Program-made: the position numbers and the translations under genes
Shown here: piece after piece, positions 1-64,000 of the stretch
Layout: each line of letters begins with the position of its first letter
Position numbering within the stretch: position 1 is the first letter of the stretch
Assembly: GCF_035645195.1 (NCBI RefSeq)
Contig: NZ_DASQNA010000002.1
Coordinates: forward strand, 1-64,000
Origin: Paenibacillus sp.
Lineage (GTDB): Bacteria; Bacillota; Bacilli; Paenibacillales; YIM-B00363
Direction: 5' to 3'
Length of the DNA stretch: 64,000 nt
Notes under the pieces: model-generated
Told to the model about the DNA's origin: nothing
Seen by the model: only the letters and a program-made list of their open reading frames with translations
The model's database searches: none

Positions 1-41
1 CGCCAGCGTTCGTCCTGAGCCAGGATCAAACTCTCCAAAAA
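1..41 (-). rRNA. rrs: 16S ribosomal RNA, 5' end (partial)
   Basis: The reverse strand reads the universal 16S start, AGAGTTTGATCCTGGCTCAG, beginning at position 34 (E. coli position 8). The mature 5' end is therefore near 41. The rest of the gene lies off the left edge. As in B. subtilis, it follows bofA on the same strand. Confidence 0.97.
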
Positions 42-270
42 GGGTAGTTCGTCTATGCTCATTACAAGCTAGCTTTCTTACTTTGTCCGACGGACCGAAA
101 TCCGCCGAACGCGTATGCGCTCGTTGTTCAGTTTTCAAGGAACAAGCTGTCGGCTCTTGGCCGGAAGACTAATGTATCATCTTCGGGCCCCGTCGCGCAA
201 GCGGTAATGTTTCCCTCCGCCTGTCGATTCGACAGTTTTCGACGCCGCCGTTCTCACGGCGACAAGCAAT

Positions 271-300
271 AATATATCACAGCCCATTTTACGAAGTCAA
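271..300 (-). promoter_or_regulatory. rRNA operon promoter (sigma-A type)
   Basis: Reading leftwards there is TTGACT at 300-295, an 18-nt spacer, and TATATT at 276-271. The leader from here to the 16S start is about 230 nt and holds the antiterminator-like stretch TTGTTCCTTGAAAACTGAAC near 126-145, often seen before Firmicutes rRNA genes. No gene lies between 42 and 310. Confidence 0.6.
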
Positions 301-310
301 CCGAAATTTT

Positions 311-583
311 TCATGACCCGATGACTAACAATTTTAATCCGATCAAAGCCGCCAGTCCGGGGACGCCCAGCACGCCGACCGTCGCCACGGTCGCCGCGTT
401 CATCGGCAAATGCAGGTGCGTATAAGGCTCGGCCAATCCGAGTGCATATAATAGAATGCCCCCCGTCACCACGTTCATCGCGGCGACCCGAAGCCATCCG
501 AACCCGAACCGCCGGCGGACGGCGATGAGGGATAGCCCCGCCAGCGAGGCGACGAAGACAGCAAGCCAGAACGATTTTTCCAT
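311..583 (-). CDS. bofA: BofA family pro-sigma-K processing inhibitor
   Basis: 90 aa with hydrophobic segments at about residues 5-22, 33-50 and 63-88, as expected of BofA. In B. subtilis this protein sits in the outer forespore membrane with SpoIVFA and holds the SpoIVFB protease inactive until the forespore signals. The glycine/hydrophobic C-terminus (VLGVPGLAALIGLKLLV) matches the family. The gene follows yaaL by 6 nt, whose stop codon falls in its ribosome binding site, and precedes the 16S gene as in B. subtilis. Its presence supports an endospore former. Confidence 0.88.
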   Translation of the reverse strand: MEKSFWLAVFVASLAGLSLIAVRRRFGFGWLRVAAMNVVTGGILLYALGLAEPYTHLHLPMNAATVATVGVLGVPGLAALIGLKLLVIGS

Positions 584-589
584 ATCGCC

Positions 590-925
590 TTACCCCTCCA
601 ACGTTCGTTTCGTTGCCGGCGCCGCACTCGGGCGGTAGCTCCTTCCCGAAAGCCGCATCGCTTTCGCCTGCTTCAGCAGCATGCCGTACCGTTTCTCCGC
701 CGTTTCCAGCGCGAAGATCGCGTAATCGACCTCATCGTCCCCGAGCGCCTGATCCAGTCGATGCCGGGCGCACTCCCATTCCCGATGCGCCGTCCGAATA
801 TCCTGCAGCAGATGCTCCTGCTCTTCCAGCGACGCTCCCGCCGGCTTCGGCGCCTCCTCCTGCCGCTTCGTGCTCATGCGCAGCTTCGCAAGACCGCCCG
901 TCCACGCTTTCCAGTTCATTCGCAT
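590..925 (-). CDS. yaaL: YaaL family (DUF2508) protein
   Basis: 111 aa, soluble and mostly helical. The central part (HLLQDIRTAHREWECARHRL, then DYAIFALETAEKRYGMLLKQAK) is the DUF2508/YaaL helical core. Function is unknown. I chose the ATG at 925 because GGGAGG lies 7 nt before it; a TTG at 940 is open but poorly placed. It lies between recR and bofA as in B. subtilis, but a strong terminator separates it from recR, so yaaL-bofA probably has its own promoter. Confidence 0.85.
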   Translation of the reverse strand: MRMNWKAWTGGLAKLRMSTKRQEEAPKPAGASLEEQEHLLQDIRTAHREWECARHRLDQALGDDEVDYAIFALETAEKRYGMLLKQAKAMRLSGRSYRPSAAPATKRTLEG

Positions 926-1030
926 TCCGCATCCTCCCAATCCTTAAGCTCCGGTTTCCGGCTCTGTAATAGATATGGGAGTTCCGACGCCAAATAGAAC
1001 CATAACCTGTCCCAATCGCCCGACGATCAC

Positions 1031-1062
1031 AAAAAAAGCCCGAGGCGGATCGCCCCGAGCTT
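1031..1062 (-). terminator. Rho-independent terminator of the dnaX-ybaB-recR unit
   Basis: On the minus strand AGCTCGGGGCG and CGCCTCGGGCT form a GC-rich stem around GATC, followed by seven T residues, 5 nt after the recR stop. Confidence 0.9.
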
Positions 1063-1066
1063 ATCG

Positions 1067-1666
1067 TTAACTCAATTCCCTGCGGCCTTCGAGCGCCTTC
1101 GACAGCGTCACCTCGTCCGCGTATTCCAAATCGCCGCCGACCGGCAAGCCGTGCGCGATGCGCGTTACCTTGATGGCGAACGGTTTGACGAGCCGGGATA
1201 AATACATCGCTGTAGCCTCGCCCTCGATGTTCGGGTTCGTAGCTAGAATCAGCTCCTGAACCTCGTCGTCGGCGAGCCGGCGAAGCAGCTCCGCGACGCG
1301 GATGTCGTCCGGGCCGATCCCCTCCATCGGCGAAATGGCGCCTTGGAGCACATGGTACAGCCCATGGTACTCCTTCGTCCGCTCCATCGCGACCAAATCG
1401 CGCGCTTCCTGCACGACGCAGATGACCGAGCGGTCGCGGTTTTTGTCCGAGCAGACGCGGCACGGATCCGTATCCGTAATATTGCAGCAGACCGAGCAAT
1501 ACAACAGATTCCGTTTGACGTTCACCAACGCTTTGGCGAAGTTGACGACATCCTCTTCTTTCATCCGCAGCACGTGGAACGCGAGGCGCGCTGCCGTTTT
1601 GGGACCGACGCCGGGCAGCCTGCTGAAAGAATCAATAAGTTTCGCTATCGGTTCCGGATAGAACAA
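1067..1666 (-). CDS. recR: Recombination mediator protein RecR
   Basis: 199 aa, the usual length. It works with RecO and RecF to load RecA on SSB-coated gaps. Visible parts are the N-terminal helix-hairpin-helix ([15 protein letters not shown], about 18-32), the four-cysteine zinc finger ([16 protein letters not shown], about 57-72), the Toprim domain ([35 protein letters not shown]) and the conserved C-terminal [23 protein letters not shown] stretch. The start is TTG. It lies 13 nt after ybaB, in the dnaX-ybaB-recR cluster. Confidence 0.97.
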
Positions 1667-1679
1667 AAAGAACGTCTCC

Positions 1680-2027
1680 TTAGAACAATCCCGGGATGTT
1701 CATGCCGCCCGTGAATTTGCCCATATCTTGATTCGCCAGCTCTTCCGCCTTCGTCAGCGCGTCGTTGACCGCCGTCAGCACGAGATCCTGCAGCATTTCG
1801 ACGTCGTCCGGATCGACAGCCTCCGGCTTGATCGTGACGGATTGCACCGTTTTCTGCCCCGTCATGACGACCGTAACGACGCCGCCGCCCGCCGTGCCTT
1901 CGACCGTTTTCGTGGCGAGCTCTTCTTGCGCCTTCATCATTTGCTCCTGCATCTTCTTCACTTGCTTCAACATTTGGTTCATGTTGCCGCCGCCGCCCAT
2001 GCCGCCGCGCATTCCGCCTCTCATCAT
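1680..2027 (-). CDS. YbaB/EbfC family nucleoid-associated protein
   Basis: About 115 aa. DNA-binding dimeric protein, homologous to B. subtilis YaaK. An N-terminal Gly/Met-rich stretch ([14 protein letters not shown]) precedes the long helix [20 protein letters not shown], then the [13 protein letters not shown] strand region and the conserved end [11 protein letters not shown]. The start is set at the ATG at 2027, with GAGGTG 8 nt upstream; the adjacent ATG at 2024 is equally possible. It lies between dnaX and recR, the standard bacterial arrangement. Confidence 0.93.
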
Positions 2028-2075
2028 CGTAACAGCACCTCGCATACGAATTTGGTTGTTTTGTAAAAAGGGTTC

Positions 2076-3848
2076 CTACTCTTTCACCACGACGAGCGAT
2101 TCCCCGAATTGCTCGATCGCCTCGTTGATCCACTCTTCTTTGTACTGCTTGCGGCCGGCTTCCGGACCGCCGTCCGCATCGTCCGGCGTCAGCTCCAGCA
2201 CCTCCGGCGGAGAAGCCGAGCCGACGGCCGTTTCCAGCGCGGACTGCCAGTCCTTGAGCATCAGCGTCGCGAGCCGATACGGCCGTCCGAACACTTCGGA
2301 GATGACGCTTTCGATCAGCTCCTTGTTGGCCGGCTTCTCGGTCGTCTCGCGATGGATCGAATTTTTGAACGCGACCAGCACGACATCTTCCGTCGCCGAT
2401 ACCGGCTCGCCGTTCTGCAGCCACGCGGACACCTGCACCCGCCGTTCCTTCACCCGCTGCATAACCGTGCCCCAGGCGCGAAGCACCTGCTGCGACGGCT
2501 CCGTTTCGCGCGCGGCGAGGAACGGCTGCATCGCGCTCATCGACATCGAGCGAGGCGCGGGCGCAGCCGGCTTCGGAGCCGGCGCGGGGGCGGGCGCGGC
2601 GCTAGACTCCGGCGCAGCCGCCGCCGGGCGCGACTCCAGCCGCTCGACGCGGACGACGAGGCGCCGCAGCTCGGACGCGAGGCCGCTCAGCTCGACGCTG
2701 CCCGCGGAAGCGTCGACCGCGGCGGGCGCCGATGCGGCCGCGGCCGGAGCCGCAGACGCCGGGGCGACGCACAGCTTGAGCAGCGCCACTTCGAGCATCG
2801 TCTGCGGCTGCGCCGCATACTTCATCTCGCCGAGGCTGGCGTTCACCGTCTCGATCATCTGGAACAATCGATCGTTCGCGAACTCCGCCGCTTGCGCCGA
2901 CAGCCGCTCTCGCTCCGCCGGCGAGAGCCGATCCGCGACCGCCGCGGATCCGGGGACCAGCTTCACCAGCAGCAAGTCGCGAAGATGCGATAAGAAACCT
3001 TCGAGGCACTTATCGGCGCTCTTCCCTTCCCGCATGAGCCGGGCGACGAAATCGAGCACGAAGCCGATGTCCTGCTTCGCGATCGCTCCGGCCAGGGCGC
3101 CGTACTGCTCGCCCGCGATGCCGCCGGTCATGGTCAACACGCCGTCCGCCGTGACGCGATTGCCCGTGTAAGACGTCGCTTGGTCGAGCAGGCTGAGCGC
3201 GTCGCGCATCCCGCCGTCGGACAGACGGGCAATCAGCGCGAGCGCGTCCTCTTCCGCCTCGATCCCCTCCGCTTCGCAAATGCGGCGCATCCGGTCCGCC
3301 TGCTCGAGCGGCGTAATGCGGCGGAAATCGAACCGCTGGCACCGGGAATGAATCGTCGCCGGCACCTTATGCGGCTCGGTCGTCGCCAAAATAAACAGCA
3401 CATGCTCCGGAGGCTCTTCCAACGTCTTCAGCAGCGCGTTGAACGCTTCCGTCGTAAGCATGTGAACCTCGTCGATGATGTACACCTTGTACCGCACTTC
3501 GGTAGGCGCGTATTTCACCTTATCCCGAATGTCGCGAATTTCTTCCACGCCCCGGTTCGAGGCCGCGTCGAACTCGCTAACGTCGATGCAAGCGCCCGAC
3601 GTAATGCGCCGGCACGCGTCGCATTCGTTGCAAGGCTCCGCCGAAGGCCCGCTTTCGCAGTTGACCGCCTTCGCCAAAATTTTGGCCGTGCTCGTTTTCC
3701 CCGTCCCCCGCGGTCCGTTGAACAGATACGCGTGAGACAGCCGGCCTTCGCGGATCGAATTTTGGAGCGTTTGCGTAATATGCTGTTGTCCGATAACATC
3801 TGCGAACGTTTGCGACCGCCAAGCGCGGTACAACGCCATACGCGACAT
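2076..3848 (-). CDS. dnaX: DNA polymerase III subunit gamma/tau
   Basis: 590 aa. ATPase of the clamp loader; the C-terminal tau part joins the polymerase and helicase. Visible parts are Walker A GPRGTGKTS (about 45-53), a four-cysteine zinc module (C-ESGPSAEP-C-NE-C-DA-C, about 64-79), the DEVHM Walker B, sensor 1 (FILATTEPHK) and the IHSRCQRFDF arginine-finger motif. Domain III follows, then an Ala/Pro-rich linker at about 355-430 and a tau-type C-terminus. The ATG has GAGGGG 6 nt upstream. First gene of the dnaX-ybaB-recR unit; a histidine kinase precedes it instead of the SRP RNA seen directly upstream in B. subtilis. Confidence 0.97.
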   Translation of the reverse strand: MSRMALYRAWRSQTFADVIGQQHITQTLQNSIREGRLSHAYLFNGPRGTGKTSTAKILAKAVNCESGPSAEPCNECDACRRITSGACIDVSEFDAASNRGVEEIRDIRDKVKYAPTEVRYKVYIIDEVHMLTTEAFNALLKTLEEPPEHVLFILATTEPHKVPATIHSRCQRFDFRRITPLEQADRMRRICEAEGIEAEEDALALIARLSDGGMRDALSLLDQATSYTGNRVTADGVLTMTGGIAGEQYGALAGAIAKQDIGFVLDFVARLMREGKSADKCLEGFLSHLRDLLLVKLVPGSAAVADRLSPAERERLSAQAAEFANDRLFQMIETVNASLGEMKYAAQPQTMLEVALLKLCVAPASAAPAAAASAPAAVDASAGSVELSGLASELRRLVVRVERLESRPAAAAPESSAAPAPAPAPKPAAPAPRSMSMSAMQPFLAARETEPSQQVLRAWGTVMQRVKERRVQVSAWLQNGEPVSATEDVVLVAFKNSIHRETTEKPANKELIESVISEVFGRPYRLATLMLKDWQSALETAVGSASPPEVLELTPDDADGGPEAGRKQYKEEWINEAIEQFGESLVVVKE

Positions 3849-3908
3849 ACGCTTCCCCTCTGCTCCTCATGATCCTTCTTATTATATCAGTTCGGACGCC
3901 AACGTAAC

Positions 3909-3935
3909 AGCCGCGGCGTGGAGTGCGCCGCGGCT
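3909..3935 (-). terminator. Perfect GC hairpin between the histidine kinase and dnaX
   Basis: AGCCGCGGCG and CGCCGCGGCT form a perfect 10-bp stem around a 7-nt loop and overlap the kinase stop codon. No T-run follows, so it may be a weak or Rho-assisted terminator, or an mRNA processing or stability element. Confidence 0.5.
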
Positions 3936-5367
3936 ACGTTCGAATATACGGGACGGACACGACGAAAATGGTGCCGTATCCTTTGGACGACACCCGCAGC
4001 GTGCCGCCGATGTCGTGCACGATGCGCTGGCATACGGACAAGCCGAGTCCGGTTCCTTCCTCTTTCGTCGTGAAGAACGGATCGAAAATTTTGTCGATCA
4101 AAAACGCCGGAATGCCGGGACCGGTATCCTGCACATATACGTTCAACCGATGCTCCAGCCGGTCCGGCTTCTCCGTAATCGTCAACGTGCCGCCTTCCGC
4201 GGACATCGCCTCGATGCCGTTCTTGCACAGATTGATGAACACTTGCTTGAGCAGCTCCCGGTCCGCCATGATGAGCGGCAAATCGAGCGCCGATTGATAT
4301 TCCACCGTAACGTTGTGCAAAATCGCCTCGTTGTTGATGATCGGCAAAATTTCGCGAATGACGGCCGACACGTCGATTTGCGTCAATGTCGTATGCTTCG
4401 GCTTGCTGAGAAGCAGAAATTCGCTCACCAGCTCGTTAATCCGATCGATCTCGCTCAGCATCAGCTCCGCATAGCCGTATTCCTTCTGCATCCCATGATC
4501 GTGAAGCGACCGTTTGAGCACTTGCAGAAAGCCTTTGATCGATGTCAGCGGATTGCGAATCTCGTGCGCAGTGCCCGCCGCGATTTGCCCGATCATCGCG
4601 AGCCGGTCGCTTCGCTGCACCTGCTGCTCTAGCGATCGTAAATTCGAGACATCCTTAAACAGCACGTACGCCCCTTCGACGCGTCCTTCGGCATCCTTCA
4701 GCAGGCTGGTATCCATAATCAGTTCGAACCGTTCGCGATCGTTCGTCCAAGATATCGCGTGATTTTTCACGGTCATTCCTTCGAGCAGCGTCCGATCCAC
4801 CAGCCGATGCCCGGGCGGCACGTCGCCGAACACATCGTCGAGCGATTTGCCGAGCGCCTCCTCTCGGTGAACGCCCAACACCCGGCAAGCCGTGTCGCTG
4901 ATTTCGACCAACTCGAAATTCGGGTTGAGCAGCAGCACGCCCATATTGACGTCCCGCATGAGCGCGACGGCGAACCGCTGCAGCAACGTCAGCCGCGCAT
5001 CCCCGTTCAGCCGAACCAAGGACACTACGTAAGTCGCTCCTTCGGCGCCCTCGATGCGGAAGACGACGTACTCGTTCGGGGGAAGCGTCCGATGGCAGCC
5101 CGTCAGCTCGATCATCGGCGTATCCGCTTCGTTCTTCCTGCTGGCGCCGTCCACGATCTCCTCGAACGTCGAAGGACGACGCAAAAAGTCGGTTATCGGA
5201 CGACGAATCATCTCTTCCGGCATTAGCCCGAGCATCGCGGCCAACTCCGACTGCACGTACGTCACGCGCCCTTGCTCGTCAAGAACAAGGAACAGCCCCT
5301 CGAAAATTGTGGTTAATTCGTCATCTCGGTTCGCAGAATGAATTTTCCATTGGTTCGCTTCCAGCAC
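3934..5367 (-). CDS. Soluble PAS-domain sensor histidine kinase
   Basis: About 477 aa with no membrane segment, so a cytoplasmic sensor. The N-terminal half holds two PAS-like units (ELTTIFEGLFLVLDEQGRVTY; NMGVLLLNPNFELVEISDTA ending in a PAC-type AYVLFKDVSNL). HisKA follows with the H-box TAHEIRNPLTSIKGFLQVL (His near 268), then an HATPase_c domain with N-box (INLCKNGIEAM), DTGPGIP and GTGLGLSVC. The H-box resembles the sporulation kinases KinA to KinE that feed Spo0F, and spo0F lies 6 kb away, but the partner is inference. The GTG at 5367 is chosen because AAGGCGGTG precedes it by 7 nt. The frame runs open far upstream through the SRP gene, which is chance. Its place between SRP RNA and dnaX is unusual. 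Confidence 0.88.
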   Translation of the reverse strand: MLEANQWKIHSANRDDELTTIFEGLFLVLDEQGRVTYVQSELAAMLGLMPEEMIRRPITDFLRRPSTFEEIVDGASRKNEADTPMIELTGCHRTLPPNEYVVFRIEGAEGATYVVSLVRLNGDARLTLLQRFAVALMRDVNMGVLLLNPNFELVEISDTACRVLGVHREEALGKSLDDVFGDVPPGHRLVDRTLLEGMTVKNHAISWTNDRERFELIMDTSLLKDAEGRVEGAYVLFKDVSNLRSLEQQVQRSDRLAMIGQIAAGTAHEIRNPLTSIKGFLQVLKRSLHDHGMQKEYGYAELMLSEIDRINELVSEFLLLSKPKHTTLTQIDVSAVIREILPIINNEAILHNVTVEYQSALDLPLIMADRELLKQVFINLCKNGIEAMSAEGGTLTITEKPDRLEHRLNVYVQDTGPGIPAFLIDKIFDPFFTTKEEGTGLGLSVCQRIVHDIGGTLRVSSKGYGTIFVVSVPYIRT

Positions 5368-5476
5368 TCGGGCACCGCCTTCCTGCCGATTTCCAAGTTT
5401 TAGCACTAACTCTCTAGTAATATTTCGCCTTCCCGACAATAATTTCCTCCCGGCGCCACAAATCAATATAAAAATG

Positions 5477-5527
5477 CAAAAAACACCTTCATCCGCGCGC
5501 CTTCCGGCCGAGCGAACAAAGGTGTTC
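5477..5527 (-). terminator. Terminator of the SRP RNA
   Basis: On the minus strand AACACCTT and AAGGTGTT pair across a GC-rich interior loop and are followed by a T-run (TTTTTTGC). It lies about 20 nt after the SRP RNA core and before the histidine kinase. Confidence 0.7.
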
Positions 5528-5547
5528 CATATTTCGAGATAAGAAGA

Positions 5548-5640
5548 GGCCAGGGACCCCCGCACATGAGACTTCCTACTTACGGCTGCTTCCTTCCGGA
5601 CCTGACCGGGTTCGTAGGCACTCATCGCGAGGACCTGACC
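5548..5640 (-). ncRNA. ffs: Signal recognition particle RNA, short (4.5S) type
   Basis: The minus strand carries the SRP domain IV hairpin. The tetraloop and internal loop lie in CAGGTCCGGAAGGAAGCAGC (about 5590-5609), enclosed by the complementary ends GGTCAGGTCC... and ...GGGTCCCTGGCC. The RNA binds Ffh and directs membrane protein targeting. A promoter 7 nt before the first G and a terminator 20 nt beyond bound it to about 93-110 nt, so there is no room for the Alu domain of the 271-nt B. subtilis scRNA. It lies upstream of dnaX as in B. subtilis. Confidence 0.95.
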
Positions 5641-5647
5641 GAACTTT

Positions 5648-5676
5648 AGTATACTCCAAGCCCTGTCGAATAGCAA
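5648..5676 (-). promoter_or_regulatory. Sigma-A promoter of the SRP RNA
   Basis: TTGCTA at 5676-5671, a 17-nt spacer, and TATACT at 5653-5648. Transcription would start about 7 nt later, at or next to the first G of GGTCAGG at 5640. This places the RNA 5' end and supports the short form. Confidence 0.75.
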
Positions 5677-5705
5677 GGCGCCCCAGAACTTCCCTGTCGA
5701 TACCG

Positions 5706-6098
5706 CTATTCGACGCGAATGTCGTAATCGTACCTCGGCACGTTCCCTTTCAGCAGGGCGTACGCGTCCGAACGAATCGCGGCGGCTTCCTCCGGCGACA
5801 CGGTTTCGCCCAAGTGCAGCGTCACGGTCACGTGCGGTCCCGCCATCCAGATCGTAGCCTGCTTGTCGAGATCCATCTCGCGCAGCGCCTGGCGCATCAA
5901 TTGACGGTCTTTGCTGTACGTATAATGCCCCGGATTCGTGCGCAGATTCGGATTCGAATTGCTGAGGCCCATGTAGCCGTCGTCCGCATACCGGTTGCCT
6001 TCCATCTGATGCGGCTGGCTCCCGCATCCGCCGGCGACGAGCGCCGATGCGGCGAGCAGAACGGCGGCCGCGGCCGATCGCAGTGCAAACTTGCCCAT
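5706..6098 (-). CDS. Small predicted lipoprotein of unknown function
   Basis: 130 aa. The N-terminus is a lipoprotein signal: MGKFALRS, a hydrophobic Ala/Leu/Val segment, then LVAGGC with Cys near residue 25. The mature part begins with a Tyr/Asn/Gly-rich region (YADDGYMGLSNSNPNLRTNPGHYTY) and continues into a small alpha/beta domain (ATIWMAGPHVTVTLHLGETVSPEEAAAIRSDAYALL). The general layout recalls YhcN/YlaJ-type sporulation lipoproteins, but I cannot assign it. The start is set by AGGAGGTG 8 nt upstream of the ATG at 6098. That ribosome binding site lies in a perfect hairpin after rpmE. Confidence 0.7.
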   Translation of the reverse strand: MGKFALRSAAAAVLLAASALVAGGCGSQPHQMEGNRYADDGYMGLSNSNPNLRTNPGHYTYSKDRQLMRQALREMDLDKQATIWMAGPHVTVTLHLGETVSPEEAAAIRSDAYALLKGNVPRYDYDIRVE

Positions 6099-6103
6099 AA
6101 CAA

Positions 6104-6142
6104 AGGCACCTCCTGCCGTTATCGTGCCCGGCGGAGGTGCCT
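6104..6142 (-). promoter_or_regulatory. Hairpin burying the lipoprotein ribosome binding site, also rpmE terminator-like
   Basis: AGGCACCTCC at 6142-6133 is perfectly complementary to GGAGGTGCCT at 6113-6104. The second arm is the ribosome binding site of the downstream lipoprotein gene and is followed by TTTG. The structure could end most rpmE transcripts and silence translation of the read-through message. Confidence 0.6.
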
Positions 6143-6160
6143 GCGTATGCTTGGGAAAAA

Positions 6161-6358
6161 TTAGATGCCGTACTTCTTCTTGAACTTGTCGACGCGGCCG
6201 CCGACGTCCGTGAACTTCTGCTTGCCCGTGAAGAACGGATGGCAAACGGAGCAAATTTCGACACGAAGGTTCGGTTTTACGGAACCGGTTTCGAACGAAT
6301 TGCCGCATGCGCAAGTGACCGTCGTCACGTGATATTTCGGTTGAATTGCTGTTTTCAC
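6161..6358 (-). CDS. rpmE: 50S ribosomal protein L31 (zinc-type)
   Basis: 65 aa, full length. This is the zinc-binding form: Cys16 and Cys18 (TCACGNSF) pair with CSVC (about 36-39). The family body ([39 protein letters not shown]) is intact. The start is GTG with GAGGGG 7 nt before it. In B. subtilis rpmE follows rho directly; here a radical SAM gene lies between them, and rpmE has its own promoter. Confidence 0.97.
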
Positions 6359-6423
6359 GTGGGTACCCCTCTTTCCGCCCTGAATCCTTGGCCGATTCAG
6401 AGTAAAATTACATAGCGACGTTT

Positions 6424-6452
6424 ATTGTAGCACGGGCGATTCGCGAATGCAA
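6424..6452 (-). promoter_or_regulatory. rpmE promoter
   Basis: TTGCAT at 6452-6447, a 17-nt spacer, TACAAT at 6429-6424. It directs transcription into rpmE about 65 nt away. No Zur-type box was evident. Confidence 0.6.
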
Positions 6453-6486
6453 GCAGGAATATACTGCCGGCAGGAGGCGAGCAGCC

Positions 6487-7734
6487 CTAAGCCTTCTGCG
6501 GCACGTGCGTGTAAGAACCGATGCGCACGTCCGGAAGCTCGGCCTCCAATATTTCGATCGCCTGCTTCATGCCGAGCAGCTCGCCCTTCGCTTTCGGGAT
6601 GATCGCCAAATAGCTTTCCGGGTCGATGTTCAGGTTGCGCAGCTGAATGAGCTTCAGCTTCGTCCGCCGCGCGAACTCGATCATCGCCTCGAGCTCTTCT
6701 TCCCGATCGGTCACCCCGGGGAAGATCAAATAGTTGATCGACGTATACACGCCCTTGCTCTCCGCGTAGACGAGCGACTTTTCGACGTTCGCGAGCGTAT
6801 ACCCGCGCGGCTTGTAGTAGGCGTTATAATGATCGTCCAACGCGCTGATCGTACTGACGCGCATCAGATCGAGCCCCGCATCGACGATGCCGCGAATATG
6901 ATCGGTGAGCCCCGCGTTCGTATTGATATTGATGTAGCCGAGACTCGTCTGGGCTCGAACGCGGCGAATCGCTTCGATGATCGTCGGCGCCTGCGTGGAC
7001 GGCTCGCCCTCGCAGCCTTGCCCGAACGAGATGATGCTCTCCGGCGTCCGCAAGTGCTCCAGCATGATCTGCACGACTTCGTCGACGGTCGGCTTGAACT
7101 TCAGCCGCGTCTGCGGCGCCGGGAACCCGCTTTCGTCCGGCTGCTCGGAGATGCACCCGAAGCAGCCCGCATTGCAGGAGAACGATACAGGAACCGCTCC
7201 TTCCCAACGTTGCAGGAACGTGTTGGACGCCGTCAAACATTCGTAGCCGAGCGCGCAGTTCGACAAATGCTGATACAGCCGATTTTCCGGGTACGCTTCG
7301 GTCAGCCGCTTCACGCCCGCTTCGAGCTCGTCCGTGTCGCAGTTCCGCGGATTCCACTTCTCCGGATCGTCCGACTGCCGCGCGGCCACGTAGAAGCCCC
7401 CGTCCTTCCAGACGACGGCCGTATAGCCGAACAGCGGCAGCGGCTCCGCGCCGGGACGCTTGACGTAGCCCGGCAGCAACAGCCGCGTAAATCCTTGCGG
7501 CAGCAGCGCGCCGACGGCGTACACGTCATCCTCGTCGACGCGGATCATCTCGCTCGTCTCCGCATGCAAGGCTACCGGACGCGTCCCCGGAAGCGAGACG
7601 AGCGTCGCGCCTTCCGGCAGCGGAATGAGCTCATCCTCCATCACCTCGGTAATGACGTCGCCGCCGCGCCCCAGCGCCAAATATTCGGGATGATCATAGA
7701 CGTTGCCCGACGCGTCCGCGTAGACCAAATGCAT
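6487..7734 (-). CDS. Radical SAM protein of unknown function
   Basis: About 415 aa. The first 170 residues form a family-specific N-terminal region (HLVYADASGNVYDHPEYLALGRGG ...). The radical SAM core then begins with CNAGCFGC (CxxxCxxC, near residue 190), the three cysteines that bind the 4Fe-4S cluster. Later core motifs are FGQGCEGEP, ININTNAGL and YLIFPGVTDREEELEAMIEF. No SPASM-type cysteine-rich tail is seen. The ATG at 7734 is chosen because GGGTGGAG lies 6 nt upstream. It starts 14 nt after the rho stop, so it is probably co-transcribed with rho. Substrate and reaction cannot be told from the sequence. Confidence 0.85.
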   Translation of the reverse strand: MHLVYADASGNVYDHPEYLALGRGGDVITEVMEDELIPLPEGATLVSLPGTRPVALHAETSEMIRVDEDDVYAVGALLPQGFTRLLLPGYVKRPGAEPLPLFGYTAVVWKDGGFYVAARQSDDPEKWNPRNCDTDELEAGVKRLTEAYPENRLYQHLSNCALGYECLTASNTFLQRWEGAVPVSFSCNAGCFGCISEQPDESGFPAPQTRLKFKPTVDEVVQIMLEHLRTPESIISFGQGCEGEPSTQAPTIIEAIRRVRAQTSLGYININTNAGLTDHIRGIVDAGLDLMRVSTISALDDHYNAYYKPRGYTLANVEKSLVYAESKGVYTSINYLIFPGVTDREEELEAMIEFARRTKLKLIQLRNLNIDPESYLAIIPKAKGELLGMKQAIEILEAELPDVRIGSYTHVPQKA

Positions 7735-7748
7735 GGCTATCTCCACCC

Positions 7749-9149
7749 TTATTGCGTTCTCGTCGACGGCGAACCGACGGCGGTGCGCGGCTTGCGTTCG
7801 CCGCTTGCGCGAGCGCCCGACGCGCCGGACGCGCCTGCGGCAGCCCCGGCCGCCGAACCGCCCGAGCTTGCCGCGCCGCTCGCGGAGCCGCCGGCTCCCC
7901 GTTTCGTTTCGATCGTTTTGAGGAATTCTTCGTTCGTTTTCGTTTCCGCCAATTTCTTGATCAACGCTTCCGTATACTCATGCGAATCCTGCAGCGACTT
8001 GCGGATCGCCCACACTTTGTCGAGCTCTTCCTTCGTCAGCAGCACTTCCTCGCGGCGCGTGCCGGAGCGGCGAATGTCGATCGCCGGGAATATGCGGCGC
8101 TCCGCCAGCTTGCGGTCCAGATGGAGCTCCATGTTGCCCGTACCTTTAAATTCTTCATAAATGACGTCGTCCATACGCGAGCCGGTTTCGACGAGCGCCG
8201 TCGCCAAAATCGTCAGGCTGCCGCCTTCCTCGACGTTGCGCGCGGCGCCGAAAAACCGCTTCGGCCGATGAAACGCCGCCGGATCGACGCCGCCGGACAG
8301 CGTGCGCCCGGATGGCGGAATGACCAAGTTGTACGCCCTCGCCAGACGCGTGATGCTGTCCAGCAAAATGACGACGTCCTTCTTATGCTCGACGAGCCGC
8401 AGCGCGCGTTCAAGCACGAGCTCCGCCACTTTGATATGGTTCTCCGGCACTTCGTCGAACGTCGACGAGACCACCTCGGCATCCACGGAACGCTGCATGT
8501 CGGTCACTTCTTCAGGACGTTCGTCGATGAGGAGAATGAACAGTTTGATGTCCGGGTAATTTTTCGAAATGCTGTTGGCGATTTTTTTCAGAAGCAGCGT
8601 TTTTCCGGCTTTCGGCGGAGCGACGATGAGGCCCCGTTGTCCCAGGCCGACCGGCGTAAATAGATCCATAAGACGCGTGGATATTTCGTCGGGGGCGGTT
8701 TCGAGCACGATCTTCTCCTGCGGATACAGAGGGGTAAGCGCGGGGAAATGCAGCCGTTCGGACGCCGTCTCGGGATCTTCTCCGTTGACCGCCGTCACGT
8801 GCAGCAAACCGAAGTACCGTTCGCTCTCTTTCGGGGGCCGGCATTTGCCGGAAACCAAGTCGCCCGACCGCAAATCGAACTTGCGAATTTGGGAGGCCGA
8901 GATATAAATGTCTTCCGAGCTGGGCAAATAATTGATTGGACGCAAGAATCCGAAGCCTTCCGGCAAAATCTCCAGCACGCCCTGCATGAACATGAGACCG
9001 GACTTTTCCGCTTGGGCCCGCAATATGGCGAACACCAATTCTTTCTTCTTCATCTGGCCGTAATACGGGATCTGGAACGACTTCGCCAGCTTGTACAGAT
9101 CCGTCAGCTTCATCGCTTCCAAATCGGCCAAAGTGAGTTCCGTACTCAA
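7749..9149 (-). CDS. rho: Transcription termination factor Rho
   Basis: 466 aa. Hexameric RNA-dependent ATPase that ends transcription. N-terminal Rho_N helices ([19 protein letters not shown]), a cold-shock-like RNA-binding domain ([20 protein letters not shown]) and a RecA-type ATPase with Walker A APPKAGKT (near 180), Walker [17 protein letters not shown] and the secondary RNA-binding loop region around [20 protein letters not shown]. After the family end there is a low-complexity Ala/Gly/Ser tail of about 50 residues ([20 protein letters not shown]...), not present in B. subtilis Rho. The start is TTG, followed by [10 protein letters not shown]. Confidence 0.96.
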
Positions 9150-9320
9150 ACAACCACCACATTTCTTAGTAAGTTAAATAACCTCGTAAGGCGAACTTCG
9201 GATGACTTGCCGCGTGACGATGCGGAGCGGCGGCGCGAGGTCAGGTTCGTTGCGCGAAGCCCCCTCCTTGCTTCTAATCTTCTAATCCTACCAACTAGTT
9301 ATCGACGGAATCGAGAGGTT

Positions 9321-10580
9321 CTATTCGCGCTCCAGCCACACTTCCGCGCCGAGCCGCTTCAGGTTGTCCGTCAGCATGTCGTATCCGCGGCGAATGTAAT
9401 CGTAACCGGTAATTTCCGTTACGCCTCCGTTCGGCACCATCATGCCGGCGACGAACAGCGCGGCCCCGGCCCGCAGATCGGTCGCACGCACCTTCGCGCC
9501 GTTCAGCACGCTCCGTTGGATGATCGCGGAACGGCCTTCGACCCGAATGTTCGCGCCCATGCGCTGCAGCTCCGGCACATGCTTGAATCGGCTAGAGTAT
9601 ACGTAATCGGTCAAAATGCTGACGCCGTTCGCCCGCGTGAGCAAACTCGTCATCGGCGATTGCAAATCGGTGGCGAACCCTGGATAAACGAGCGCTTTGA
9701 CATCGACATGCTCGTATTCGGGCTTGCCGACGACGCGAATCGCTTCGTCCATCTCGTAGACGTGCGCGCCCATCTCTTGCAGCTTCGCGGTGAGCGCCTC
9801 CATATGTTTCGGAATGACGTTGTCTACGAGCACGTCTCCCGCCGTCGCCGCGGCGGCGATCATATACGTTCCGGCTTGGATCCGGTCCGGGATGATCGAG
9901 TGGCGGCAGCCGCTCAGTTCTTTGACGCCCTCGATGCGGATCGTTTCCGTTCCTGCGCCCTTGATGCGGGCGCCCATCGAGCTGAGCAGCGTCGCGACAT
10001 CTATGATTTCAGGCTCTTTGGCCGCGTTTTCGATCAATGTTACGCCATTCGCCCGCGAGGCGGCGAGCATGATGTTAATCGTCGCGCCGACGCTGGCGAC
10101 ATCCAAATAAATTTTCGCTCCACGCAGCCCGTTCGAACGAATATGGACGGAGCCGTGTTCGTTCGCTACGGTCGCTCCGAGCGCTTCGAAACCTTTAATA
10201 TGTTGATCGATCGGGCGAGGCTCGAAATTGCAGCCGCCCGGCATGCCGATGAGCGCTTCGCCGAAACGTCCGAGCAGCGCGCCCATTAAATAGTAAGAAG
10301 CCCGCAGCTTTTTTACGTTGCCGTTCGGCAGCGGTTTGGAACGGAGGTCGGTCGGGTCGATCGTCATCTGTCCGTCCCGGTATTCCACCTTCGCGCCGAG
10401 TTCTTCCAGCAGCTCCGCATAAATCATCACGTCGCTGATGTCGGGCAAGTTATCAAGAACGACCGTCGTCTCTGCCAGCAGCGCGGCCGGGATGAGCGCG
10501 ACGGCGCTGTTTTTGGCGCCGCTAATCGTAACCGTTCCGCACAGCGGACGGCCGCCGGCGATCATGAGCTTTTCCGTCAT
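9321..10580 (-). CDS. murA: UDP-N-acetylglucosamine 1-carboxyvinyltransferase
   Basis: 419 aa. First committed step of peptidoglycan synthesis: transfers enolpyruvate from PEP to UDP-GlcNAc in the cytoplasm. The N-terminal [20 protein letters not shown] contains the substrate lysine (GAKN). The loop [16 protein letters not shown] holds the catalytic, fosfomycin-reactive Cys near 117. The C-terminal [13 protein letters not shown] is conserved. Its place between fba and rho matches the second Bacillales paralogue (murZ/murA2). The start at 10580 gives the family N-terminus; the frame is open upstream to 10694. The 170 nt between this gene and rho hold no clear terminator. Confidence 0.95.
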
Positions 10581-10739
10581 TCGTACCTGTTCCCCCTGCT
10601 CGCTTCTGAACATCATCCGTTTCTCCCAGGCCGTACCGCGGGTGTTGCGATCTGATCTTAAAAAAAGAGACAGGGAAACCACTCGGCGCTCCAAAGTCGT
10701 CGAATGAATTTCCCCGCTTTTCCCGCCTGACGCTCGCGT

Positions 10740-11594
10740 TTACGCCTGGTTGCTGCTGCCGAACAACCGGATTTTCGAACGGACGACCTCGACCATCGCG
10801 TTTTTCGCAGGGGTGAGGTATTTCCGCGGATCGTACACGTTGGCGTCTTTGTTCAATACTTCGCGAATCGCGTCGGTGCATGCGACTTGGTTTTCCGTAT
10901 TGACGTTGATCTTGCCTACGCCCGCCGAGATGGAGAGGCGGATCGCTTCGTCCGGCACGCCCGAACCGCCGTGAAGCACGATCGGAACCGGAATCGCCTT
11001 AGCGACTTCCTCGATGATATCGTAACGGATTTTCACTTCGCCTTTGTACATGCCGTGCGCCGTGCCGACCGCGATCGCGACGCAGTCTACGCCCGTTTCT
11101 TCCCAGAAACGAATCGCTTCTTCCGGCTTCGCCAATGCGGCATCGGCCTCGTCGACGCTGATGTCGTCTTCCACGCCGCCGATCGTGCCGAGCTCGCCCT
11201 CGACGGATACGCCCATCGCGTGCGCCGCTTTCACGACTTCCTTCGTGAGGCGAATGTTCTCTTCGAACGAGTGGTGAGAACCGTCGAACATAACGGAAGA
11301 GAAGCCCGCGCGAATACATTTCATCGCGACTTCGAACGTGCTTCCGTGGTCGAGATGGAGCGCGATCGGAAGACCCGATTGCTTCGCGGCGGCTTCCGCG
11401 ATCGCGACCGTATATTCGATGCCCATGTATTTCAACGCGCCTTCGCTAACGCCGAAAATAAACGGGGATTTTTCCGCCATAGCGGCTTCCGTGATGGCTT
11501 TCGCAAACTCCAAGTTGTTCATGTTGAACTGGCCGACCGCGAATTTATTCGCTTTCGCCTTCGGCAAAAATTCGTTCATCGAAACAAGCGGCAC
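10740..11594 (-). CDS. fba: Class II fructose-bisphosphate aldolase
   Basis: 284 aa. Zinc-dependent aldolase that interconverts fructose 1,6-bisphosphate with glyceraldehyde 3-phosphate and dihydroxyacetone phosphate. HLDHGS (about 81-86) carries the catalytic/metal residues, further metal ligands are in VEGELGTIGG and the histidines of AVGTAHGMYKG and VLHGGSGVP, and the phosphate loop is GGSG...INVNTE. The start is GTG with GGGAGG 8 nt upstream. It lies between spo0F and murA as in B. subtilis, but the transaldolase gene found there is missing. A TATAAT at about 11682-11677 may be its -10. Confidence 0.97.
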   Translation of the reverse strand: MPLVSMNEFLPKAKANKFAVGQFNMNNLEFAKAITEAAMAEKSPFIFGVSEGALKYMGIEYTVAIAEAAAKQSGLPIALHLDHGSTFEVAMKCIRAGFSSVMFDGSHHSFEENIRLTKEVVKAAHAMGVSVEGELGTIGGVEDDISVDEADAALAKPEEAIRFWEETGVDCVAIAVGTAHGMYKGEVKIRYDIIEEVAKAIPVPIVLHGGSGVPDEAIRLSISAGVGKINVNTENQVACTDAIREVLNKDANVYDPRKYLTPAKNAMVEVVRSKIRLFGSSNQA

Positions 11595-11725
11595 AAGTAT
11601 AACCTCCCTGATTTCTCCTATTCGAGGCCGTGTCCATCACACACGACTTGTCCGCCGGACGCGACCCGAAGCAAATTATAACATAACCGCGTCCGAAATG
11701 GTATGCCGCCCGGATGCTACCGGCC

Positions 11726-12115
11726 TTACCTCCAAATGGAGTACGAGGAATCTCCGCGAAGCTCGGCGTTCACCGCCGTGCGCAGTTCGTCGATATCGAA
11801 CGGCTTCGTGAAATGCATCAGCGCGCCCGACTCCGTCGCTTCTTTGATCATGTCGAGCTCGCCGTAAGCGGTCATCATGATCACTTTAATGCTGGCATCG
11901 ATTTTCTTGATGTGCTTCAAGATCTCCAACCCGTCCATCCCCGGAATTTTCATGTCCAGCAGAACGAGATCCGGCTTGTGCTCTCTGACGATTTCGAGCG
12001 CCAGCTTTCCGTTGGAGGCTTGGAACGTCCGATATCCTTCGCTGCTGAACACTTCGGTGAGCAGCACGCGGATACCGTTCTGGTCGTCCACGATGAGTAC
12101 GGTATGCTTGTCCAA
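11726..12115 (-). CDS. spo0F: Sporulation phosphorelay response regulator Spo0F
   Basis: 129 aa, a single receiver domain with no output domain. It passes phosphate from sporulation histidine kinases to Spo0B. The acidic pair Asp10/Asp11, phospho-acceptor Asp54 ([10 protein letters not shown]), Thr82 (MMTAYG) and Lys104 (HFTKPFD) are all in place. The start is TTG, with GGAGG 8 nt upstream. It lies between pyrG and fba exactly as in B. subtilis. A candidate sigma-H promoter is listed separately. Possible upstream kinases in this window are at 3934-5367 and 40565-41779. Confidence 0.95.
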
Positions 12116-12155
12116 ACTGAAGTCCTCCTTCCGTCAAGTGAACCTTATACAAAGG

Positions 12156-12212
12156 GTCGACACCCCTGCCTTGATATCCATACTATTTCGCGGCAACGAA
12201 GCGTTTTCCTGC
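12156..12212 (-). promoter_or_regulatory. Candidate sigma-H promoter and Spo0A-box-like site of spo0F
   Basis: GCAGGAAAA at 12212-12204 matches the sigma-H -35 consensus. After an 11-nt spacer, CGCGAAATA at 12192-12184 is an imperfect -10 (consensus RnnGAATww). TGTCGAC at 12162-12156 is one base from the core 0A box TGTCGAA. B. subtilis spo0F is controlled by sigma-H and Spo0A. Confidence 0.45.
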
Positions 12213-12261
12213 TAAATATCTCAAAAAAATGGTTTCTTTTGCAAAGAAATCAGGGTTATAC

Positions 12262-12311
12262 AAAAAGGCCGCCCTCAAGCGACATGAAGCGCCATCAAGC
12301 GACCTTTTTTT
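12262..12311 (-). terminator. pyrG terminator
   Basis: AAGGTCGC and GCGGCCTT pair at the ends of an interrupted stem, followed on the minus strand by a T-run (TTTTTG). A T-run on the other side makes it potentially bidirectional. Two near-copies of TCGCTTGA lie inside. Confidence 0.6.
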
Positions 12312-12335
12312 CGACAATTTTTCGATGTGATTCCG

Positions 12336-13982
<1,647 letters not shown>

Positions 13983-13990
13983 TTACGGTA

Positions 13991-14030
13991 AAAATAAGAA
14001 AAAGTGACACCCGTACGAACGGGGCACTTT
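13991..14030 (-). terminator. pyrG leader attenuator
   Basis: On the minus strand AAAGTG-CCCCGT and ACGGG-(TGT)-CACTTT form a stem around TCGT, followed by a U-rich run (TTTTTCTTATTTTT). It lies between the pyrG promoter and start codon, as expected for a leader terminator. The short run of Gs that a poly-C 5' extension could pair with is in the 3' arm here. Confidence 0.7.
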
Positions 14031-14057
14031 ATCGTATCTTCGATATATCCGGCTGTA

Positions 14058-14097
14058 GCCCAAAAGATAGTGTACATTGCCGGAGATAGCCTGTCAA
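14058..14097 (-). promoter_or_regulatory. pyrG promoter with GGGC initiation motif
   Basis: TTGACA at 14097-14092, a 17-nt spacer, TACACT at 14074-14069, then GGGC at 14061-14058 at the right distance for +1. In B. subtilis, pyrG transcripts starting GGGC gain extra C residues when CTP is low, and this prevents attenuation. Confidence 0.7.
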
Positions 14098-14115
14098 TAC
14101 AGGCGGCGATCAAGC

Positions 14116-14137
14116 AAAGGGGGGAGAATCCCCCCCG
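14116..14137 (-). terminator. Hairpin after rpoE
   Basis: A run of G, the loop ATTCT and a run of C form a very stable stem immediately after, and slightly overlapping, the rpoE stop. The T-run is weak (TTTGCTTG). Confidence 0.55.
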
Positions 14138-14138
14138 T

Positions 14139-14714
14139 TTATTTGTCGTCGTCGTCTTCGAAATCGTCGAAATCATCCGCTTCCTCGTCTTCGACGTCCG
14201 CCTCTTCTTCCTCGTCCAGCTCGGCTTCTTCGTCGTCGACGACCGCTTCTTCGTCTTCCAACTCTTCGACTTCTTCTTCTTCGTCCTCGAGGAACTCGTC
14301 GCGATCCGCGTCTAAGACGTCGAAATCTTCGCCGTCTTCTGCCGCGTCGTAGCTTTCTTCCTCTTCCTCCGCGTACAGATCGTCGTCGTCGTCATCGTCG
14401 TCGTTGATGATGCGCGGACGCTTGGCGCCGCCGGCCACCGCTTCGTCGCCTTTTTCGACCGGGTACCAGCGCTTGAGGCCCCACAGATTTTGACCGACGC
14501 ACGCGAACCGGCCGTCGATGTTGATCTCCGTGTACACCTGGGCGATGACGTCCTGCGCTTCCTCGTCGGTCAGCCCTTTGACCTGCGCGATTTCTTTCAT
14601 TAAATCCCGGTAATAAAACGGCGTATTGGCCGCCTTCAAAATTTCAAACGCCACGTCGACCATCGGAAGCTCCTTCAATTGGTCGGGCGTAAACTTAAGC
14701 TTGTACTCGCTCAC
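14139..14714 (-). CDS. rpoE: DNA-directed RNA polymerase subunit delta
   Basis: About 191 aa. Gram-positive RNA polymerase accessory subunit that lowers non-specific nucleic-acid binding and speeds recycling. The N-terminal HARE-HTH fold (MSEYKLKFTPDQLKELPMVDVAFEIL ... INIDGRFACVGQNLWGLKRWYP, to about residue 85) is followed by a highly acidic tail of about 95 residues rich in Asp and Glu, as in B. subtilis. The GTG at 14714 is chosen over the TTG at 14723 because it gives the family N-terminus. It lies upstream of pyrG as in B. subtilis. Confidence 0.93.
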   Translation of the reverse strand: MSEYKLKFTPDQLKELPMVDVAFEILKAANTPFYYRDLMKEIAQVKGLTDEEAQDVIAQVYTEINIDGRFACVGQNLWGLKRWYPVEKGDEAVAGGAKRPRIINDDDDDDDDLYAEEEEESYDAAEDGEDFDVLDADRDEFLEDEEEEVEELEDEEAVVDDEEAELDEEEEADVEDEEADDFDDFEDDDDK

Positions 14715-14905
14715 GGTATGCAAAACCCCCAGTCCCTTCGCAGCCCTTCTCGTCCGCGCAAGAGAATATGTATAATGCTACCCTTTCCATTTTCACATCT
14801 TAGTAAAACCTATTTTCTAGAAAAAAGCAACTGTCCGCCCGGGAAGCCGGCGGAGGCGAAGAGGCGCCCCCCTTCGCCGCGACTGTATCCGCTCGACCCC
14901 TTCTT

Positions 14906-15001
14906 ATTGTATGAAATTCGTTCCGGTCTGCAACGTATTCCCGCCCATTTCCGAAAAAAACGGCGAACGCTCATCCCAGCCGGCGACCCGTTTCATACAA
15001 T
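14906..15001. repeat. 11-bp perfect inverted repeat carrying divergent TACAAT boxes
   Basis: ATTGTATGAAA at 14906-14916 and its exact reverse complement TTTCATACAAT at 14991-15001 face each other 74 bp apart, in the divergent gap between rpoE and the S8 protease gene. Each arm holds TACAAT reading outward towards its gene. On the minus strand a TTGCAG lies 16 nt before it. They may be divergent -10 boxes, an operator pair, or both. Confidence 0.5.
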
Positions 15002-15054
15002 GTCACATTCCCTGGTTTGCAACTGCGGAATCGTACATCGTAAGGGGGAAGGAT

Positions 15055-16197
15055 ATGGAAAGCGTCGTCTTCGTCAATATGCTTAGGCAGATCACCCGCA
15101 AACGGCCCGGCGCGAAGCGCCTGATCGTCCGCATGTCGGATCCCGCCGACTACCGCGCGGTCGAAAGAGCCGTCGTCAAAACGTTGTCATCCGTTCGGCC
15201 GCTCCCCCTGATTCGGGCTTTCTCCTGCCGCGGGACGCTTTCGTCAGCCTTCCTCCGCCGCTTCGGCGGCCGCGTCGCCGTCGAGGAAGACACTCCGCTG
15301 TTCGTCCACGCCTTCCCCGCGCAGGGGGTGGGGCAGCCCGTCTCCACCGACCGGCTCGCGGGCCCGTTCGTGCCACCGGGTATTCGGGAGCTTCGCGTGC
15401 CGACCGTCTGGAAGCGATCGCTCGGAGACCGGGTCCGGATCGGCGTCATCGATACGGGCGTCGACTTCCTCCACCCCGATCTAACGCCTTCGCTCGCCCG
15501 CGGCATCAACCTGATCAACCCCCGGACGCTCCCGTTCGACGACAACGGTCACGGCACTCACGTCGCGGGCACGATCGCCGCCGCCGGAAGCCACGGCATG
15601 ACGGGCATCGCGCCGCACGCCGAGCTGCTGCCGGTCAAGGCGTTCGACCATCGGGGCACCGCGTACGTCTCGGACATCGTCAAAGCGATCGATTGGTGCG
15701 TCCAGCAAGGCGTGGACATCATCAACATGAGCTTCGGCATGAAGCATCGCAGCGAATCGATGCTGGAGGCGGTGCGCAACGCGCGGCGGCGCGGCGTCGT
15801 CATCGTCGCCTCGTCGGGCAACGACGGCCGGAGAGGCTTCATCGACTACCCCGCCCGGTTCCCGCAGACGATCAGCGTCGGCGCGATCGACGGGAAGGGC
15901 CGCATCGCCTCGTTCAGCAACCGCGGCCGGCGGATCGACGTGTACGCGCCCGGCGAGAACGTGCTCTCGACGTGGCCGAAGGGCCGCTACTACGAAATGA
16001 ACGGCACATCCATGGCGACCGCGCACGTAACGGGCATTCTGGCGCTCGTCAAAGCGGCGCGCCCGCATTTGTCGCCGGGGCAGCTGAAGCGCATCGTCGC
16101 CGCGGCGCAGGTGCCGCTGCCCGGCTCCGCGACAAAAAAGACCCGGTACCCGGGTCGAATCGATGCGGTGCGCGCCTTCCGCCAGCTTCGAAGATGA
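15055..16197 (+). CDS. Subtilisin-like serine protease (peptidase S8)
   Basis: About 380 aa. The catalytic triad is visible: Asp in RIGVIDTGVDFLHPDL, His in DDNGHGTHVAGTI and Ser in MNGTSMATAHVTG; the oxyanion Asn is in VASSGNDG. The first 120 residues look like an inhibitory pro-region (KRLIVRMSDPADYRAVERAV ...). There is no evident signal peptide after the chosen start, so it may act inside the cell, or by an unusual route. The ATG at 15055 has AAGGGGGAAGGA just upstream; the frame is open upstream to 14911. It is the only plus-strand gene here and lies alone between rpoE and argS. Confidence 0.88.
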   Translation: MESVVFVNMLRQITRKRPGAKRLIVRMSDPADYRAVERAVVKTLSSVRPLPLIRAFSCRGTLSSAFLRRFGGRVAVEEDTPLFVHAFPAQGVGQPVSTDRLAGPFVPPGIRELRVPTVWKRSLGDRVRIGVIDTGVDFLHPDLTPSLARGINLINPRTLPFDDNGHGTHVAGTIAAAGSHGMTGIAPHAELLPVKAFDHRGTAYVSDIVKAIDWCVQQGVDIINMSFGMKHRSESMLEAVRNARRRGVVIVASSGNDGRRGFIDYPARFPQTISVGAIDGKGRIASFSNRGRRIDVYAPGENVLSTWPKGRYYEMNGTSMATAHVTGILALVKAARPHLSPGQLKRIVAAAQVPLPGSATKKTRYPGRIDAVRAFRQLRR

Positions 16198-16198
16198 G

Positions 16199-16218
16199 AG
16201 CGCCGCGCAAGCGGCGCT
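16199..16218. terminator. Convergent hairpin between the S8 protease gene and argS
   Basis: AGCGCCGC, GCAA loop, GCGGCGCT: a perfect 8-bp stem. It starts right after the protease stop codon and overlaps the argS stop codon on the other strand. There is no T-run on either side. Confidence 0.5.
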
Positions 16219-17893
16219 ACATCCGCTCCGGCGCGTGCACGCCGATCAGGCGCAGCGCGTTGACGAACGTGTGCTTCAGCGCAAGGAACAGGGCGAGCTT
16301 CGCCCGCGTCTCCGTCTCGTCCTCGGTGAGCACCCGTTCCGCTTTGTAGAAGCTATGGAATTGGGAGGCCAGCTCGAACACGTACCGCACGATGCGGTGC
16401 GGTGCGAGCGATTCAGCGGATTCGGCGACTTCCTGCGGGAATTCGCCGATCTTGCGCAATAGATCGTACGCCGCTTCCGAATGGAGCGGCGCTAGATCGA
16501 GCTCGTCCTCCGCCGTCGGCACGGCGACGCCCTTCTCCTCGGCTTGGCGGAACACGCTGCAGATCCGCGCGTGCGCGTACTGTACATAATACACCGGGTT
16601 CTCGTTCGATTGGGACACGGCCAGGTCCATGTCGAAGTCGAGATGCGAGTCGGTGCTGCGCATCGCGAAGAAGTAGCGGGTGGCGTCGACGCCGACTTCG
16701 TCCATCAAGTCTTCCATCGTGACCGCTTTGCCGGTCCGCTTGGACATCTTGACCTTCTCTCCGCCTTGGTACAAGCTTACCATCTGCGCGATCAATACCG
16801 TCAGCTTCGCCGGGTCTTCCCCGAGCGCCTCCATCGCCGCCTTCATGCGCGGCACGTAGCCGTGGTGGTCGGCGCCCCAAATGTTGATCATCCGGTCGTA
16901 GCCGCGGCTGTACTTGTCGAGATGGTAGGCGATGTCCGGCAGCAGGTACGTGTACGAGCCGTCGTTCTTGATCAGCACCCGGTCCTTGTCGTCGCCGAAC
17001 GGCGTCGTCCGCAGCCAGACCGCGCCGTCCTGCTCGTAAATATGCCCGTTCTCGCGCAGCTTCGCGAGCGTCGGCTCGATGAGCCCGTTCGTGTAGATCG
17101 ATGTCTCGCTGAACCAGTTGTCGAACCGGACGCGGAACCGTTCCAGGTCGCGCTTAATTTTCTCGAGCTCCCGGGTAAGACCGTATTCGCGGAAGAACGC
17201 GAACCGTTCGGCATCCGGCAGCGACAGCAGCGCGTCGCCCTTCGCCTCGGCCAGTTCGCGGCCGAACGTCACGATATCCTCGCCGTGATAGCCGTCTTCC
17301 GGCATCGCCGCGTCGAGGCCGAGCGCCTGCTTATAGCGCGCCTCGATCGAGTACGCGAGGTTCGCGATTTGGTTGCCCGCGTCGTTGATGTAGTACTCCC
17401 GCTCGACGCGGTAGCCCGCGAAATCGAGCACGTTGCACAGCGCGTCGCCGACCGCGGCGCCGCGCGCATGGCCGAGGTGGAGGCTGCCCGTCGGGTTCGC
17501 GCTGACGAATTCGACCTGCACCTTCTGCCCCTTGCCCGCGTCCGTGCGGCCGTAGCCTTCACCCTGCTGCAACGCTTCGACGACGATGCCGCGCAGATAC
17601 GACTTGTCCATGAACAAATTAATGAAGCCCGGGCCCGCGATTTCCGCGCGCTCGATGCCCGCGGCGGCTTGATCGAGCTCCGCGAGCAGCGCCTCCGCGA
17701 TCGCCCGCGGCGGCTTCTTCGCCGTCTTCGTCATCTGCATCGCGAAATTCGTCGCAAGATCGCCGTGCGCCTTCTCCTTCGGCACCTCGAGCGCGATCGC
17801 CGGCACCGCGTCCTCGGGCGCGAGCCCCGCTTTCACGGCCGCCCGCTGCAGCGCCTCCGTCACTTTCTGCTTCTGTAGCTCCAACGCATTCAT
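16217..17893 (-). CDS. argS: Arginyl-tRNA synthetase
   Basis: 558 aa, class I synthetase. The HIGH motif is HLGHARG (in [19 protein letters not shown], near 130) and the KMSKS motif is [12 protein letters not shown]. An N-terminal additional domain (about 1-110) and a C-terminal DALR anticodon-binding domain (ending [12 protein letters not shown]) are present. The ATG at 17893 overlaps the preceding stop as TAATG, showing translational coupling with ywiB, the same pair as in B. subtilis. Confidence 0.97.
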
Positions 17894-18315
17894 TACGATT
17901 CTTCCGCCTCCTGCACGTCCAAGTTCACCTGAAATCGTCCCGCTTCCGCGCCCCCGACCCGCAGCTCGTACGACCACGTCGCGCGGCCGACGCCGCCTTC
18001 GAAGCGGACGTCGATCCGAGCGGTTCTCGTCTCGAGCGGGAAGGAGCCTTGCGCGGTCTCGTAATATCCGACGGCGATCGCCCCGGGCACGAACCGCTGC
18101 TCCGCGCGCACCGCGCCGTGCCGGATGACGGCGATTTCCGCCGCGCCCAGCTTCACGATCGTCGTGACGCCCTCGAGATCCGGGGACGTCTCCCGGTATC
18201 GGATATACGTATGACCGCCGCGCAAATACGCTTCGCCTGCCGCATCGACCGTCGTTTTCCGTCCGTCGTTCACGGTGGTCAGCCGGACGCGGACGTTCCG
18301 TTTATGCTCATTCAT
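17893..18315 (-). CDS. ywiB: DUF1934 family protein (YwiB)
   Basis: 140 aa, a small all-beta, lipocalin-like protein. [13 protein letters not shown] at the N-terminus, [23 protein letters not shown] and the C-terminal [29 protein letters not shown] fit the family. Function is unknown. It is coupled by a 1-nt overlap to argS. Confidence 0.88.
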
Positions 18316-18358
18316 GGTTTTCAGTGTACTCCAACGCTCTTGCCCTTTGCAAGGCGAA

Positions 18359-18392
18359 GACGCCCGCCGGCCGGAGAGGCGCGACGGGCGTC
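18359..18392 (-). terminator. Hairpin after the beta-galactosidase gene
   Basis: GACGCCCG and CGGGCGTC form a perfect 8-bp stem with an 18-nt GC-rich loop, followed on the minus strand by TTCGCCTT. It lies between the beta-galactosidase stop and the ywiB start. The T-run is poor. Confidence 0.5.
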
Positions 18393-18403
18393 GAGACGGC
18401 CGA

Positions 18404-20428
18404 TTATTCGTGTTTGAGAATCGCGACGCCGTTCGGCTCGAGCGTCACCTTAGCGGACGACCCGTAAGACGCGCCCGTCAGCAGATCCGTATAGCGTCCT
18501 TCGGGCAGCGAGACGACCGCCGCGGCGCCGGAGTGGTTCAGCAGGAACGTGAACCGCCCGTTCTCGCCCGCGCGCACCGTCGCTTCGACGCCGTGAGGCG
18601 CCTCGATGGCCGGGGCGATGCCGCATTCGGCGGCGACGCCGCGCAGCAGCGCCGACATGAACGCCGGCTCGGGGAACGTGCCGACGTAATACGCGCGGCC
18701 CGCGCCGAACGCGTGCACCGTCGCCGCCGCGCCGCCCGCATAGAAGTCTTCCGCGAAGACGGCCAGCGGCTCCGCGCCTTCGAGGCGGATGACGTCCGCC
18801 CACAGCTCGGCCTTCCACTCGCCCGAGAGCCAAGGCTTCGCGCCCGTCGCGCGGATACGGTTCGACGCGCCTTCGGCGAGAGCGTCGAATTCTTCGACCG
18901 CGAGGCCCAGCACCTTGCGCAGCGGCGCCGGATAGCCGCCGAGATGGACGCGGTCGTTCTCGTCGACCATACCGGAGAAGAACGTGACGAGCAGCGTGCC
19001 GCCCTGCTTCGTATACTGTTCCAGGTTCGCGGCCGCCTCCGCCGTCACCATGTACAGCGCCGGCGCGGCCACGAGCTTATATTTGCTCAGATCGTCCGTC
19101 GGCTTCACGAAGTCGACGCCGATGTTCGCCTCGTGCAGCGCGCGGTACACGTTACGAATCTGTTCAATATATTTCACGTCCGAGCTCGGCTTCGACGGAA
19201 GCTCGAGCGCCCACCAGTTTTCCCAATCGAACACGATCGCCGCCTGCGCCTCGACGCGCGAGCCGACGACATCGTCCAGCTTCTTAAGCTCGTTGCCGAG
19301 CTGCGCCACCTCGCGGTAAATGCGGCTGTGCTCGTCGCCGGTGTGCGTCACCATCGCGCTGTGCCATTTCTCCGCGCCGGCGCGGGATTGGCGCCATTGG
19401 AAGAACAGGATGCCGTCGCCGCCGCGCGCCACCGTCTCGTAGCTCCACAGCCGCATGACGCCCGGCTTCTTGAGCGCGTTGCGCTGCCGCCAGTTCACCT
19501 GCCCCGATACTTGCTCCATGAGCAGGAACGGCTGGCCGCCGCGCAGGCTGCGCATCAGGTCGTGCGCCATCGCCGCGTCGTACGGCCGGCCCTCGTGCGG
19601 GTCGGGGTAGCTGTCCCACGTGACGACGTCGAGATGCGGCGCCCATTTCCAATAATCGAGCGGCTTGAAGAAGCCCATGAAGTTCGTCATCACCGGCACG
19701 CCCGGCGTCACTTCGTTCAAAATCTCTTTCTCCATCAAATAGAGTTCGAGAATGCAATCGTCCATGAATCTAGCGAAATCGAGCGACTGCCCCGGGTTCG
19801 GGAACGTCGGCGTATGCTTCGGCAGCGGCACTTCGTCCCACTCCGCGTACCGCTGGCTCCAGAACGCGGTGCCCCACCGGTCGTTCAGCTCTTCGATCGT
19901 GCCGTACCGCGCCTTCAGCCAATCCCGGAACTTGCGCTCGGTGATGTCGCTGAAATCTTGCTGCACGTGGCACGCGTACTCGTTGTTGATATGCCACATC
20001 GCGAGCGCCGGGTGGTTCTTGTACCGCTCGGCGAGCCTGCGGACGAGCTCCGCCGCGAACTTCCGGTACACCGGGCTGTTCGGGTTGTAATGCTGGCGGG
20101 AGCCGAAGCCGAACGGCACGCCGTTCTCGTCCACCGCGAGCGATTCCGGGTAATTTTTCGCCATCCACGCCGGCGGACTGGCCGTCGCGGTCGCGAGGTC
20201 CGCTTGAATGCCGTTCTCGTGCATCAAATCCATCAGTCGATCGAGCCATTCGAAATCGTACGTCGTCTCCGTCGGCTGAAGTTTCGCCCAGCTGAAGATG
20301 GCGATGCTCGCCATATTGACGCCCGCCATCCGCATCAGGCGCATATCGTCCGCCCACACGCTTTCGGGCCATTGATCGGGGTTATAGTCTCCTCCGTAAT
20401 ACATTTGCCGCTGCCGATACATGCTCAA
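18404..20428 (-). CDS. Beta-galactosidase, glycoside hydrolase family 42
   Basis: About 674 aa, the GH42 length. An N-terminal TIM barrel starts MYYGGDYNPDQWPESVWADDM. The acid/base Glu is in WHINNEYACHV and the nucleophile Glu in FLLMEQVSGQVNW. A trimerisation domain and a short beta C-terminal domain (GVAILKHE end) follow. Substrate is probably a beta-galactoside or galactan oligosaccharide; there is no signal peptide, so it acts in the cytoplasm. The TTG at 20428 is favoured by AAGGGTG 8 nt upstream; ATG at 20422 is the alternative. It is divergent from an AraC-type regulator, with a CcpA-like site overlapping the promoter region. Confidence 0.92.
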   Translation of the reverse strand: MSMYRQRQMYYGGDYNPDQWPESVWADDMRLMRMAGVNMASIAIFSWAKLQPTETTYDFEWLDRLMDLMHENGIQADLATATASPPAWMAKNYPESLAVDENGVPFGFGSRQHYNPNSPVYRKFAAELVRRLAERYKNHPALAMWHINNEYACHVQQDFSDITERKFRDWLKARYGTIEELNDRWGTAFWSQRYAEWDEVPLPKHTPTFPNPGQSLDFARFMDDCILELYLMEKEILNEVTPGVPVMTNFMGFFKPLDYWKWAPHLDVVTWDSYPDPHEGRPYDAAMAHDLMRSLRGGQPFLLMEQVSGQVNWRQRNALKKPGVMRLWSYETVARGGDGILFFQWRQSRAGAEKWHSAMVTHTGDEHSRIYREVAQLGNELKKLDDVVGSRVEAQAAIVFDWENWWALELPSKPSSDVKYIEQIRNVYRALHEANIGVDFVKPTDDLSKYKLVAAPALYMVTAEAAANLEQYTKQGGTLLVTFFSGMVDENDRVHLGGYPAPLRKVLGLAVEEFDALAEGASNRIRATGAKPWLSGEWKAELWADVIRLEGAEPLAVFAEDFYAGGAAATVHAFGAGRAYYVGTFPEPAFMSALLRGVAAECGIAPAIEAPHGVEATVRAGENGRFTFLLNHSGAAAVVSLPEGRYTDLLTGASYGSSAKVTLEPNGVAILKHE

Positions 20429-20481
20429 GAAATGCACACCCTTTTCCAAAATAGTAGTATATGCATATCTTAAATCCGAAC

Positions 20482-20495
20482 CGAAAACGCTATCA
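20482..20495. promoter_or_regulatory. CcpA catabolite-repression (cre) site
   Basis: CGAAAACGCTATCA matches 12 of 14 positions of the cre palindrome TGAAARCGYTTTCA. On the minus strand it lies just upstream of a likely -10 (TATACT near 20456) at about -35, where bound CcpA would block the beta-galactosidase promoter. Confidence 0.6.
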
Positions 20496-20509
20496 ATCTC
20501 ACATTTTTA

Positions 20510-20524
20510 TTGTTAATATAACAA
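20510..20524. repeat. Perfect palindrome in the beta-galactosidase/AraC divergent region
   Basis: TTGTTAATATAACAA is a perfect inverted repeat (6-bp arms, 3-bp centre), about 30 bp before the AraC-type start. It could be a regulator binding site or part of the regulator's own promoter. Confidence 0.45.
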
Positions 20525-20554
20525 TATGAATGGTTTTGGGAAGGAGCGGACGCC

Positions 20555-21385
20555 GTGAGGGACACGAATCATTTCCCGGTGCTGACCGATTTGGAGCTGC
20601 AGCTGCCGATGTACATCACGAGCGCAGGAGGGTGGATCAATCAGGAGCGGATCGATCGGCCGGACGGCTTCCATTCGTTCCAATGGCTCCAGACGCTGCG
20701 CGGGCAAGGCCGGCTCGAGCTCGGCGGCACGCAGGCCGACGTGGCCGAAGGCCAAGGCATCCTGCTGTACGCCGGCGTCCCTCACCGGTATTACGCGGTG
20801 CAGGAGCCGTGGAGCGTGCAGTGGGTGTCGTTCCAAGGCAGCGTCGTGCCGGATTTGCTCGAGCGGCTCCACCTGCGCGAATCCGGCGTGTACTCGGTGG
20901 CGGAGGCGGGGACGCTGATCGCGAGGATGGAGCGCGCCTACGAAGTCGTCGGCGGCAACGATCCGTTCCGCGGGTACGAGGGATCGTCGATTTTGTACGC
21001 CCTGCTGCTCGACCTCGCCAAATGGGCGTCGTTCAAAACCGGCGGCTCCCGGCAGCAGCATTTGCAGAGCATCGCGCCGATGCTGCGCTTGATCGAGGAG
21101 CGCTACAACGAGGACTTGACGCTCGATGACCTCGCCGGCACGCTGAACGTGACGCCGCAGTACGCCTGCGCGCTGTTCCGCCGCAGCTTCGGCATGCGCC
21201 CCTTCGAATACGTGACGAAATACCGGCTGCGCCGCGCTAAGGAGCTATTGCTCGCGGACGCCGCGCTCCCCGTCGGCGACGTCGGCCGCCGCGTCGGGTA
21301 CGAGCATACGAGCTATTTCATCAAATTGTTCAAAAAGCAGGAAGGCATCACCCCGAGCCAATTCCGGAGGCTGTTCGTCGGGTGA
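20555..21385 (+). CDS. AraC family transcriptional regulator
   Basis: 276 aa. The N-terminal cupin-type sensor (HSFQWLQTLRGQGRLELGG ... QGILLYAGVPHRYYAVQEPWSVQWVSFQG) precedes a C-terminal AraC DNA-binding domain with two helix-turn-helix units (LTLDDLAGTLNVTPQYACALFRRSFGMRPFEYVTKYRLRRAKELL; VGDVGRRVGYEHTSYFIKLFKKQEGITPSQFRR). The start is GTG with GGAGCGG 5-7 nt upstream. It is divergent from the GH42 gene, so it probably activates beta-galactosidase in response to a sugar. Confidence 0.92.
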   Translation: MRDTNHFPVLTDLELQLPMYITSAGGWINQERIDRPDGFHSFQWLQTLRGQGRLELGGTQADVAEGQGILLYAGVPHRYYAVQEPWSVQWVSFQGSVVPDLLERLHLRESGVYSVAEAGTLIARMERAYEVVGGNDPFRGYEGSSILYALLLDLAKWASFKTGGSRQQHLQSIAPMLRLIEERYNEDLTLDDLAGTLNVTPQYACALFRRSFGMRPFEYVTKYRLRRAKELLLADAALPVGDVGRRVGYEHTSYFIKLFKKQEGITPSQFRRLFVG

Positions 21386-21399
21386 GCCCATTGGAACGC

Positions 21400-21440
21400 A
21401 AAAACGGCCCGCTTCGCCGGTATATGGCGAAGGGGCCGTT
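21400..21440. terminator. Bidirectional terminator between the AraC gene and speB
   Basis: AACGGCCC(G)CTTCGCC and GGCGAAG(G)GGCCGTT form a long stem. On the minus strand TTTTTGCG follows, and on the plus strand GTTCGTTATTT. It serves both convergent genes. Confidence 0.85.
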
Positions 21441-21445
21441 GTTCG

Positions 21446-22315
21446 TTATTTCAAAAAGCCGAGCAGCATTTCGCGAATAAGCTTCGCGGCGACGATCGGC
21501 GTTTGCTCCGTCGGATCGTACACCGGCGCGACCTCGACGAGGTCGAAGCCGACGACGTTCGCGCCGCTGCCTGCGATCGCGTGCACCGCGCCCAGCAGCT
21601 CCTTCGACGTGATGCCGCCCGCTTCCGCGGTGCCCGTCCCCGGCGCCGCCGACGGATCGAGCACGTCGATGTCGATCGTGACGTACACCGGCTTGCCTTC
21701 GAAGTCGGACAGCACGCTCTTCAGCGGCTCGAGCACGTCGAACGGGAAGAAGTTCACGTTCTCGCGGCCCCATGCGAACTCCTCGCGCATGCCCGAACGG
21801 ATGCCGAACTGGTACACGTTCTTGCCGCCGATGAGGTTCGCCGCCTTGCGGATCGGCGTCGAGTGCGACAGCGGCTCGCCCTCGTACTGCTCTCTGAGGT
21901 CCGCGTGCGCGTCGATGTGGATGAGCTTCAGGTCCGGATGCTTCGCGTACACTTCGCGAATGACCGGCCACGACACCAGATGCTCGCCGCCGAGGCCGAC
22001 CGGCACTTTGCCGTCGTCCAGCAGCTTGCGGACGTACTCCCCGATCAGGTCCAAGCTGCGCGCCGCGTTGCCGAACGGCAGCAATAGATCGCCCGCATCG
22101 AAATATTTGATTTCCTCCAAATGCTTATCGAGGTAGGGGCTGTATTCCTCCAGGCCGATCGAAGAACGCCGAATGGCCGCCGGACCGAACCGGGAGCCCG
22201 GACGGAAGCTGACCGTATAGTCCATCGGCATGCCGTAAATGACCGCCTGCGCCGCTTCGTAATCCTCGGAGCTCAGGATGAAGACGTTGCCCGAATACGC
22301 TTGGTCGATTTTCAT
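21446..22315 (-). CDS. speB: Agmatinase
   Basis: 289 aa, ureohydrolase family. Hydrolyses agmatine to putrescine and urea with two manganese ions. Metal-binding motifs are GGEH ([12 protein letters not shown]), [20 protein letters not shown] and [11 protein letters not shown]. Its start overlaps the speE stop by 4 nt, so the pair is translationally coupled and makes spermidine from agmatine-derived putrescine, as in B. subtilis. Confidence 0.96.
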
Positions 22316-23139
22316 TTCACCAAATCCTCCACGAACTTCGGCAGCACGAACGCAGCGGCGTGCAAGCGAGGCGTGTAGTACTTCGTTGGGAATTCCGGAA
22401 TCGATGCGGCGTCGACCGCCAGCGGGTCATGCTTTTTGCTGCCCATCGTGAACGTCCACAGCCCGCTCGGGTACGTCGGGATGTTGGCCGTGTAGACGCG
22501 GACGATCGGGAAAATTTCTTTCACGTCGCGGTTGACCGTCTGAATGAGATCCGCTTTGAACCACGGGTTGTCCGTTTGCGCCACGAAAATGCCGTCTTCC
22601 TTCAGCGCCTCGTAGATGCCTTGGTAGAACCCTTTCGAGAACAGCTCTACGGCCGGACCGACCGGCTCCGTGGAATCGACCATGATGACGTCGTATGCGT
22701 TCTTATGCTGCGCGATGTGCATGTAGCCGTCGCCGACGATCACTTCGACGCGCGGATTGTCCAGCTCGCCCGCGATCGTAGGCAAATATTTTTTCGAGTA
22801 TTCGATGACTTTGCCGTCGATGTCGACGAGCACCGCTTTCTTCACCTTCGGATGCTTCATCACTTCGCGGATGACGCCGCCGTCGCCGCCGCCGACGACC
22901 AGCACCGTCTCCGGGTTCGGGTGCGTCACGAGCGCCGGATGCGCCACCATTTCGTGGTATACGAACTCGTCGCGCACGCTCGTCATGACCATGCCGTCGA
23001 GCGTCAGCATCGTGCCCCACTCTTCCGTCTCGATCATCGTCAGGTGCTGGAAGTCCGTCTGCTCGTTCTCGTACGTTTTCGTCACTTTCATCGTGATGCC
23101 GAAGTTATCGGTTTGTTTTTCGGTATACCATAAATCCAT
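22312..23139 (-). CDS. speE: Spermidine synthase
   Basis: 275 aa. Transfers an aminopropyl group from decarboxylated S-adenosylmethionine to putrescine. The N-terminal [35 protein letters not shown] lid, the nucleotide loop [16 protein letters not shown] and the catalytic Asp region [21 protein letters not shown] are present. First gene of speE-speB. A promoter lies about 80 nt upstream. Confidence 0.96.
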
Positions 23140-23219
23140 CGTTCAATCCCTCTTTTCGTCCGTATCCGCGGCGGCTTGTCCCATCCAAGATCTACCGGGC
23201 CGCCGAACTATCAACATGT

Positions 23220-23247
23220 ATTATAGAGAACCTGTCCAAAAATGCAA
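23220..23247 (-). promoter_or_regulatory. speE-speB promoter
   Basis: A perfect -10, TATAAT at 23225-23220, lies 16 nt after TTGCAT at 23247-23242. It is divergent from pbpG, whose start is 100 nt to the right. Confidence 0.6.
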
Positions 23248-23347
23248 CCAAAGTATCCGTTAAGATTCAATTGAAGTATAGGCGGTTCGGCTTCGTCCCA
23301 TACTGGGGAGTAGGTATCATTTTCCTAACCTTGAAGGAGCGAATCCT

Positions 23348-25429
23348 ATGGACGAATCGACGCGCCCCGCGCCGCCGGGGCTGTACCGGCCCGACCCGGC
23401 CCCCCTGCTGTGGTTCCGCCGGATCAAGCGGATGTTCAAACTCGCCGGCTCCTTGGCGCTGCTCTCGGTCGTGCTGCTGGCCGGGCTGCTGCTGTATTTG
23501 CGCGTTCAGCCGATGCCGCCGCTCTCGTTCTCGCAATCGACGCAGCTGTTCGACGTGCACGGCTCGGTCATCGATTCGTTCCACGGCGGGCAAAACCGGC
23601 ACATCGTCGAGCTCGAGGCGATTTCTCCGCATATGGTGAACGCGACGCTGGCTATCGAGGACAAACGGTTTTACAACCACTTCGGCATCGATCCGGTCGG
23701 CCTCGGGCGGGCGGTCTGGGTGAACCTCCGGGCGCTGGACATGGATCAAGGCGCCAGCACGCTGACGCAGCAGCTCGCGCGCAACTTGTTTCTGTCCCAT
23801 GAGCGCACGTGGTCGCGGAAGCTGAAGGAAGCGATGTACGCGCTGCAGCTCGAGATGGAGTTCACGAAAGACGAAATTTTGGCGATGTATTTGAATCAAA
23901 TTTATTTCGGGCACGGCGCGTACGGCGTGGAGGCCGCTTCGAAGCTGTATTTCGGCAAAAGCGCCTCCGAGCTGAACTTGTCCGAAAGCGCGCTGCTCGC
24001 CGGCGTCATGAAAAGCTGGAAGTACTTCTCGCCGCATATGGATTACGATCGGTCGAAGTCGCGCCAGCAGCTTGTCCTGTCCGCGATGGCCGAGCAAGGC
24101 TTCATTACGGAAGCGCAGGCGAAAGCGGCCTACGAAGAGAAGCTGGCGCTGCTGCCGCTCGAGGAGCAGGACGCTTCGAAGGCGCCGTATTTCCGCGACT
24201 ACGTGCGGAGCGTCGCCGTCGGCGAGCTCGGCATCGACGAGCAGCTGTACGACTCCGGCGGCCTGCGCATCTACACGACGCTGGATCTGCACGCGCAAGA
24301 GAACGCCGAGGCGGCGGTGAAGAAATACCTGGAACCGCATGAGGAGCTGCAGGCGGCGCTTGTGTCGATCGACCCGCGCAACGGCCACATTCAAGCGATG
24401 GTCGGCGGGCGCGATTACGAGACGAATCAGTTCAACCGCGCCACGTCGGCGCAGCGGCAGCCCGGCTCGTCGTTCAAGCCGATCCTGTATTTGACCGCGC
24501 TGCAGCAGGAGGGCTTCACCGCGGCGACCCGCTTCCTGAGCAAGCCCACCGTCTTCACATACGACGAAGGCCGGCAGACGTACGCGCCGAAAAATTACGG
24601 CAACAAGTACCCGAACAAGCTTGTCGACTTACGGTACGCGATTTCGAAGTCCGACAACATTTACGCGGTCAGCACGATCATGCAGGTCGGTCCCGAGAAA
24701 GTCATCGAGACGGCTAAGGCGCTCGGCATCGAGAGCGACATGAAGCCGCTGCCGTCGCTCGCGCTCGGCACTTACCCGGTCAGCCCGTTCGACATGGCGG
24801 AGGCGTTCGCGGCGATCGCGGGCGGCGGCGTCCGGCGGGAGCCGATCGCGATTCTGCGGATCGAGGATATGTACGGACGGGTCATTTACGAAGCGGAGCC
24901 CCGCGAGGAGCAGGTCGTCGCGCCGCAGTACGCGTACGTGCTCACGCATTTGATGCAGAGCGTGTTCGACGACGGCGGCACGGGGCAACGCGTCGCCGAT
25001 CTGCTGAAGCGGCCGGTCGCCGGCAAAACCGGCACGACGAACACCGATGCGTGGATGGTCGGCTTCACGCCGGAGCTCGCCACCGCCGTCTGGGTCGGAT
25101 ACGACAAAGGGCGGTCCGTCTCCACCATCGAAGCGCACACCGCGTCGCCGATTTTCGCCGAATATACGGAGAAGACGCTCTCCGCGGTGCCGCCGAAGCT
25201 GTTCGAGCCGCCCGAAGGCGTCGTGACGGTGTACATCGATCCGGCCACCGGGCTGCTCGCGACCGCGGACTGCCCGAACGCGCGGCTGGAATCGTTCGTC
25301 GCCGGCACCGAGCCGACGGAATATTGCGCGGAGCATGCCTCGGAGCCGCTGCCGGCGGGGCGCGACGGCCCGCATCAGGACGAGGAGCGCAATTGGTGGG
25401 ACGATTTGAAACGTTGGTGGAACAGCTGA
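23348..25429 (+). CDS. pbpG: Class A penicillin-binding protein (PBP1A family, PbpG-like)
   Basis: 693 aa. Bifunctional peptidoglycan synthase. One membrane anchor (LAGSLALLSVVLLAGLLLYL, about 35-55), then a GT51 glycosyltransferase with catalytic Glu in TLAIEDKRFYNHFG and the motifs QGASTLTQQLARNLFLSHERTWSRK and IYFGHGAYGVEAAS. The transpeptidase has SSFK (RQPGSSFKPI), SKSDN and KTGTT. Length and its place beside speE and ywhD match B. subtilis pbpG, a forespore PBP used in cortex and germ-wall synthesis. The start has AAGGAGCG 8 nt upstream. Downstream is an unusual palindromic repeat array. Confidence 0.93.
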   Translation: MDESTRPAPPGLYRPDPAPLLWFRRIKRMFKLAGSLALLSVVLLAGLLLYLRVQPMPPLSFSQSTQLFDVHGSVIDSFHGGQNRHIVELEAISPHMVNATLAIEDKRFYNHFGIDPVGLGRAVWVNLRALDMDQGASTLTQQLARNLFLSHERTWSRKLKEAMYALQLEMEFTKDEILAMYLNQIYFGHGAYGVEAASKLYFGKSASELNLSESALLAGVMKSWKYFSPHMDYDRSKSRQQLVLSAMAEQGFITEAQAKAAYEEKLALLPLEEQDASKAPYFRDYVRSVAVGELGIDEQLYDSGGLRIYTTLDLHAQENAEAAVKKYLEPHEELQAALVSIDPRNGHIQAMVGGRDYETNQFNRATSAQRQPGSSFKPILYLTALQQEGFTAATRFLSKPTVFTYDEGRQTYAPKNYGNKYPNKLVDLRYAISKSDNIYAVSTIMQVGPEKVIETAKALGIESDMKPLPSLALGTYPVSPFDMAEAFAAIAGGGVRREPIAILRIEDMYGRVIYEAEPREEQVVAPQYAYVLTHLMQSVFDDGGTGQRVADLLKRPVAGKTGTTNTDAWMVGFTPELATAVWVGYDKGRSVSTIEAHTASPIFAEYTEKTLSAVPPKLFEPPEGVVTVYIDPATGLLATADCPNARLESFVAGTEPTEYCAEHASEPLPAGRDGPHQDEERNWWDDLKRWWNS

Positions 25430-25520
25430 CCGGGGAGGGCGACTTCCCGGTTTCGGCCGAGGGCGAACTCCGTTGTTTCCGTGCGGGAAACGGCGGAGTT
25501 CGTTTGGTTTGCGCCGCTGC

Positions 25521-25812
25521 GGTCGCCCGCGCCCGGGCGCGTTATGGGTAGCACGTATGCATAAGAAGACAACACCCTGCCCTTCTTATGCATACTCCCT
25601 TCCCATCTTGCGCCGAGCGGCGTCATGTTCGCTCGCGACCGGGCGCGTTATGGGAAGCACGTATGCATAAGAAGACACCACCCTGCCCTTCTTTTGCATA
25701 CTCCCTTCCCATCTTGCCCCTCACGGCGTCATGTTCGCCCGCCCCCGGGCGCGTTATGGGAAGCATGTATGCATACTTCCTTCCCATCTTGCGCCGAGCG
25801 GCGGAACGGTCG
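25521..25812. repeat. Three-copy tandem array of long palindromes
   Basis: An imperfect unit of about 100 bp is repeated three times. Each has a GC-rich spacer (GTCGCCCGCGCCCGGGCGCG-like) and a long inverted repeat built on TATGCATAAGAAG and CTTCTTATGCATA. The hairpins are about 25536-25614, 25642-25717 and 25755-25787. In copy 1, ATGGGTAGCACGTATGCATA... pairs with ...TATGCATACTCCCTTCCCAT around a 13-nt loop. Copy 3 lacks the inner AAGAAG...CTTCTT segment and closes on TATGCATA. It lies between pbpG and a hydrolase gene; no coding function is seen, although the hairpins encode chance frames on both strands. Confidence 0.85.
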
Positions 25813-25940
25813 CCCGCGCCCGCGCCGCGGCGGTCTCCGGAACGCCTCCCCTGCGGAGGCATTCTCCCGGTTTTCTTTTGTCCGGAAACCGAATAGTATG
25901 GAAGTTATACAGAACATTCAAGGATAACGGGGGCGTTTCC

Positions 25941-26792
25941 ATGAAAGGAATGTCTACGGATGAATATCGCGTGCAGTGGACGATCGAAGCGCCGAAAGCC
26001 GCGGTCGTGCTCATTCACGGACAAGCCGAACACTGCGGGCGCTACGAGCACGTCGCCGACGCGCTGAACGACGCCGGCTACAACGTATTCGCAGGCGATT
26101 TGCCGGGGCATGGGCGGTCCGGCGGCCTGCGCGGCCACATCGACCGGTTCGGCGATTACGTCGACCGCGTGGAAAGCTGGGTCGCCGACGCGCGCGCCCT
26201 GCACCCGAACGCGCCGATGTTCCTGCTCGGCCACAGCGTCGGGGGGCTGATCGCCGCCCGGTTTCTGCAGACGTCGCCGCTCGCGCGCGAAGTGGCCGGC
26301 GCTGCGCTCACGTCGCCGGCGTTCCGGCTCCGCTTCCCGATTCCCGCTTGGAAGGAAGCGCTCGGGCGGCGGCTTGACGGCATTTTGCCGAAGCTGCGCA
26401 TGCCGAGCGGCCTCGACAAGCAGCGCGTGACGCGGAACGAAGAGACGCTGCTCGCGACGGCGTCCGACCCGCTGATGGTGTACGTCGCCAGCGTCCGCTT
26501 TTACAACGAGCTGCTGCGCGCGCAGCGGGCCGCGCTCGACGAAGCCGGCCTCATCGCGCAGCCGATGCTCGTGCTGCACGGCGGCGCCGACGAAGTCATC
26601 GACCCGGCGGTCACGCTCGAATTCGGCGCGAAGCTCGCCTCCAGAGACAAAGACGTGCGGCTCCTCCCCGGTCTGCATCACGAGGTGATGAACGAGCCGG
26701 AGCGCGACGAGGTGATCCGCGGCATCGTCGCCTGGCTCGACCGGCGCTCGGAAGCGGCGGGTCCCGCGGACTCCGCTTCTTCTATAATGTAA
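25941..26792 (+). CDS. Alpha/beta hydrolase, monoacylglycerol-lipase-like
   Basis: 283 aa. Alpha/beta fold with the HG oxyanion motif (AVVLIHGQAEHCGRYEHVADALN), DLPGHGRSGG, the nucleophile elbow GHSVGG (near residue 103), Asp in VLHGGADEVIDP and His in LLPGLHHEVMNEPERD. This is the Hydrolase_4 / lysophospholipase layout; the natural lipid substrate is unknown. No signal peptide. The ATG at 25941 is chosen with GGGGG 7 nt upstream; the frame is open back into the repeat array. Confidence 0.9.
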   Translation: MKGMSTDEYRVQWTIEAPKAAVVLIHGQAEHCGRYEHVADALNDAGYNVFAGDLPGHGRSGGLRGHIDRFGDYVDRVESWVADARALHPNAPMFLLGHSVGGLIAARFLQTSPLAREVAGAALTSPAFRLRFPIPAWKEALGRRLDGILPKLRMPSGLDKQRVTRNEETLLATASDPLMVYVASVRFYNELLRAQRAALDEAGLIAQPMLVLHGGADEVIDPAVTLEFGAKLASRDKDVRLLPGLHHEVMNEPERDEVIRGIVAWLDRRSEAAGPADSASSIM

Positions 26793-26810
26793 GATTCGCA
26801 ACAATGTAAA

Positions 26811-26839
26811 AGAAGGGGGAGCCGTCGGCTCCCCCTTCT
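26811..26839 (-). terminator. ywhD terminator
   Basis: AGAAGGGGGAGCC and GGCTCCCCCTTCT form a perfect 13-bp stem; on the minus strand the tail is TTTTACATT. It lies between two convergent genes and may also slow plus-strand transcription from the hydrolase gene. Confidence 0.85.
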
Positions 26840-26849
26840 CCTGTCTCGT

Positions 26850-27341
26850 CTACGCCAGCTTTTCCTTCAGCTCGTCGGTCGACGCGTTCCACATCGCCTC
26901 GTTGTACTCGATCAGGCACTGCTTCAGCGCCGCCTTCTCCCCTTCGGACAAGCCGTCGAGGATGATGCGCCGCTTCATGGCGTAATCCATCTTGTTTACG
27001 TGCTCCGCGAGAATTTTCCACCCGCGGCGCGCCTCCGTGTCGATCAGCATTTCGCAGGCGGTCGCGCCCGCGTAGTACGAGCCTTCCTCCCGCTTGTCGA
27101 CGGCGATCCATACGATCCAGCAGCGGCGGCCGTTCGGCACGTCTTCCTTGTTCGCCGAAAACTTGATGCCTCGCTCCACCCGGCTTTTCGCATGCAGCGC
27201 GCCCAAGTCGATATATGCCTCGTCGCCGTCGATAATGACGGCCGACACGTTGTTCAAGTCGATCGAGCCCGCGCCGAACCCCTTATGTTCCTTAGCGCTG
27301 ACGACATTCAGTGAGTTAATTTTTCTGCCTCCGACTTCCAC
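26850..27341 (-). CDS. ywhD: YwhD family protein
   Basis: 163 aa, soluble. GFGAGSIDLNNVSAVIIDGDEAYIDLGALHAKS, VPNGRRCWIVWIAVDKREEG and the C-terminal DYAMKRRIILDGLSEGEKAAL block fit the Bacillales YwhD family, whose function is unknown. The GTG at 27341 is chosen because GGGGGG lies 5 nt upstream and it gives the family length; the frame is open to 27407. In B. subtilis ywhD neighbours pbpG, as it nearly does here. Confidence 0.85.
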   Translation of the reverse strand: MEVGGRKINSLNVVSAKEHKGFGAGSIDLNNVSAVIIDGDEAYIDLGALHAKSRVERGIKFSANKEDVPNGRRCWIVWIAVDKREEGSYYAGATACEMLIDTEARRGWKILAEHVNKMDYAMKRRIILDGLSEGEKAALKQCLIEYNEAMWNASTDELKEKLA

Positions 27342-27448
27342 GGTATCCCCCCGCCTCGCTCGCGATGAATTTCTTCTATTGTAACCGAAATAATCCCCGG
27401 CGGACAAACATATACATCCACTAGACGCTTGTCAACGGGGTGAAATCG

Positions 27449-29476
27449 ATGAAATGGATCAAATCAAACCGCTGGCGCCCGATCGCGCTGGCCGGAACGG
27501 CCTTCGTCGTCTGGGTGGCGCTGTGGGGAGAGCTCGGCGGCCCTGGCGGCGGCGAAGCTTTCGAAGCGGTGCCCGTCTTCGGACAGGCGCCCGACGCGGC
27601 GAAGCCGGCGCCGAAACCGAATCCCGCGCCGAGCCCGAACGCCGTTCCCCCTGTGCCGGAGAAGCCGCCGGCGCCCAAGCCGATGAGCAACCGCCTCGTC
27701 GAGTACCATATCGGCGTCGCGCTGGACGCCGAGGCGAAGACGCTGCACGGCACGCAAACCGTCACCTGGCGCAACCCGGGCAAGCAGAAGGTCCAGGAGC
27801 TGTACTTCCATCTGTATCCGAACGCGTTCGAATCCGACCGCACGACGTTCATGCGGGAATCGGGCGGCAAGCTGCGGGAAGACGAGCGAACGGGCGACGG
27901 CGTCGGTTCGATGACCGTCTCTTCCGTGGAAACGTCCGACGGTCTCGACCTGACGCCGCGGATCGCCTTCGAGCAGCCGGACGACGGCAACAAAGCGGAC
28001 CGGACGGTGATGAAGCTCCGCCTGCCGAAACCGGTCGCGCCGAACGAAACGGTCACGCTGAGGATGTCCTTCGCGGTGAAACTTCCCGAAGTGTTCGCCC
28101 GCATGGGGTACAAGGGCGAATTCGTCATGGCCGGGCAGTGGTTCCCGAAGCTCGCGGTATACGAGCCCGCCGGCACCCGCGGCCGCACGGCCGAAGGCTG
28201 GAACATTCATCAGTATCACGGCAATTCCGAGTTTTACTCCGATTTCGGCATCTATAACGTCAAAATCAAAGTGCCGGCCGACTACGTCGTGGCGGCCACC
28301 GGCTTCCCGCCGAAGCCCGCCGTCGCGGACAAAGCGTCCGGCACGAAAACGTACCATTTCTACGCCGACGACGTGCACGACTTCGCTTGGGCCGCGTCGC
28401 CGAACTTCGTGTACGCGGAAGAGCCGTTCTCGGCGCCGAACGTGCCGGGCGTCAAAATCAAGCTGTACCTCGACCCGAAGCATCTAGAGTTGAAAGAGCG
28501 CTATATGTACGCGGCGAAGAAAGCGTTGGAGCATTACAGCGCATGGTACGGGCCGTATCCGTACAGCACGCTATCCGTCGTCGTGCCTCCCGCGGGCGCC
28601 GGCGGCGCCGGCGGCATGGAGTATCCGACGCTCATCACGGCGTGGGCCGCGGACGACGCCGACCTCGGCTACGAGCTGGAGCGCGTCGTCGTGCACGAGA
28701 TCGGCCACCAGTATTGGTACGGCATCGTCGCCAGCAACGAGTTCGAGGAAGCGTGGCTGGACGAAGGCTTCACGTCGTACGCCGAAGATAAGCTCATGGA
28801 AGCGGAATACGGGCTGACGCCGAACACGACCCTCGAAGCAAGTTATATGACGAACCCCGCCTCCCTCACCCGCTTCTCGTGGAACTTCAACAACCACGAT
28901 CATTATGCGGACAATGTGTATATCCGGGGGAAGCTCGTGCTGCTGGCGATGGAGAAAGAAATCGGGGAAGCGCAAATGAAGCGCGTGCTGCGCACGTACT
29001 TCGACCGCTACAAGTTCCGCCATCCGTCGACCGGCGATTTCCAGAAGACGGTGGAAGACGTCACGAAGCGGAGCTGGGCGCCGTTCTTCGACCAATTCGT
29101 GTACGGCGACCAAATGGTCGATTACGCGGTGGAGCGCATCGAGCGCGTCCCGTCGGAGCCGAATCAGTACGCGTACCGGGTCACCGTGGCCGGGCGCAGC
29201 GGCAAGGACGGCCCCGTCTCGGTGCGATTCGCCTACGAAGACGGCCAATCGATCGTGCAGGAATGGAACGGCGAAGAGGACCGGATCGTGTTCACCCTGC
29301 CGCCGCACGGCGCGAAGCTGCGCCACGTCGTCGTCGACCCGGATTGGGGAGTCGTGCTCGAGCATAAGCGGTACAACAATTTCATGAAAACCGACGTCGA
29401 CGACAAGCTCGAAACGCGGTGGACGATGGGCGTCTCCAAGCTGATCGAAGCGCTCCTCGGCACGCTGGCGTGGTAG
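27449..29476 (+). CDS. M1 family zinc metallopeptidase, membrane anchored
   Basis: About 675 aa. An N-terminal hydrophobic anchor (IALAGTAFVVWVALWG) is followed by an Ala/Pro-rich linker (APDAAKPAPKPNPAPSPNA). An M1-type N-terminal beta domain follows (VEYHIGVALDAEAKTLHGTQTVTWRN). The active site is VVHEIGHQYWYGIVASNEFEEAWLDEGF: HExxH near 416 and the third zinc ligand Glu 19 residues on. Gly-rich GGMEYPTLI corresponds to the GxMEN substrate loop. It probably faces the outside of the cell as an aminopeptidase. The ATG at 27449 has GGGGTG 6 nt upstream. A membrane protein gene follows 31 nt later. Confidence 0.9.
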   Translation: MKWIKSNRWRPIALAGTAFVVWVALWGELGGPGGGEAFEAVPVFGQAPDAAKPAPKPNPAPSPNAVPPVPEKPPAPKPMSNRLVEYHIGVALDAEAKTLHGTQTVTWRNPGKQKVQELYFHLYPNAFESDRTTFMRESGGKLREDERTGDGVGSMTVSSVETSDGLDLTPRIAFEQPDDGNKADRTVMKLRLPKPVAPNETVTLRMSFAVKLPEVFARMGYKGEFVMAGQWFPKLAVYEPAGTRGRTAEGWNIHQYHGNSEFYSDFGIYNVKIKVPADYVVAATGFPPKPAVADKASGTKTYHFYADDVHDFAWAASPNFVYAEEPFSAPNVPGVKIKLYLDPKHLELKERYMYAAKKALEHYSAWYGPYPYSTLSVVVPPAGAGGAGGMEYPTLITAWAADDADLGYELERVVVHEIGHQYWYGIVASNEFEEAWLDEGFTSYAEDKLMEAEYGLTPNTTLEASYMTNPASLTRFSWNFNNHDHYADNVYIRGKLVLLAMEKEIGEAQMKRVLRTYFDRYKFRHPSTGDFQKTVEDVTKRSWAPFFDQFVYGDQMVDYAVERIERVPSEPNQYAYRVTVAGRSGKDGPVSVRFAYEDGQSIVQEWNGEEDRIVFTLPPHGAKLRHVVVDPDWGVVLEHKRYNNFMKTDVDDKLETRWTMGVSKLIEALLGTLAW

Positions 29477-29507
29477 TCGAAACCATTATCGAAAGGAGGC
29501 GCGCCGC

Positions 29508-30326
29508 ATGTGGCAGTACGCCAAATCGGGCTGGACCGCCGCCCGCCGCAATTGGTTCCTGATCATGCTCTTATTCCTATATCAATACGCTTGGGGCTTC
29601 GCGATCTTCAAGTACGTCAAGTCGGTCGTCGTCCCGCTCCTTCACCGTTATCCCGGCGGGGAGCTGCCGGCGTCCGCCGGCCGACTGTTTTGGCTGGAGG
29701 CGGAATTCCAGCTCGTCAAAACCGATTTGATCGCGCCGTACGCCTGGACGCTGGGGACGATCCTGATCGTCCGGATGCTGCTCACGCCCCTCCTCAACGC
29801 CGGCATTCTCAACGTACTGGAGAACGGCCGAGGCGGCCGGCGCAAAGCGTTCGCGCAAGGCGTGAAGTCGCACGCGAAGCCGTTCCTGCTGCTGTACGGC
29901 GCCCAGTCGCTGCTCACGCTCGCCCCGCTGCTGTGGGTCGCGCCGCGCGCGTTCGACGCCGCCGCGGCGGCCGGCGATTGGACGTCCATCGCCTCCGCCC
30001 TGCTCCCGTACGCCGCCGGCTGGATCGCGTACCAAGGCGCGCTCGACCTCGCCGCGCTCTACGTCGGCTTCGGCATCGTCGGCGGCCGCGGCGCCCTGCC
30101 GGGACTCGCCGTGTTCGTCCGGCGCGCGGTGCCGATCGTCGCCCTCGCGCTGATCGTGTACGCGATCACCTTCGCCATCGGGTTGGCGGCCGCGGCGCTC
30201 TCCTTGTGGTGGGCCGGATTCTTCGCGGTCCTCCTGCATCAATCGTTCCCGTTCGTGCGCGCGCTGCTGAAGCTGTGGGGCATCCAGGCGCAGTTCCACT
30301 ACTGGTCCGACCGCAAGCCTGTATGA
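29508..30326 (+). CDS. Polytopic membrane protein of unknown function
   Basis: 272 aa with about five to six membrane segments: WFLIMLLFLYQYAWGFAIF, YAWTLGTILIVRMLLTPLL, FLLLYGAQSLLTLAPLLWV, LLPYAAGWIAYQGALDLAAL, and VPIVALALIVYAITFAIGLAAAALSLWWAGFFAVLL. No catalytic motif is visible. AAGGAGGC precedes the ATG, and it follows the M1 peptidase gene by 31 nt, so they are likely one operon. Confidence 0.75.
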   Translation: MWQYAKSGWTAARRNWFLIMLLFLYQYAWGFAIFKYVKSVVVPLLHRYPGGELPASAGRLFWLEAEFQLVKTDLIAPYAWTLGTILIVRMLLTPLLNAGILNVLENGRGGRRKAFAQGVKSHAKPFLLLYGAQSLLTLAPLLWVAPRAFDAAAAAGDWTSIASALLPYAAGWIAYQGALDLAALYVGFGIVGGRGALPGLAVFVRRAVPIVALALIVYAITFAIGLAAAALSLWWAGFFAVLLHQSFPFVRALLKLWGIQAQFHYWSDRKPV

Positions 30327-30333
30327 AATAATA

Positions 30334-30359
30334 GGGGCGGCCTCCTTCGCGGCCGCCCC
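30334..30359 (+). terminator. Hairpin after the membrane protein gene
   Basis: GGGGCGGCC and GGCCGCCCC pair perfectly around an 8-nt loop just after the stop. The T-run is poor (GTCATGCTTTC). Confidence 0.5.
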
Positions 30360-30399
30360 GTCATGCTTTCTGCAGCACCGAGCTCTGATAGCCCCGACG

Positions 30400-30484
30400 T
30401 CAGCCCCTCCATTTCGACCGGCAGCCTTCCACCGCCTCATCGTACGTCCATCCGAACAAATCCCCGTAGACCGTAGATCGACAT
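30400..30484 (-). pseudogene. Possible 25-codon small ORF disrupted by a 7-bp tandem duplication
   Basis: On the minus strand an ATG at 30484, with GGGGG 5 nt upstream, starts MSIYG. The frame then shifts because TCTACGG is present twice in tandem (30477-30471 and 30470-30464). Removing one copy gives a continuous ORF that goes on DLFGWTYDEAVEGC and ends KWRG at TGA 30402-30400, 25 codons in all. It could be a broken small-protein gene, or chance. I recognise no family. The rest of 30360-30640 holds nothing else I can support. Confidence 0.3.
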
Positions 30485-30710
30485 CGTTTCCCCCGGATCC
30501 GTCGATTCGACTTCGAATCGGGCCGCCTTTGCGCGCTCCCCTCTCTCCCGCCCCAGATGTTCACCCGTCATTTTCTATGAATCTATGCCGATGCCATCGC
30601 CCGTTTTGCGATTCTATCGGAACTTCAATTGATCACCTGAATATTTTGCTAGAATAGGAGGATTTCGACGAACGCTGTCGAATACGAATTAGGTCGAAAA
30701 TATCACTGCC

Positions 30711-30842
30711 AAAATTTCCGGCGCGTCTCGCCTCGCTTCGGAAATACGGGGGAACCATGTTGGGTGAATTGATCTCGCAATCAGGGATCATAGGGAACCT
30801 TCAACCGAACCCTTAAGCTAACCTCGTCGGCATCGGAAGGGG
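30711..30842 (+). ncRNA. Cyclic di-AMP riboswitch (ydaO/yuaA type)
   Basis: Conserved blocks of the ydaO-yuaA class appear in order: ACGGGGGAACCA (30746-30757), TTGGGTGAA (30760-30768), AGGGAACCTTCAACCGAACCC (about 30792-30812) and AAGCTAACCTCGTCGGCAT (30815-30833). The class binds c-di-AMP and usually switches off cell-wall hydrolase and potassium genes; the next gene is an NlpC/P60 hydrolase, a typical target. The ribosome binding site GGAAGGGG (30835-30842) abuts and partly joins the closing stem. No terminator lies between the aptamer and the start codon. Confidence 0.92.
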
Positions 30843-30849
30843 TATACAA

Positions 30850-31419
30850 TTGAAGAAGGCAGCATCTTTCCTGCTGGCGATGTCCATCGCGTTCGGCGCG
30901 TTCGCCGGTTCCGCTTCGGCAACGACGGACCTGCGGGCGGCGATCGATCCGCTCATCGGCATCGATTACAAGTACGGCGGCTCGACGACGAGCGGCTTCG
31001 ACTGCTCCGGCTTTACCAGCTACGTCTTCGCGAAATTCGGCATCGACCTGCCGCGGCGTTCCGTCGATCAGGCGGCGATCGGCACGAAGGTGGCGAAGGA
31101 CGAGCTCCGCCCAGGCGACCTCGTGTTCTTCAACACGAACGGCAAGACGATCTCCCATGCGGGCATTTACTTGGGCAACGGGAAATTCGCCCATGCGTCC
31201 AGTTCCCGCGGCGTGGCGATCGGCGATATGAACGACAGCTACTATTCCACGCGTTACGTGACGGCGCGTCGGATCCTCGACCAAACGAAGTACGAAAAAA
31301 TCGCGGTCGAGGCGCCGGCGGTCGAAGTTTCGGCAGTCCCGGCTGCCCCGGCAGCGGACGCGGCCGACGTCGCCCGTACGACGGAAGCCTCCGAGCTTGC
31401 CGCCGAACACGGTTTGTAA
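30850..31419 (+). CDS. Secreted NlpC/P60 family peptidoglycan hydrolase
   Basis: 189 aa. A signal peptide (MKKAASFLLAMSIAFGAFAGSASA, cleavage after about residue 24) leads into an NlpC/P60 domain with catalytic Cys in TSGFDCSGFTSYVF, His in TISHAGIYLGNGKFAHAS, and the RPGDLVFF motif. It would cut stem-peptide bonds (D-Glu to diamino acid type) in the wall. An Ala/Val-rich C-terminal tail (about 150-189) has no known domain. The start is TTG with GGAAGGGG 7 nt upstream, inside the riboswitch region, so c-di-AMP probably represses it. Confidence 0.92.
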   Translation: MKKAASFLLAMSIAFGAFAGSASATTDLRAAIDPLIGIDYKYGGSTTSGFDCSGFTSYVFAKFGIDLPRRSVDQAAIGTKVAKDELRPGDLVFFNTNGKTISHAGIYLGNGKFAHASSSRGVAIGDMNDSYYSTRYVTARRILDQTKYEKIAVEAPAVEVSAVPAAPAADAADVARTTEASELAAEHGL

Positions 31420-31430
31420 TTCGCACGCCG

Positions 31431-31470
31431 AATCCCCCGGCCGCGCTTTCGCGGCGCCGGGGGATTTTTC
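31431..31470 (+). terminator. Terminator of the NlpC/P60 gene
   Basis: AATCCCCCGGC...GCCGGGGGATTTTT: a long stem with a GC-rich inner loop followed by T5. The region to 31729 has a CATAAT -10-like box near 31663 but no other gene. Confidence 0.92.
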
Positions 31471-31729
31471 CGTTCTGCGCCCATCGTCCCAAGCCCAACG
31501 ACCCGATATCCCCTGCCCCCCCTCTCGCAAGACCCTTGCCTCGACTCCGTTTTACATGGTTCTACGCGACAAACAAGTGCCGATGCTCCCAACTCTTTTC
31601 CCAATGTGCACGCAAATTCCTGTTTTTGTTACCTGACTCACAGAATCCGTAGGACCTCTGTGGCATAATACGGAAACGGCGGTGTGCAGTCCCGCGAAAA
31701 ATGAAGTTTTTTGAAGGTGTGTGAGTGTA

Positions 31730-32845
31730 ATGAGATTAGTGACCATCGATTCATGCGCACCGGGCATGAAACTCGGCAGAGCGATCCTGTCGGACGAAGG
31801 CCAAGTGCTGCTCGGTTATGGATACGAATTGACGCAAGGCATTATCAACCGGCTGCGGAATATGGGCGTCCACCAGCTGTACATCGACGACCCCCGCACC
31901 GAAGACATCGTGATCGAAGAGACGCTCCGCGAGGAAACGCGGCGCGCCGTCCACTATTCGCTTATGCAATGCATGGATTATATCCAAGCGGGCGGCCCGG
32001 CCGGCGGCGGACGCACCGTGACCTTCTCCCGGCTCGTCCACGACAGCGTCCGCCTGATCGTCGACGACATTATGTACAGCCGGCATGTGCCGATCGTGCA
32101 TATTCGGGACACGGCGTCGACCGTCGACAGCGTCGGGCACCATTTTTGCAACAACGCGTTGAACGTCGCCGTGTTCGCCAGCAAGCTGGCGCTCGGCGAA
32201 GGCGCGAGCGCGGACGAACTGCGTACGATGTGCGCCGCCGCGCTGTTTCACGACGTCGGCAAGCTGCTGCTCCCGAAATCGCTGCTGACGAAGCGCGCGA
32301 AGCTGACCGAAGAAGAGATGAAAGAAATCCGCAGACATACCGAGCTGGGCTACAAGCTGCTGAAGGACGACGGCAGCGTGTCGCTCGTCGCCGCTCAATG
32401 CGCGCTCCAGCACCATGAACGCATGGACGGACTCGGATACCCTTACGGTTTGAAAGGAAACGACATCCACCCGTATGCGAAACTGATCGGCATGATCGAC
32501 GCTTACGACGCTTTAATCAGCCCCAGAAGCTACCGCAACGCGATGCTGCCTCACGAAGCGCTAGATTATCTTTACGCCAACGTGGAAAGAGCGTATGATC
32601 GTTGTAGAGTAGAGCAATTCCGCAACAAGGTGGCTATTTTCCCTCCGGGGACGGCCGTCACATTGAACACCGGTGAACAAGGAGTTGTCTCCCGTATCGA
32701 CGCGTCGTGCTTGCAGCGGCCGACCGTTCGCGTCTTGACCAACCCAGCCGGTGAAGAGCTGAAGACCCCCTACGAATTACAGCTCACGAAACATTTGAAC
32801 ATCATGATCCGATCCGTAGGCGACACTCCTTCCTTCGCTTGCTGA
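31730..32845 (+). CDS. HD-GYP domain protein, probable c-di-GMP phosphodiesterase
   Basis: About 371 aa. The N-terminal region (MRLVTIDSCAPGMKLGRAILSDEGQVLLG) is usual in this family. The HD-GYP domain keeps its catalytic residues: HHFCNNALNVAVFASKLAL, the HD pair in ALFHDVGKLLLP, and HHERMDGLGYPYGLKGNDIHPYAKLIGMIDAYDAL containing the HHExxDGxGYP signature. It therefore probably degrades c-di-GMP. A C-terminal beta domain (FPPGTAVTLNTGEQGVVSRID) resembles those of B. subtilis-type HD-GYP proteins. The ATG at 31730 has AAGGTG 10 nt upstream. A Crp/Fnr regulator gene follows 36 nt later. Confidence 0.92.
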   Translation: MRLVTIDSCAPGMKLGRAILSDEGQVLLGYGYELTQGIINRLRNMGVHQLYIDDPRTEDIVIEETLREETRRAVHYSLMQCMDYIQAGGPAGGGRTVTFSRLVHDSVRLIVDDIMYSRHVPIVHIRDTASTVDSVGHHFCNNALNVAVFASKLALGEGASADELRTMCAAALFHDVGKLLLPKSLLTKRAKLTEEEMKEIRRHTELGYKLLKDDGSVSLVAAQCALQHHERMDGLGYPYGLKGNDIHPYAKLIGMIDAYDALISPRSYRNAMLPHEALDYLYANVERAYDRCRVEQFRNKVAIFPPGTAVTLNTGEQGVVSRIDASCLQRPTVRVLTNPAGEELKTPYELQLTKHLNIMIRSVGDTPSFAC

Positions 32846-32881
32846 CGAACATTCTCGCTGCGGAAAGGCTGTCCACTGCCT

Positions 32882-33568
32882 ATGAATGCAATTGTCGGAT
32901 TGCTTCGCAACGTCCCTCTGTTTCAGGACTTGTCGGATGAGGAGCTTCTCGCGATCGGTCCGCTGTTCCAGGAAACCAAATGGCCTCGCGGCAAGCTGCT
33001 CTTCATGGAAGGCGACCCGGGCGACGAGCTGTTCATCCTCAAATCCGGCGTCGTGAAAATTTACCGCTTCGACGATGACAAGGAAATTATATTAGCGCTG
33101 TTCGGCCCGGGCGATTTTTTCGGCGAAATGGCGCTCATCCAGCCGGCTCTTAACCGCTCCGCCACCGCGGAAACGTTGGAGTCTTGTTTGGTTTTTTCGA
33201 TGAAGCGGTCCGTGTTTTACGATTTCATGGAGAAGCACCCGCGCGTATGCATCAAGCTGCTCGAGGTGACGGCGCAGCGGCTCCGCAACGCGAACGATCA
33301 AATCTATAATTTGACGTTCTTGGACGTGCGGCAGCGCATCATTCGCACCATTCTGCGGCTCGCGGAGGAACGGGGCGTGAAGCAGGGCGCCGGCTTGCTG
33401 GTGGACATTCGCATGACGCATCAGCAGCTGGCCAGCTTCGCCGGCACGGCGCGGGAATCGGCGACGAAGGTGCTGCAGGAGCTGTCCGAGGAAGGCTTGA
33501 TCGCGGTCGAAAAGAAGCGCATTTATTTGCCCGACCATCGGAAATTGAGGGAAATGGCGGGAATGTGA
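32882..33568 (+). CDS. Crp/Fnr family transcriptional regulator
   Basis: 228 aa. A cyclic-nucleotide-binding-type domain (GKLLFMEGDPGDELFILKSGVVKIYR ... GPGDFFGEMALIQPALNRSATAETLE) and a C-terminal winged helix (MTHQQLASFAGTARESATKVLQELSEEGLIAVEKKRIYL). There is no cysteine cluster of the FNR type. The phosphate-binding loop FGEMALIQPALNRSATA keeps the FGE and R..A residues, so a nucleotide or similar ligand is possible but not shown. Likely in one transcript with the HD-GYP gene. Confidence 0.92.
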   Translation: MNAIVGLLRNVPLFQDLSDEELLAIGPLFQETKWPRGKLLFMEGDPGDELFILKSGVVKIYRFDDDKEIILALFGPGDFFGEMALIQPALNRSATAETLESCLVFSMKRSVFYDFMEKHPRVCIKLLEVTAQRLRNANDQIYNLTFLDVRQRIIRTILRLAEERGVKQGAGLLVDIRMTHQQLASFAGTARESATKVLQELSEEGLIAVEKKRIYLPDHRKLREMAGM

Positions 33569-33591
33569 CCCCGCTGAAGGTTCCCGCCGCC

Positions 33592-33635
33592 AAGAAGGCT
33601 GCCGCCGCCGTGCTAACGGCCGCGGCAGCCTTCTT
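33592..33635 (+). terminator. Hairpin after the Crp/Fnr gene
   Basis: AAGAAGGCTGCCGC and GCGGCAGCCTTCTT form a perfect 14-bp stem. The T-rich part is within the 3' arm (CCTTCTT), as in many GC-rich terminators. Confidence 0.75.
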
Positions 33636-33695
33636 AGCCGTTATCGTATATAATAGGAAGAATGCTTTTACTAGACTTGGGAGGAAGTACTGCCG

Positions 33696-34451
33696 ATGAA
33701 GCTGGTCTCATGGAACGTCAACGGCCTGCGGGCCTGCATGAATAAAGGTTTCGCCGACTTTTTCAAGGCCATGGATGCGGACATGTTCTGCATTCAGGAA
33801 ACGAAGCTGCAGGAAGGGCAGATCGACCCAGCGCCGTTCGAAGGGTATTTCGCGTACTGGAACTATGCGGAGAAGAAAGGCTATTCCGGCACGGCGGTGT
33901 TTACGAAACGGGAGCCGCTGTCGGTGCGGTACGGATTGGAGGAGGATGCCGAGCCGGAGGGCCGCGTCCTGACGCTGGAGTACGACGATTTTTATCTCGT
34001 GAACGTGTATACGCCCAATGCGCGGCGCGACTTGTCCCGACTGGACTTCCGCCTCGAATGGGAGGAGCGGTTCCGCGGCTACTTGACAGAGCTCGACGCG
34101 CGCAAGCCCGTCGTCGTCTGCGGCGATCTCAACGTCGCCCACCAGGAGATCGACATCAAGAACGCCAAATCGAATCGCGGCAATTCCGGCTTCACGGACG
34201 AAGAGCGCGAGAAAATGACGCGACTGCTCGACGCGGGCTTCGTGGACACGTTCCGCCATCTGCATCCCGACCGGGGAGACATGTACACGTGGTGGTCGTT
34301 CATGCCGAAGGTGCGGGAGCGCAACATCGGCTGGCGCATCGACTACTTCTTGATTTCGCGGCGGCTGACCGACCGGCTCGTCGACGCCGGCATCGAATCC
34401 AGCGTCATGGGCAGCGACCACTGCCCGATCACGCTGGAGTTGTCGGAGTAA
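33696..34451 (+). CDS. exoA: Exodeoxyribonuclease III (AP endonuclease)
   Basis: 251 aa. Base-excision repair enzyme that cuts at abasic sites and degrades DNA 3' to 5'. Motifs are MKLVSWNVNGLRA (Asn), FCIQETKLQ (metal-binding Glu), VYTPNARRDLSRLDFRLEWE (Tyr), VVCGDLNVAHQEIDIKN (Asp/Asn pair), TWWSF and the C-terminal GSDHCPI (catalytic Asp-His). Full length. It is convergent with the rhodanese gene, only 3 nt apart. Confidence 0.96.
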   Translation: MKLVSWNVNGLRACMNKGFADFFKAMDADMFCIQETKLQEGQIDPAPFEGYFAYWNYAEKKGYSGTAVFTKREPLSVRYGLEEDAEPEGRVLTLEYDDFYLVNVYTPNARRDLSRLDFRLEWEERFRGYLTELDARKPVVVCGDLNVAHQEIDIKNAKSNRGNSGFTDEEREKMTRLLDAGFVDTFRHLHPDRGDMYTWWSFMPKVRERNIGWRIDYFLISRRLTDRLVDAGIESSVMGSDHCPITLELSE

Positions 34452-34454
34452 TAA

Positions 34455-35327
34455 CTATTTATTGTCCCCCGTCGCGATCGGGCGCGTCGGGTCGCTGATC
34501 CAGTCGCTCCAGCTGCCCGCGTACAGCTTCACGTTCGTGAAGCCGACCTCGCGCAGCGCGAGCACGTTCGGGCACGCGGTGACGCCGGAGCCGCAGTACA
34601 CGATCACTTCTTCCGCGCCCTGCAGCGGCTCGAACCGCTTCATCTGCTCCTTCACCGGACGGAACCGGCCTTCCGCGTCGAGGTTCGCCTTCCAGAACGA
34701 ATGGCGCGCGCCCGGGATATGCCCGGCCGCCTTGTCGATCGGCTCGGCAAGCCCGCGGTACCGCGCTTCCTCCCGCGAATCGAGCAGCACGATGCGCCCT
34801 TCCTCGATGCGCTTCCGGTTCGCGGCGATATAGTCCGCCGTCGCCAGCCATTCGGAGCGGACGCGCGGAACGAAGCGAGCGTCGCTCGGCTGCGGCATTT
34901 CGCCTTCCCCGCTCGCCGTCGGATAGCCTGCCTGCTTCCAAGCCGCGAATCCGCCGTCCAGCACGTACGCTTCGTCATGGCCCATGTATGCGAGCAGCCA
35001 CCATAGCCGCGACGCCATCGCCCCGCCTTGATCGTCGTAGGCGATCACGCAGCGCCCGCTCGAGATCCCGAGCCGGGTGAACGTATCGGCCAGCGCGTCC
35101 GCGTCGGGCAGCGGGTGGCGTCCGCCGACGCCGTCCGGCCGCTTCGGCCCGGATAAATCCTTTTCCAAATCTAAATAATAGGCGCCAGGGATGTGTTCCG
35201 CAACGTAAGCGTCGGATCCCGACTGCGGCTGCCCCAGCGTGAATCGGCAGTCGATCCAAATCGCTTCGCGATGCTTCCATTTCGCGTATCCCCGTTCCGG
35301 ACTGACGACATGACGCATCCTCAACAC
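34455..35327 (-). CDS. Two-domain rhodanese sulfurtransferase
   Basis: 290 aa, two rhodanese folds. The first (IWIDCRFTLGQPQSG ... CVIAYDDQGGAMASRLWWLLAYMGHDEAYVLDGGFAAWKQAGYP) has Asp in place of the active Cys. The second ends in the active loop VYCGSGVTAC (CGSGVT), typical of thiosulfate or 3-mercaptopyruvate sulfurtransferases. Cytoplasmic. The physiological donor cannot be told. Confidence 0.92.
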   Translation of the reverse strand: MLRMRHVVSPERGYAKWKHREAIWIDCRFTLGQPQSGSDAYVAEHIPGAYYLDLEKDLSGPKRPDGVGGRHPLPDADALADTFTRLGISSGRCVIAYDDQGGAMASRLWWLLAYMGHDEAYVLDGGFAAWKQAGYPTASGEGEMPQPSDARFVPRVRSEWLATADYIAANRKRIEEGRIVLLDSREEARYRGLAEPIDKAAGHIPGARHSFWKANLDAEGRFRPVKEQMKRFEPLQGAEEVIVYCGSGVTACPNVLALREVGFTNVKLYAGSWSDWISDPTRPIATGDNK

Positions 35328-35455
35328 CCTTTCTTGTCTTAGAGAGAACCAAAGAGCAAGCGTTTTCTGCTATATTAACAGAAGGCCGCTGACGTGAGAA
35401 GTGTTGTACGCGGATTATCATCAAACTGTAATATTGCCCGTCCACGGAGGAAACT

Positions 35456-36016
35456 ATGAGCGAACGACCGCCCTACCGCCTCGAACCGATGACCGAACGC
35501 GACGCCGCCGCGATATCCGCGTGGCGGTACCCTCCGCCATACGACGCGTACGACTGGCTGCCGTGGGAGCAAGCCGCGGCGGAAAGACGCGATTACGCCG
35601 ATCCGGACGTGCGCGAGCGCCAATACCGCGCCGTGCGATGCGGGGACGAGCTGTGCGGCTTCGTCCAATGGTTCCCGCTCGCCGGAGAGGAAGGCGCGCC
35701 GATCGTCCGGCTCGGGCTCGGCCTGAAGCCCGATTGGTGCGGCCGGGGTCGAGGCGCCGGATTCGCCCGATTCGCGGCGCAAGCGACGGCCGAACGGCAT
35801 CTGGGGCATCGCATCGACCTCGAGGTCGCGAAAGACAACGCCCGCGCGATCGCCGCGTACGAGAAAGCCGGCTTTCGCGCCGTCGACGAATACGATCTGC
35901 CTCTACCCGGGCGCGGCATCGTCCCCGTCGTCAATATGATATGGCCGTTTCGGCCAACACTTACCACCGAAACCGATGGAAAATTCTCTACAAGATACGC
36001 TCCCCCCTGCCGATAA
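35456..36016 (+). CDS. GNAT family N-acetyltransferase
   Basis: 186 aa. An acetyl-CoA binding GNAT core: YRLEPMTERDAAAISAWRYPPPYDAYDWL at the start, LGLGLKPDWCGRGRGAGFARFAAQAT (the Q/RxxGxG/A pyrophosphate loop) and LEVAKDNARAIAAYEKAGFRAVDEYD. The substrate is unknown. GGAGG lies 7 nt before the ATG. The last 20 residues, after NMIWPFRP, read through less constrained sequence. Confidence 0.88.
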   Translation: MSERPPYRLEPMTERDAAAISAWRYPPPYDAYDWLPWEQAAAERRDYADPDVRERQYRAVRCGDELCGFVQWFPLAGEEGAPIVRLGLGLKPDWCGRGRGAGFARFAAQATAERHLGHRIDLEVAKDNARAIAAYEKAGFRAVDEYDLPLPGRGIVPVVNMIWPFRPTLTTETDGKFSTRYAPPCR

Positions 36017-36089
36017 TATAACGTAGAATTCTTTTACTAGGTCAAAAGTTAAGATAATATAAGACTACTGTTACACTGAGGAGCGTGTC

Positions 36090-36905
36090 TTGGACATGGA
36101 GAAGTCGACGTTTATAGGAATCGTACTAGCGTTGATATCCGTCTGCGTAGGGATGATATTGAAAGGTGCATCGCTCATCAATCTCGTCAACAACCCCGCA
36201 GCGTACATGATTATTTTCGTCGGCACGGCCGCGGCGCTGTTTATCGCGTTCCCGATGTCCGAGATCAAGAAATTCCCCAAGCTTATGAAAATCGCGTTCT
36301 TCGGCCAAAAGCTCATCTCGAAGACGGAAGTGATCCGGATGTTCATGGAGTGGGCGACGATCACCCGCCGGGAAGGCTTGCTCGCGCTGGAAAGCAAGGT
36401 CGACGAAATCGAGGAGCCGTTCCTGCGCAACGGCATGCGCATGATCATCGACGGCAACGACCAAGATTTCGTGCACGACGTGCTCATGGAAGAGCTGCAC
36501 TCGATCGAAGAGCGCCACAAAGCCGGCGCGCTCATTTTCACCCAGGCGGGCACGTACGCCCCTACGCTCGGGGTATTGGGCGCCGTCGTCGGCTTGATCG
36601 CGGCCCTCGGCAACTTGTCCGACATCGAGAAGCTCGGCCACTCGATCTCCGCCGCGTTCATCGCGACGCTGCTCGGCATTTTCACCGGCTACGTCCTGTG
36701 GCACCCGATCGCCAACAAGCTGAAGCGGTTCTCTAAGCAAGAGATCGAGCTCAAGACGATGATGGTCGAAGGCTTGCTGTCCATTCAATCCGGCGTCTCC
36801 ACCGTCGCGATCAACCAGAAGCTCTCCGTATACTTGACCCCGGCCGAGCGGGCGGCTGAGCAGAAGGGAGAAGCAGCCGGTGAGCAAAAAACAGCGCAAG
36901 CATGA
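36090..36905 (+). CDS. motA: Flagellar motor stator protein MotA
   Basis: 271 aa. Four membrane segments (FIGIVLALISVCVGMILKG; YMIIFVGTAAALFIAFPM; TLGVLGAVVGLIAALGN; ISAAFIATLLGIFTGYVLWHPI) with a cytoplasmic loop (TRREGLLALESKVDEIEEPFLRNGMRMIIDG) that contacts FliG. It forms the ion channel of the stator with MotB. The TTG at 36090 has GAGGAG 6 nt upstream; the ATG at 36096 is the alternative. motB overlaps its 3' end by 26 nt. Confidence 0.96.
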   Translation: MDMEKSTFIGIVLALISVCVGMILKGASLINLVNNPAAYMIIFVGTAAALFIAFPMSEIKKFPKLMKIAFFGQKLISKTEVIRMFMEWATITRREGLLALESKVDEIEEPFLRNGMRMIIDGNDQDFVHDVLMEELHSIEERHKAGALIFTQAGTYAPTLGVLGAVVGLIAALGNLSDIEKLGHSISAAFIATLLGIFTGYVLWHPIANKLKRFSKQEIELKTMMVEGLLSIQSGVSTVAINQKLSVYLTPAERAAEQKGEAAGEQKTAQA

Positions 36906-37644
36906 TCATGAAGAGCATATGGACGAGTCCTGGCTCATTCCGTATGCGGACCTGCTGACCCTTCTATTGGCGTTGTTTATCGTATTGTTCGCCTCCAGCC
37001 AGATCGACCAGAAGAAGTTCGACGAAATCAAAAAGTCGTTCCAAGCGGCGCTGAACGGCGGACCGAGCTTCATGGAGAACGTCTCTCCGATTCCGAGCAG
37101 CGACGGCGTCGGCATCGACAGCAAGGCGAACAAGGAAGAGAAGGAACAAAGCGAGCTCGAAGAAGAACTACGGAAGAAAGAAACCGAACAGCTGCTGGAA
37201 CTGAAGCGGAAAATCGACCAGTACATCGACGAGAACGGACTGACGACGCAGCTCGAGACGCAGCTCGACCAGCAGCAGCTGAAAATTATGATCAGCGACA
37301 ACACGCTGTTCCCGTCCGGCAGCGCGCAGCTGAAGCCCGAATCGCGTCAGCTGGCCGGCGCGATCTCGGAACTGCTCGAACAGTACCCGAATTACGAGGT
37401 CGTCGTCTCGGGTCATACCGACAACGTGCCGATCAACACGTCGCAGTTCCCGTCCAACTTCCACCTGAGCGCGGAGCGCGCCCTCACGTTCATGGCCGTT
37501 CTGCTCGAAAACAAAGACGTCGGGGAGCAGCGGTTCTCGAGCGTCGGGTACGGCGAATACAAGCCCGTCGCGTCCAACGACACGGCGGCCGGCCGGGCGC
37601 AAAACCGCCGCGTCGAGGTGTCCATCGTACGGAACGTTCAATAA
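36880..37644 (+). CDS. motB: Flagellar motor stator protein MotB
   Basis: 254 aa. One membrane segment with the ion-binding Asp in SWLIPYADLLTLLLALFIVLFASS, a coiled-coil linker rich in Glu and Lys (about 85-120), and a C-terminal OmpA-type peptidoglycan-binding domain (VVVSGHTDNVPI ... NRRVEVSIVRN). The start is GTG inside motA. Whether it uses protons or sodium cannot be settled from the sequence. Confidence 0.96.
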   Translation: MSKKQRKHDHEEHMDESWLIPYADLLTLLLALFIVLFASSQIDQKKFDEIKKSFQAALNGGPSFMENVSPIPSSDGVGIDSKANKEEKEQSELEEELRKKETEQLLELKRKIDQYIDENGLTTQLETQLDQQQLKIMISDNTLFPSGSAQLKPESRQLAGAISELLEQYPNYEVVVSGHTDNVPINTSQFPSNFHLSAERALTFMAVLLENKDVGEQRFSSVGYGEYKPVASNDTAAGRAQNRRVEVSIVRNVQ

Positions 37645-37658
37645 GAAGGGAACGCTCG

Positions 37659-37685
37659 AAGCCTCGCGGCGACGCGGGGCTTTTT
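37659..37685 (+). terminator. motAB terminator
   Basis: AAGCCTCGCG, GCGA loop, CGCGGGGCTT then a T-run (TTTTTG), 15 nt after the motB stop. Confidence 0.9.
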
Positions 37686-37753
37686 GTATCCGGCAAAAAG
37701 AGTGTGGTATCATGGAAGTATCGCAAATTCGAAGGTAAAAGGTGAGGACAAGC

Positions 37754-38668
37754 ATGTCGAACGAAACGAAACCGTATCGCGTATTGCTCTACTATAAATA
37801 TGTCAAAATCGAGAATCACGAAGAGTACGCCAAGGAGCACTTGGCGTTCTGCAAGGAGCTCGGCCTGAAAGGACGCATCCTCGTCGCGCACGAAGGCATC
37901 AACGGCACCGTGTCCGGCACCGTCGAACAGACGCAGGCGTACATGGATCACATGCATGCCGACCCGCGCTTCGCCGACATGGTGTTCAAGGTCGACGAGG
38001 CCGACGGCCACGCATTCAAGAAAATCTTCGTCCGGCCGCGTCCGGAGCTCGTCACGTTCCGGCTCGAGGAGGATATCGACCCGAACCAGCTGACCGGCAA
38101 AAAGCTGAAGCCCAAAGAGTTCATGGAGGCGCTCCAGCAGGAAGACGTCATCGTGCTCGACGGCCGCAACGACTACGAATACGACGTCGGCCACTTCCGC
38201 GGCGCGATCCGTCCGGAGGTCGATTCGTTCCGCGAATTCCCGGAATGGATCCGGAACAATTTGTCGCAGTACAAGGATAAGAAAATTCTCACGTACTGCA
38301 CCGGCGGCATCCGCTGCGAGAAGCTGTCCGGCTTCCTGCTGCGGGAAGGGTTCAAGGACGTCGCGCAGCTCGACGGCGGCGTCGTCACGTACAGCAAGGA
38401 CCCCGAGGTGAAGGGCCGGCTGTTCGACGGCAAACTGTACGTGTTCGACGAGCGGATTACAGTCCGCGTCAACCACACGGAGGAAGAGACGGTCGTCGGC
38501 AAATGCCTGCACTGCGGCACGCCGTCGGAGAAGTATATCAACTGCACGTACGATTTCTGCCACAACCACCATATCGTGTGCGACGCCTGCGAAGAAGCCA
38601 AGGGCGGCTACTGCTCCGCGGAATGCGAAGAGAAAGACTCGGTGCTGCAGTCGACCAAGGCGAATTAA
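37754..38668 (+). CDS. trhO: tRNA uridine-34 5-hydroxylase TrhO (rhodanese family)
   Basis: About 304 aa. Oxygen-dependent formation of 5-hydroxyuridine at tRNA position 34. An N-terminal acylphosphatase-like domain ([48 protein letters not shown]), a rhodanese domain with active loop [15 protein letters not shown], and a C-terminal zinc-like Cys-rich region ([41 protein letters not shown]). The ATG at 37754 has AAAGGTGAGG 6 nt upstream. Confidence 0.94.
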
Positions 38669-38690
38669 CGAGGAAAGCGCCATACCCGGA

Positions 38691-38728
38691 ACGTCAGCCG
38701 ACGAAAGTCAGGCTGACGTTTTTTTTAT
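38691..38728 (+). terminator. trhO terminator
   Basis: ACGTCAGCC and GGCTGACGT pair around GACGAAAGTCA, followed by T8. Confidence 0.92.
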
Positions 38729-38887
38729 GCGCCGCTGGCGGCGCGGCGGCCGGCGCGGGACGGCGGACGCGGGTCAAGGCGCGTTTCGGCGCCGTCAATG
38801 GTTCCGCAAATACAATCTTAATAAATCGGTTTCGGCAAAGTATGGTAAAATGGGTTCGCATCGCTGAGGAAGGGGTCGTACGGATTT

Positions 38888-40069
38888 ATGGCATGGGTTC
38901 AATCGTTCTTAACCGCGCTGAAGCTGGGGCTGTTCTCGTTCGGGGGTCCTACGGCGCATATCGGATATTTCCGGGAAGAGTACGTTAATCGGAAGAAATG
39001 GCTTGACGACGAGAGCTTCGCCGATCTCGTCGCGCTGTGTCAGCTGCTGCCGGGTCCGGCCAGCAGCCAAGTCGGCATCGCCGTCGGCTGGCTGCGCGCG
39101 GGATGGGCCGGCTCGCTCGCCGCCTGGCTCGGCTTCACGCTGCCGTCGGCCGCGGTCATGGCGGCGTTCGCGGCGCTGTACGAGACGACGCCGGGCGTCG
39201 CGGGCGCCGGCTGGATCAAGGGGCTCGAGCTCGCCGCCGTGGCGATCGTCGCCGCCGCCGTGCTCGGCATGGCCCGCACGCTTGCGCCGGACAAGCCGCG
39301 CGCCACGATCGCCGTCGCCGCCGCTAGCGCCGTCCTGCTCGTCCCGCATGCGGCCGTGCAGGTCGCGGCGATCGCCGCCGCCGCGGCCGCCGGCCTCGCC
39401 CTGCGCCGCGGCAAGCCGGCCGCGCCGCACGGGGACGTCGCCGCTGCGGCGAATCGCCGCGGCTACAGCCGGGCGGCCGTCGCGCTGCTGGCCGCGTTCG
39501 CCGCGCTGCTGATCGGCCTGCCGGCCGCCCGCGCGCTCGGCTGGCTGCCCCCGCTGCTCGCCCTGTTCGAGAGCTTCTACCGAGCGGGCGCGCTCGTCTT
39601 CGGCGGCGGCCACGTCGTGCTCCCACTGCTCGAGCGGGAAGTCGTGCCCGCGGGATGGGTCGCGCCCGAATCGTTCGCGGCCGGCTACGCCGCAACCCAA
39701 GCGATGCCCGGGCCGCTGTTCACGTTCGCCGCGTACCTCGGCGGCACCTCGTTCGGCTGGGCCGGCGCCGCCGTCGCGACGCTCGCGATTTTCCTGCCGG
39801 GCTACCTGCTCGTCGTCGGCGCGATGCCGTTCTGGCAGACGCTCCGCCGGCTGCCGTCCGTCGCGCATGCCGTCTACGGCATCAACGCCGCCGTCGTCGG
39901 CATTCTGTTCGCCGCGCTGTACGACCCGCTGTTCGTCGGCGCGGTTGCCGCGCCCGTCGATTTCGTCCTCGCGGCGGCGCTGTATCTGCTGTTCGCGCAT
40001 TGGAAGCTGCCGCCCTGGGCGCTCGTCGCGGCCGCCGCGCTTGCCGGTATTGCCGTCTACGGCTTATAG
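38888..40069 (+). CDS. chrA: Chromate transporter family protein ChrA
   Basis: 393 aa with about ten membrane segments. Two CHR domains: FLTALKLGLFSFGGPTAHIGYFREEYV ... QLLPGPASSQVGIAVGW, and FESFYRAGALVFGGGHVVLPLLEREVV ... YAATQAMPGPLFTFAAYLG, each with the FGG and LPGP/MPGP motifs. It exports chromate in characterised bacteria; here substrate and direction are inferred. AGGAAGGGG is 12 nt before the ATG, a long spacing. No chromate-type regulator is next to it. Confidence 0.93.
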   Translation: MAWVQSFLTALKLGLFSFGGPTAHIGYFREEYVNRKKWLDDESFADLVALCQLLPGPASSQVGIAVGWLRAGWAGSLAAWLGFTLPSAAVMAAFAALYETTPGVAGAGWIKGLELAAVAIVAAAVLGMARTLAPDKPRATIAVAAASAVLLVPHAAVQVAAIAAAAAAGLALRRGKPAAPHGDVAAAANRRGYSRAAVALLAAFAALLIGLPAARALGWLPPLLALFESFYRAGALVFGGGHVVLPLLEREVVPAGWVAPESFAAGYAATQAMPGPLFTFAAYLGGTSFGWAGAAVATLAIFLPGYLLVVGAMPFWQTLRRLPSVAHAVYGINAAVVGILFAALYDPLFVGAVAAPVDFVLAAALYLLFAHWKLPPWALVAAAALAGIAVYGL

Positions 40070-40075
40070 GCGCGA

Positions 40076-40552
40076 TTAATACTCGACCTTCTTCGTCGAT
40101 TCCCGCCAAGCGTCGAACGGCGCGTGATAGCCTTCCGGGGTGAGCCGCACCATCGGCAGCTTCCGCGCCTCGGGAGGCCGATCCAATTCCTCGTAAATGA
40201 AATGATCGTCGAACGAAACGGCCGCCGCCTCCTGCTTCGTGCCGGCGTAGTATACCGCCTTCGGCCGCGCCCAATAAATCGCGCCGAAGCACATCGGGCA
40301 AGGCTCGCAGCTCGTATACAATTCGCAGTCGGTCAGCTGGAACGTGCCCAAGACGCGGCACGCTTCGCGGATCGCCTGCACCTCCGCATGCGCCGTCGGG
40401 TCGGCCTTCTTCGTCACTTCGTTGACGCCGGTCGCGATGATGCGCCCGTCCTTCACGATCACCGCGCCGAACGGCCCTCCGTTGCCGCTCGTCACGTTGC
40501 GCTCCGCAAGGCGCACCGCCTCCATCATAAACTCCTGTCTCTCTTGATCCAT
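40076..40552 (-). CDS. guaD: Guanine deaminase-like nucleoside/base deaminase
   Basis: 158 aa. Cytidine-deaminase fold with zinc site HAEV (ADPTAHAEVQAIREACR) and PCxxC (YTSCEPCPMCFGAIYWA). The C-terminal region (DDHFIYEELDRPPEARKLPMVRL) matches the B. subtilis GuaD type, which converts guanine to xanthine. It is not the TadA tRNA deaminase normally found beside the SRP RNA. AAGGAGG precedes the ATG. Confidence 0.88.
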   Translation of the reverse strand: MDQERQEFMMEAVRLAERNVTSGNGGPFGAVIVKDGRIIATGVNEVTKKADPTAHAEVQAIREACRVLGTFQLTDCELYTSCEPCPMCFGAIYWARPKAVYYAGTKQEAAAVSFDDHFIYEELDRPPEARKLPMVRLTPEGYHAPFDAWRESTKKVEY

Positions 40553-40564
40553 ATGGTTTCCTCC

Positions 40565-41779
40565 TTATGTATTCGGCGCCGCGGCATCCGGCTCGATCGG
40601 CAGGCGAAGATGCACCGTCGTGCCGACGCCCTCCTCGCTCTCGATCGTCATCCGTCCCCCGTGCTGCTCGATAATACCGTAGCTGATCATCAGGCCGAGC
40701 CCCGTACCGGCTTCCTTCGTCGTCAGGAACGCCTGCCCGAGCTTCGGCAGGATATGCTCCGGGATGCCGACCCCTTGGTCGGCGATTCGGACGTGGACGC
40801 ACGGTCCTTCCCATCCGATCCGAATCGTCACAATGCCCCCTTCCGGCATAGACTCCACCGCATTCTTCAAAATATTCAAGAAAACCTGTTTGATTTTCGT
40901 CTCTTCGCAAAGCACGAGCGCCCCGTCGATGCCCGGCTCCTTCTCTAGACGGATCGACGTATTATGCAAGGCCGCCTGCGCATTGACGAGCGTCGCGATC
41001 GCCTCGAGCAGCGACGCGATCGGCTTGCGCTCGAGCGAGTACGCCTGCGGTTTCCCGAGCAGCAGCAGTTCGTTCGCGATCGTATGAATCCGGTCGACTT
41101 CGGACAGCATGATGTCGGAATATTTCGCGCTCCCGCTCCGGTGAATCAGCTGCAGGAATCCGCGCAGCGTCGTCAGCGGATTGCGAATTTCGTGCGCGAT
41201 TCCGGCGGCCAGCTCCCCGATCGCCGCCAGCTTCTCGGAATGCTGCAGCCGTTCCCGGTTTCGCTTCAATTCCGAAATATCCTTCATAATGCAGTACACG
41301 CCGACGATTCGGTTGGAGGACAAGACCGGCACGTACGTCACCTCGACGTCGACGCTCGTCCCGTCCGCGCGCAAGCAGTGCGAATCGAAATGGCGCGGCT
41401 GCCCTTCCGCCGCCTGGGCGAACGCCGCCCGCGCCCGCGCGCGGTCCCGCTCCGGCAGCCAATCGGCGAATGCGGCGCCGCGAGCGTCCTTGGCCGTCGT
41501 TCCAAGCATCCTCTCCATCAGTTCGTTCATGTCTTGGCACGCGCCCCGCAGCGTATATAGCGCGACCGCCTCCCGCGATACGCGGAGCAAGCCGCGTTCC
41601 GCCGAACGTTTCCCCACATCCAATCGATGGATCCTCCAGCCGAGGATGCCGAAAATCAAGACGTTGGACGCAGCGATCCAGACAGTTCGAAGAGCGCCCG
41701 ACATCGCGCCGCTGATCCATGCGTCCGCCGCCGCGACGGCGGCGCCGGCCAAGACGAAGACCCCCCAGGTTCGTATCAT
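40565..41779 (-). CDS. Membrane-bound PAS sensor histidine kinase
   Basis: About 404 aa. Two N-terminal membrane segments (TWGVFVLAGAAVAAADAWI; VWIAASNVLIFGILGW), a PAS domain with PAC end (VGVYCIMKDISELKRNRERL), HisKA with GIAHEIRNPLTTLRGFLQLI (His near 199), and an HATPase_c domain with NILKNAVESM, DQGVGIP and GTGLGLMISYGIIEQHGG. The H-box is of the sporulation KinA/KinB class, so Spo0F is a possible partner; this is inference. The ATG at 41779 is chosen because AGGTGAG lies 6 nt upstream. It is 12 nt from the deaminase gene, so they may share a message. No response regulator is adjacent. Confidence 0.9.
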   Translation of the reverse strand: MIRTWGVFVLAGAAVAAADAWISGAMSGALRTVWIAASNVLIFGILGWRIHRLDVGKRSAERGLLRVSREAVALYTLRGACQDMNELMERMLGTTAKDARGAAFADWLPERDRARARAAFAQAAEGQPRHFDSHCLRADGTSVDVEVTYVPVLSSNRIVGVYCIMKDISELKRNRERLQHSEKLAAIGELAAGIAHEIRNPLTTLRGFLQLIHRSGSAKYSDIMLSEVDRIHTIANELLLLGKPQAYSLERKPIASLLEAIATLVNAQAALHNTSIRLEKEPGIDGALVLCEETKIKQVFLNILKNAVESMPEGGIVTIRIGWEGPCVHVRIADQGVGIPEHILPKLGQAFLTTKEAGTGLGLMISYGIIEQHGGRMTIESEEGVGTTVHLRLPIEPDAAAPNT

Positions 41780-41948
41780 CGTCCGCTCACCTGCTTTGCA
41801 GTTGTGCCTTCCGGACATAAAGAAACCTAACTTCCTATTGAAGCTAGGTCCCATGTCAACGGTCTCCGGCGGAGATCTGTTCATTGGTTGAATATTAAGA
41901 TTACTTGCTCGCCCCACCATCTTAGCACAAATTGACACTCCCGGGAAG

Positions 41949-42908
41949 TCATCCCTTCTTCCCCCACTGCAGCACCGCGCCGTCCACCCGCCGAATGCCC
42001 CGTACCGCGGCCAGCGCCTCGACAAGCTTAAAGCAGGCGAGATCTTTCCGCTTCGCTTCGACCATGACGTCGATGCGCGGAAGTCCGAATTCCAGGCAGC
42101 CCTTCAGGAAATCCAACAGCGGTCCGGGCTCGACGTCGTCGGCGTGCGAGCGGAATTCCTGCTCCGATTTCGGAGAAGAGACGTGCATCTTCATCGGCCG
42201 CTCCCCCCACGTAGCCGCGATGCGCGGCAAATAATCGAGCGCCGGGGCGGGCGACGGATTGCAGAAATCGTGATGCAGGTCGAGCATCATCGGGCAGCCG
42301 ACCGTCTCGCAGACGTCGAGCGTCTCCTCGAGGGTGTACGTTTTGTCGTCGTTCTCGAACGTCAGGCGCGACCGAATCCGCTCCGGCACGAGCGGAAGCT
42401 GCTCATACAGCCGCGTGATTGCGGACGGCTTGTCGCCGTAAACGCCGCCGATATGGATGTTGATCGGGTGCGATGCGTCCATGCCCATGCATTCCAAAAT
42501 GGCGGCATGGTACTCGAGATCGCGGATCGCGGCGGCGACGACGCTGTCGCTGCCGTTCAGCAGCGTGAACTGATTCGGATGCATCGACAGCCGCATCCCT
42601 TCTGCGCGGGCGAATGCGCCGAGCTCTTCGAGCCGTTCGCCGAATTGTTCCCGAACGTCGACCGTCACGTCCGGATGCGTCGCCAGCGGAATGAGCGCGG
42701 AGCTGAGCCGGAACAGCCGCACGCCGTACGCGGCGTTGTAGTAGAGAATCCGTTTCAACGCTTCCAAATTGCTGCGCCCCACGTCCAGCAGCCGTTCCAT
42801 CGCTTCGTCCCGGGGCAGTGCGCTGAACCGTTTGTACGTAAAGGTGGAGCTCGGCGTATTGTTGAACAGCGCAAGCGCCGTAGACACGTATCCTAGACGG
42901 ATTTCCAT
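41949..42908 (-). CDS. uvsE: UV DNA damage endonuclease
   Basis: 319 aa. UvsE/UVDE TIM-barrel nuclease that nicks 5' of UV photoproducts. Motifs are EIRLGYVSTAL, YNAAYGVRLFRLSSALIPLATHP, LSMHPNQFTLLN, HPINIHIGGVYGDK, LTFENDDKTYTLEE, PMMLDLHHDFCNP and KMHVSSPK, which hold the metal-binding His, Glu and Asp residues. The ATG at 42908 has GGAGG 7 nt upstream. In spore formers the enzyme supports UV resistance. Confidence 0.95.
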   Translation of the reverse strand: MEIRLGYVSTALALFNNTPSSTFTYKRFSALPRDEAMERLLDVGRSNLEALKRILYYNAAYGVRLFRLSSALIPLATHPDVTVDVREQFGERLEELGAFARAEGMRLSMHPNQFTLLNGSDSVVAAAIRDLEYHAAILECMGMDASHPINIHIGGVYGDKPSAITRLYEQLPLVPERIRSRLTFENDDKTYTLEETLDVCETVGCPMMLDLHHDFCNPSPAPALDYLPRIAATWGERPMKMHVSSPKSEQEFRSHADDVEPGPLLDFLKGCLEFGLPRIDVMVEAKRKDLACFKLVEALAAVRGIRRVDGAVLQWGKKG

Positions 42909-43002
42909 ACGCGTTCCTCCAACCGTGCACGTCGTAGCCGTAGAAGTCACTTCATAATGTGCCCCAAACCGGCAAATTCACCCGCACGCCCTTCCGCCGT
43001 CG

Positions 43003-43041
43003 ACAAAAAAAGCCGGCCCGGAAACGTTCCCGGACCGGCTT
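43003..43041 (-). terminator. Terminator of the DUF420 gene
   Basis: AAGCCGGTCCGGGAACG and its near-complement CGTTTCCGGGCCGGCTT form a long stem, followed on the minus strand by a run of Ts. Confidence 0.92.
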
Positions 43042-43051
43042 CTCGCCTGCA

Positions 43052-43585
43052 TTATGCGTAATATGGGGAGATCATCAAGTATACGATGACGCCGGTCAAG
43101 CTGACGTACAGCCAGATCGGCATCGTCCACCGGGCGATCTTGCGATGCTTCTCCGTCTGGTTCGTAAGTCCGCGCGCCGTCGTCACGAGCGCGAGCGGCA
43201 CGATGGCGATCGCGAGCAGGATGTGCGTAATAAGGATGAAAAAGTAGACGTACCGGATAAACCCTTCGCCGCCGTAAGCGGTCGATTCCGTCGCGTAATG
43301 GTACGTTACGTACGACAGCAGGAACAGCGTCGTCGACGAGAACGCGGCGAAAATGAAGTTGCGGTGCATCTTGATGTTCCGCTGTTTGATGAAGTACAGC
43401 GCCGCCAGCAGGAAGACGAAGGTGAAGCTGTTGAAGATGGCGTTCAGCATCGGAAGAATCGTCCAATCGATATGGTCGAGCCCTTCCGCCTCCGGCAGAA
43501 AAAACAAGATGGCGACGATGGCGTTGATCGCGATCGACAGCGTCACGATCAGCGGCGTATAGTTGCGTTCGCCCACGGGAGCCAT
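43052..43585 (-). CDS. DUF420 family membrane protein (YozB/CtaM-like)
   Basis: 177 aa with about five membrane segments. HIDWTILPMLNAIFNSFTFVFLLAALYFI, NIKMHRNFIFAAFSSTTLFLLSYVTYHY and FFILITHILLAIAIVPLAL contain the conserved histidines of the DUF420 family. Relatives such as CtaM help assemble heme-A oxidases; no oxidase gene is nearby, so function is inferred only. The ATG at 43585 starts MAPVGERNYT; the longer open frame upstream is not supported. Confidence 0.85.
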   Translation of the reverse strand: MAPVGERNYTPLIVTLSIAINAIVAILFFLPEAEGLDHIDWTILPMLNAIFNSFTFVFLLAALYFIKQRNIKMHRNFIFAAFSSTTLFLLSYVTYHYATESTAYGGEGFIRYVYFFILITHILLAIAIVPLALVTTARGLTNQTEKHRKIARWTMPIWLYVSLTGVIVYLMISPYYA

Positions 43586-43635
43586 GTTTCCACGTCCTTT
43601 GCACTTAAAATGGAACTCGTTCTTCCCCATCATAA

Positions 43636-43670
43636 GAAAACAAGCCCGCGGACGCAAACGTCCGCGGGCG
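43636..43670 (-). terminator. Terminator of the bmrC-bmrD unit
   Basis: GCCCGCGGACG and CGTCCGCGGGC form a perfect 11-bp stem, with TTGTTTTCTT after it on the minus strand, 42 nt beyond the bmrD stop. Confidence 0.9.
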
Positions 43671-43711
43671 TTGTAACGAAACATTCACACCTATGGCGGC
43701 CTCCCGAACGG

Positions 43712-45844
43712 TTATCGCCCCGGAGCGGCGACCGCGGGACCGGCGTCCGCGGGTACGGACGGCGCAACCGCCCGCCCCTCCCCTCCTCCGCCTTGCTGCA
43801 GGAGGTACATTTGGTAATAGCGGCCGCGCCGCGCCATCAACTCGTCGTGCGAGCCGCGCTCAACGATTTCGCCGCGGTCGAGCACGAGGATCAGGTCCGC
43901 GCTCTTGATCGTCGACAGCCGATGCGCGATGACGAACGTCGTCCGGCCCTGCTTGACGACGTCGAGCGCCTCTTGGATGATCGCTTCGGTTTCCGTATCG
44001 ATGTTGGACGTCGCTTCGTCCAATATCAAGATCGCCGGGTCGTACGCCAGCGCCCGCGCGAACGAGATGAGCTGCCGCTGGCCGGCGGACAGCGTGCTGC
44101 CTTTCTCGATGACGGGCTCGTCGATTCCTCCCGGCAGCGCTGCGAGCAGCCGCTCGCCGCCGACGTCCCGCAGCGCCTTCTCCGCGGCTTCCCGCGAAAT
44201 CGCCGGGTTGTCGAGCGTGACGTTGGAGAGGATCGTCCCCGTGAACAAGAACGGGTCCTGCAGCACGATGCCCATATGGCTGCGCACCGTCTGGCGCGGC
44301 AAGCCGCGAATATCGACGCCGTCGATCGTGATGCGTCCGCTGTCCGGATCGTAGAAGCGGAACAGCAGATTCAGGATCGAGCTTTTGCCCGAGCCCGTGT
44401 GGCCGATGAGCGCGACCGTCTGCCCCTGCTTCGCCTCGAACGCCACGCCCTTGAGCACCGGTTCGCCTTCCTTATAAGAGAACCATACGTTCTCGAAGGC
44501 GACGTCGCCGCGGTAGCGCGGCATTTTCTCGTCCGCCACGTCCTCGCCGGCTTCGTCCAGCAGCACGAACACCCGCTCCGCGCTGACGAGCGCCTGCTCG
44601 AGGTTCGGCAGCTGATTGACGATATTGACGACCGGCTGGAACATCCGGTTGAGGTAATCGACGAACGCGTACAGCACGCCGAGGGACACCGCCCCTTCGA
44701 CGCCTTGCATCGAGATGCCGCCGAAATACCAGATCATGCCGATGAACGCGACGTTCCGCAGCAGACCGACGAGATTGTGCGACGTCATGGCGTTCAGACG
44801 GAGCAGTTTGTTCCGGTAGTCGAAATATCGGGTGTTCATCGTCTCGAATTCCCGCTCCGTCTGCTTCTCGCGGCGAAACGCCTGGATGATCGGCATCCCT
44901 TGGATCGATTCGTTGATCATGCCGTTCATCTCGCTCAGCGTCGACCGAATGACCCGGTTGTAGCCTGCCGCGAATTTCCGATACACGACGATCCACAGCC
45001 CGAGAATCGGCAGGACAAGCGCGCTGACCAGCGCCAGGCGAACGTCGAGGAAAAACATCGCGCCCAGAATCGCTAAGATGTACAGGCTGCCCGAGAAAAA
45101 GTTCGCGAGCACCGTGACGTACAGCTCCTTGATCGCCTCCGTATCGTTCGTGATGCGCGAGACGACTTTGCCGGCCGGCAAATTGTCGAAGTAGCGGATC
45201 GGCAGCCGGTTGATGTGCGCGAACACGTCGTCGCGCATCTTCCGGATGATCCGGTTGGCGGACGCCTGCAGGTAGTACCGCTGTCCCCAGCTGAACAGCG
45301 CCGACACGGCGAGCAGAGCGAGGTAAATCCAGGACAGGTGCAGAATGCCGGCGATTTCCGGCCGGTAGAACGCGAACACTTGCCCGGCGTCCAGCGGCTC
45401 GGCCGCGTATTCCCGGCGTTCGCCGTCGCGGACGATCTCAAGGCGCCCCTCTGCGGTCAGCTCCCGCTCGCCGTCGAAGGCGATGCCGCCGGGCACGAAC
45501 ACGAAGCTCCGCCCGATCTGCAGCACGCGCGCCTCTTCGCCGCGTTCCTCGCCCGGCTCGAACCGGTCCGCCCGCTTGTAATGGGCGCCGCCGTACGGCG
45601 CCGTCTCCTCGTCCGCGGCCGCGACGCGGTACCACGGCTGCTCGATGCCCGCGATATGAACGTCGATCATCCGCTTGGCGATGAACGGGCCGACCAGCTC
45701 GGTGCCGATCGCCACGACGAGCATCGCCAGCGCGAGGAGAATCGTCGTTTTATAATGAAGCGCATATTTCCAGAGCCGGCGTCCGGGCTTTGCCCGTCTG
45801 ACCGCGTCGCGGTCCAGCTCCCACTCGAAATCTTCTTGATTCAT
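43712..45844 (-). CDS. bmrD: ABC exporter half-transporter, BmrD-like (canonical ATPase site)
   Basis: 710 aa. Six membrane helices fused to an ATPase domain with Walker A GHTGSGKSS, signature LSAGQ (STLSAGQRQLISFARAL), Walker B ILILDEATSNID with the catalytic Glu, and His switch IAHRLS. An extra hydrophilic region of about 110 residues between helices 1 and 2 (about 55-165) fits the extracellular domain known from B. subtilis BmrD. With bmrC it should form a heterodimeric multidrug exporter. The C-terminus has an added Gly/Ala-rich tail. It lies 64 nt after bmrC. Confidence 0.9.
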   Translation of the reverse strand: MNQEDFEWELDRDAVRRAKPGRRLWKYALHYKTTILLALAMLVVAIGTELVGPFIAKRMIDVHIAGIEQPWYRVAAADEETAPYGGAHYKRADRFEPGEERGEEARVLQIGRSFVFVPGGIAFDGERELTAEGRLEIVRDGERREYAAEPLDAGQVFAFYRPEIAGILHLSWIYLALLAVSALFSWGQRYYLQASANRIIRKMRDDVFAHINRLPIRYFDNLPAGKVVSRITNDTEAIKELYVTVLANFFSGSLYILAILGAMFFLDVRLALVSALVLPILGLWIVVYRKFAAGYNRVIRSTLSEMNGMINESIQGMPIIQAFRREKQTEREFETMNTRYFDYRNKLLRLNAMTSHNLVGLLRNVAFIGMIWYFGGISMQGVEGAVSLGVLYAFVDYLNRMFQPVVNIVNQLPNLEQALVSAERVFVLLDEAGEDVADEKMPRYRGDVAFENVWFSYKEGEPVLKGVAFEAKQGQTVALIGHTGSGKSSILNLLFRFYDPDSGRITIDGVDIRGLPRQTVRSHMGIVLQDPFLFTGTILSNVTLDNPAISREAAEKALRDVGGERLLAALPGGIDEPVIEKGSTLSAGQRQLISFARALAYDPAILILDEATSNIDTETEAIIQEALDVVKQGRTTFVIAHRLSTIKSADLILVLDRGEIVERGSHDELMARRGRYYQMYLLQQGGGGEGRAVAPSVPADAGPAVAAPGR

Positions 45845-45908
45845 GGGCGGAACGTCCCTCCCGTTAATGTACTAAATTGCTGCGTTCGGCCGGTCGGGCG
45901 CGGCGCGC

Positions 45909-47654
45909 TTACCCCGCCGCGCTCGACTCCGCCTGCTGCCGCTCGAACTGCTCCTTATACCAACCGCCGCGGCGCAGCAGTTCTTCGTGGGTGCCCTCCT
46001 CGACGATGCGTCCGTCGTCCAGCACGATGATATGGTCCGCATGCTGCACCGCCGACAGCCGGTGCGTCACGATCAGCGTCGTCTTCCCTTCTCGGGCGCG
46101 GCGAATGTTGCCGATGATTTCGGCTTCCGTCTTCGCGTCGACCGCGGACAAGGCGTCGTCGAGAATCAAAATTTGCGGATCGGCGAGCAGCGCCCGCGCG
46201 ATCGATACGCGCTGCTTCTGACCGCCGGAGAGCGCGACGCCCTTCTCGCCGACGAGCGTCTCGATTTTGCTCGGAAGGAACTCGAGATCCTTCTTGAAGG
46301 CGGACAGCGCGATCGCCTCTTCGAGACGGTCCGCGCCCGCCTCGCCCTTCGCGTAAAGAATATTTTCGCGTACGGTGCGCGAGAACAGGAACGGACTTTG
46401 CGGCACGTAGCCGATCCAGCCTTTCAAATCGTCGAAAGCGATCCGGTCGATGCGTTCCCCGCCGACGGTGATCGATCCTTCGCCGAGCGGATATTCGCGC
46501 AGCAGCTGCTTGACGAACGTCGTCTTGCCGCTGCCCGTGCGCCCGACGATGCCGAGCGTCTGCCCCGGCTCGAGCTTCACGGAGACGCGGTCCAAATTGT
46601 CGCGCTCCGACGTCGGGTACCGGAACGTGACGTCGCGGAACTCGATCGCGCCCGCGCGTTCGACGCGCTTCGCCTGCGGATGCTCGACGACGTCCGGCTC
46701 GTAGCGAAGCGTCTCGTTGACGCGGTCGAGCGACGCGTTGCCCCGCTGCATGATGTTGATCAGCTCGCCGATCGCGAACATCGGCCAAATGAGCATGCCG
46801 AGGTAAACGTTGAACGTGACGAGCGCCCCGACCGTCAGCTCGCTCCGGAACACGAGGTACGCGCCGTACCCGATGCCGATCAAATAGCTGAGCCCGACGA
46901 CGATTTTGATCGTCGGTTCGAACAGCGCGTCGATGCGGGCGACCGCGATGTTTTTGTCGAGCACGTCCTGTGTCACGCCCGCGAATCGGCGCTCCGCCGC
47001 CCGCTCCTGCACGAACGCCCGGATGACCCGCACGCCGGAGATCGTCTCCAGCACCCCGTCGTTCATATCCCCGAAGGCGTCCTGCGCTTTCTTGAACCGT
47101 TCGTGAATCCACTTGCCGTACACCTGAATGCAGATCGCCAAAATCGGCAGCGGCAAAATCGCCGCGAGCGTCAGCTTCCAAGACACGAGCGTCACCATGA
47201 CGACCAGCAGCGTCAGCATCCAGACGGTGGAGTCGACGAGCGTCAAAATGCCGAAGCCGGCGGTCATGGACACGTCCTTCAGGTCGTTCGTCGCCCGCGC
47301 CATCAAGTCCCCGGTCCGATGCTTCTCATAGAACGTCGGCGTCAGCCGGAGGAAATGGCGCATGAGCCGAGACCGCAGCAGCCGCTCGACGACGAAGGCG
47401 CCGCCGAACAGCTGGTACATCCATATGTACGTCACAACGTACACGAACGCGGCGATGCCGCCGAACAGCAGCAGCGTCTCCGTCAGCTTCGCGGGCGTCA
47501 TCGTTCCCTGCTGCATCCAGTCGATCGCGTCGCCGACCAGCTTCGGCGGAATGATTTCCAAGATGCCGACGAACAGCAGCAGCGGCACGGCGATCGCGTA
47601 GCGCTTCCACTCCAAGCGGAAAAACCAACCCAACTTGCCAAGTACGGATAACAT
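45909..47654 (-). CDS. bmrC: ABC exporter half-transporter, BmrC-like (degenerate ATPase site)
   Basis: 581 aa. Six helices plus an ATPase with Walker A GRTGSGKTT, signature LSGGQ, and Walker B ILILDDALSAVD, where the catalytic Glu is Asp, as in BmrC of B. subtilis. This marks the non-hydrolysing half of a heterodimer with bmrD. The ATG at 47654 has GGGAAGGGGAG 5 nt upstream. The long leader contains a leader ORF and alternative hairpins, so expression is probably controlled by ribosome-dependent attenuation. Confidence 0.9.
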   Translation of the reverse strand: MLSVLGKLGWFFRLEWKRYAIAVPLLLFVGILEIIPPKLVGDAIDWMQQGTMTPAKLTETLLLFGGIAAFVYVVTYIWMYQLFGGAFVVERLLRSRLMRHFLRLTPTFYEKHRTGDLMARATNDLKDVSMTAGFGILTLVDSTVWMLTLLVVMVTLVSWKLTLAAILPLPILAICIQVYGKWIHERFKKAQDAFGDMNDGVLETISGVRVIRAFVQERAAERRFAGVTQDVLDKNIAVARIDALFEPTIKIVVGLSYLIGIGYGAYLVFRSELTVGALVTFNVYLGMLIWPMFAIGELINIMQRGNASLDRVNETLRYEPDVVEHPQAKRVERAGAIEFRDVTFRYPTSERDNLDRVSVKLEPGQTLGIVGRTGSGKTTFVKQLLREYPLGEGSITVGGERIDRIAFDDLKGWIGYVPQSPFLFSRTVRENILYAKGEAGADRLEEAIALSAFKKDLEFLPSKIETLVGEKGVALSGGQKQRVSIARALLADPQILILDDALSAVDAKTEAEIIGNIRRAREGKTTLIVTHRLSAVQHADHIIVLDDGRIVEEGTHEELLRRGGWYKEQFERQQAESSAAG

Positions 47655-47676
47655 GTGTTCTCCCCTTCCCTTATGC

Positions 47677-47770
47677 AAAAAAAGCACACCGCGGCTGCCA
47701 GACATGCGCGATGTGCTTTCTTCATTCCCCAATGAAAATGAAAAAGCGCACGCCACGAATGAACTTCGTG
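47677..47770 (-). promoter_or_regulatory. Attenuator: alternative hairpins before bmrC
   Basis: Reading leftwards: hairpin CACGAA-GTTCA-TTCGTG (47770-47754); a second stem in which TTTTCATT pairs AATGAAGA around GGGG, extended by GTGC...GCAC (about 47751-47712); and a terminator in which AAGCACA(T)CGCG pairs CGCG(G)TGTGCTT, then T-run (47719-47677). The AAAGCACA element is shared by the second stem and the terminator, so they exclude each other. Confidence 0.75.
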
Positions 47771-47808
47771 ACCTGCGCCGTATTTCGATTCTAACGTAGC
47801 CGAGCCGA

Positions 47809-47925
47809 TTACGCCAAAGGAGCGTAAGGCCGGAGACGCCGAAGCGGAATCGCGGAGATCACGTTCATGCTGCGAACCATAGTTCCGAAATCGAAACGCA
47901 AGCGAGCGACAATTTGCAGCATCAT
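47809..47925 (-). CDS. BmrB-like leader peptide
   Basis: 38 codons, too short to be called routinely. ATG at 47925 with AAGGAGTG 8 nt upstream; it begins MMLQIVARLRFDFG, is rich in Arg, and ends RPYAPLA at TAA (47811-47809). It sits between the promoter at 47982-48011 and the attenuator. In B. subtilis the bmrB leader ORF couples ribosome stalling by antibiotics to transcription of bmrCD. Position and structure match; I do not claim sequence similarity to BmrB. The last codons form a hairpin (TTACGC...GCGTAA) that a ribosome would cover. Confidence 0.7.
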   Translation of the reverse strand: MMLQIVARLRFDFGTMVRSMNVISAIPLRRLRPYAPLA

Positions 47926-47969
47926 GAACGATCACTCCTTCCTCTTCACTGAGAATTTTAGGAAAATGT

Positions 47970-48011
47970 TTTACAAGTGGTAAATTACCATGCGCCCGCG
48001 GGCAGTGTCAA
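47970..48011 (-). promoter_or_regulatory. Promoter of the leader-bmrC-bmrD operon with overlapping palindrome
   Basis: TTGACA at 48011-48006, an 18-nt spacer, TAATTT at 47987-47982. The inverted repeat TTTACCACTTGTAAA (47984-47970) overlaps the -10 and extends to the likely start site, where a repressor could bind. The -35 overlaps the last codons of the truncated Fur-like gene. Confidence 0.65.
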
Positions 48012-48283
48012 CACATTTTTTTACAGTTCGTCCACCCGTTCTCCGCGTTCCGAGACTCTTCCGGCAGGACGCCGAGCTTGTCGAACACGTGGACCGCGCT
48101 CCGCACGGACGTCGGCTGCAGCTTCGGGAACCCAGGAGCGAGCCGCCGGTACAGCTTGTCGACCGCGGGCCGCCCCGGCTCCTGATATATAGCTTCCAGC
48201 ACGGCCGAACGGAGCGGCGTCAGTCGAATGCTAAGCCGTTCCAGCTTCGCTTTGGCGGTTTGCAGGTCGCGCTGAGCGCCCAT
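48008..48283 (-). CDS. Short Fur/PerR-like protein, DNA-binding part only
   Basis: 91 aa against about 145 for Fur and PerR. LSIRLTPLRSAVLEAIYQEPGRPAVDKLYRRLAPGFPKLQPTSVRSAVHVFDKLGVL resembles the Fur winged helix, but the protein then ends in an unrelated tail with no metal-binding dimerisation domain. The start is strong: AAGGAGGTG lies 5 nt before the ATG, 42 nt after katA. No missing second half is seen in other frames, since the bmr promoter begins where it ends. It may be a decayed perR paralogue or a small DNA-binding protein. Confidence 0.6.
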   Translation of the reverse strand: MGAQRDLQTAKAKLERLSIRLTPLRSAVLEAIYQEPGRPAVDKLYRRLAPGFPKLQPTSVRSAVHVFDKLGVLPEESRNAENGWTNCKKMC

Positions 48284-48325
48284 CGCCGCACCTCCTTCCG
48301 ACCGGCGGGCCCGCGAGACCGTCCG

Positions 48326-49816
48326 TTAGGAATGACGCCCCGCCGCCGCCTGGGCCAAATATCCCGAAATATCGATGCCGAGACCTTGCGCGATGCGCTG
48401 TCCGAGCTCCGCGTCGCCGCGGTAGAAGTTGCAGATCGCGAGCAGCCGCGTCCGCTCGTGCACCGCGCCGAGTTCGTCGATCAAATTCGCCACAAGGTTG
48501 TCCTGTTCTTGCTTCGTAAATTTGCGGTAGGTGTAGCTCACTTGGCCGAAGTCGTTCGTCTTGGCGATGTTCTCGCGTCCGGCGAACCCTTCGAGCGGCA
48601 TCCGGCTGTCGCGGTATTCCGGCGCTTCCTTCGGCGTATCCGCGTGCCGGTTCGGCTCGTAGTTGATGGGCGACGGGTTCTGCTTCGTCTGCATGAGGCC
48701 GTCCCGCTGGTTGTTGCGCACCGGCGCGTACGGGCAGTTGATCGGCAGGTTCAAGTAGTTGGCGCCGAGACGGTACCGCTGCGTATCCGGATACGAGAAC
48801 AGCCGGCCCTGCAGCAGCTTGTCTTCGGACGCCTCGATGCCCGGCACGAGCGCGCTCGGCGCGAAGGCGACTTGCTCGACTTCGGCGAAGAAATTGTCCG
48901 GATTGCGGTTCAGCGTCATCGTGCCGACCTTCTGCAGCGGGACGAGCTCCTCCGGCCACAGCTTCGTCGGATCGAGCGGATCGAAATCGAAGCCGTCCAT
49001 ATCTTCGGGAGCGATGATTTGCACGTACAGGTCCCACTTCGGGAAGTTGCCGGCTTTGATATTATCGTACAAGTCTCTCGTCGCGTGGTTGAAATCTTCT
49101 CCCTGCACCGCTTTGGCTTGCTCCCGTGTCAAGTTCCGGACGCCTTGGTGCGGCACCCACTTATATTTTACGTACACGTAGTTGCCGTGCGCGTTGATCC
49201 ACTTGAACGCGTGTACGCCGTTGCCTTCCATCTCGCGGTAGTTCGCCGGCGTCCCGAAGTCGGACATGACCCACGTCATCATATGCGTCGATTCCGGCGT
49301 CAAGCTCATGAAATCCCAATACCGGTCGCCGGACTGAAGGTTCGTATCCGGGGCGGGCTTCAGCGAGTGGACCATGTCCGGGAATTTGATCGCGTCGCGG
49401 ATGAAAAACACCGGAAGGTTGTTGCCGACCAAGTCGTAGTTGCCTTCCTCCGTGTAAAATTTCGTCGCGAAGCCGCGCGGGTCGCGGGCCGTCTCCGGCG
49501 ATCCCTGCCCGTGGATAACCGTGGAAAACCGGACGAACACCGGCGTCTCCGTCCCCGGCTCCTGCAGAAATTTCGCCTTCGTGTACCGTTTCATGCCGTT
49601 CGTCAGGACGAACACCCCGTGCGCGCCGGCGCCCCGGGCATGAACGACGCGTTCCGGAATGCGTTCGCGGTCGAAGTGGGCGAGCTTCTCGATCAAGTGG
49701 TAATCTTCAAGCAGCGTGGGTCCTCGCTGCCCCGCCGTGCGGGAGTTTTGATTGTCGCCTACGGGCATTCCTTGATTCGTCGTTAACATCGGGGGACGTT
49801 GGTCGTTCATGCTCAT
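48326..49816 (-). CDS. katA: Catalase
   Basis: About 496 aa, small-subunit (clade 3) heme catalase. The catalytic His is in RVVHARGAGAHGVF (near 60), the Asn in FIRDAIKFPDMVHSLKP, and the heme-ligand Tyr in RLFSYPDTQRYRLGANYLNLPIN. It breaks down hydrogen peroxide. The ATG at 49816 has GAGGTG 6 nt upstream. The promoter carries a near-perfect PerR box, so peroxide induction is likely. Confidence 0.97.
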   Translation of the reverse strand: MSMNDQRPPMLTTNQGMPVGDNQNSRTAGQRGPTLLEDYHLIEKLAHFDRERIPERVVHARGAGAHGVFVLTNGMKRYTKAKFLQEPGTETPVFVRFSTVIHGQGSPETARDPRGFATKFYTEEGNYDLVGNNLPVFFIRDAIKFPDMVHSLKPAPDTNLQSGDRYWDFMSLTPESTHMMTWVMSDFGTPANYREMEGNGVHAFKWINAHGNYVYVKYKWVPHQGVRNLTREQAKAVQGEDFNHATRDLYDNIKAGNFPKWDLYVQIIAPEDMDGFDFDPLDPTKLWPEELVPLQKVGTMTLNRNPDNFFAEVEQVAFAPSALVPGIEASEDKLLQGRLFSYPDTQRYRLGANYLNLPINCPYAPVRNNQRDGLMQTKQNPSPINYEPNRHADTPKEAPEYRDSRMPLEGFAGRENIAKTNDFGQVSYTYRKFTKQEQDNLVANLIDELGAVHERTRLLAICNFYRGDAELGQRIAQGLGIDISGYLAQAAAGRHS

Positions 49817-49851
49817 CGTATGCACCTCGTTAAGTTAGTATTTTTATTAAT

Positions 49852-49905
49852 TTAAAATAATTATAATCTGAGTATCACTATAAACTGACTGAGAACGATT
49901 GTCAA
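49852..49905 (-). promoter_or_regulatory. katA promoter with PerR box
   Basis: TTGACA at 49905-49900, a 17-nt spacer, TATAGT at 49882-49877, then the palindrome TTATAATTATTTTAA (49866-49852), which differs at one of 14 defined positions from the PerR consensus TTATAATnATTATAA. The box lies over and just past the expected transcription start, a typical repressor place. Confidence 0.8.
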
Positions 49906-50049
49906 CGACTGATGAGGACGTTTTTTCTGTACTTGCCGCCCCGCTTTACGTGCGCCGCCGAAATCGGCGATCGGGTAATGCCAGCTTCCTAATCTTGTTG
50001 TATGCTAATAGAGTAATTGCTTTAATAGAAAAGTTTAGGAGGATCCCCA

Positions 50050-52086
50050 ATGCCATTCAGCGTTCCCCGAAGCTCCCCGCGCAAAGCGTGGGCGATCGCC
50101 GCCGTAGCAAGCCTGCTGGCCGGACTGTTGACCGTCTCGCCGCAAGCGAACGCCGCCGAAACGCACGACATCACCGTTCTGTTCACCAACGACACGCATG
50201 CGCATCTCGACAACGTCGGACGGCGTTGGTCCGCCATCCAAGACATTCGCCGGGAAACGCCGAATACCGTCCTCTTGGACGCCGGCGACGTGTTCTCCGG
50301 CACGCTCTACTTCAATTCCTATCAAGGTCTCGCCGATTTGGAATTTATGAACGCTATGGGTTACGACGCGATGGTTCCCGGCAACCACGAGTTCGACAAA
50401 GGTCCCGCCGTTCTCGCCGATTTCATAGAGAAAGCGGAGTTCCCGATCGTCAGCGCCAACGTCGATTATAGTGAAGAGCCGGAATTGAGCGGCTTTCTGA
50501 AAACCGAACTGACGGCCGAAGCGGCCGGCGCCTCGATTTATCCGGCGACGGTGCTCGAAGCCGGCGGCGAACAATATGCCGTCTTCGGCCTCACGACGCC
50601 GGAAACGGCGTTCCTGGCAAGCCCGGGCAAGCATATCGTCTTCGAGGCCGAGATCGAAACCGCGAAAGCGACGGTCGCCGACCTGACGGCCCGAGGGTAC
50701 GACAAAATTATCGCGCTGACCCACCTCGGCTACAGCTACGACGTCGCGCTCGCCGAAGCGGTCGAAGGCATCGACATCATCATCGGCGGCCACTCGCATA
50801 CGCGCTTGGACGAAGCGGTCGTCGTCGAGGCGTTCGACGCGCCGACCTTGATCGCCCAAACCGGCGAGTACGGCTCGCGCCTCGGCCGCCTCGACGCGAA
50901 CTTCGACGAGGCCGGCGAACTGACGGATTGGGAATATGCATTGATCGATCTCGACGCGAAGAACGAAGCCGGAGAATATTTGATCCAAGGCGACGAGGCG
51001 TTCGAAGCGCGCCTGAAGGAGCTGCAAGGCCCGCTGGAGGAAATGAAGTCGACGGTCGTCGGCAAATCCGACGTCGCGCTCGTCGGCGATCGGACGCAGG
51101 TGCGCCGCGGCGAAACGAATCTCGGCAACCTGATCGCCAACGCGGTGCTGCACGCCGCGGCGCCGGCCGGCGCCGAGATCGCCATCACGAACGGCGGCGG
51201 CATCCGCGCCTCCATCGACGCCGGCGACATTACGCTCGGCGAAGTGCTGACGGTGATGCCGTTCGGCAACTCGATGGTGACGCTCGACCTGACCGGCGCC
51301 GAAATCGTCGAAGCGCTCGAGAACGGCGTGTCCACCGTCGAAGAAGGGGCGGGGCGCTTCCCGCAGGTGGCGGGGCTGACGTTCTCGTACAATTTGGCGA
51401 AGCCCGCCGGCGAACGCGTATCGAACGTGAAGGTCGCGCTCGAGGACGGCTCGTACGCGCCGATCGACCTCGATGCGACATACACCGTCGCGACGAACGC
51501 CTACATGGCGGACGGCGGCGACAACTACGCGGTATTCAAGAAAGCGAAGGACGAAGGGCGCCAGACGGACCTGTTCGTCGTCGACTACGACGCGTTCGCC
51601 TCGTACCTTGCGACGCTCGAATCGGCCTCGCCGGCCGTCGAGGGACGAATTACGCGCGTCTACGCCGATCTCGGCACCGACCATCCGGCGCATGAAGCCG
51701 TTCAGCTGCTGTCGACGATGAACGTGTTCCCGGAATTGTCAGCGGGGGGCGACCGATTCTTGCCGAAGGATTCGGTCACGCGCCTCGACGCGGCGGTTTG
51801 GCTCGCTCGCGCGCTCAAGCTGGAGCTGCCGGAAGCGGCCGCGGCGTTCCGCGACGTGCCGGCCGACCACGCATTCGCGCAAGAAGTGCTCGCGGCGAAA
51901 AGCGAGGGCATCTTCCTCGGCATGCCGGACGGCCGCTTCGGCCCGATCGCCGCTCTGACGAAAGGGCAAGCGGCGCTCGTGCTGGAGCGCGCGTTCGGCA
52001 AGGCGCCGTCCATCGCGGGCGACGCGAACGCGGCGATCACGCGCGGCGACTTCGCGATCCTGCTGTACAACGCTATAACCGAATAA
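50050..52086 (+). CDS. Secreted 5'-nucleotidase/metallophosphatase with SLH anchor
   Basis: 678 aa. Signal peptide (AWAIAAVASLLAGLLTVSPQANAAE). Metallophosphatase domain with ITVLFTNDTHAHL, LLDAGDVFSG, MVPGNHEFDKG and GGHSHTRL. A 5'-nucleotidase C-terminal domain follows (RRGETNLGNLIANAVL; ITNGGGIRASIDAGDIT; NAYMADGGDNY). The last 120 residues hold SLH-like repeats (TRLDAAVWLARALKLE; FRDVPADHAFAQEVLAAKSEGIFLGMPDGRFGP; ITRGDFAILLYN) that would bind the protein to the cell wall. It probably hydrolyses nucleotides outside the cell. GGAGGATCC precedes the ATG. Confidence 0.92.
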   Translation: MPFSVPRSSPRKAWAIAAVASLLAGLLTVSPQANAAETHDITVLFTNDTHAHLDNVGRRWSAIQDIRRETPNTVLLDAGDVFSGTLYFNSYQGLADLEFMNAMGYDAMVPGNHEFDKGPAVLADFIEKAEFPIVSANVDYSEEPELSGFLKTELTAEAAGASIYPATVLEAGGEQYAVFGLTTPETAFLASPGKHIVFEAEIETAKATVADLTARGYDKIIALTHLGYSYDVALAEAVEGIDIIIGGHSHTRLDEAVVVEAFDAPTLIAQTGEYGSRLGRLDANFDEAGELTDWEYALIDLDAKNEAGEYLIQGDEAFEARLKELQGPLEEMKSTVVGKSDVALVGDRTQVRRGETNLGNLIANAVLHAAAPAGAEIAITNGGGIRASIDAGDITLGEVLTVMPFGNSMVTLDLTGAEIVEALENGVSTVEEGAGRFPQVAGLTFSYNLAKPAGERVSNVKVALEDGSYAPIDLDATYTVATNAYMADGGDNYAVFKKAKDEGRQTDLFVVDYDAFASYLATLESASPAVEGRITRVYADLGTDHPAHEAVQLLSTMNVFPELSAGGDRFLPKDSVTRLDAAVWLARALKLELPEAAAAFRDVPADHAFAQEVLAAKSEGIFLGMPDGRFGPIAALTKGQAALVLERAFGKAPSIAGDANAAITRGDFAILLYNAITE

Positions 52087-52104
52087 CGCCGCGTTACGAA
52101 AAAT

Positions 52105-52150
52105 CAGGCTGCAGCCCTGTCCGACATCGGACCGGGTGCAGCCTGTTTTG
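52105..52150 (+). terminator. Terminator of the nucleotidase gene
   Basis: CAGGCTGCAGCCC pairs with GGGTGCAGCCTG around a loop that itself contains TCCGA/TCGGA; TTTTG follows. Confidence 0.88.
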
Positions 52151-52226
52151 CATTTATTACGCCGCGCGCCGCGCCTTCGCTTCGAGCCGGTCGAGGTCGC
52201 GGCGCGCCTGCTCGAAGTCGTACGAC

Positions 52227-52271
52227 GCGACTGAGGAGCGACTGAAGGTGGGCTGAAGGTGGGCTGAAGGC
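52227..52271. repeat. Short tandem repeats in a gene-free stretch
   Basis: GCGACTGA occurs twice and AGGTGGGCTGA twice in tandem. The 52151-52315 stretch otherwise contains only degenerate frames. Confidence 0.5.
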
Positions 52272-52315
52272 TCGTGCGGGCGGGCAGGCGGGCGGATACG
52301 CGCGCGGCAAAATGC

Positions 52316-52346
52316 AAAAAGCGCGCGGCAAGCATCGCCGCGCACT
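52316..52346 (-). terminator. Terminator of the aldo/keto reductase gene
   Basis: On the minus strand GTGCGCGGCGA and TTGCCGCGCGC form a stem around TGC, followed by TTTTTGC. Confidence 0.85.
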
Positions 52347-52385
52347 TCTGTAGGAATAAACCGATATTCTTTTCGATCGCTGCTT

Positions 52386-53225
52386 TTAGAAATTGAAGTT
52401 GTCCGGGTCGGACCCGAAGCGGCGATTTTCGTTGATCGCGTCGATCGCCTGCATGTCCTCGGCGCTTAGCTCGAAATCGAACACGTTCGCGTTCTCTTTG
52501 ATGCGCGCTTCCTTCGTCGATTTCGGAATCGTGACGACGCCGTTCTGCAAATCCCAACGAATGACGATTTGCGCCGGCGTCTTGTTGTATTTCTGCGCCA
52601 GCGACACGAGCGTCGGATGGTCGAGGTTGTTGCCCTGCATGAGCGGGCTCCACGCCTCCATCCGGATGCCCTTCTCGTTGCAATAGGCGAGCAGCGGCTT
52701 CTGCGTCAGCAGCGGATGGAACTCCACCTGGTTGACGGCCGGCACGACGCCCGTATCTTCGATAATATCGTTCAAATGATGAATATGATGGTTGCTGACC
52801 CCGATGGCGCGAACGCGCTTGTCCTCGTACAATTTCACGAGCGCCTTCCACGTTTCGCGATACTTGCCCTTGACCGGCCAATGCACGAGATACAGGTCGA
52901 CGTAGTCGAGGCCGAGACGCTCGAGGCTCGCTTCGTACGCCCGCAGCGTGCTGTCGTAGCCTTGATCCGCGTTCCACACCTTCGTGGTGATGAACAGCTC
53001 CTCCCGCTTGACGCCGCTCTCCCGCACCGCCTTGCCGACGCCTGCTTCGTTGCCGTACACCGCCGCCGTGTCGATGCTCCGATATCCGTTCGCGATCGCC
53101 GCCGCGACCGATTGTTCGACCGTAGGCCCTTCTTCCACCCGCCATACGCCCAAACCGAGCCATGGCATCTTGACGCCGTTGTTCAACGTCACCGTGTCCG
53201 CGAGATGTGTTGCGATTGCCGTCAT
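52386..53225 (-). CDS. Aldo/keto reductase (AKR5 type)
   Basis: 279 aa TIM barrel. NADPH-dependent carbonyl reductase similar to B. subtilis YtbE/YvgN. The catalytic tetrad is visible: Asp and Tyr in SIDTAAVYGNE, Lys in LFITTKVWN, His in LYLVHWPVKG. Cofactor-binding motifs are IVIRWDLQNGVVTIPKS and ARIKENANVFDFELS. The substrate is probably methylglyoxal or other aldehydes; this is from family knowledge. Confidence 0.94.
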   Translation of the reverse strand: MTAIATHLADTVTLNNGVKMPWLGLGVWRVEEGPTVEQSVAAAIANGYRSIDTAAVYGNEAGVGKAVRESGVKREELFITTKVWNADQGYDSTLRAYEASLERLGLDYVDLYLVHWPVKGKYRETWKALVKLYEDKRVRAIGVSNHHIHHLNDIIEDTGVVPAVNQVEFHPLLTQKPLLAYCNEKGIRMEAWSPLMQGNNLDHPTLVSLAQKYNKTPAQIVIRWDLQNGVVTIPKSTKEARIKENANVFDFELSAEDMQAIDAINENRRFGSDPDNFNF

Positions 53226-53427
53226 CCGGATCCGCTCCTTTATTCAATATAGGGGCATGCCCTATTAAACTATAGCAAACTTGCCTAGAAAAGGAAAATG
53301 CCGCGGCCCGACCCTGCGTCCGATGCGCGCAAACTGCCCGTTTACCCTCGCTCCGCCATCCGCTATACTATTTTCAACCACTGTTCGATAATAATCGAAC
53401 AAAGAATTTACGGAAACGAGGCCGTCC

Positions 53428-54708
53428 ATGCACCCTTCCCTGCGCCGCAATCGTCCCTTCGTCCGGCTGTGGCTCGCGCAAATCGCCTCCAACGTCGGCG
53501 ATCAGTTTTATTCGATCGCGCTCATTTGGTATTTGCTGCAGCAGGTCGGTTCGCCGTCCGCGCTCAGCTTGTTCACGATTCCCGAGATGGCCGCCGGTCT
53601 GCTGTTCACGCTGCTGTTCGGCGCCGTCGCCGACCGCGCCTCCCCCAGGGCGCTCATGATCCGCTCCGATCTCGCCCGGTTCGTCCTCGTGGGAGCCGTC
53701 TTCGCCTTGATGGCGAGCGGCGTCGGTTCGCTAGGATGGTTCATGGCCATTCAGTTCGGCATCGGCCTGTTCGTCGCTCTGTTCGCCCCCGCCCGCACGG
53801 TCGCGCTCCGCGCCTTCGTCCCGCCGGAGCTGATGAACCAAGCGAACGCGCTGCAGGACACGACGTTCCGGGCGATCCGCATCGGCGCCCCGATGGCGGT
53901 CGCCGCGCTCGCCGCCTTCGTGCCGCTCCATTGGCTCGTTCTGGTCAACGCCTTGGCTTACGCCGCCTCCGCCTGGTTCGTCGCCGCGGCCGGCGATCCG
54001 CCGGCGCCGCCCGCCCGCGCCGTCGACGGGCTTCCCGAACGGATGACGCCCGGCCGATACGCCCGCGACATTCGGGATGCGTACCGATCGCTGCGGTCGA
54101 ATCGGCCGCTGCTTTACACGCTCGTTTTCGGCAACATGGGCTTTCTCGCCTGGCAGGTGCTGTGGACCGTCGGCTTCCCGGTGCTCGCCGCGAACCTCTC
54201 CGGCGGCGCCGCGTCCGCGGCGGCCGAAGGCGGCGGGAGCGGCTGGCTCGGCGTCATCGTCGGCTGCTACGGCGCCGGCAATTTGTTCGGCAGCCTCGTC
54301 ATGACGCGCCTCCCCGTCGCGAAGCCGTTCCACGCCGTCGTCGGGGGATGGCTGTTCCTCGCGGCCGGGTACGCGGTCATCGCCGCCGGGTCCGACGTCC
54401 CGTGGCTCGTCTGCCTCGGCGCCGCCGCGGCGGGCGTCGGCGGCCCCGTTATCGGCATCCCGCTGCTGACGGCGATCCAGACGATGTCCGAACCGCAATA
54501 CACCGGCAAAGTGTACTCCCTCAACATTTTGAGCTTTACGCTGTTCTGCATCGGCTCCTCCTCGATCGGCGCGCTCGGCTTCGGCGATCTTCCGGTTCCG
54601 GCCATGTTCGGCGCAGGGGCGCTCTTCCTCGCCTTCATGGTCGCCGCCGCCTTCGCGTTATACGGCCGGGAGGCGAAGCGCAAGCCGCCTGCGGCGGTAT
54701 CGCCGTAA
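53428..54708 (+). CDS. MFS transporter, drug-efflux type
   Basis: 426 aa, twelve membrane segments. The N-terminus (RNRPFVRLWLAQIASNVGDQFYSIALIWYLLQQ) and loop 2-3 (GAVADRASPRALMIRSDLARFVLVGAVFALM) are typical of the MFS_3 / macrolide-efflux (enterobactin exporter-like) family. The substrate is unknown. The ATG is preceded by AACGAGG 9 nt upstream. No regulator lies next to it. Confidence 0.9.
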   Translation: MHPSLRRNRPFVRLWLAQIASNVGDQFYSIALIWYLLQQVGSPSALSLFTIPEMAAGLLFTLLFGAVADRASPRALMIRSDLARFVLVGAVFALMASGVGSLGWFMAIQFGIGLFVALFAPARTVALRAFVPPELMNQANALQDTTFRAIRIGAPMAVAALAAFVPLHWLVLVNALAYAASAWFVAAAGDPPAPPARAVDGLPERMTPGRYARDIRDAYRSLRSNRPLLYTLVFGNMGFLAWQVLWTVGFPVLAANLSGGAASAAAEGGGSGWLGVIVGCYGAGNLFGSLVMTRLPVAKPFHAVVGGWLFLAAGYAVIAAGSDVPWLVCLGAAAAGVGGPVIGIPLLTAIQTMSEPQYTGKVYSLNILSFTLFCIGSSSIGALGFGDLPVPAMFGAGALFLAFMVAAAFALYGREAKRKPPAAVSP

Positions 54709-54786
54709 GCTCTCGCCGCGCAAATAAAATTCGTTCACACGAAAGAGCGCAAGTGTGATATTTTGGAAAAAACGGAGGCGATACGA

Positions 54787-55242
54787 ATGACAACGACGTT
54801 CGAAAGCATGTTGCAGCATATGGCTTGGGCGGACCGGAAAATCGGTAAGGCGCTGGCGGAAGCGGAGAACCCGCCGGCGGAAGCGGTGCGCTGGTACGCG
54901 CATATCGTCACCGCGGAGATGAACTGGCTCTCGCGGCTGACCGGCGGAGACAGCTTCGTCGCGCCGCTGTTCCCGGAGTGGGACGTCGCGACGGCTGTTG
55001 CGCAATCGGAAGAGACGCTGCCGAAATACGAAGCGTTCCTTGCGTGCGTCGACGACTTCTCCCGCATGGTCGAATACAAGAACAGCGCCGGCGAGCCATT
55101 CCGAACGTCCGTCAACGACATCCTGACGCACGTCTTCCTGCACGGCAGCTACCACCGCGGGCAAATCAACGCCCGCCTGCGCACCGCCGGCCTCGAGCCG
55201 ACCCCCGTCGATTACATCGTGTTCGTCCGGGACCGGCAGTAA
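54787..55242 (+). CDS. DinB family protein
   Basis: 151 aa, a four-helix bundle. MTTTFESMLQHMAWADRKI, WYAHIVTAEMNWLSRL and DILTHVFLHGSYHRGQI give the three-histidine metal site of the DinB/YfiT superfamily. Members are thiol transferases or damage-induced proteins; the reaction is unknown here. The ATG at 54787 has GGAGG 8 nt upstream. Confidence 0.9.
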   Translation: MTTTFESMLQHMAWADRKIGKALAEAENPPAEAVRWYAHIVTAEMNWLSRLTGGDSFVAPLFPEWDVATAVAQSEETLPKYEAFLACVDDFSRMVEYKNSAGEPFRTSVNDILTHVFLHGSYHRGQINARLRTAGLEPTPVDYIVFVRDRQ

Positions 55243-55259
55243 CCGAATAACGACGCAAC

Positions 55260-55287
55260 GAAGCCGCTCGGCCAACCCGAGCGGCTT
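55260..55287. terminator. Convergent terminator after dinB
   Basis: GAAGCCGCTCGG and CCGAGCGGCTTC pair around a short loop between the two convergent genes. The minus-strand tail is GTTGCGTC; the plus-strand tail is TGCATT. Confidence 0.7.
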
Positions 55288-55292
55288 CTGCA

Positions 55293-55622
55293 TTACCACG
55301 TATATTCGTCCGGCACGTACTCGATTTTCGATGCCGCACGGAGCCGCAGCACGCCCGCCGGCTCGTCGTACGCGACGCTGCCGCCGTCCGCGTAAAACCA
55401 ATGCTTCACGACCGGCTGCCGGTCTTCCTCGAACACGAATACGTTCAATTCGTTCCGCCATTTCACGATCTCGTCCGCCGCCTCGCCCGCGGCCAGCCGC
55501 ACCTCGAACGCCCAGCCCGCCCCATCCGGCAGCTCCTTCGCCTCGAACGGCGTTCCGCCCTTCGCCGAATCGACGAACGTGCGGCCGCCGACGGCGTGCT
55601 TGATCAACAATCTGCCCTGCAT
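55293..55622 (-). CDS. Hypothetical protein
   Basis: 109 aa, unrecognised. No signal peptide or membrane segment. It looks all-beta, with charged and aromatic strands (WAFEVRLAAGEAADEIVKW; LNVFVFEEDRQPVVKHWFYA; GVLRLRAASKIEYVPDEYTW). It starts 19 nt after the pirin gene, with GGGAGG 10 nt before the ATG, so the two are one transcription unit. Confidence 0.65.
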   Translation of the reverse strand: MQGRLLIKHAVGGRTFVDSAKGGTPFEAKELPDGAGWAFEVRLAAGEAADEIVKWRNELNVFVFEEDRQPVVKHWFYADGGSVAYDEPAGVLRLRAASKIEYVPDEYTW

Positions 55623-55641
55623 GTCGTTCGCGCCTCCCGGG

Positions 55642-56367
55642 TTACGGCAAATCGATCAGCAGGAAGAACGATTCTCCCCCGCCCGCAGCCGTCAGTTTCA
55701 AGTCCGGCGTCTCCGTAATGCGCGCCGTGTCTCTCGCGGCCAGCGCCGCCGTCTCCGTCGGATCCGCCGCGTTCGCGACGTACATCGATCCCTCGATAAC
55801 GAACAGGAACGCCCGCCGATCCCGCTCCTGCAAAAATTCGAGCGACTCTCCCGCCGGAAGCCTCGACAAATAGATCGTCATGTCTTGGTGGATTCTCGCG
55901 ACGCCTGCGCCGCCGTCCCGCGACACGATCGGCACGAGCCCCTCCCTCAGCGCATCCACGTCGAACGCGGACGTTTCGTACGACGGGGGCAGCCCTCTCC
56001 GCTCCGGCTCGAACCACATTTGGAGCAAATTGACCGGCTCGTCGTCGGACGGATTCGCCTCCGTATGGATGACGCCCGTTCCCGCCGTCATGCGCTGCAC
56101 TTCGCCGAAGCCGGTCACCGCCACGTTGCCGAGACTGTCCTCGTGCCGCAGCTTCCCGCTCAGCACGACCGACACGATCTCCATGTCCGCGTGCGGATGC
56201 GCGCCGAAGCCTCGCCGCGGGGCTACCGTATCATCGTTGCACACGCGCATCGGTCCGAATTTCGAATTGTTCTCGTCGAAATAGTCCCCGAAGGAAAAGC
56301 TGAAGTTCGACTGCAGCCAGCCGTGGTCCTGACTGTACCGGGTATGCTTCGGATATACGTGGATCAC
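55642..56367 (-). CDS. Pirin family protein (YhhW-like)
   Basis: 241 aa, two cupin barrels. MIHVYPKHTRYSQDHGWLQSNFSFSFGDYFDENNSKFGPMRVCNDDTV is the family N-terminus. The metal site is in GFGAHPHADMEIVSVVLSGKLRHEDS (His, His, His/Glu) with GTGVIHTEANPSD. Such proteins can act as quercetin 2,3-dioxygenases in vitro; the role in the cell is unknown. The GTG at 56367 is favoured by GGAGGG 7 nt upstream; the ATG at 56382 is the alternative. Confidence 0.9.
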   Translation of the reverse strand: MIHVYPKHTRYSQDHGWLQSNFSFSFGDYFDENNSKFGPMRVCNDDTVAPRRGFGAHPHADMEIVSVVLSGKLRHEDSLGNVAVTGFGEVQRMTAGTGVIHTEANPSDDEPVNLLQMWFEPERRGLPPSYETSAFDVDALREGLVPIVSRDGGAGVARIHQDMTIYLSRLPAGESLEFLQERDRRAFLFVIEGSMYVANAADPTETAALAARDTARITETPDLKLTAAGGGESFFLLIDLP

Positions 56368-56417
56368 TCGCGGTCCCTCCATTTCTTCCCTTATTGTACC
56401 CTTTCCGCGGACGCGCG

Positions 56418-56494
56418 AAAAGCCGGCCCCGTACGGGAGCCGGCCTCCCCTGCGCAACAACAAAAAACACCCGAGGCGCAAAACCTCGAGTGTC
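56418..56494 (-). terminator. Tandem terminators after gdhA
   Basis: First, ACACTCGAGG and CCTCGGGTGT then a T-run (56494-56461). Second, GCCGGCTCCCGTACGGGGCCGGC then TTTTCG (about 56444-56418). Together they isolate gdhA from the pirin gene. Confidence 0.85.
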
Positions 56495-56509
56495 CGTATA
56501 AGATATCGA

Positions 56510-57945
<1,436 letters not shown>

Positions 57946-58183
57946 TGGCTTTTTCCTTATCCATGAAAGCCCCTTCAATGGAAATTTTCGAGCCCGCTCT
58001 ATCTCCTTAACGAACCGCAAGTGAAACCCATTATTTAACACAACCTCCGACTGAAGGGGTGAGCCAAAGCAGAGTGCATGTAACAATTTGAGAGAGCCCT
58101 CTCGGGGGCTTATTATCTTTAAGGAGCAGGGGAGTTCCCATACACTTTCCCCCTACGGTTCCCGATGCCGATCGAACATTCCG

Positions 58184-59113
58184 TCAAAACAGCGACATTT
58201 GCTCCGGCGGCGGCTCGCCGGGGGCTTGTCCGAGCATCGCCATGAGCCGCCTCGCGTTGCCCGCGCCGTGGCCGCCGGAGTTGTTGTTGAAAATAACGTC
58301 GATCGCCTGCGTCGATTCCAGCATCCGCTCCAGGATGCCGACCCACTCGCGCAGCTCTTCGTCGTTGTAATCGTACAAATACCGCACCGCTCGCCAGTCG
58401 GCGCGGCCGCCGGTCTGCCAATGCGCAGCGTTGCGCCCGTGGAACCGAACGATCGTCCGCTCCGGATGCGTCGGCACCGGCACGAGCGGCACCGAGCCGA
58501 GGCCGGCCTGCGGCTCGTCGCACACGCTGTGCATCCACCCTTCGCGCTCCATGAACGCGAGCGTCTTCGCGCGCATGTCGGACGCGAACCAGCTTTGGTG
58601 GCGAAATTCGAGCGCGAGCGGCGCCCCCCCCATGAGCGATTTCGCCCGCCGCAGCGCCGCCACGTTGTCACGCGTGCAGTCGAACCACGGCGGATATTGG
58701 AACAAGTACGCCCGCAGCTTCCCGGACCGCTCCATCGGTTCGAACGCCGCGCGGAACGCGGCGAACAGCGCCGCTTCGTCGTCCTCGTTCCGGTCCCCGG
58801 CTCCCGCCGCGGCCGCGGGCCGCTCCCCCGTCAGCAGCCTGCCGATCGCGCGCCGCCCCGAATCTCGGTCGTGTCCCGTCATCTCCTGGTACGCTTTCAC
58901 GACGAAGCCGAAGCCGGGCGGCGTCTCCTCCACCCAGCGGCGCACCGTGTCGGGGGAAGGAATACCGTAGAAGGAGCTGTCGACCTCGACGACCGCGAAA
59001 TGCTTCGCGTACAACGCCAGCTTGCGGCCCGCGGGCGTTCCCGGCGGCGTCACCGTATCGTGCCCGCCCCAGCCGGCGAGGCCGACGGCGACGCGCTCCT
59101 TCGCCGAACTCAT
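58184..59113 (-). CDS. DUF72 family protein
   Basis: 309 aa TIM-barrel-like protein of the YecE/YunF family. VGLAGWGGHDTVTPPGTPAGRKLALYAKHFAVVEVDSSFYGIPSP at the N-terminus, FGFVVKAYQEMTGH, LRAYLFQYPPWFDC, ALEFRHQSWFA and VRFHGRNAAHW are family blocks. Function is unknown; no catalytic residues are established. Confidence 0.9.
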   Translation of the reverse strand: MSSAKERVAVGLAGWGGHDTVTPPGTPAGRKLALYAKHFAVVEVDSSFYGIPSPDTVRRWVEETPPGFGFVVKAYQEMTGHDRDSGRRAIGRLLTGERPAAAAGAGDRNEDDEAALFAAFRAAFEPMERSGKLRAYLFQYPPWFDCTRDNVAALRRAKSLMGGAPLALEFRHQSWFASDMRAKTLAFMEREGWMHSVCDEPQAGLGSVPLVPVPTHPERTIVRFHGRNAAHWQTGGRADWRAVRYLYDYNDEELREWVGILERMLESTQAIDVIFNNNSGGHGAGNARRLMAMLGQAPGEPPPEQMSLF

Positions 59114-59147
59114 GCGCCTTCCCCCTTCCTCCTTCGCTCCGGCGTCT

Positions 59148-59810
59148 TCACGATTCGCTCCCCCACAGCTTCCGGCTCTTCCGCAGGAAGCGGTACCCTT
59201 TGCGCACGCCGTTCATGAGGGGATCCGGAACCGCCACGGGATTGTCATGCATGAACGGCACATAGAGCCGATGGTACGCGCGCTTCAGGTCCCGCCACAT
59301 GTGGCAGGGTTCCGGCTTCAGGAAGTCGGACACGTCGACCACGACGCCCCGTCCCTCATCGGTCACCATGACGTTCTTGCCGTGCACGTCGTGCGGGTTC
59401 AGCCCGCGTTCGCGGGCATAATCGAGCGCTTCGTCGATATCGTCGACGACGCGCTTCGGGATGCGCACGCCCTTCTGCACGCATTCGTACAACGTCTTGC
59501 CGTACAGCCGTTTCAATACGAGAAATCGCCGCGCGCGGTCGGCATGCAGACATTCCGAATACGCCTCGTGTTTACCGAGCCGACGGTACACCTCGACCTC
59601 GTCCTCCCAGCCTTCCTTGCCCGGCGCGTACAGCTTCACCACGCGATCCGGGTAATCGGGATGGGCGACGACGGCCGCGTAATTGCCCCGGCCCAACAGC
59701 TTCCAAGGCGCAGGCAGCTCCGACACGACGACGGGGTCGTGAGGATCCGGGCTGTCCGCGCGGAAGCCAGGAATCAGATCTTTATATATAAGTTCCAAAA
59801 ATGCGTCCAT
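59148..59810 (-). CDS. RIO-like serine/threonine protein kinase (YrzF type)
   Basis: About 220 aa, a minimal kinase fold. Glycine loop LLGRGNYAAVVAHP, Lys in DRVVKLYAPG, Glu in GWEDEVEVYRRLG, catalytic loop GLNPHDVHGKNVMV (Asp and Asn) and VVDVSDF in place of DFG. The metal-binding Asp is kept, so it may be active. The ATG at 59810 is chosen with GGGCGGTG 6 nt upstream. In Bacillales such genes are small, soluble and poorly studied. Confidence 0.85.
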   Translation of the reverse strand: MDAFLELIYKDLIPGFRADSPDPHDPVVVSELPAPWKLLGRGNYAAVVAHPDYPDRVVKLYAPGKEGWEDEVEVYRRLGKHEAYSECLHADRARRFLVLKRLYGKTLYECVQKGVRIPKRVVDDIDEALDYARERGLNPHDVHGKNVMVTDEGRGVVVDVSDFLKPEPCHMWRDLKRAYHRLYVPFMHDNPVAVPDPLMNGVRKGYRFLRKSRKLWGSES

Positions 59811-59879
59811 TGGTATCACCGCCCGAACCTATTGTAACATTCCGCCCGAAAGCCGGGCATTCCTTTCGCCGGACCTGTT

Positions 59880-60587
59880 TCAGCATATGCATGTTTTCTT
59901 CTTTTGGCCCACCCGTCCCATTCGCGCGACCTTCTCGATATACTCGGACGCGAGCGGCACCTTGCAGGCCGTGTTCCCGACGTTGACGTCCACCTTGCCG
60001 ATGGCCGCCGCCGCCGCGGCCGCCTCCCCATGCAGCGCCGGCACGTAGCAGCCGACGGCGATGACGAAGCCGTTCATCGCGTACCGCACCCGGTTCCGCT
60101 CCTCGTGCACCGACGAACGCGCGCGCGCCAGCAGCCCCGCGATCTCGTCCATCGCCAGCGTCTCGTCCGGCGCGATCGAGAGATAGCTTGCGTAGACGCT
60201 CCACCCGGCGGCGGCGGTCAGCTCCCCCTCCGCCTCGATCCAGCCGCGAGCGAGCTCGAGCGCGAACGGGCTTTCCGCCGCGACCCACGCCACGGCGCTC
60301 TCCGCGAGCATGTACCAATTCGCCGCATGGACCCACCGCGTCAACTGCTCCTTCGTCGTGCGCTTGGGATCGATCGACAGGGCGGCCAAGTACATCGCGT
60401 CGCTGTTGCCGGAATCGAACAGCCGGACGGCCAGCGCCTGGTCCTTCTTCACGGTTTTGGCGAGCTTCTTCAGGTCGCCGATTTTCACCCCGAACAGCGG
60501 CTCCTTCGCTCCGTGGTTCAGATACGTTCGCTTCGTCCGCTCGTCAGCCATCGCCTCGAGTGCGCTCATGACTTCTTCGTACGTCAT
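59880..60587 (-). CDS. DNA alkylation repair protein AlkD-like
   Basis: 235 aa of HEAT-like helices. TYLNHGAKEPLFGVKIGDLKKLAKTVKKDQALAVRLFDSGNSDAMYLAALSIDP is the family start; the active-site region WVHAANWYMLAES contains Trp and Asn/Trp residues, but the catalytic Asp of B. cereus AlkD (in the ..NWDLID.. motif) is not evident (NWYMLAE here). The protein may therefore be an AlkD paralogue without glycosylase activity. It ends in a Lys-rich tail (GQKKKTCIC). Confidence 0.85.
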   Translation of the reverse strand: MTYEEVMSALEAMADERTKRTYLNHGAKEPLFGVKIGDLKKLAKTVKKDQALAVRLFDSGNSDAMYLAALSIDPKRTTKEQLTRWVHAANWYMLAESAVAWVAAESPFALELARGWIEAEGELTAAAGWSVYASYLSIAPDETLAMDEIAGLLARARSSVHEERNRVRYAMNGFVIAVGCYVPALHGEAAAAAAAIGKVDVNVGNTACKVPLASEYIEKVARMGRVGQKKKTCIC

Positions 60588-60753
60588 ATCGTTTCGATTC
60601 CTCCCGCTCGGCCGTGTCTGCCATCATGATACCGATTATAGCGCGAGTCGGCGTCTTGTGGTTCGGCAACTTGCATTCCGGTAGAAAAAGGACCCCGATA
60701 TGCGATGATGCCGGCGGCGAGGCCCGCTCCAACTTCCCCCGTTTCGCCCCGTT

Positions 60754-60780
60754 GTCACAAAAATGCAGGCCTTCTCGTTA
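60754..60780 (+). promoter_or_regulatory. ECF41-type sigma factor promoter
   Basis: TGTCACA at 60754-60760, a 16-nt spacer, CGTT at 60777-60780. The ECF41 consensus reported for other bacteria is TGTCACA-N16-CGTC, so it differs in one base. It drives the NDH-2-like gene and the ECF41 sigma gene that follows, implying autoregulation. Confidence 0.7.
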
Positions 60781-60812
60781 CAGAGGCAAACAAAAAAAAA
60801 GGAGCGATTTCG

Positions 60813-62000
60813 ATGAAGGAGCATACGGTTGTCGTCGTCGGGGGCGGTTATGCGGGCATTCATACGGTGAGGGCGGTCAAGGCGGAAAGCGAACGGAGCG
60901 GCGTTCCGGTTCGGGTCGTGCTGCTGGACGAAAAAGCGTACCATCTCAAAAAGGTTCGCCTCGTGCAGGCGGCGGCGGTGCCGACGGAACTCCGGGTGTC
61001 GTGGGAGGCGATGTTCGGGGCGGGCGAAGCGGCCGTCGTGCAGGGGCGCTGCCTCGGCGTCGACGCTGCGGCGCGGCGGGTCCGGTACGCGGAACCGGAC
61101 GGGACGGAGCGGTCGCTGCCGTACGACCGGCTCGTGCTCGCGCTCGGCAGCGTCGTCCGCGGCGCGCCGGAAGGCGCGGGCGGCATCGCGCTGCGCGGCG
61201 AGGAAGAGGCGGAGCGCATCCGCCGCCTCGTCGAGGCGAACCTCGCCGCGGCGGCGGGCGAGCACGATCCCGAGCGGCGGGCGGCGCTCGCGGCCGTCGT
61301 CGTCGCGGGCGGCGGCATCAGCGGCGTCGAGACGGCCGCCGAATTGATGAAGGCGATGAAGCGGCAGGCGGCGGCGCTCGCCCTGCCCGTCGAGCTGCCT
61401 CGCGTGACGCTTGTGCTCAGCGGCAACCGGCTCGTGCCGCTCATGACGGACGGCGCGGCCGAGAGGCTCGAGGCGAAGATGCGCGCGATCGGCGTGCGTA
61501 TCGTCCGGAACGCGCGCGTGGCGCGCGACGCCGGAGACGGCTTCGCGGAGCTGTCCGACGGCCGGCGCCTGCCGTCCGGCTGCACGATTTGGACGATCGG
61601 GGTCGATCCGAATCCGGCGGTCCGCACGCTCGGTCTCCCGACGGACGACGCCGGACGGCTGATCGCCGACGCGCGGTTTCGGGTTCGCGGCGGCTATGAT
61701 ACGATATATGCCATCGGCGACAACGCGCATATCGTCGACGCCGCGGGCGTCGAAGCCGGCATGACGTGCCGCGAGGCGATTCAGGAAGCGCAGCATCTCG
61801 GCAAAGTGCTGCTCGCCGACATCGCCGGCCGGCCCGCCGAGCCGTACCGCGCGGCGACGCGCCAGCAGTACTGCGTCGACCTCGGCGACGGCGAAGGCTT
61901 CGCCTGGATTCGCCATTGGGGCGTCGACTTTACGGTCGGCGGCGCGCTGGGCGGGAAAGTTCGTGAATACACTTGGAATGCGGGAAGCTTAATGAAATAA
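60813..62000 (+). CDS. NDH-2-like FAD-dependent pyridine nucleotide oxidoreductase
   Basis: 395 aa. Two dinucleotide-binding motifs, VVVVGGGYAGIHTVRAV (FAD) and VVVAGGGISGVETAAEL (NAD(P)H), and the flavin site YDTIYAIGDNAHI. There is no clear C-terminal membrane-binding helix. It resembles type II NADH dehydrogenase; the electron acceptor is unknown. AAAGGAG is 8 nt before the ATG. It lies 12 nt from an ECF41 sigma gene, in the role of the COE (oxidoreductase-type) partner known for ECF41 loci. Confidence 0.9.
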   Translation: MKEHTVVVVGGGYAGIHTVRAVKAESERSGVPVRVVLLDEKAYHLKKVRLVQAAAVPTELRVSWEAMFGAGEAAVVQGRCLGVDAAARRVRYAEPDGTERSLPYDRLVLALGSVVRGAPEGAGGIALRGEEEAERIRRLVEANLAAAAGEHDPERRAALAAVVVAGGGISGVETAAELMKAMKRQAAALALPVELPRVTLVLSGNRLVPLMTDGAAERLEAKMRAIGVRIVRNARVARDAGDGFAELSDGRRLPSGCTIWTIGVDPNPAVRTLGLPTDDAGRLIADARFRVRGGYDTIYAIGDNAHIVDAAGVEAGMTCREAIQEAQHLGKVLLADIAGRPAEPYRAATRQQYCVDLGDGEGFAWIRHWGVDFTVGGALGGKVREYTWNAGSLMK

Positions 62001-62012
62001 GGAGCGTGGCGC

Positions 62013-62921
62013 ATGGTCGAAACGACGGACGATTTGTATGTGAAGTATAGGCCTCTTCTGTTTTCAATCGCATACCGCATGACCGGATTAAGAGCCGAGG
62101 CGGAGGACGTCGTTCAAGACGTCTTCCTCCAGTGGGCGCGGCGTCCGCCGGAAGCGCAACATTTGGAGCATCCGAAGGCGTACTTGTGCCGAATGACCGT
62201 CAACCGGTGCACCGACCTCGCTCGCTCGGCTCGGGCGCGGCGGTTAACGTATTTCGGTCCGTGGCTTCCGGAGCCGCTCGTCGCGTTGGAGCGCGACCCT
62301 GCCGCCGCCGTGGAAGAGGATGAGACGCTGTCGTTCGCTATGTTGCTGCTGATGGAGAAGCTGCGGCCCGTCGAGCGCGCCGTCTTCGTGCTGCGCGAGG
62401 CGTTCGGCTTCGAATATGCCGACATCGCCGGCATGATCGATAAAACGGAAGCGAACGTGCGGCAAATCGTCAGCCGCGTCCGCGCGAAGCTGGACGCCGA
62501 GCGGCCGGCGGACGCCGCGCCGCAAGCCGCCTTCGCCTTCGCGTCGGAACTGCTTGCAGCGTTCCATCAAGCGTCGAGCAGCGGCAATCTCGAGCCGCTC
62601 ATGCAGCGGCTTGCGCCGGACGTCGTCCTGCTGTCGGACGGCGGCGGGAAAGCGTTCGCCGCCCCGGTGCCGATCGTTTCCCGCAACCGCGTGGCCGCGT
62701 TCCTCGGCGGCTTGATGCGCAAAGCGGCGGAAGCGCCCGGCAAGTATTCCTTCATCCCCGTCCCTGTCAACGGCGGCCCCGGCCTCGTCGTGCTTGAAGG
62801 CAGCAGCGTGAGCAACGTGATGACGTTCGCGTTCGGCGCGGACGGCGCTGTTCATGACATCTACATCGTCCGGAACCCGGACAAACTGAGACATGTTTCC
62901 GCCGCCCTGCGAATACCCTAG
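62013..62921 (+). CDS. ECF41-family RNA polymerase sigma factor (SigJ-like)
   Basis: 302 aa, longer than an ordinary ECF sigma because of a fused C-terminal SnoaL-like domain. Sigma region 2 (LYVKYRPLLFSIAYRMTGLRAEAEDVVQDVFLQW) and region 4 (LRPVERAVFVLREAFGFEYADIAGMIDKTEANVRQIVSRVRAKL) are followed by a SnoaL domain with LAPDVVLLSDGGGKAFAA, which carries the DGGGK motif of ECF41. In ECF41 this domain takes the place of an anti-sigma. Activating signal unknown. Transcribed with the NDH-2-like gene, and uppP follows 27 nt after. Confidence 0.95.
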   Translation: MVETTDDLYVKYRPLLFSIAYRMTGLRAEAEDVVQDVFLQWARRPPEAQHLEHPKAYLCRMTVNRCTDLARSARARRLTYFGPWLPEPLVALERDPAAAVEEDETLSFAMLLLMEKLRPVERAVFVLREAFGFEYADIAGMIDKTEANVRQIVSRVRAKLDAERPADAAPQAAFAFASELLAAFHQASSSGNLEPLMQRLAPDVVLLSDGGGKAFAAPVPIVSRNRVAAFLGGLMRKAAEAPGKYSFIPVPVNGGPGLVVLEGSSVSNVMTFAFGADGAVHDIYIVRNPDKLRHVSAALRIP

Positions 62922-62948
62922 TACCACTACGGACAAACGGGGTGGAGC

Positions 62949-63731
62949 ATGTCCTGGATCGAAGCGTTTCTCCTCGGACTCATTCAAGGGCTGACGGAAT
63001 TTTTGCCGATCAGCAGCACCGGCCACCTCGCGCTCGGACGCCATGCGTTCGGGCTGCAGGAGGCCGGTTTGTTTCTCGACACGATGCTGCATGTCGGCAC
63101 GCTCGCGGCCGTCGTCTTCTACTACCGAACGGAGCTGCTCGACGTGCTGCGGCGGCCGTTCGGCCGCACGAGCATGCTGCTCGCCGTCGGCACGATTCCG
63201 GCCGTCGTCGTCGGGCTGCTCTTCGAAGACTTCTTCGAAGCGATCTCGGTCAGCGGCGCGACGATCGGCTGGGAGTTTCTCGCGACCGGCGTCTTCCTCT
63301 GGTTCGCCGACCGCATTCGCGACGGGCGCAAGCGCATGCAGGACATCACCTACGCGGACGCCCTCGTCATCGGCGCGTTCCAAGCGGGCGCGATCATGCC
63401 CGCCCTGTCCCGCTCGGGCCTGACGATCGTCGGCGGCCTGCTGCGGAAGCTCGACCGCGCGACGGCGGCGTATTTCTCGTTCCTGCTGTCGATTCCCGCC
63501 ATCCTCGGCGGCGTCGTCATGCAGGGCGCGCACCTCGTCGACGGCAGCGCGGGCGAATCGATCGGCCTCGGAGCGCTCGCTATCGGCGCGGCCGCCTCCG
63601 CCGTATTCGGCTACCTCGCCGTCCGGTGGATGATCGATTTCTTGAAGCGCGGCTCCCTCAAAGTGTTCGCCGTCTACGTCTGGGCGCTCGGCCTCGTGAT
63701 CATCGCGGCGCAGCTGTTCGGCAAGTGGTGA
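62949..63731 (+). CDS. uppP: Undecaprenyl-diphosphate phosphatase
   Basis: 260 aa, seven to eight membrane segments. It recycles undecaprenyl pyrophosphate to the monophosphate used in wall synthesis and gives bacitracin tolerance. Signature motifs are LIQGLTEFLPISSTGHL (catalytic Glu and Ser) and PALSRSGLTIVGGLLRKL (Arg, Ser). It follows the ECF41 gene closely and may share its promoter, which would link wall lipid recycling to the sigma response. Confidence 0.96.
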   Translation: MSWIEAFLLGLIQGLTEFLPISSTGHLALGRHAFGLQEAGLFLDTMLHVGTLAAVVFYYRTELLDVLRRPFGRTSMLLAVGTIPAVVVGLLFEDFFEAISVSGATIGWEFLATGVFLWFADRIRDGRKRMQDITYADALVIGAFQAGAIMPALSRSGLTIVGGLLRKLDRATAAYFSFLLSIPAILGGVVMQGAHLVDGSAGESIGLGALAIGAAASAVFGYLAVRWMIDFLKRGSLKVFAVYVWALGLVIIAAQLFGKW

Positions 63732-63803
63732 CCGGGCCGAGTTGAACCGCCTCCTCCGCTTCGTTACAATAAGAGCAATATTTCATGAGGAAGCGGTGGT
63801 TTT

Positions 63804-64000
63804 GTGGCGGCGCGTAGTGGTCGCGGGCAACAAGAACGAGGCGGACGGCGAGGCGGCGGCCCGGCGGGACCGCAGGAGAGAACCGGGCGGCGCGGCGGAG
63901 GCAAGCCGGGACCGCAGCCGGGAGGCAAGCCAGGGTTGCAGCCGAGCGGCAAGCCGGGTTCGCAGCCAGGCGGCAGAGGGCCGCGCGGCGAGCGCGTGGA
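63804..64000 (+). CDS. Start of a low-complexity Gly/Pro/Arg-rich protein (partial)
   Basis: A GTG at 63804, preceded by AAGCGGTGG, opens a frame to the window end (65 codons seen). The product is basic and disordered: MAARSGRGQQERGGRRGGG, then three repeats of about eight residues (GGKPGPQP, GGKPGLQP, SGKPGSQP). Such tails occur at the ends of RNA-binding or wall proteins, but the domain lies beyond the window. The opposite strand is also open and Pro-rich, so the call is uncertain. Confidence 0.4.
   Translation, partial: MAARSGRGQQERGGRRGGGPAGPQERTGRRGGGKPGPQPGGKPGLQPSGKPGSQPGGRGPRGERV

Follow-up and report, generated by a model that had tools for sequence, protein, structure and literature searches.

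The bmrC and bmrD orthologues of this Paenibacillus sp. are likely to be preceded by a ribosome-controlled transcription attenuator composed of five RNA segments, as judged from sequence comparison. The leader probably senses slowed ribosomes and would then let transcription continue. Central to this reading is a segment inside the leader ORF (segment 1), which chooses its partner: segment 2 or, together with its surroundings, the ribosome binding site (SD) and start codon of the ORF itself (segment 0). Across many Bacilli, the predicted switch is conserved more as paired RNA than as peptide. The features identified in the window (the whole analyzed stretch of 64,000 nt) are the following:

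47982 to 48011, minus strand: promoter TTGACA-18-TAATTT (TTGACA at 48011-48006, 18-nt spacer, TAATTT at 47987-47982), read directly and conserved in the genus
47970 to 47984, minus strand: palindrome TTTACCACTTGTAAA / TTTACnnnnnGTAAA over the -10/+1 region, read directly and conserved in six genus members
47935 to 47940, minus strand: segment 0, the leader SD AAGGAG, whose GGAG pairs with CUCC in the ORF
47923 to 47929, minus strand: GUUCAUG, the start-codon part of helix 0:1, pairing with CAUGAAC at 47869-47863
47809 to 47925, minus strand: leader ORF of 38 codons, MMLQIVARLRFDFGTMVRSMNVISAIPLRRLRPYAPLA
47854 to 47863, minus strand: segment 1, CGUGAUCU(CC), inside the ORF, core at 47863-47856
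about 47802 to 47833, minus strand: hairpin spanning the ORF stop codon, with an equivalent visible in genus members
47767 to 47778, minus strand: segment 2, GCGCAGGUCACG, 5' arm of hairpin 2:3 (T1)
47746 to 47757, minus strand: segment 3, CGUGGCGUGCGC, 3' arm of T1
47741 to 47745, minus strand: U tract after T1, read directly
47713 to 47751, minus strand: antiterminator stem 3:4, -16.6 kcal/mol
47677 to 47721, minus strand: intrinsic terminator T2, formed by segment 4 (AAAGCACA, 47719-47712) and segment 5 and followed by a U tract
45909 to 47654, minus strand: bmrC orthologue, 581 aa
43712 to 45844, minus strand: bmrD orthologue, 710 aa

On the minus strand, the promoter, SD, 38-codon ORF, three hairpins, and intrinsic terminator thus precede bmrC and bmrD in this order. 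A sequence-only reading of the same DNA had already pointed to the promoter, to an ORF of 38 codons with a strong ribosome binding site, to a hairpin over the ORF end, and to three hairpins of which the last is an intrinsic terminator, and all of these were recovered at the positions listed above. It had also held that the 5' arm of this terminator is shared with an upstream stem, which agrees with the overlap of AAAGCACA with the 47751-47713 stem, and that the downstream genes encode a heterodimeric transporter. The latter assignment was borne out by full-length matches of BmrC and BmrD, for which the best solved-structure matches were B. subtilis YheI and YheH (807 and 860 bits). T1 is regarded as terminator-like because a U tract stands directly 3' of the hairpin, and across 65 leaders the median content after T1 was 6 U in 8 nt. 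Segment 1 can pair with segment 2 through CGUGAUCU or with the SD through CUCC. A simple consensus scanner detected neither the leader promoter nor the leader terminator, because TAATTT departs from the consensus at too many positions and the loop of the terminator exceeds the limit of the scanner.

The palindrome overlapping the -10/+1 region, a similar form of which was seen in other families, represents a possible operator or repressor site. The leader is preceded on the same strand by a catalase gene (48326-49825; Pfam Catalase, 624 bits) and then by a 91-aa ORF (48008-48283), which has no Pfam match and which, by reading, we take to resemble a truncated Fur/PerR-type protein. Elsewhere in the window, Rfam matches comprised a c-di-AMP riboswitch (30697-30847), an L31 ribosomal protein leader (6369-6402), and the small SRP RNA (5544-5641), while over 47500-48200 Rfam returned no match even at E up to 1 and none above the gathering threshold.

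The leader was found upstream of bmrC in all five other sampled genomes of the genus, whose BmrC proteins are 79-88% identical. Using covariance models built from six sequences of the window's genus (R1) and from 32 sequences (R2), we obtained matches upstream of bmrC in many genera and in several families of the order and of the class Bacilli. At E up to 1e-4, R2 matched in 88 of 395 order genomes and in 47 of 399 class genomes, counts that include some false matches, and BmrC was encoded directly downstream in 42 of the 49 inspected loci. Several matches were set aside as chance: the R1 match in the sister genus (G007, L037), which lies inside an unrelated coding region, and likewise the R1 matches L064, L065, L068-L071, L073, L080, and L081 and the R2 matches L113, L114, L132, L133, L135, and L136. 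On inspection, no such leader precedes the bmrC-like paralogues that the genus also carries (L007-L012, 47-51% identity), and a search of a plasmid collection returned distant homologues only, with up to 45% identity. One locus (L110, genome G684) bears the full leader type with the ORF and both terminator hairpins, but an MFS transporter stands downstream, suggesting that the switch may move between exporters. Another (L090, genome G517) retains T1 and T2 and lacks the ORF, constituting a natural ORF-less variant.

An SD with an ORF of 21-45 codons was present in 63 of the 65 related leaders, and its stop codon always stands before T1, 2-58 nt ahead of segment 2. Among 32 sequences, the pairs of T1 (2:3) and T2 (4:5) were standard in 96.5% of cases, and 12 of the 24 pairs showed changes in both partners; none of 500 shuffles reached this level, and slid versions dropped to 22-64%. 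Segment 1 lies within the ORF some 50-90 nt before segment 2. The two read GUGACCU:AGGUCAC in most of the window's genus and vary together elsewhere, as in GUAACCCG:CGGGUUAC (genus g28), CGUGGCCU:AGGCCACG (g48), and AAGCAACC:GGUUGCUU (g24). Since segment 1 had been chosen as the stretch that best complements segment 2, foreign partners were given the same freedom of choice within the search region in the permutation test. Cognate partners scored 18.9 over the 65 leaders against 15.3 (sd 0.4) for swapped ones (0 of 2000 permutations), and 18.65 against 15.23 (sd 0.60; z 5.7, 0 of 5000) with one leader per genus. The stretch before segment 1 covaries in turn with the SD-AUG spacer and the start codon (z 5.3 with one leader per genus, 0 of 5000). 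For 3:4, the signal of z 4.0 over 30 leaders fell to a non-significant z 1.6 with one per genus (n = 12). In all these partner permutations, relatedness between genera is only partly corrected. Comparison of the leaders therefore shows covariation for the predicted helices 1:2, 2:3, and 4:5 and for the start-codon side of 0:1. The sequence-only reading had expected a conserved leader with a diverged peptide, and had proposed aligning the ORF and the paired bases across relatives; both are conserved while the peptides are dissimilar, so that this comparison does not speak against the leader.

The 311-nt leader folds better than 100 of 100 dinucleotide shuffles (z -3.95); z is -6.5 for the post-ORF hairpin at 47778-47746 and -4.2 for the terminator stem. 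In the window, stem energies were about -11 kcal/mol for 1:2, about -22 for T1, about -24 for T2, and about -30 for the 0:1 region, and single folds of most leaders predict the SD and start codon to be paired with the 3' part of the ORF. Folding with ribosomes at different positions had been suggested in the form of a covered ORF. Once the leader is transcribed, T1 and T2 win at equilibrium in every ribosome state; we therefore rejected equilibrium folding as proof of a switch, and the decision must be kinetic, with 1:2 able to act only in this manner. When segment 2 has emerged and segment 3 is not yet made, the ensemble probability of 1:2, averaged over 54 leaders, was 0.85 with ribosomes held early against 0.41 with none. 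It was 0.29 with a ribosome at the stop codon, 0 with a ribosome over segment 1, and 0.69 when stop and start were each occupied by a ribosome, which indicates that brisk re-initiation would also favor read-through. In the window leader, 1:2 is favored over 0:1 even without a ribosome and, if the model holds, an earlier formation of 0:1 must prevent it.

These probabilities suggest a chain in which the SD gate would be followed by 1:2, by failure of T1, and by failure of T2 through 3:4, with 0:1, 2:3, and 4:5 forming the termination set and 1:2 and 3:4 the read-through set. With no ribosome, or with a fast one already past, the ORF would fold onto its own SD and start codon (0:1), after which the post-ORF hairpin T1 and then T2 would form and transcription would stop. 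A translation inhibitor holding ribosomes near the leader start would instead keep the SD covered and segment 1 exposed; the latter could pair with segment 2 as it emerges, delaying T1 and freeing segment 3 for pairing with segment 4, so that T2 would fail and bmrCD would be transcribed. With a ribosome over segment 1, 1:2 would be blocked. We infer both this order of events and the antibiotic trigger.

The peptide itself is presumably not the sensor. Leader peptides differ widely between species, and their recurrent V-T is encoded by the codons of segment 1. The frame of the segment 1 core is the same in 41 of 46 leaders, which allows for a weak peptide contribution, and another frame is used in the other five; the preceding AAUUUCAU is also read in a different frame in other leaders, and the frame differs even inside genus g28 (L055 against its relatives). 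Reading of the same RNA in different frames favors selection at the RNA level. It is against this background that an arrest leader of the ErmDL or TlrB kind has to be weighed, in which the nascent peptide would stall drug-bound ribosomes. The window peptide does contain VARLRF, whose RLR (codons 8-10) fits R/K-X-R/K, a motif of macrolide stalling on which the B. subtilis tlrB/yxjB leader relies (PMC6851288). Nevertheless, with 14 occurrences among the 63 related peptides and 12.5 expected from shuffles, this motif is not enriched, and it was rejected as the sensor; together with the dissimilar peptides and the off-frame leaders, this makes specific arrest unlikely.

The model published for B. 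subtilis, a plain attenuator of two hairpins (PMC4191407), would need only a ribosome that prevents the antiterminator, and the overlap of 3:4 with 4:5 that it requires is present in the window. It assigns no role to 0:1 and 1:2, however, and leaves the covariation of segment 1 with segment 2 and with the SD/start region unexplained, for which reason we consider it quite improbable. Even less credible is the absence of any ribosome control, with tandem terminators that insulate or are read through constitutively and an incidental ORF. The dominance of T1 and T2 in equilibrium folds and their persistence in the ORF-less L090 would suit this explanation, but it conflicts with the near-universal SD and ORF, with the stop codon always placed before T1, and with the covarying pairing of a segment inside the ORF. 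The ribosome-controlled attenuator accordingly remains the preferred reading.

In the E. coli trp attenuator, with which PMC4191407 also draws a comparison, mutually exclusive 1:2, 2:3, and 3:4 stems are set by ribosome position. The window leader appears to share this stem logic and differs in having no tryptophan codons, an SD gate, and a second terminator, and in its inferred signal, which would be slowed translation in general. The B. subtilis vmlR leader likewise combines a uORF, an anti-antiterminator containing it, an antiterminator, and an intrinsic terminator, and there a stalled ribosome prevents the anti-antiterminator (PMC9226507). Its uORF, however, encodes a tripeptide with an unpaired SD ahead of an ABC-F gene, whereas the bmrC-type leaders have 21-45 codons, a paired SD, and an exporter downstream. 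The tlrB (yxjB) leader also couples a macrolide-sensing ORF to transcription attenuation, but relies on arrest at RYR in a peptide of 9 residues (PMC6851288); no arrest motif of this kind is conserved in the bmrC leaders.

The closest counterpart is bmrB. Induction of bmrCD by 50S inhibitors in B. subtilis requires translation of bmrB, and loss of this translation lowers expression and abolishes induction (PMC4191407), a finding in agreement with an SD gate. The sequence-only reading had called the window leader a bmrB-type design, and this stands for the orthologous genes, the small leader ORF with its SD between promoter and bmrC (translation being predicted), and the intrinsic terminator with overlapping antiterminator and anti-antiterminator (PMC4191407), with only partial covariation for 3:4. 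It does not extend to the placement of the terminators, nor had it included the pairing of segment 1 with the post-ORF hairpin and with the SD/start codon. For B. subtilis, bmrB has been described as containing the terminator, and the role of the anti-antiterminator was left unclear (PMC4191407). In the window, by contrast, the ORF ends about 30 nt before T1, the first of two tandem terminator-like hairpins, and an ORF-internal segment 1 provides both 1:2 and the SD/start gate; none of the 63 ORF-bearing leaders has the terminator within the ORF. We treat the early stop as an architectural difference from bmrB and not as a defining feature. The window leader is by descent one of the bmrCD type whose design is more elaborate and well conserved, and its mode of action very likely resembles that of bmrB and of trp attenuation.

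A close Bacillus relative whose BmrC is 93% identical to that of B. subtilis (L162) carries a GTG ORF of the annotated type across the terminator and, in another frame, an ATG ORF with a strong SD (MPRNLCVYQTVSYWRGKPYVLFD) that stops before it. Of its two nearest relatives, L164 has the GTG ORF through the terminator and L163 does not, while both have the SD-ATG ORF. As the strain 168 sequence lay outside this comparison and an in-frame bmrB-gfp fusion is fluorescent (PMC4191407), we keep the SD-ATG ORF as a lead from L162 and its relatives and not as a correction of the annotation. A second micro-ORF with an SD was seen just upstream of bmrC (L163-L172, L177, L179, L180, L183, L189, L198-L202, L204, L207, L222, L225, and L226), with its stop 24-53 nt before bmrC; the window leader lacks it. 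In L110, a micro-ORF (MLVIISKKFEGDFDGG-stop) and the MFS transporter follow the leader. In 25 of the 30 detected second micro-ORFs, the C-terminus is [DE][SG][GD]-stop or nearly so, as in KEYLESG-stop, GDPESG-stop, and KESLEGD-stop, and since N-termini and third codon positions vary, this end looks selected as peptide. Tentatively, and with somewhat more doubt than confidence, these observations could be joined into a broader proposal: an uncatalogued, Bacilli-wide RNA family acting as a peptide-independent sensor of translation speed, whose ORF segment either sequesters its own SD/start or disables two tandem terminators in chain, with the SD-ATG ORF off the annotated bmrB frame as the functional B. 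subtilis leader ORF and the micro-ORF as a further layer in Bacillaceae.

The covariation provides a specific base-pairing model together with mutations able to test it. It suggests that ribosome position, and not peptide sequence, is what is sensed, and it gives reason to look again at the bmrB region and at which of its ORFs serves as leader. Such a switch shows how an intrinsic multidrug exporter could respond to many unrelated translation inhibitors across the Bacilli.
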